Positions 1-15,028 of a DNA stretch of 15,028 bases are shown here, in pieces. The notes below the pieces were generated by a model that searched no databases, was not told the origin of the DNA, and was given only the letters and a program-made list of their open reading frames with translations. The stretch's first letter is position 1; each line of letters opens with the position of its first letter. This DNA is from Candidatus Margulisiibacteriota bacterium (GTDB lineage Bacteria; Margulisbacteria; Marinamargulisbacteria; DT-59). The stretch spans positions 1 to 15,028 of the forward strand of contig JABSQL010000007.1 of assembly GCA_013215865.1 (NCBI GenBank). The letters run 5' to 3'. Made by a program: the position numbers and the translations under genes.

Positions 1-271
1 CACATTCTTTTTTTAATGCATTGATTTCTTGAATCTCCGGCTTGGATAACCGAATCACCACATCAGCTTGGGACAATATAGATTCCCGGTCCATTATAGT
101 GGCACCTGCTTCTTTATACTGTGAGTCTGTAAAAAAACAATGTGTTCCTATACCCGTTTCAACGCCTACATTCATGCCCAAAGCCACGCACTTTTTAACA
201 TCTAGTGGAATAAACGGCACTCTGATTTCTTCAGAATGAATTTCTTTAAGTAATCCTAATAAAAATCCCAT
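1..271 (-). CDS. pntA: NAD(P) transhydrogenase alpha subunit / alanine dehydrogenase family, N-terminal part (truncated by window edge)
   Basis: Only the first 90 codons lie in the window; the gene continues off the left edge. The translation (MGFLLGLLKEIHSEE at the start, then IRVPFIP, a VETGIGTHCFFTDSQYKEAG stretch and SQADVVIRLSKPE) follows the start of the AlaDh_PNT N-terminal domain, whose consensus runs 'vPKE...E.RVAl.P..v..L...G..V.VE.GAG...gf.D..Y..AGA.i'. The ADVV..L.KP ending fits transhydrogenase alpha (PntA) slightly better than alanine dehydrogenase, but this fragment cannot separate the two or exclude a lysine/saccharopine dehydrogenase relative. The full protein would bind NAD(H). 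The start at 271 is supported by a GAGGAAG ribosome binding site just upstream on the minus strand. The short plus-strand open frame over this gene is antisense shadow. Confidence 0.7.
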   Translation of the reverse strand, partial: MGFLLGLLKEIHSEEIRVPFIPLDVKKCVALGMNVGVETGIGTHCFFTDSQYKEAGATIMDRESILSQADVVIRLSKPEIQEINALKKEC

Positions 272-305
272 ATGCACTTCCTCACTTTCTTGTTACTATA
301 AAACG

Positions 306-334
306 ATTATAGCAAGTGTTTGAAAATTAATGAA
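306..334 (-). promoter_or_regulatory. Predicted sigma70-type promoter for the pntA-like gene
   Basis: Read on the minus strand, TATAAT (306-311) is preceded by TGC, giving an extended -10, and by TTCATT as a weak -35 (329-334) with a 17-base spacer. The predicted transcript start near 299 leaves a leader of about 28 bases carrying the GAGGAAG ribosome binding site. The -35 box directly abuts that of the divergent promoter, so the two face away from a shared centre near 334/335. Confidence 0.55.
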
Positions 335-363
335 TTGATTGTGTCTCTAAACTTAGCTAGAAT
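335..363 (+). promoter_or_regulatory. Predicted sigma70-type promoter for the DegV-like gene
   Basis: TTGATT (335-340) and TAGAAT (358-363) are separated by 17 bases. Transcription would start near 370, leaving a leader of about 32 bases that contains AAGGA (388-392), nine bases before the ATG at 402. The rest of the 272-401 gap shows no other clear element. Confidence 0.5.
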
Positions 364-401
364 ATAGACTAATACGTTCTCATAGAAAAGGATGCCTTAT
401 T

Positions 402-2000
402 ATGTCTGAAATCGGTGGGCTACCAGATTCTTTGCCGCCAGTAAATCTACCTTCTATGCCTCATGATATAAATGGCAAAAACCATGAGATTCATGATAAG
501 AAAGAATTAGATCATATCCTCAATAACTTTACAAAGAAACCCCAGGATTCTTTCAATAAGTTAATCCACTTTATAAAATCCGGCCCAAACGCACCTGAAT
601 TATGGGACCGTGCCACTCAAATGCTCGCCCTTTCTATTCAAGGGGTACCCCATATTTCTCAAACGCAGTTAGAATATTTGATCCATACCACTATTAACTT
701 GGAGTTTGGAACAACTCACTCTCAACTCATTCATAATCAGTTGGTTGCCTATGCTCAACGTACATCTTCAGCTCATATCTTATTGGGTATTTTGAATAAT
801 ATGGTGTCCAATACCCGGGAGGCACACAAAAATCGAAACAATATTATTAAAGAACTTAATGGGTATGTTACAGATGGTGAATTTACCTTGTATGGCGAAC
901 AAAGAGAATTTGGACCAATAAAACTTAAGCCAAAGGGTCCACTGGATCTGAACGAAGCGCCTTCTATCCCCACATCAAAGGAAAACATTCCCCCTTCTTT
1001 ATCCTATACACAACCCCAAGTTGAAGAAATAAAACCAGTAGAAATCCCTATTCTTGAATCTCAAGACATTGCTCTCATGCAAATCGATACGGAATGGGTG
1101 TATGCAGCCTTCTACATCAATCGAAAAACAGGGGAATCTACGATTCTATTTGGGGGATATATGGGCCTTGTGGTCCCTCCCATCCTACATACACCACACA
1201 TAACTGACCTACCCAGTCGATTATCTGGATACCCTAAAAAAATATTACAGGGTCAAATTGCGATTGTAACGGATAGTGTTGCCTCTATTTCAGAGGAACA
1301 TTTGTCATCTCACATCAAACGTATTGATCTGAGAGAAGAATTATCTGAATCTGTATTTATCGATGCGTATAATGAGCTTTTAGACCATGGTTTTGGGCAT
1401 ATAAAATCAATTCACCTTCATCCGCTACTTGGCAACTCTTTCAACCTAGCAAAAGACGCTGCAAAAAAAGTATCCTGTGAAGATATTACGGTCATTAATT
1501 CCAAATCAAATGGGCTAGGATTAGGAATGATTATTCAAGAAATTGATGACCTCATCCATAAAGAATATTCACCAGAAACTGTTAGCCAAGAAATTCAGAA
1601 ACTGATTGAAAATATGCGTTACTATGCCGCTTCTTTCAAATTCCAATACCATAAAAATACGGGATGGCTCAGCCATCTCCAAGATAATCGAAAAAAAATG
1701 AAACTCAAATTATTTAAATTTCAACCACTGATTTCTCTTGAAGATAATATTGAAGTTTTTGATTGTTTTATTGACCCTGAACTGGGCATAAGAAAGTTAT
1801 TACAGCGTGTAGAAGAAGAATCTCGTTCTCGAAAAGGGAAATTTAAGCGCGTTGGTGTAGAATACAAGCATATATACCGAACAGCGGTAAACGTGGCCAA
1901 TCGTCTTTCAAAATATAAAGTACCTCTTAAAACAAACGTGGCAGGATCTGTAACTGCTCACTTTTTAGGGCCTAATATGGTTGGGATTTGTATTATTTAG
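402..2000 (+). CDS. DegV-like protein with long N-terminal extension
   Basis: The protein is 532 residues; ordinary DegV proteins are about 280-300. The C-terminal part (about 285-532) matches DegV landmarks in order: IAIVTDSVASIS at 286-297 (family 'IVTDStadlp'), GNSFNLAKDAA at 344-354 in the place of 'LSGTyqsA', VINSKSNGLGLG at 364-375 (family 'v.DS...g.G'), TGWLSHLQDNRKK at 420-432 in the place of 'L.yLkkGGRI', and AHFLGPNMVGI at 519-529 (family 'tHtGPGalg'). DegV/FakB proteins bind a fatty acid between two lobes and can present it to a kinase. Several ligand-contact motifs here are altered (no TSQPS; LSGT changed), so fatty-acid binding is uncertain. Residues 1-284 have no family I recognise: a proline-rich start, predicted helices at about 34-155, a proline-rich linker at 171-220 and a beta-rich piece at 222-255. 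No signal peptide or membrane segment is seen. The start has a good ribosome binding site and its own promoter. No FakA-like kinase gene is adjacent. Confidence 0.7.
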   Translation: MSEIGGLPDSLPPVNLPSMPHDINGKNHEIHDKKELDHILNNFTKKPQDSFNKLIHFIKSGPNAPELWDRATQMLALSIQGVPHISQTQLEYLIHTTINLEFGTTHSQLIHNQLVAYAQRTSSAHILLGILNNMVSNTREAHKNRNNIIKELNGYVTDGEFTLYGEQREFGPIKLKPKGPLDLNEAPSIPTSKENIPPSLSYTQPQVEEIKPVEIPILESQDIALMQIDTEWVYAAFYINRKTGESTILFGGYMGLVVPPILHTPHITDLPSRLSGYPKKILQGQIAIVTDSVASISEEHLSSHIKRIDLREELSESVFIDAYNELLDHGFGHIKSIHLHPLLGNSFNLAKDAAKKVSCEDITVINSKSNGLGLGMIIQEIDDLIHKEYSPETVSQEIQKLIENMRYYAASFKFQYHKNTGWLSHLQDNRKKMKLKLFKFQPLISLEDNIEVFDCFIDPELGIRKLLQRVEEESRSRKGKFKRVGVEYKHIYRTAVNVANRLSKYKVPLKTNVAGSVTAHFLGPNMVGICII

Positions 2001-2047
2001 AATCTCAATATGGGAAAATAATATTAAGATAGCACCCAATATTCTCC

Positions 2048-2077
2048 AAATGTATCCCTTTACATTAGGATACATTT
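2048..2077. repeat. Perfect 10-bp inverted repeat, possible operator
   Basis: AAATGTATCC (2048-2057) and its exact reverse complement GGATACATTT (2068-2077) flank a 10-base spacer. The arms are AT-rich and no T-run follows, so it looks more like a protein-binding site than a terminator. The right arm ends 16 bases before the ATG at 2094, and the element overlaps the predicted -35 of the ATPase gene. The remainder of the gap from 2001 to 2093 holds only a weak imperfect repeat. Confidence 0.6.
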
Positions 2078-2085
2078 CATATATT
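2059..2085 (+). promoter_or_regulatory. Predicted promoter of the AAA_14 ATPase gene
   Basis: TTTACA (2059-2064) and TATATT (2080-2085) have a 15-base spacer, shorter than ideal. The -35 lies inside the loop of the inverted repeat and the spacer contains its right arm, so a bound protein would block transcription. Predicted initiation near 2092 almost coincides with the ATG at 2094. That leaves either a leaderless message or a start at the next in-frame ATG (2115). Confidence 0.35.
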
Positions 2086-2093
2086 CTGTACTT

Positions 2094-3365
2094 ATGGAGA
2101 AGTACACATTAAATATGGAGTTTATATATACGCTCGGGGATGAGGTTGGCTATCTCATAAACGAAACAAAACGCAATATACCTCGCTTGGCGACGCTTCC
2201 AAGAGTATCGGATAAAGTACATGTGGTTACGGGAATGAGGCGTGTTGGAAAAACACATTATTTATTCCAGATAATACGTGATCAGTGGCAAAAAATAGAG
2301 AGCACACAAACCTTATACATCAATTTTGAAGACGACAGACTCTCGCCCATAAGTCAAAAAGAATTGGGTGGTCTATTGGATTTATTCTATACAACGTATC
2401 CAGAAAACCATAAAAAAAAGTGTTACCTTTTTTTTGACGAAATTCAAAATATAGATGCGTGGGAAAAAGTTATTTATCGATTTCTTAAGACGAAAAATGT
2501 GCAAATATATATCACAGGGTCATCTTCTAAGTTACTGAGTAAAGAGATTGCAACATCACTAAGAGGAGATGGAATTGAAACTATTATCTGGCCATTGAGC
2601 TTTGAAGAACTTCATAGAAATAAAAAGGGGAGAAAAATACTGGGAAAAGCAATGATGGACCGATATACAAAACACCTTAGGAACTTTTTGATCAATGGAG
2701 GGTTTCCACAGGTACAAAACCTGCCAAAGGTGGAAAGAACCCAGGTTCTTCGAGATTACGTCAACATTGTGGTATATAGGGACATTGTCGAGCGATACAA
2801 AATTACAAATTTCAGCCTTATTAACTATCTCATAAAAACCTTACTTAACAATTTTGGGTGTTCATTTTCGCCGAATAAATTTTATAATGATGCAAAAAGC
2901 CAAGGTATGAAGGTGGGGAAAGAAACGGTTTATGACTATTTAGGATTTATTGAAGAAGCTTTCCTAGCATTTACAGTACCACTTTTCAGTGACTCAATTC
3001 GTAAAACCCAATCAAACCCGAAGAAAACATATGTCATTGATACGGGTCTTGCACACGTGTTTGATCAAGGAACTTCTCAAAATTTTGGTCGTCTATTTGA
3101 AAACCTTTTTTACTTAGACTTGCGGAGAAAAGGTCACGAGGTGTTTTACTACATGACTGAAACGACTGAAAAACGATATGAAGTTGATTTTGTCTCAAAA
3201 GATATTCACGGCAAACATTATCTGTACCAACTATGTTGGAATGTTGGTGATCACGAAACACTTGAAAGAGAGGAACGGGCACTGAAAATTGCAGAAAAAG
3301 AACTTGGGATAAAAGGTTGGATTATAACGCCCGAAAGCTACCTTAAATATCCGGATGGTGCTTGA
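2094..3365 (+). CDS. ATP-binding protein, AAA_14 ATPase with DUF4143 C-terminal domain
   Basis: The protein is 423 residues, typical of the AAA_14/DUF4143 family. The ATPase part shows Walker A GMRRVGKT at 47-54, LYINFEDDRL at 74-83, Walker B YLFFDEIQ at 111-118 and the sensor-like TGSSSKLL at 141-148. The DUF4143 part covers roughly 225-415 and contains VYRDIVERY (227-235), YVIDTGLAHVF (313-323), GRLFENLFYLDLR (332-344), YEVDFV (362-367) and LYQLCW (377-382). The E/EVD/Q pattern is that of a PD-(D/E)XK-like fold. Family members are widespread, often mobile between genomes, and of unproven role. The ATG at 2094 lacks a ribosome binding site; an ATG at 2115 (GGAGA 14 bases upstream, spacing long) is an alternative that drops seven residues and keeps all motifs. 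The gene ends one base from the convergent purF stop. Expression may be controlled by the palindrome upstream. Confidence 0.9.
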   Translation: MEKYTLNMEFIYTLGDEVGYLINETKRNIPRLATLPRVSDKVHVVTGMRRVGKTHYLFQIIRDQWQKIESTQTLYINFEDDRLSPISQKELGGLLDLFYTTYPENHKKKCYLFFDEIQNIDAWEKVIYRFLKTKNVQIYITGSSSKLLSKEIATSLRGDGIETIIWPLSFEELHRNKKGRKILGKAMMDRYTKHLRNFLINGGFPQVQNLPKVERTQVLRDYVNIVVYRDIVERYKITNFSLINYLIKTLLNNFGCSFSPNKFYNDAKSQGMKVGKETVYDYLGFIEEAFLAFTVPLFSDSIRKTQSNPKKTYVIDTGLAHVFDQGTSQNFGRLFENLFYLDLRRKGHEVFYYMTETTEKRYEVDFVSKDIHGKHYLYQLCWNVGDHETLEREERALKIAEKELGIKGWIITPESYLKYPDGA

Positions 3366-3366
3366 A

Positions 3367-4800
3367 TTATTTAGTTTGTTTCTTTCGTTTCTTTTGATCG
3401 TAAATTTCGATATTTTTACCTTCTAGTGAATATTTACCTATATTTTCAACCTTTATAGGATAATTCCCAGAAAAACAGGCCGTGCAAAACTTTTTCGGTT
3501 CGATTGTTTTAACTGCTTTCAACATTCCCTCTAATGATAAATACCCCAAGCTATCTGCGCCAACAAATTCTTTGATTTCATTCACAGATTTATTATATGC
3601 AATCAACTTGTCTTGCTCTGGTGTATCAATGCCGAAATGACAGGGAAACCGTATGGGAGGAGATGAAATGCGCAGGTGGATAGATCGGGCACCACTCGCC
3701 CGAATCGCCTGGACACGTTGCTTTGCTGTTGTTCCTCTTACAAGAGAATCATCAACTACAATCACATCTTTCCCCTTTAGCACTTCTCGAATAGGATTTA
3801 ATTTAACCTTGACTCCAAAATCTCTTATCTGTTGAGAGGGTTGAATAAACGTTCTTCCAACGTAATGGTTCCGAGTCATCCCAATTTCAAAAGGAATACC
3901 TGAGGCCTCAGCATACCCTAAAGCAGCACTATTCCCAGAGTCTGGTATCGCCATAACCATATCTGCCTCTACTGGGTATTCTTCAGCAAGTATCTTACCA
4001 AATTCCTTCCGAACTCTATGAACGGTTTCTCCATATACAATACTATCCGGTCTCGAAAAATACACATGTTCAAAAATACAATACGATGGCTTTGGTTTCT
4101 GAGTGCTTTGATGAGAATGAATGCCATCTTTATCAATTAATACAATTTCAGACGGTGCCACCTCTCGGATATATTCTGCACCAATCAAGTCGAGCGCACA
4201 GGTTTCTGATGATATAATAAAAGAGTCTTTTAGCTTACCCAATACCAGTGGCCTGAAGCCTGAAGGATCTCGTGCTGCAATCAAAAAGCCCTCTCCCATA
4301 ATCGCCAACGAATACGCGCCTTCTATCTCCGCCAAAGTATCTTTAACCGCTTGCAATATAGACTTTGACTTAGATTTCGCTATTAAATGCAGGATTACTT
4401 CAGAATCAACCGTACTTTGAAATAATGACCCTGAAGCTTTTAATTCATGGTATAGCTTATATGCATTTGTTAAATTTCCATTATGGGCAATTGCAAATTT
4501 TCCTTTAGATGTTTTTGAATACAAAGGCTGAATATTATTCGGGTTTGAAGATCCAGTTGTTGAGTACCGGACATGACCTACCGCATTTGATCCTTGAAGA
4601 TAAGCTAAACTATCCGCATCAAAAACATCGGCAACCAGACCCATATCTTTTACAACATAAAATTTATCATCTTTTGAGGAAACAATCCCGCTACTTTCTT
4701 GTCCACGATGCTGTAACGCATATAGGCCAAGATAGCAAAGCTTTGCAGCATCTTTATTGCCAAATACACCAAATACACCACATTCGTCTTTCATGCTCAT
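3367..4800 (-). CDS. purF: Amidophosphoribosyltransferase (glutamine PRPP amidotransferase)
   Basis: PurF makes 5-phosphoribosylamine from PRPP using the amide of glutamine, the first step of de novo purine synthesis. The 477-residue protein has an N-terminal Ntn-hydrolase glutaminase domain with catalytic Cys7 in DECGVFGVF (a short MSMKDE propeptide would be removed), HRGQESSG (31-38) and AHNGNLTN (105-112). The PRPP-binding loop VIVVDDSLVRGTT is at 346-358. Cysteines 241, 387, 439 and 442 correspond to the four iron-sulfur ligands of Bacillus subtilis PurF, so this is the Fe-S, propeptide-processed type. The C-terminus ends in a lysine-rich tail. No strong ribosome binding site precedes the ATG at 4800; the in-frame ATG at 4794 is possible but gives a very short propeptide. 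The gene lies 44 bases downstream of glnE on the same strand with no clear promoter between, so the two are probably co-transcribed. Confidence 0.97.
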   Translation of the reverse strand: MSMKDECGVFGVFGNKDAAKLCYLGLYALQHRGQESSGIVSSKDDKFYVVKDMGLVADVFDADSLAYLQGSNAVGHVRYSTTGSSNPNNIQPLYSKTSKGKFAIAHNGNLTNAYKLYHELKASGSLFQSTVDSEVILHLIAKSKSKSILQAVKDTLAEIEGAYSLAIMGEGFLIAARDPSGFRPLVLGKLKDSFIISSETCALDLIGAEYIREVAPSEIVLIDKDGIHSHQSTQKPKPSYCIFEHVYFSRPDSIVYGETVHRVRKEFGKILAEEYPVEADMVMAIPDSGNSAALGYAEASGIPFEIGMTRNHYVGRTFIQPSQQIRDFGVKVKLNPIREVLKGKDVIVVDDSLVRGTTAKQRVQAIRASGARSIHLRISSPPIRFPCHFGIDTPEQDKLIAYNKSVNEIKEFVGADSLGYLSLEGMLKAVKTIEPKKFCTACFSGNYPIKVENIGKYSLEGKNIEIYDQKKRKKQTK

Positions 4801-4844
4801 AATTGAGGCTAACAGTGTAGCATAACATTCTCAATCACTGAAAC

Positions 4845-7800
4845 TCATCGAAGAACACATTTATTAAATAAATTTCTCACCTCTTCCAGGCATCTGTTGA
4901 GTTCGGACATGAAGTGATGCACTGAGGTATGTTCTCTCATTACACGCTTCGCTAAAGCTAGAAGGGAGTTTTGGTCTTTAGGAAGTCGATGGGTCTGCCG
5001 ATCTTCAAGTAACTGCAAACAATGTTCTACCCGTCTTAAAAATATATAATGTGTGATGAGTTTTTCTGATGTTTCTATCGATAGGATCCCTGTTTTGGCC
5101 AATGAGCGTAGACCATAAAGTGTGGATTTTTTAAGTAAATGTGGATGCGCTTCAGCATGCTTAAGCTGTAACCCTTGAACCAAAAATTCAATATCTCGTA
5201 TTCCCCCAACGCCGTTTTTGATATCTATGCATGATCGATCTTTCAATTTTGAAACTGCTGACTGACGTAACTTCCGTATGGATGTCATAATGTCCCCTGT
5301 TTTGGCACGGGTTAACAAAATGGGCCTAAGTTGTTGCAGAAAAGTGATGCCAATTCTAAAATCACCACTCACAGGGTAACTTTTAATCAAAGACTGTATT
5401 TCCCATATTGATGCCTTGGTTTGATAATATGCCAGCAATTGAGGAATAGTATATATTAACTCCCCAGACTTTCCGTAAGGACGCAACCGAAAATCGACCC
5501 GATAAACATATCCATCTTCTGTATATGATGAAAGAACCCGTCCCAGGTCTTGAACAATACTCACCAAAATTCTTTTCTTATCACTTTCAACATCACCATC
5601 CATGACAGCCATTAAGTCGATATCAGAACTATAATTCAATTCATTGCCGCCCAATTTTCCCACAGCAATGAGTACTAATGGCATACTTTCCCCCATTTGG
5701 TGCGCTTCCCATAACCGATTCATTACAACAGAAATAAGTGCTTCAGCCAATTGAGATAATTCTATAATAATATCTTCCATTGACCATTTTAGATACATAT
5801 CCCTCAAGCCAATTCTCAGCACTTCTCTTTTTCTAAAACATCGAATATAAGATAGCCAAGACTTTGAATCTGTTATCGAAGCGCTGGCTCTATTCAGTTC
5901 TCTCTCCAACTCTTTTTTAGTGACCTGTCTATAAAGACGGTCCGGTTGACACACCCATTTGAAATTGTCCGGCTCATTTATAATAATACTGGATAAAAAG
6001 TCACTCGATGAACAAATACATAATAAAATGTCCAAGTCTTGAGGTTGGTTTACCATCTGACGAAAATGGGCCTTTTTATCTGATAATTGATCCAAGAATC
6101 GTTCCCAATTATTAAGCGCCATATCGGGATTAGGAGTATCCCTAAGCTTTTCAAAAGCCAATACCATCGCTTTAAAAAATAGGCTGTTTTGTTCATTTTG
6201 GGACATACGACTTAGATTTTTTTCTGACTGTTTATACTGTTTAAACCCATACCCTTTCAAAATAGTCCTGTTCAATAGTTTTCCTGAAAAATCAGAGACA
6301 ATGATATCTACTACATTGCCCGTATTTAGATAGTAACTATCCATCGACATATACCGCATAATGATATTTCTTATGAGCGCTAAATGAACTTCTAAATCTG
6401 CAAATAACTGCTGAGATGGCTCACTCTTTCCCTGTGTTTGATACCCCATACGTTTCGCAAGGTGGTGATATTCTAAAGCTTCTATTGACGGCAAAAACAA
6501 ATCGTTTGCATCCCCTCTGAGCATCCGAAGGGCATTGATAAGTTTTCTATAAAATTGATAGCTCATGATGATTCTATCTGCATCCTGTGGCGTGAAAATA
6601 CCCGATTGCCTTAATATCCGTAATGCTTTTCTTAAAGAAGGGGTTTTAAGGGAAGGGACCTTCTTTCCATGGAGGGCTTGCTGGCTTTGTACCATATATT
6701 CAATATCAACAAGTGCGCCTGGGGAATATTTGGCGTTTATATATCCCAATTTAAAGTGAGTTGATGACTGTTTCTTTCTCAATTCCCATACACTGCTAAT
6801 ATCTAGCGGTTTATGATATACACACTCATCTCTGATCTGTTCTACTCGTTTGCCTAATGGTCGACTGCCACCTATAAATCTTAGCTGTATTAATGCCAGT
6901 TTTTCATATGCCAATGATAATCCTTCGCTAAAATACTTTTTAAATACATCTATATGAACCCCTTTCGGCCCTGAATCACCATAAGGGCGAAGACGAAGGT
7001 CCACTTTAAATATTCCCGCCTGCTTAGTATCGATAAATGACCTTAAAGACTCTACCAATTGATCAAAAAAGATCCCGTTTGGGACAGAATTCTTTCCATC
7101 TGTACATCCATGCCCACCATACACCAGCATCAATTCAATATCTGAGGCATAACCGAGAGCTGAGCCACCCAACTTCCCCAAGCCAAAAATCGCAAATGGC
7201 ACCCGACGTTTTTTTTTGTTTCGGGGTCTCCCATATTTAGCAATTAAATCTTGGTATACAATTTCTAAAGATGTTGTGACAGTAACACTTGCCAAAGCAG
7301 TAAGTTGCTTAGAAAAAACAGAAAAGTGCATTTTATTTATAATATGAGCCAAATCTATTTTAAAAATAGTGTGATCCTTAAATTGGTTTACGGTTACCTT
7401 CTTTTCAGATAGACTCCGACATTTTTCTACTTCACGAAGAAGCAGCTCTTTTGTACGCTGTTTCGAAAAAATAGCCTTACTGTCTTGTGAAGGAGGATTC
7501 AAAATCGGGATCAGTTCTTCATATTGAAGACGGATAAAGTCCTCCCACAAAAAATGACTTGTCCCTAATACTCTAGCCAATTCTTGAAGGGCCTGAGGAG
7601 TCTTTAATAGCTGAAGCCACTGTTTTTTTTCTGACATCTTAAGGACATCGGTCAACATAGTTTCAAATCGTGATAACGCGGCAAATGCATCCGGAGTTGC
7701 CCCCAAAAAAGAAGAAAACTGCTTAGTCAACATAACAAAAAGTTTTAACTGATTGATTTCAGAGGGATCGGTTATTTTTTGGCCTTCTTTGTCTGTACAA

Positions 7801-8429
7801 TCCATTGTATCTTTGACTGTAATTCCGTATGTTTTTATGGCCACTTGTTCAATTGAGATTCCCTTAGAAGACAATGCATTGGATAACATATACAAAAAAG
7901 CGGTTGTATCTTGCGTGACAATACTGAGTCTTGTGAATGAATGAAGTGAATTATCAATTGAAAGAGACATGGGAAACATGGGTGTTTTTTGAGTTAATTG
8001 AGCATTTAAACGCTTTGCGACAAGGGCATTTACCATCTGTTTGGCATCATTAATACGAAACCCCTTCTCAAGATATGAAATCAGGGTACCCAGTTGTTCT
8101 TTGAATTGATTGACCCAGGCTGACCATTCAATGTTCTGAGATATAACACCTGAGAACTGATCAACAATATATACCCTGTCTTTTTTTGACTGCTCAGGTT
8201 TTATGGTAAACACCATCCCTGTTACAATATCGAAATAGTTACCCGATAATAGTCCTGTTAGTAAAGAAAACAAATATGGATAGTTAAACCCTAAAATAGT
8301 CAGAGATATTCCCTGACCTTTTTGCTTCCACTTGAGATGAAAGGGTTGATGGGGCCCAAGAGAACTAAAGATACTAGAATGATCCTCAATCTCAGATATT
8401 GTAAACCACTCAGAATATCTATTGTCCAT
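4845..8429 (-). CDS. glnE: Glutamine synthetase adenylyltransferase/deadenylylase (GlnE) with N-terminal tandem ACT domains
   Basis: GlnE attaches AMP to, and removes it from, a tyrosine of glutamine synthetase. This copy is 1194 residues; the E. coli enzyme is 946. Residues about 40-240 read as two ACT domains like those ending GlnD. ACT1 has ISLTILGFN, LFSLLTGLL and VTGMVFTI. ACT2 follows SLSIDN (155-160) with TRLSIVTQD, FLYMLSNAL, IKTYG and DCTDKEGQKITDP. Two nucleotidyltransferase halves follow. The first has GLGKLGGSALGYASDIEL (416-433; metal ligands D430/E432, D477 in VDLRLRP) and ALVDIEYMVQ (572-581). The second has VGKLGGNELNYSSDIDL (923-939; D936/D938, D979) and GGIRDIEFLVQ (1075-1085), then FLRRVEHCLQLLEDRQTHRLP (from 1130). 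By these motifs the first half looks adenylyltransferase-like and the second deadenylylase-like, the reverse of E. coli. Both catalytic motifs are intact. The likely substrate, glnA, lies nearby on the same strand. The gene is cytosolic and probably leads a unit with purF. Confidence 0.92.
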   Translation of the reverse strand: MDNRYSEWFTISEIEDHSSIFSSLGPHQPFHLKWKQKGQGISLTILGFNYPYLFSLLTGLLSGNYFDIVTGMVFTIKPEQSKKDRVYIVDQFSGVISQNIEWSAWVNQFKEQLGTLISYLEKGFRINDAKQMVNALVAKRLNAQLTQKTPMFPMSLSIDNSLHSFTRLSIVTQDTTAFLYMLSNALSSKGISIEQVAIKTYGITVKDTMDCTDKEGQKITDPSEINQLKLFVMLTKQFSSFLGATPDAFAALSRFETMLTDVLKMSEKKQWLQLLKTPQALQELARVLGTSHFLWEDFIRLQYEELIPILNPPSQDSKAIFSKQRTKELLLREVEKCRSLSEKKVTVNQFKDHTIFKIDLAHIINKMHFSVFSKQLTALASVTVTTSLEIVYQDLIAKYGRPRNKKKRRVPFAIFGLGKLGGSALGYASDIELMLVYGGHGCTDGKNSVPNGIFFDQLVESLRSFIDTKQAGIFKVDLRLRPYGDSGPKGVHIDVFKKYFSEGLSLAYEKLALIQLRFIGGSRPLGKRVEQIRDECVYHKPLDISSVWELRKKQSSTHFKLGYINAKYSPGALVDIEYMVQSQQALHGKKVPSLKTPSLRKALRILRQSGIFTPQDADRIIMSYQFYRKLINALRMLRGDANDLFLPSIEALEYHHLAKRMGYQTQGKSEPSQQLFADLEVHLALIRNIIMRYMSMDSYYLNTGNVVDIIVSDFSGKLLNRTILKGYGFKQYKQSEKNLSRMSQNEQNSLFFKAMVLAFEKLRDTPNPDMALNNWERFLDQLSDKKAHFRQMVNQPQDLDILLCICSSSDFLSSIIINEPDNFKWVCQPDRLYRQVTKKELERELNRASASITDSKSWLSYIRCFRKREVLRIGLRDMYLKWSMEDIIIELSQLAEALISVVMNRLWEAHQMGESMPLVLIAVGKLGGNELNYSSDIDLMAVMDGDVESDKKRILVSIVQDLGRVLSSYTEDGYVYRVDFRLRPYGKSGELIYTIPQLLAYYQTKASIWEIQSLIKSYPVSGDFRIGITFLQQLRPILLTRAKTGDIMTSIRKLRQSAVSKLKDRSCIDIKNGVGGIRDIEFLVQGLQLKHAEAHPHLLKKSTLYGLRSLAKTGILSIETSEKLITHYIFLRRVEHCLQLLEDRQTHRLPKDQNSLLALAKRVMREHTSVHHFMSELNRCLEEVRNLFNKCVLR

Positions 8430-8450
8430 AGTTTTAGTTTATCTCAAATT

Positions 8451-8478
8451 TTGAATTGTTTCACCACAGGTGTAGAAT
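8451..8478 (+). promoter_or_regulatory. Predicted promoter of the histidine kinase gene
   Basis: TTGAAT (8451-8456) and TAGAAT (8473-8478) are separated by 16 bases. Initiation near 8485 would place the ATG at 8487 at the very start of the message. A small palindrome TCAAA-T-TTTGA (8444-8454) overlaps the -35. The divergent glnE promoter must share this 57-base gap, but I cannot place it with confidence. Confidence 0.4.
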
Positions 8479-8486
8479 AAAAATGT

Positions 8487-9929
8487 ATGACTCTCCAATT
8501 TCTAAAAAAGATGGCTACCCTACTTTTACCTATAAAGAAGTTCAACTTTAATTTTGAATATACTGTCCATCGCTTTCTCGTTTTTCAATCTTTGATTTTT
8601 ATCGTATCTATTGTACCTATGGCTTTTATCGTATTCCAGAATAATGGGTATATCGCTTTATTGTTGACGTTTACTATGGCATATATTATTAGTGTAACCA
8701 TATCATCTTTCATAATACGTCATATAAAGGTAGGCCAAAACCGGTTTTTACTTGCTGTTAACGGCGCAAATGATGGCATTTGGGACTGGGACATTCAAAA
8801 TCAAACTGTTTTTATTTCTGCAAGATTTCTAGAGTTACTCGGGCGCCCTTTCGAAGAAGCCGTTATTAAACCGCAAGAATTTTTTAGTTTCTTTTATCCT
8901 GCAGATAAGTTTCTTATCAATAAATTTCTAAAACACCATTTGATAGAAAATAGCATATTTGATTGTGAGTGCCGTCTGAAAAAGAAGTCTGGAAAATTAG
9001 AATGGTTTAATGTCAGAGGGCAAGCAATTTGGGATGAGAATAATAAAGCCCTTCGAATGGCTGGATCTATTCGAGATATATCCAACATAAAAAAAGCAGA
9101 GAACCAAATCATGAAAAAGCACTCCACAATGAAAAAAGAAATTCTAGAACGAAAAATGGCAGAAAAGTCATTAGTAGAATCTAAAAAGTTGCTTGAAATC
9201 CAAAAAAGTGAACTACAAAAAGTGAATCATGAGCTTGACAATTTTGTATACACAGCCAGTCATGACCTCAGAGCACCATTAAGAGGTATTATGAATTATG
9301 CCCAATTCCTTAAAGAAGACCATTCTACACAGATTGATAAGGAAGGGCATCAATTTATTCAAAAAATCCAAAATAATAGCTCTAAAATGACGGCTCTTAT
9401 TGAAGATTTATTGAGTCTATCCAAAATGGCAAAGATAAATAATCCATTTGAGCAAGTCAACATCTCTGATCTTGTGAAAGATGTCCTAGATAGATTATCT
9501 TTTGATTTGTCTACCCATCATGTTGAACTAAAAATTCAACCGTCACTTCCTTCAATAGTGTGTGATCGGATTAAAGTTACTGAAGTATTTGCTAATCTCA
9601 TCAGTAATGCGATAAAGTTCTCATCTAAGCAAAATGACACACCCGTTGTTCAGGTAAAATATGAAAGTACGCCAGAATTTTCGGTATTTTCAATCACTGA
9701 CAATGGCATTGGGATAGACCCTCAAAATCATAACGATATATTCCAATTATTTACACGTGTACAGACCCAAGAAAAATTTCAAGGTACAGGTGCTGGGTTG
9801 TGCATTGTAAAAAAAATAATAGACGCCCATGAAGGAGAGGTCTGGGTCGAATCAGAAATGGGGAAGGGTGCTACTTTTAAATTTACAATTCCCAAAAACC
9901 TGATTGCATCTACAGCCCAAACGGCTTAA
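8487..9929 (+). CDS. Membrane-bound PAS-domain sensor histidine kinase (orphan)
   Basis: This 480-residue kinase has two hydrophobic segments near the N-terminus (about 30-52 and 55-79) joined by a very short loop, so there is almost no extracytoplasmic sensor. A PAS/PAC domain follows (about 85-205: [51 protein letters not shown]), then a charged coiled coil (about 200-250). The HisKA dimerisation domain has the phospho-acceptor His259 in [14 protein letters not shown]. The ATPase domain shows N box [11 protein letters not shown] (369-379), G1 DNGIGID (405-411), F box IFQLFTRV (418-425) and G2 [12 protein letters not shown] (433-444). All catalytic motifs are present. Sensing is probably cytoplasmic or within the membrane. 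No response regulator is next to it. It sits between glnE and glnA on the opposite strand, which hints at nitrogen or glutamine control but does not prove it. The ATG at 8487 lacks a ribosome binding site; a second in-frame ATG at 8511 (residue 9) is possible. Confidence 0.93.
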
Positions 9930-11347
9930 ATATCATAGTACATGGCAAATTCCCAAGGATGGGGTCTTAGATTTAATTCTTTCACTTCATTTTCCATTTT
10001 ATAAGAAATCCAGGTATCTATCACATCTTCTGTAAAAACATCCCCTTTTAGTAGAAAGTCATGATCATTTTCTAGTGCACTAAGCGCCTCTCTAAGAGAG
10101 GCAGGGGTTTGAGGAACATTGGCCAATTCTTCAGGAGGCAAATCATAAATGTCTTTATCAAGTGGTTGGCCGGGATCAATTTTATTCATTATTCCATCCA
10201 TTGCTGCCATTAGCATTGCTGACAATGCCAAATACGCGTTACTACTCGGATCGGGGCATCTAAATTCAAATCGTTTTGATTTTTCAGATGTATGATACAT
10301 TGGAATGCGAATTGCTGCACTTCGATTTCGAGAAGAATATGCCAAATTGACAGGGGCCTCAAACCCTGGGACCAGTCGTTTATAACTATTGGTGGTGGGG
10401 TTTGTAAATGCAAGTAATGCCGGGGCATGTTTTAGAACTCCGCCAATCGCAAACATGGCCATTTCTGACATTCCAGCATAGCCGTCGCCAGCAAACAAGT
10501 TTTTTCCTTTATTCCATATAGACATGTGAATATGCATGCCTGATCCATTATCATTCCAAATTGGTTTTGGCATAAAAGTCACTGTCTTGCCATATTTTTG
10601 GGCAACATTTTTAATCACATATTTATAAATGAGCATGCTATCGCCCATCTTTAGAAGGGGCGCAAATCGCATATCAATTTCACCCTGACCACCCGTGGCC
10701 ACTTCATGATGCTGGGCTTCGATAGGAATACCTAAGTCCTCTAAGATTAACATCATTTCAGATCGAATATCTTGAAGTTTGTCGGTGGGAGGTACGGGGA
10801 AGTATCCCTCTTTGTATCGCGGTTTATACCCCAAATTAGGATTTTCTACCTTTCCAGAGTTCCAACGACCTTCACTAGAATCAAGATGGTAATACCCTTC
10901 ATGCTCATTTTGATCAAATCGAACATCATCAAATATAAAAAACTCTGCCTCCGGACCAAAATATACCGTATCTCCAAGTCCTGAACCCTTCAGATAGGCT
11001 TCTGCTTTTTTTGCAATATTTCTGGGATCTCTTGTGTAATCTTCACCTGTGATGGGGTCCCCAATATTACAATTAATAACCAATGTTTTTGCATGTAAAA
11101 AAGGATCTACAAAGGCTGTTTCTGCAACAGGTTTCACTAACATATCGGATTCGTTAATCGCTTGCCAACCACGTATGCTAGACCCATCAAAGCCAAGTCC
11201 ATCCTCGAACAACTGTTCATCAACCTCTCTAGAGGGTATTGAAAAATGCTGCCACAAACCCGGAAAATCCATAAATCTAAAATCCACTACCTGAATATTT
11301 TCTTTTGCAATAAAATCAACTACTTCTTTAGGTGTCTTTAATTCCAT
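9926..11347 (-). CDS. glnA: Glutamine synthetase type I (GSI-beta)
   Basis: It forms glutamine from glutamate, ammonia and ATP in the cytosol, as a dodecamer in this family. The 473-residue protein (from the ATG at 11347) has the GSI landmarks: [13 protein letters not shown] near the start, [71 protein letters not shown] and [15 protein letters not shown]. The adenylylation motif DIYDLPPEE is intact; its tyrosine is residue 401, codon 10145-10147, equivalent to Tyr397 of the E. coli enzyme. The protein should therefore be a substrate for the nearby GlnE. An upstream in-frame ATG at 11359 exists, but the GGAGG that serves the ATG at 11347 overlaps it, so 11347 is chosen. The gene follows pyrG by 59 bases and has its own predicted promoter in that gap. 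Its stop overlaps that of the convergent histidine kinase in the palindrome TTAA. Confidence 0.97.
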
Positions 11348-11352
11348 GATAG

Positions 11353-11357
11353 CCTCC
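11353..11357 (-). promoter_or_regulatory. Ribosome binding site that fixes the glnA start
   Basis: Minus-strand GGAGG ends five bases before the ATG at 11347 and overlaps the more distal ATG at 11359. The latter has no such site ahead of it, so translation most likely begins at 11347. Confidence 0.75.
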
Positions 11358-11375
11358 ATGATATGTAATCAGTGA

Positions 11376-11404
11376 ATAATACGGCAGACTGAGGGATTAT
11401 TCAA
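11376..11404 (-). promoter_or_regulatory. Predicted promoter of glnA
   Basis: On the minus strand TTGAAT (11399-11404) and TATTAT (11376-11381) are 17 bases apart, a near-ideal sigma70 arrangement that begins two bases past the pyrG stop codon. Initiation near 11369 leaves a leader of about 22 bases with GGAGG. Short arms TCAGT (11369-11373) and ACTGA (11388-11392) flank the -10 and could be a weak hairpin or a regulator site. No sigma54-type GG-N10-GC element is evident. Confidence 0.55.
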
Positions 11405-11406
11405 CA

Positions 11407-13059
<1,653 letters not shown>

Positions 13060-13079
13060 CTATTTATGAAGGAGTCACG

Positions 13080-13832
13080 TTATTCACATACACTGGCTTT
13101 TAAAAAATCGCTGTTCATCCGTGCAATATGGCGAACCGATATTCCTTTTGGGCAAGCGGCTTCACATAAATATTCATTGGAACAATTTCCAAATCCTTCT
13201 TTTTTCATGGCACCTACCATTCCTGTTGCACGTTCATACCGTTCTGGCTCTCCTTGGGGTAGGTGTCCTAAGTGACTCACCTTTGCAGCCACAAACAGCA
13301 TCGCAGACGCATTCGGACAGGCAGCAACACAGGCGGCACACCCAATGCATTGGGCTGCATCCATGGCCGTATCTGCGTCCTTTTTTCGAACCGGTAGGTT
13401 ATTCGCGTCTTGGGCACTACCTGTTCTAACAGATACATACCCTCCCTCCTGCATGATTCTATCAAATGCAGACCGGTCAACGACCAAGTCTTTGACCACA
13501 GGTAAAGCTCTCGACCTAAATGGTTCAATCACCAGCGTATCTCCGTCTTTAAAAGACCGCATATGAAGCTGACAAAGCGTGGTTTCATCTTTGGGCCCGT
13601 GAGGGCGGCCGTTGACCATTGCACCACACGCACCACAAATACCCTCTCGACAGTCGTGGTCAAAGGCAATGGGCGCTTTCTTTTGCTTGGCTAATTGGTC
13701 ATTTACAACATCGAGAAGCTCCAGAAATGAGGCCTCTTGTTCAATCGAAATATTGCCATAGGTTTCGAACTTCCCTTTCTCATCTGGATGGGCTTGCCGC
13801 CATACTTTTAAAGTGACTCGGATAACGCCCAT
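13080..13832 (-). CDS. sdhB: Succinate dehydrogenase/fumarate reductase iron-sulfur subunit
   Basis: This subunit carries electrons from the SdhA flavin to the membrane anchor. The 250-residue protein has the three expected clusters. The [2Fe-2S] ligands are Cys61, Cys66, Cys69 ([10 protein letters not shown]) and Cys87. By alignment with E. coli SdhB, the [4Fe-4S] ligands are Cys162, Cys165, Cys168 ([13 protein letters not shown]) and Cys227, and the [3Fe-4S] ligands are Cys172, Cys217 and Cys223 ([14 protein letters not shown]). Length and sequence fit the Bacteroidetes/Chlorobi/Chlamydiae-like type rather than the E. coli type. The start is well supported: AAGGAG (13842-13847) lies nine bases upstream, inside the end of sdhA, and the sdhA stop and sdhB start overlap as TAATG, so translation is coupled. 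Whether the complex runs as succinate dehydrogenase or fumarate reductase cannot be told from this subunit. The membrane anchor gene is not in the window. Confidence 0.95.
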
Positions 13833-15028
13833 TATTGATAACTCCTTTGTGCTAATTTTATATATTTAAACTCTAGTTTTTCTTTATGAAGATGGGGTAA
13901 CTTTCCAATACCTTGATGCTCCCAAGCAGCGACATAGGCGTAGTTTTCATCATCTCGAAGGGCTTCACCATCTTGGGTTTGACTTTCTTCTCTAAAATGA
14001 CCGCCACAAGATTCTGCTCTTTGAAGTGCATCTTGGACCAACAGTTCCGCAAATTCCAAGAAATCAGCCACACGTCCGGCCCGCTCTAAAGATTGGTTAA
14101 GTTCTCCTTGTGTGCCGGTAATGGTAAGGTCTTTCCAAAATGATTCTCTAATTTCAGGGATTTTTGACAATGCTTCTTTGAGCCCCGTTTCATTGCGGGA
14201 CATGCCACATTTATCCCACATAAGCAGGCCAAGTTCTTTATGAAAATCATCAACAGTCCGGCTGCCATTGATAGATAATAGCGCATCAATTCTGTCTGAT
14301 GCCTGTTGTTGGGTTTCATTAGCGATGGTGTTACATTTTTGGAAATCCCCTGGTGTGACTTTAGACAAGTAGTTTCCAATGGTATACGGAATCACGAAAT
14401 ACCCATCTGATAACCCCTGCATCAGGGCACTCGCCCCCAACCGGTTGGCACCATGATCAGAGAAGTTGGCTTCACCCAAAACAAATAAACCTGGGATGTT
14501 GCTCATTAAATTATAGTCTACCCATAATCCGCCCATTGTATAATGAACCGCTGGAAAAATTTGCATGGGTGTTTGATAAGGGTTTTCACCTGAAATTCTT
14601 TCATACATATCAAAAAGATTTCCATATCGTGAACGGATCGCATCCTCACCAAGTCGTTGCATCGAATCATCAAAGTCCAAGTAAACTGCAAGTCCGCTAG
14701 ATCCGACACCCCTTCCTTCGTCGCAGACCATTTTGGCATTTCGAGACGCCAAATCTCTGGGCACTAGGTTTCCAAAGCTGGGGTATTTTCGTTCGAGATA
14801 ATAATCTCTATCACTTTCAGGAATATCTTTTGGCGGACGGGGATCGTTTTTCTGTTTTGGCACCCATACGCGGCCATCATTTCTTAAACTTTCGCTCATG
14901 AGGGTGAGTTTCGACTGGTACGCACCATGTACGGGAATACAGGTCGGATGAATTTGGGTATAGCAGGGGTTGGCAAAAAGCGCCCCTTTTTTATGGGCTT
15001 TCCAGGTTGCTGTTACATTACATCCCAT
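13832..15028 (-). CDS. sdhA: Succinate dehydrogenase/fumarate reductase flavoprotein subunit, C-terminal part (truncated by window edge)
   Basis: The last 398 or so codons of the FAD-binding subunit are present. The ATG at 15028 is an internal methionine: family members read NAMGxNVTA here, so the N-terminal FAD-binding region lies beyond the right edge. Landmarks seen are [18 protein letters not shown] (substrate-site HPT), [27 protein letters not shown] with the candidate catalytic arginine, [21 protein letters not shown], and [19 protein letters not shown] followed by [13 protein letters not shown] near the flavin. These are characteristic of the roughly 640-residue SdhA of Bacteroidetes, Chlorobi and Chlamydiae-like bacteria. 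The stop TAA overlaps the sdhB ATG by one base. The frame is intact throughout, with no sign of decay. Confidence 0.95.

Follow-up and report, generated by a model that had tools for sequence, protein, structure and literature searches.

A GlnD-type tandem ACT module at the N-terminus of a GlnE-type protein from Candidatus Margulisiibacteriota and of its relatives in many bacterial phyla

Among signalling circuits, the GlnD-PII-GlnE cascade is a textbook example. In E. coli, glutamine is sensed by GlnD and relayed to GlnE by PII, and the ACT domains of GlnD are regarded as glutamine sensors (both according to the available part of PMC3173338). The window analysed here (the whole stretch of 15,028 nucleotides, from a Candidatus Margulisiibacteriota genome) contained a glnE-like gene, of which the gene and its catalytic parts were as follows:

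4845..8429, minus strand: glnE-like gene with an N-terminal GlnD-type tandem ACT module, 1194 aa (ORF with ATG start; Pfam, NCBIfam, relatives)
6837..7586, minus strand: first nucleotidyltransferase domain (PF03710), motif GKLGGSALGYASDIE (D430 and E432 invariant in 42/42 aligned relatives)
5334..6026, minus strand: second nucleotidyltransferase domain (PF03710), motif GKLGGNELNYSSDID (D936 and D938 invariant in 42/42 aligned relatives)
4860..5228, minus strand: second PF08335 (GlnD_UR_UTase) helical domain, residues 1068-1190 (Pfam)

Both PF03710 matches (motifs SDIE and SDID) were over the Pfam cut-off, and PF08335 was matched twice, once in each half (E 2.3e-43). The best NCBIfam match of the window GlnE was PRK11072/NF008292 (bifunctional GlnE; E 1.3e-132), and the bit scores fell under all three NCBIfam GlnE equivalog cut-offs (443.8 versus 487, 418.1 versus 625 and 349.7 versus 724 bits), placing the protein as a GlnE-type enzyme outside the curated equivalogs. 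Judged by its sequence, it is a glutamine synthetase (GS) adenylyltransferase/deadenylylase of the GlnE type. Like E. coli GlnE (b3053), the window protein has a pair of nucleotidyltransferase domains, each accompanied by a helical domain of the PF08335 type; it differs from the E. coli enzyme in being longer by about 245 N-terminal residues and in having DxE in place of DxD in the first half. With GlnD (TIGR01693) it shares a lead-in and tandem ACT module, which is C-terminal in GlnD but N-terminal here; the GlnD HD region (about 320-570 of the TIGR01693 profile) had no match inside the window GlnE, which also missed the TIGR01693 whole-protein cut-off (64.5 versus 519.4 bits). The N-terminal region was resolved into four elements:

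8358..8429, minus strand: helical lead-in, residues 1-24, corresponding to the stretch before ACT1 in GlnD (AlphaFold2, profile-profile alignment)
8064..8342, minus strand: ACT1, residues 30-122 (AlphaFold2, fold matches, NCBIfam)
8001..8054, minus strand: helix, residues 126-143, linking ACT1 and ACT2 (AlphaFold2)
7704..7967, minus strand: ACT2, residues 155-242 (AlphaFold2, fold matches, NCBIfam)

When residues 1-241 alone were compared with NCBIfam, six GlnD models were matched, with E-values from 1.5e-12 to 0.039. The best of these, PRK05092, aligned GlnE residues 35-229 with positions 736-916 of 940, that is, with the C-terminal ACT region of GlnD, and TIGR01693 (E 3.3e-10) aligned residues 3-229 with positions 629-842 of 850; one marginal unrelated model was also recorded (E 0.018). 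Pfam gave ACT families below threshold only for the window GlnE. Among 55 aligned N-termini of related proteins (below, the ACT-GlnE family), PF01842 ACT matched 36 at E<=0.01, TIGR01693 and PRK05092 each matched all 55, and the non-GlnD NCBIfam models amounted to two, with one member each. Profile-profile comparison of the 55 N-termini with 17 GlnD C-termini gave a probability of 99.7% (E 1.3e-26) over 214 columns, an alignment that takes in the helical lead-in before the GlnD ACT1, and the reversed GlnD profile, used as a control, gave 0.5%.

AlphaFold2 predicted residues 1-245 as two ACT folds (pLDDT 85), ACT1 with strands at 30-37 and 40-48, a helix at 53-63, strands at 66-76 and 87-96 and a helix at 102-122, and ACT2 with strands at 155-159 and 166-173, a helix at 178-188, strands at 192-201 and 204-212 and a helix at 222-242. 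By this order of elements, beta1 is preceded by an additional strand in both units, and the second helix is not followed by a fourth one. The top structural matches of the predicted module were solved tandem ACT regulatory domains, some of them with bound amino acid. GlnE residues 1-245 were thus confirmed as homologous to the tandem ACT module at the GlnD C-terminus. An earlier note on this DNA had read the stretch 7710-8342 (GlnE residues 30-240) as two GlnD-style ACT domains; the GlnD models, the profile-profile probability, the AlphaFold prediction and the structural matches all bear this out, and the fold prediction, which returned ACT folds and not a normal GlnE helical domain, did not refute it. 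Other ACT-bearing enzymes were more distant. The ACT regulatory domains of aspartate kinase and threonine dehydratase showed 9% and 8% identity, respectively, to the module over aligned residues, and their models were not among the NCBIfam matches of the family N-termini; L-GDH180, a large glutamate dehydrogenase with ACT domains, is a different enzyme, and PF21075 (GDH_ACT1) matched only 2/55 family members.

A search for relatives gave 1973 proteins at E<=1e-3, which is not a count of ACT-GlnEs. The best 119 listed relatives (window protein excluded) ranged in length from 1190 to 1299 aa and aligned with 97-100% of the query at 40-43% identity, and a precomputed Pfam ACT domain was present in 30 of the 120 listed rows. 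The module profile matched 120/120 listed relatives, partly by construction (several are in or near the profile). The 142 comparison proteins (120 from a search with ordinary GlnEs as queries, E. coli GlnE and 21 fetched loci) gave one match, L126, which is itself an ACT-GlnE (of genome G222), so that none of the 141 comparison GlnEs carries the module. From 115 relatives in genome contigs, nearly all metagenome-assembled, 80 loci were kept, with record titles naming Deltaproteobacteria/Desulfobacterales, Spirochaetes, Lentisphaerae, Verrucomicrobia/Kiritimatiellia, Firestonebacteria, FCPU426, Goldiibacteriota, Planctomycetes, Sumerlaeota and others. A member is also encoded in the genome of the cultured non-pathogen Alkalispirochaeta alkalica (locus L077). 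The search for the ACT+GlnE architecture thus found a large multi-phylum family, and the architecture is not special to the source organism; a singular fusion in one odd organism is ruled out by the 119 long relatives across many phyla. ACT-GlnE is a widespread architecture class in bacteria, often without GlnD. In the open-licence PMC literature, no description of an ACT domain together with GlnE (or its enzyme names) was found; searches there for GlnE with Spirochaetes, or with Deltaproteobacteria and PII, gave nothing on ACT-GlnE as judged by listing, and none of the matches listed for GlnE, GlnD and adenylylation concerned it by title. The available part of PMC9249168 leaves ACT domains unmentioned. 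Since ACT-GlnE is spread over many phyla, the novelty lies in an undescribed family and not in the single window gene.

The order of the two catalytic halves was also compared. The first half of ACT-GlnEs carries GKLGGxALGYASDIE (GYASD.E invariant in 42/42) and the second half ELNYSSDID; in 18 further ordinary GlnEs with both motifs, the first half had ELN in 18/18, and the second half, at the corresponding position, GY in 7 and NY in 5. This motif comparison hints at a swapped order of halves. Diagnostic columns were divided, with 17 matching the swapped and 20 the colinear order. In an unrooted tree of 82 half-sequences, from which a GlnD outgroup and three deviant ordinary proteins (P0241, P0244 and P0323) were excluded, the first ACT-GlnE half grouped with the second ordinary half (99.1/100). 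With outgroup and deviants kept, and P0245 omitted (only one motif found), the second halves of two ordinary proteins were placed among the second ACT-GlnE halves, and the main split still had a support of 0.963. The AU tests rejected none of three arrangements, swapped, colinear (p 0.233, 0.216 with a mixture model, 0.255 and 0.434) and independent duplication (p 0.07, 0.09, 0.52 and 0.53); the best tree was the swapped one in the 82-half analysis and in the AU sets with colinear p of 0.233, 0.216 and 0.255, and independent duplication in the set with 0.434. Some trees thus favour an ACT-GlnE in which the halves would be reversed relative to ordinary GlnE, or would stem from a separate duplication, with the sensor abutting the putative adenylylating half.

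A presumed target of the enzyme was encoded upstream of glnE on the same strand, with a histidine kinase gene in between on the opposite strand:

9926..11359, minus strand: glnA, type I glutamine synthetase, presumed target (ORF, Pfam, homologues)
10145..10147, minus strand: codon of GlnA Tyr405 (alignment)

Tyr405 aligns with a tyrosine of solved bacterial GS, at the position of the tyrosine that is adenylylated in enteric GS. A same-strand glnA was found near ACT-glnE in 28/88 loci, many with short flanks, and lay upstream in 21; the adenylylation-site tyrosine was kept in 25/25 linked GlnAs covering the position. The window GlnA was 77-82% identical to its 119 best listed homologues, compared with 40-43% for GlnE and its own. 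Judging from the same-contig records, the linked glnA and glnE may share a common origin or have been transferred together.

The candidate ligand loops between beta1 and alpha1 were compared in the 55-member alignment:

8277..8285, minus strand: ACT1 beta1-alpha1 loop, N49-Y50-P51 (D in 53/55 and P in 40/55 of the family)
7902..7910, minus strand: ACT2 loop, D174-T175-T176 (P at 176 in 53/55)

The earlier note had described the usual DRPG turns as replaced, and the window GlnE does have N49-Y-P-Y in ACT1 and D174-T-T-A in ACT2; the replacement proved, however, to be mostly a family trait (D-Y-P and D-T-P), with only N49 (D in 53/55) and T176 (P in 53/55) being changes of its own. The family ACT1 loop reads D-Y-P-x-x-F (D 53, Y 45, P 40 and F 53 of 55), and the ACT2 loop D-T-P-A/F-F-L-Y (D 54, T 54, P 53, F 55, L 54 and Y 52 of 55), so that D-T-P-x-F-L-Y is strongly conserved (n=55). 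The ACT loop glycine, nearly invariant and located at the serine site of PGDH according to the available part of PMC3173338, is absent from both window loops (Y52 and A177, respectively); it was present in 16/55 ACT1 and 2/55 ACT2 loops of the family, and in 14/16 ACT1 and 16/17 ACT2 loops caught by the search pattern in the set of 17 GlnDs. The ACT1 loop of E. coli GlnD is DRPYLF. Glutamine binding is not assured, because the loop glycine is rare in the family and the window GlnE has two further loop changes; the conserved remainder of the loops suggests a site that may be retained in altered form and not one in decay.

GlnD and PII were sought in 50 of the 80 carrier genomes, chosen for variety and mostly draft assemblies. 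ACT-GlnE was the only two-domain GlnE in 50/50; five further weak GlnE matches sat in GlnD-sized frames (881-901 aa). GlnD was present in 13/50: 11 scored over the cut-off, and two more were counted, one of nearly full length in G056 (452.9 bits) and one covering profile positions 1-679 in G064 (488.9 bits). A PII match at E<=1e-3 was found in 44/50 carriers, all outside the class of the window genome (41 over the cut-off), and strict exclusion between ACT-GlnE and PII is thereby ruled out. A comparison set was drawn from 148 genomes of the phylum to which G058 belongs, of which 60 had any PF03710 match and 56 were kept after G160, G183, G211 and G234 had been set aside (sole match weak, in a frame of about 900 aa). 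Four of the 56 (G058, G067, G084 and G222) had ACT-GlnE, with a GlnD ACT-region match inside a frame of 1273-1319 aa. Among the 52 genomes with other GlnE, GlnD was found in 50 (49 over the cut-off and G136 in two pieces) and not in G165 and G204; in at least G110, G142 and G228 of these, GlnE starts at or near a contig end that hides its N-terminus. The contrast between 13/50 and 50/52, which ignores kinship, is largely one between phyla, since 3/4 ACT-GlnE genomes of this phylum also have GlnD. With PII in 44/50 carriers and GlnD in these 3/4, the older GlnD-PII circuit may still act in some carriers.

In the window genome (78.5% complete) one GlnE was found. GlnD was not found there except as matches inside GlnE itself, and neither was PII, for which the same search was positive in 13/14 control genomes. 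Twenty-seven genomes of the class were sampled, the window genome included; a GlnD ACT-region match lay within the GlnE frame of G000, G004, G005, G009, G023 and G025, and the module profile confirmed the last five and also found a module tail in the GlnE of G007, whose start is cut by a contig end. The earlier note had left it to be checked whether glnD and glnB accompany this GlnE; neither was found in the window genome or in its six ACT-GlnE class-mates (completeness of the seven carriers 69-91%). In one genome of the class, G002, the GlnE is of the ordinary kind (1008 aa) and is accompanied by GlnD and by two genes for PII. PII was present in only 4/27 class genomes; its absence from the carriers is therefore weak proof alone, and carriers and non-carriers do not clearly differ in it. 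ACT-GlnE is nonetheless kept in class genomes where PII and GlnD were not found.

Direct allosteric control is a reasonable reading of a GlnD-type sensor on GlnE, and the frequent lack of GlnD in carriers that have such a sensor suggests a shortened nitrogen-control circuit. From the computed homology, fold, order of parts and target tyrosine, and from the searches in which GlnD and PII were not found, we infer a ligand, an allosteric coupling and a direction of effect. The best explanation, and probably the correct one, is a direct action of an amino acid on GlnE by way of the GlnD-derived module. Glutamine is the most likely candidate and the first guess, because of the kinship of the module to GlnD and the GS context. 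The amino acid would bind the ACT domains of the GlnE N-terminus and would tip the enzyme towards either adding AMP to, or removing it from, Tyr405 of the nearby GlnA, the glutamine signal thus reaching GlnE within one polypeptide and bypassing GlnD and uridylylated PII. By analogy only, high glutamine would favour GS adenylylation and low glutamine the removal of AMP.

Of the alternatives, a merely ordinary helical GlnE N-terminus, as might be supposed from the lack of an above-threshold Pfam match in residues 1-245, is extremely improbable. The GlnD models, the predicted ACT folds and the profile-profile probability all contradict this; E. coli GlnE is nearly without a counterpart to these residues, with BLAST matches beginning at residue 234, and the module profile matches 0/141 comparison GlnEs, results by which (AlphaFold2 included) an ordinary helical N-terminus was ruled out. 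The module could instead read another amino acid or metabolite as a second input to GlnE, with the GlnD relay not replaced; the altered loops, and PII in 44/50 and GlnD in 13/50 carriers, would fit such a role. It is nevertheless unlikely, given that the closest sequence kin are the ACT domains of GlnD, regarded as glutamine sensors in the available part of PMC3173338, and that PII and GlnD were not found beside ACT-GlnE in the window's class.

Sensing might also have been lost altogether, leaving a structural or docking part that holds the GS dodecamer or dimerises GlnE, and control would then come from glutamine binding elsewhere in GlnE or from PII, or would itself be lost. The loop glycine missing from most of the family, together with N49 and T176 in the window GlnE, would be expected on such a loss; the loops are, however, otherwise strongly conserved (D in 53/55 for ACT1; D 54, T 54, P 53 and F 55 for ACT2) and the module is retained in all 120 listed relatives, across phyla, which makes this quite unlikely.

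Direct sensing of an amino acid by the GlnE-borne module is the preferred reading. In many bacteria the sensor belonging to the cascade's first enzyme appears to sit on the last one, an arrangement that would make the relay shorter. More tentatively, and perhaps somewhat short of an even chance, ACT-GlnE could form a distinct, widespread class giving one-protein glutamine feedback on GS, with the sensor and both the adenylylating and the deadenylylating activity on a single chain, without GlnD and, in lineages like that of the window, without PII. If true, GS adenylylation could be under glutamine control in bacteria that lack GlnD, and even in those that lack PII too, and it would be wrong to conclude from the absence of GlnD that glutamine control of GS adenylylation has been lost. 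Being placed on a different enzyme, the module would also allow the reading of glutamine by tandem GlnD-type ACT domains to be tested directly.

The first nucleotidyltransferase domain of the window's GlnE, the protein with the N-terminal ACT module, carries a D-x-E motif; in E. coli GlnE, the motif of each half reads D-x-D. The two acidic residues (D430 and E432) were invariant in the alignment, in 42 of 42 relatives. This motif and three other genes of the window are located as follows:

402-2000, forward strand, gene for a 532-residue protein with a DegV-type C-terminal part (PF02645 match)
2094-3365, forward strand, AAA_14/DUF4143 ATPase gene
7134-7142, D-x-E motif of the first nucleotidyltransferase domain (GlnE residues 430-432)
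8487-9929, forward strand, PAS-HisKA-HATPase histidine kinase gene, lying between glnE and glnA on the opposite strand

The DegV match of the 532-residue protein (E 1.5e-18) fell in its C-terminal part, and the first ~310 residues gave no match in the Pfam search.

Three comparison GlnE frames have long N-terminal stretches, namely L124 (genome G122; 1659 residues), L125 (G163; 1406 residues) and L119 (G189; 1161 residues). None of these stretches matched the profile of the ACT module, and they may be mere upstream open frame or another extension. The class relative G002 encodes an ordinary GlnE (L105, 1425-4451), the second half of which is highly diverged (GKWGCREPGFFSDLD).

In one carrier of the ACT-GlnE fusion (L138, genome G104), contig C260 holds fragments of a second GlnD-like frame interrupted by several stop codons, while an intact GlnD is present elsewhere in the genome; the broken frame looks like a decaying copy.
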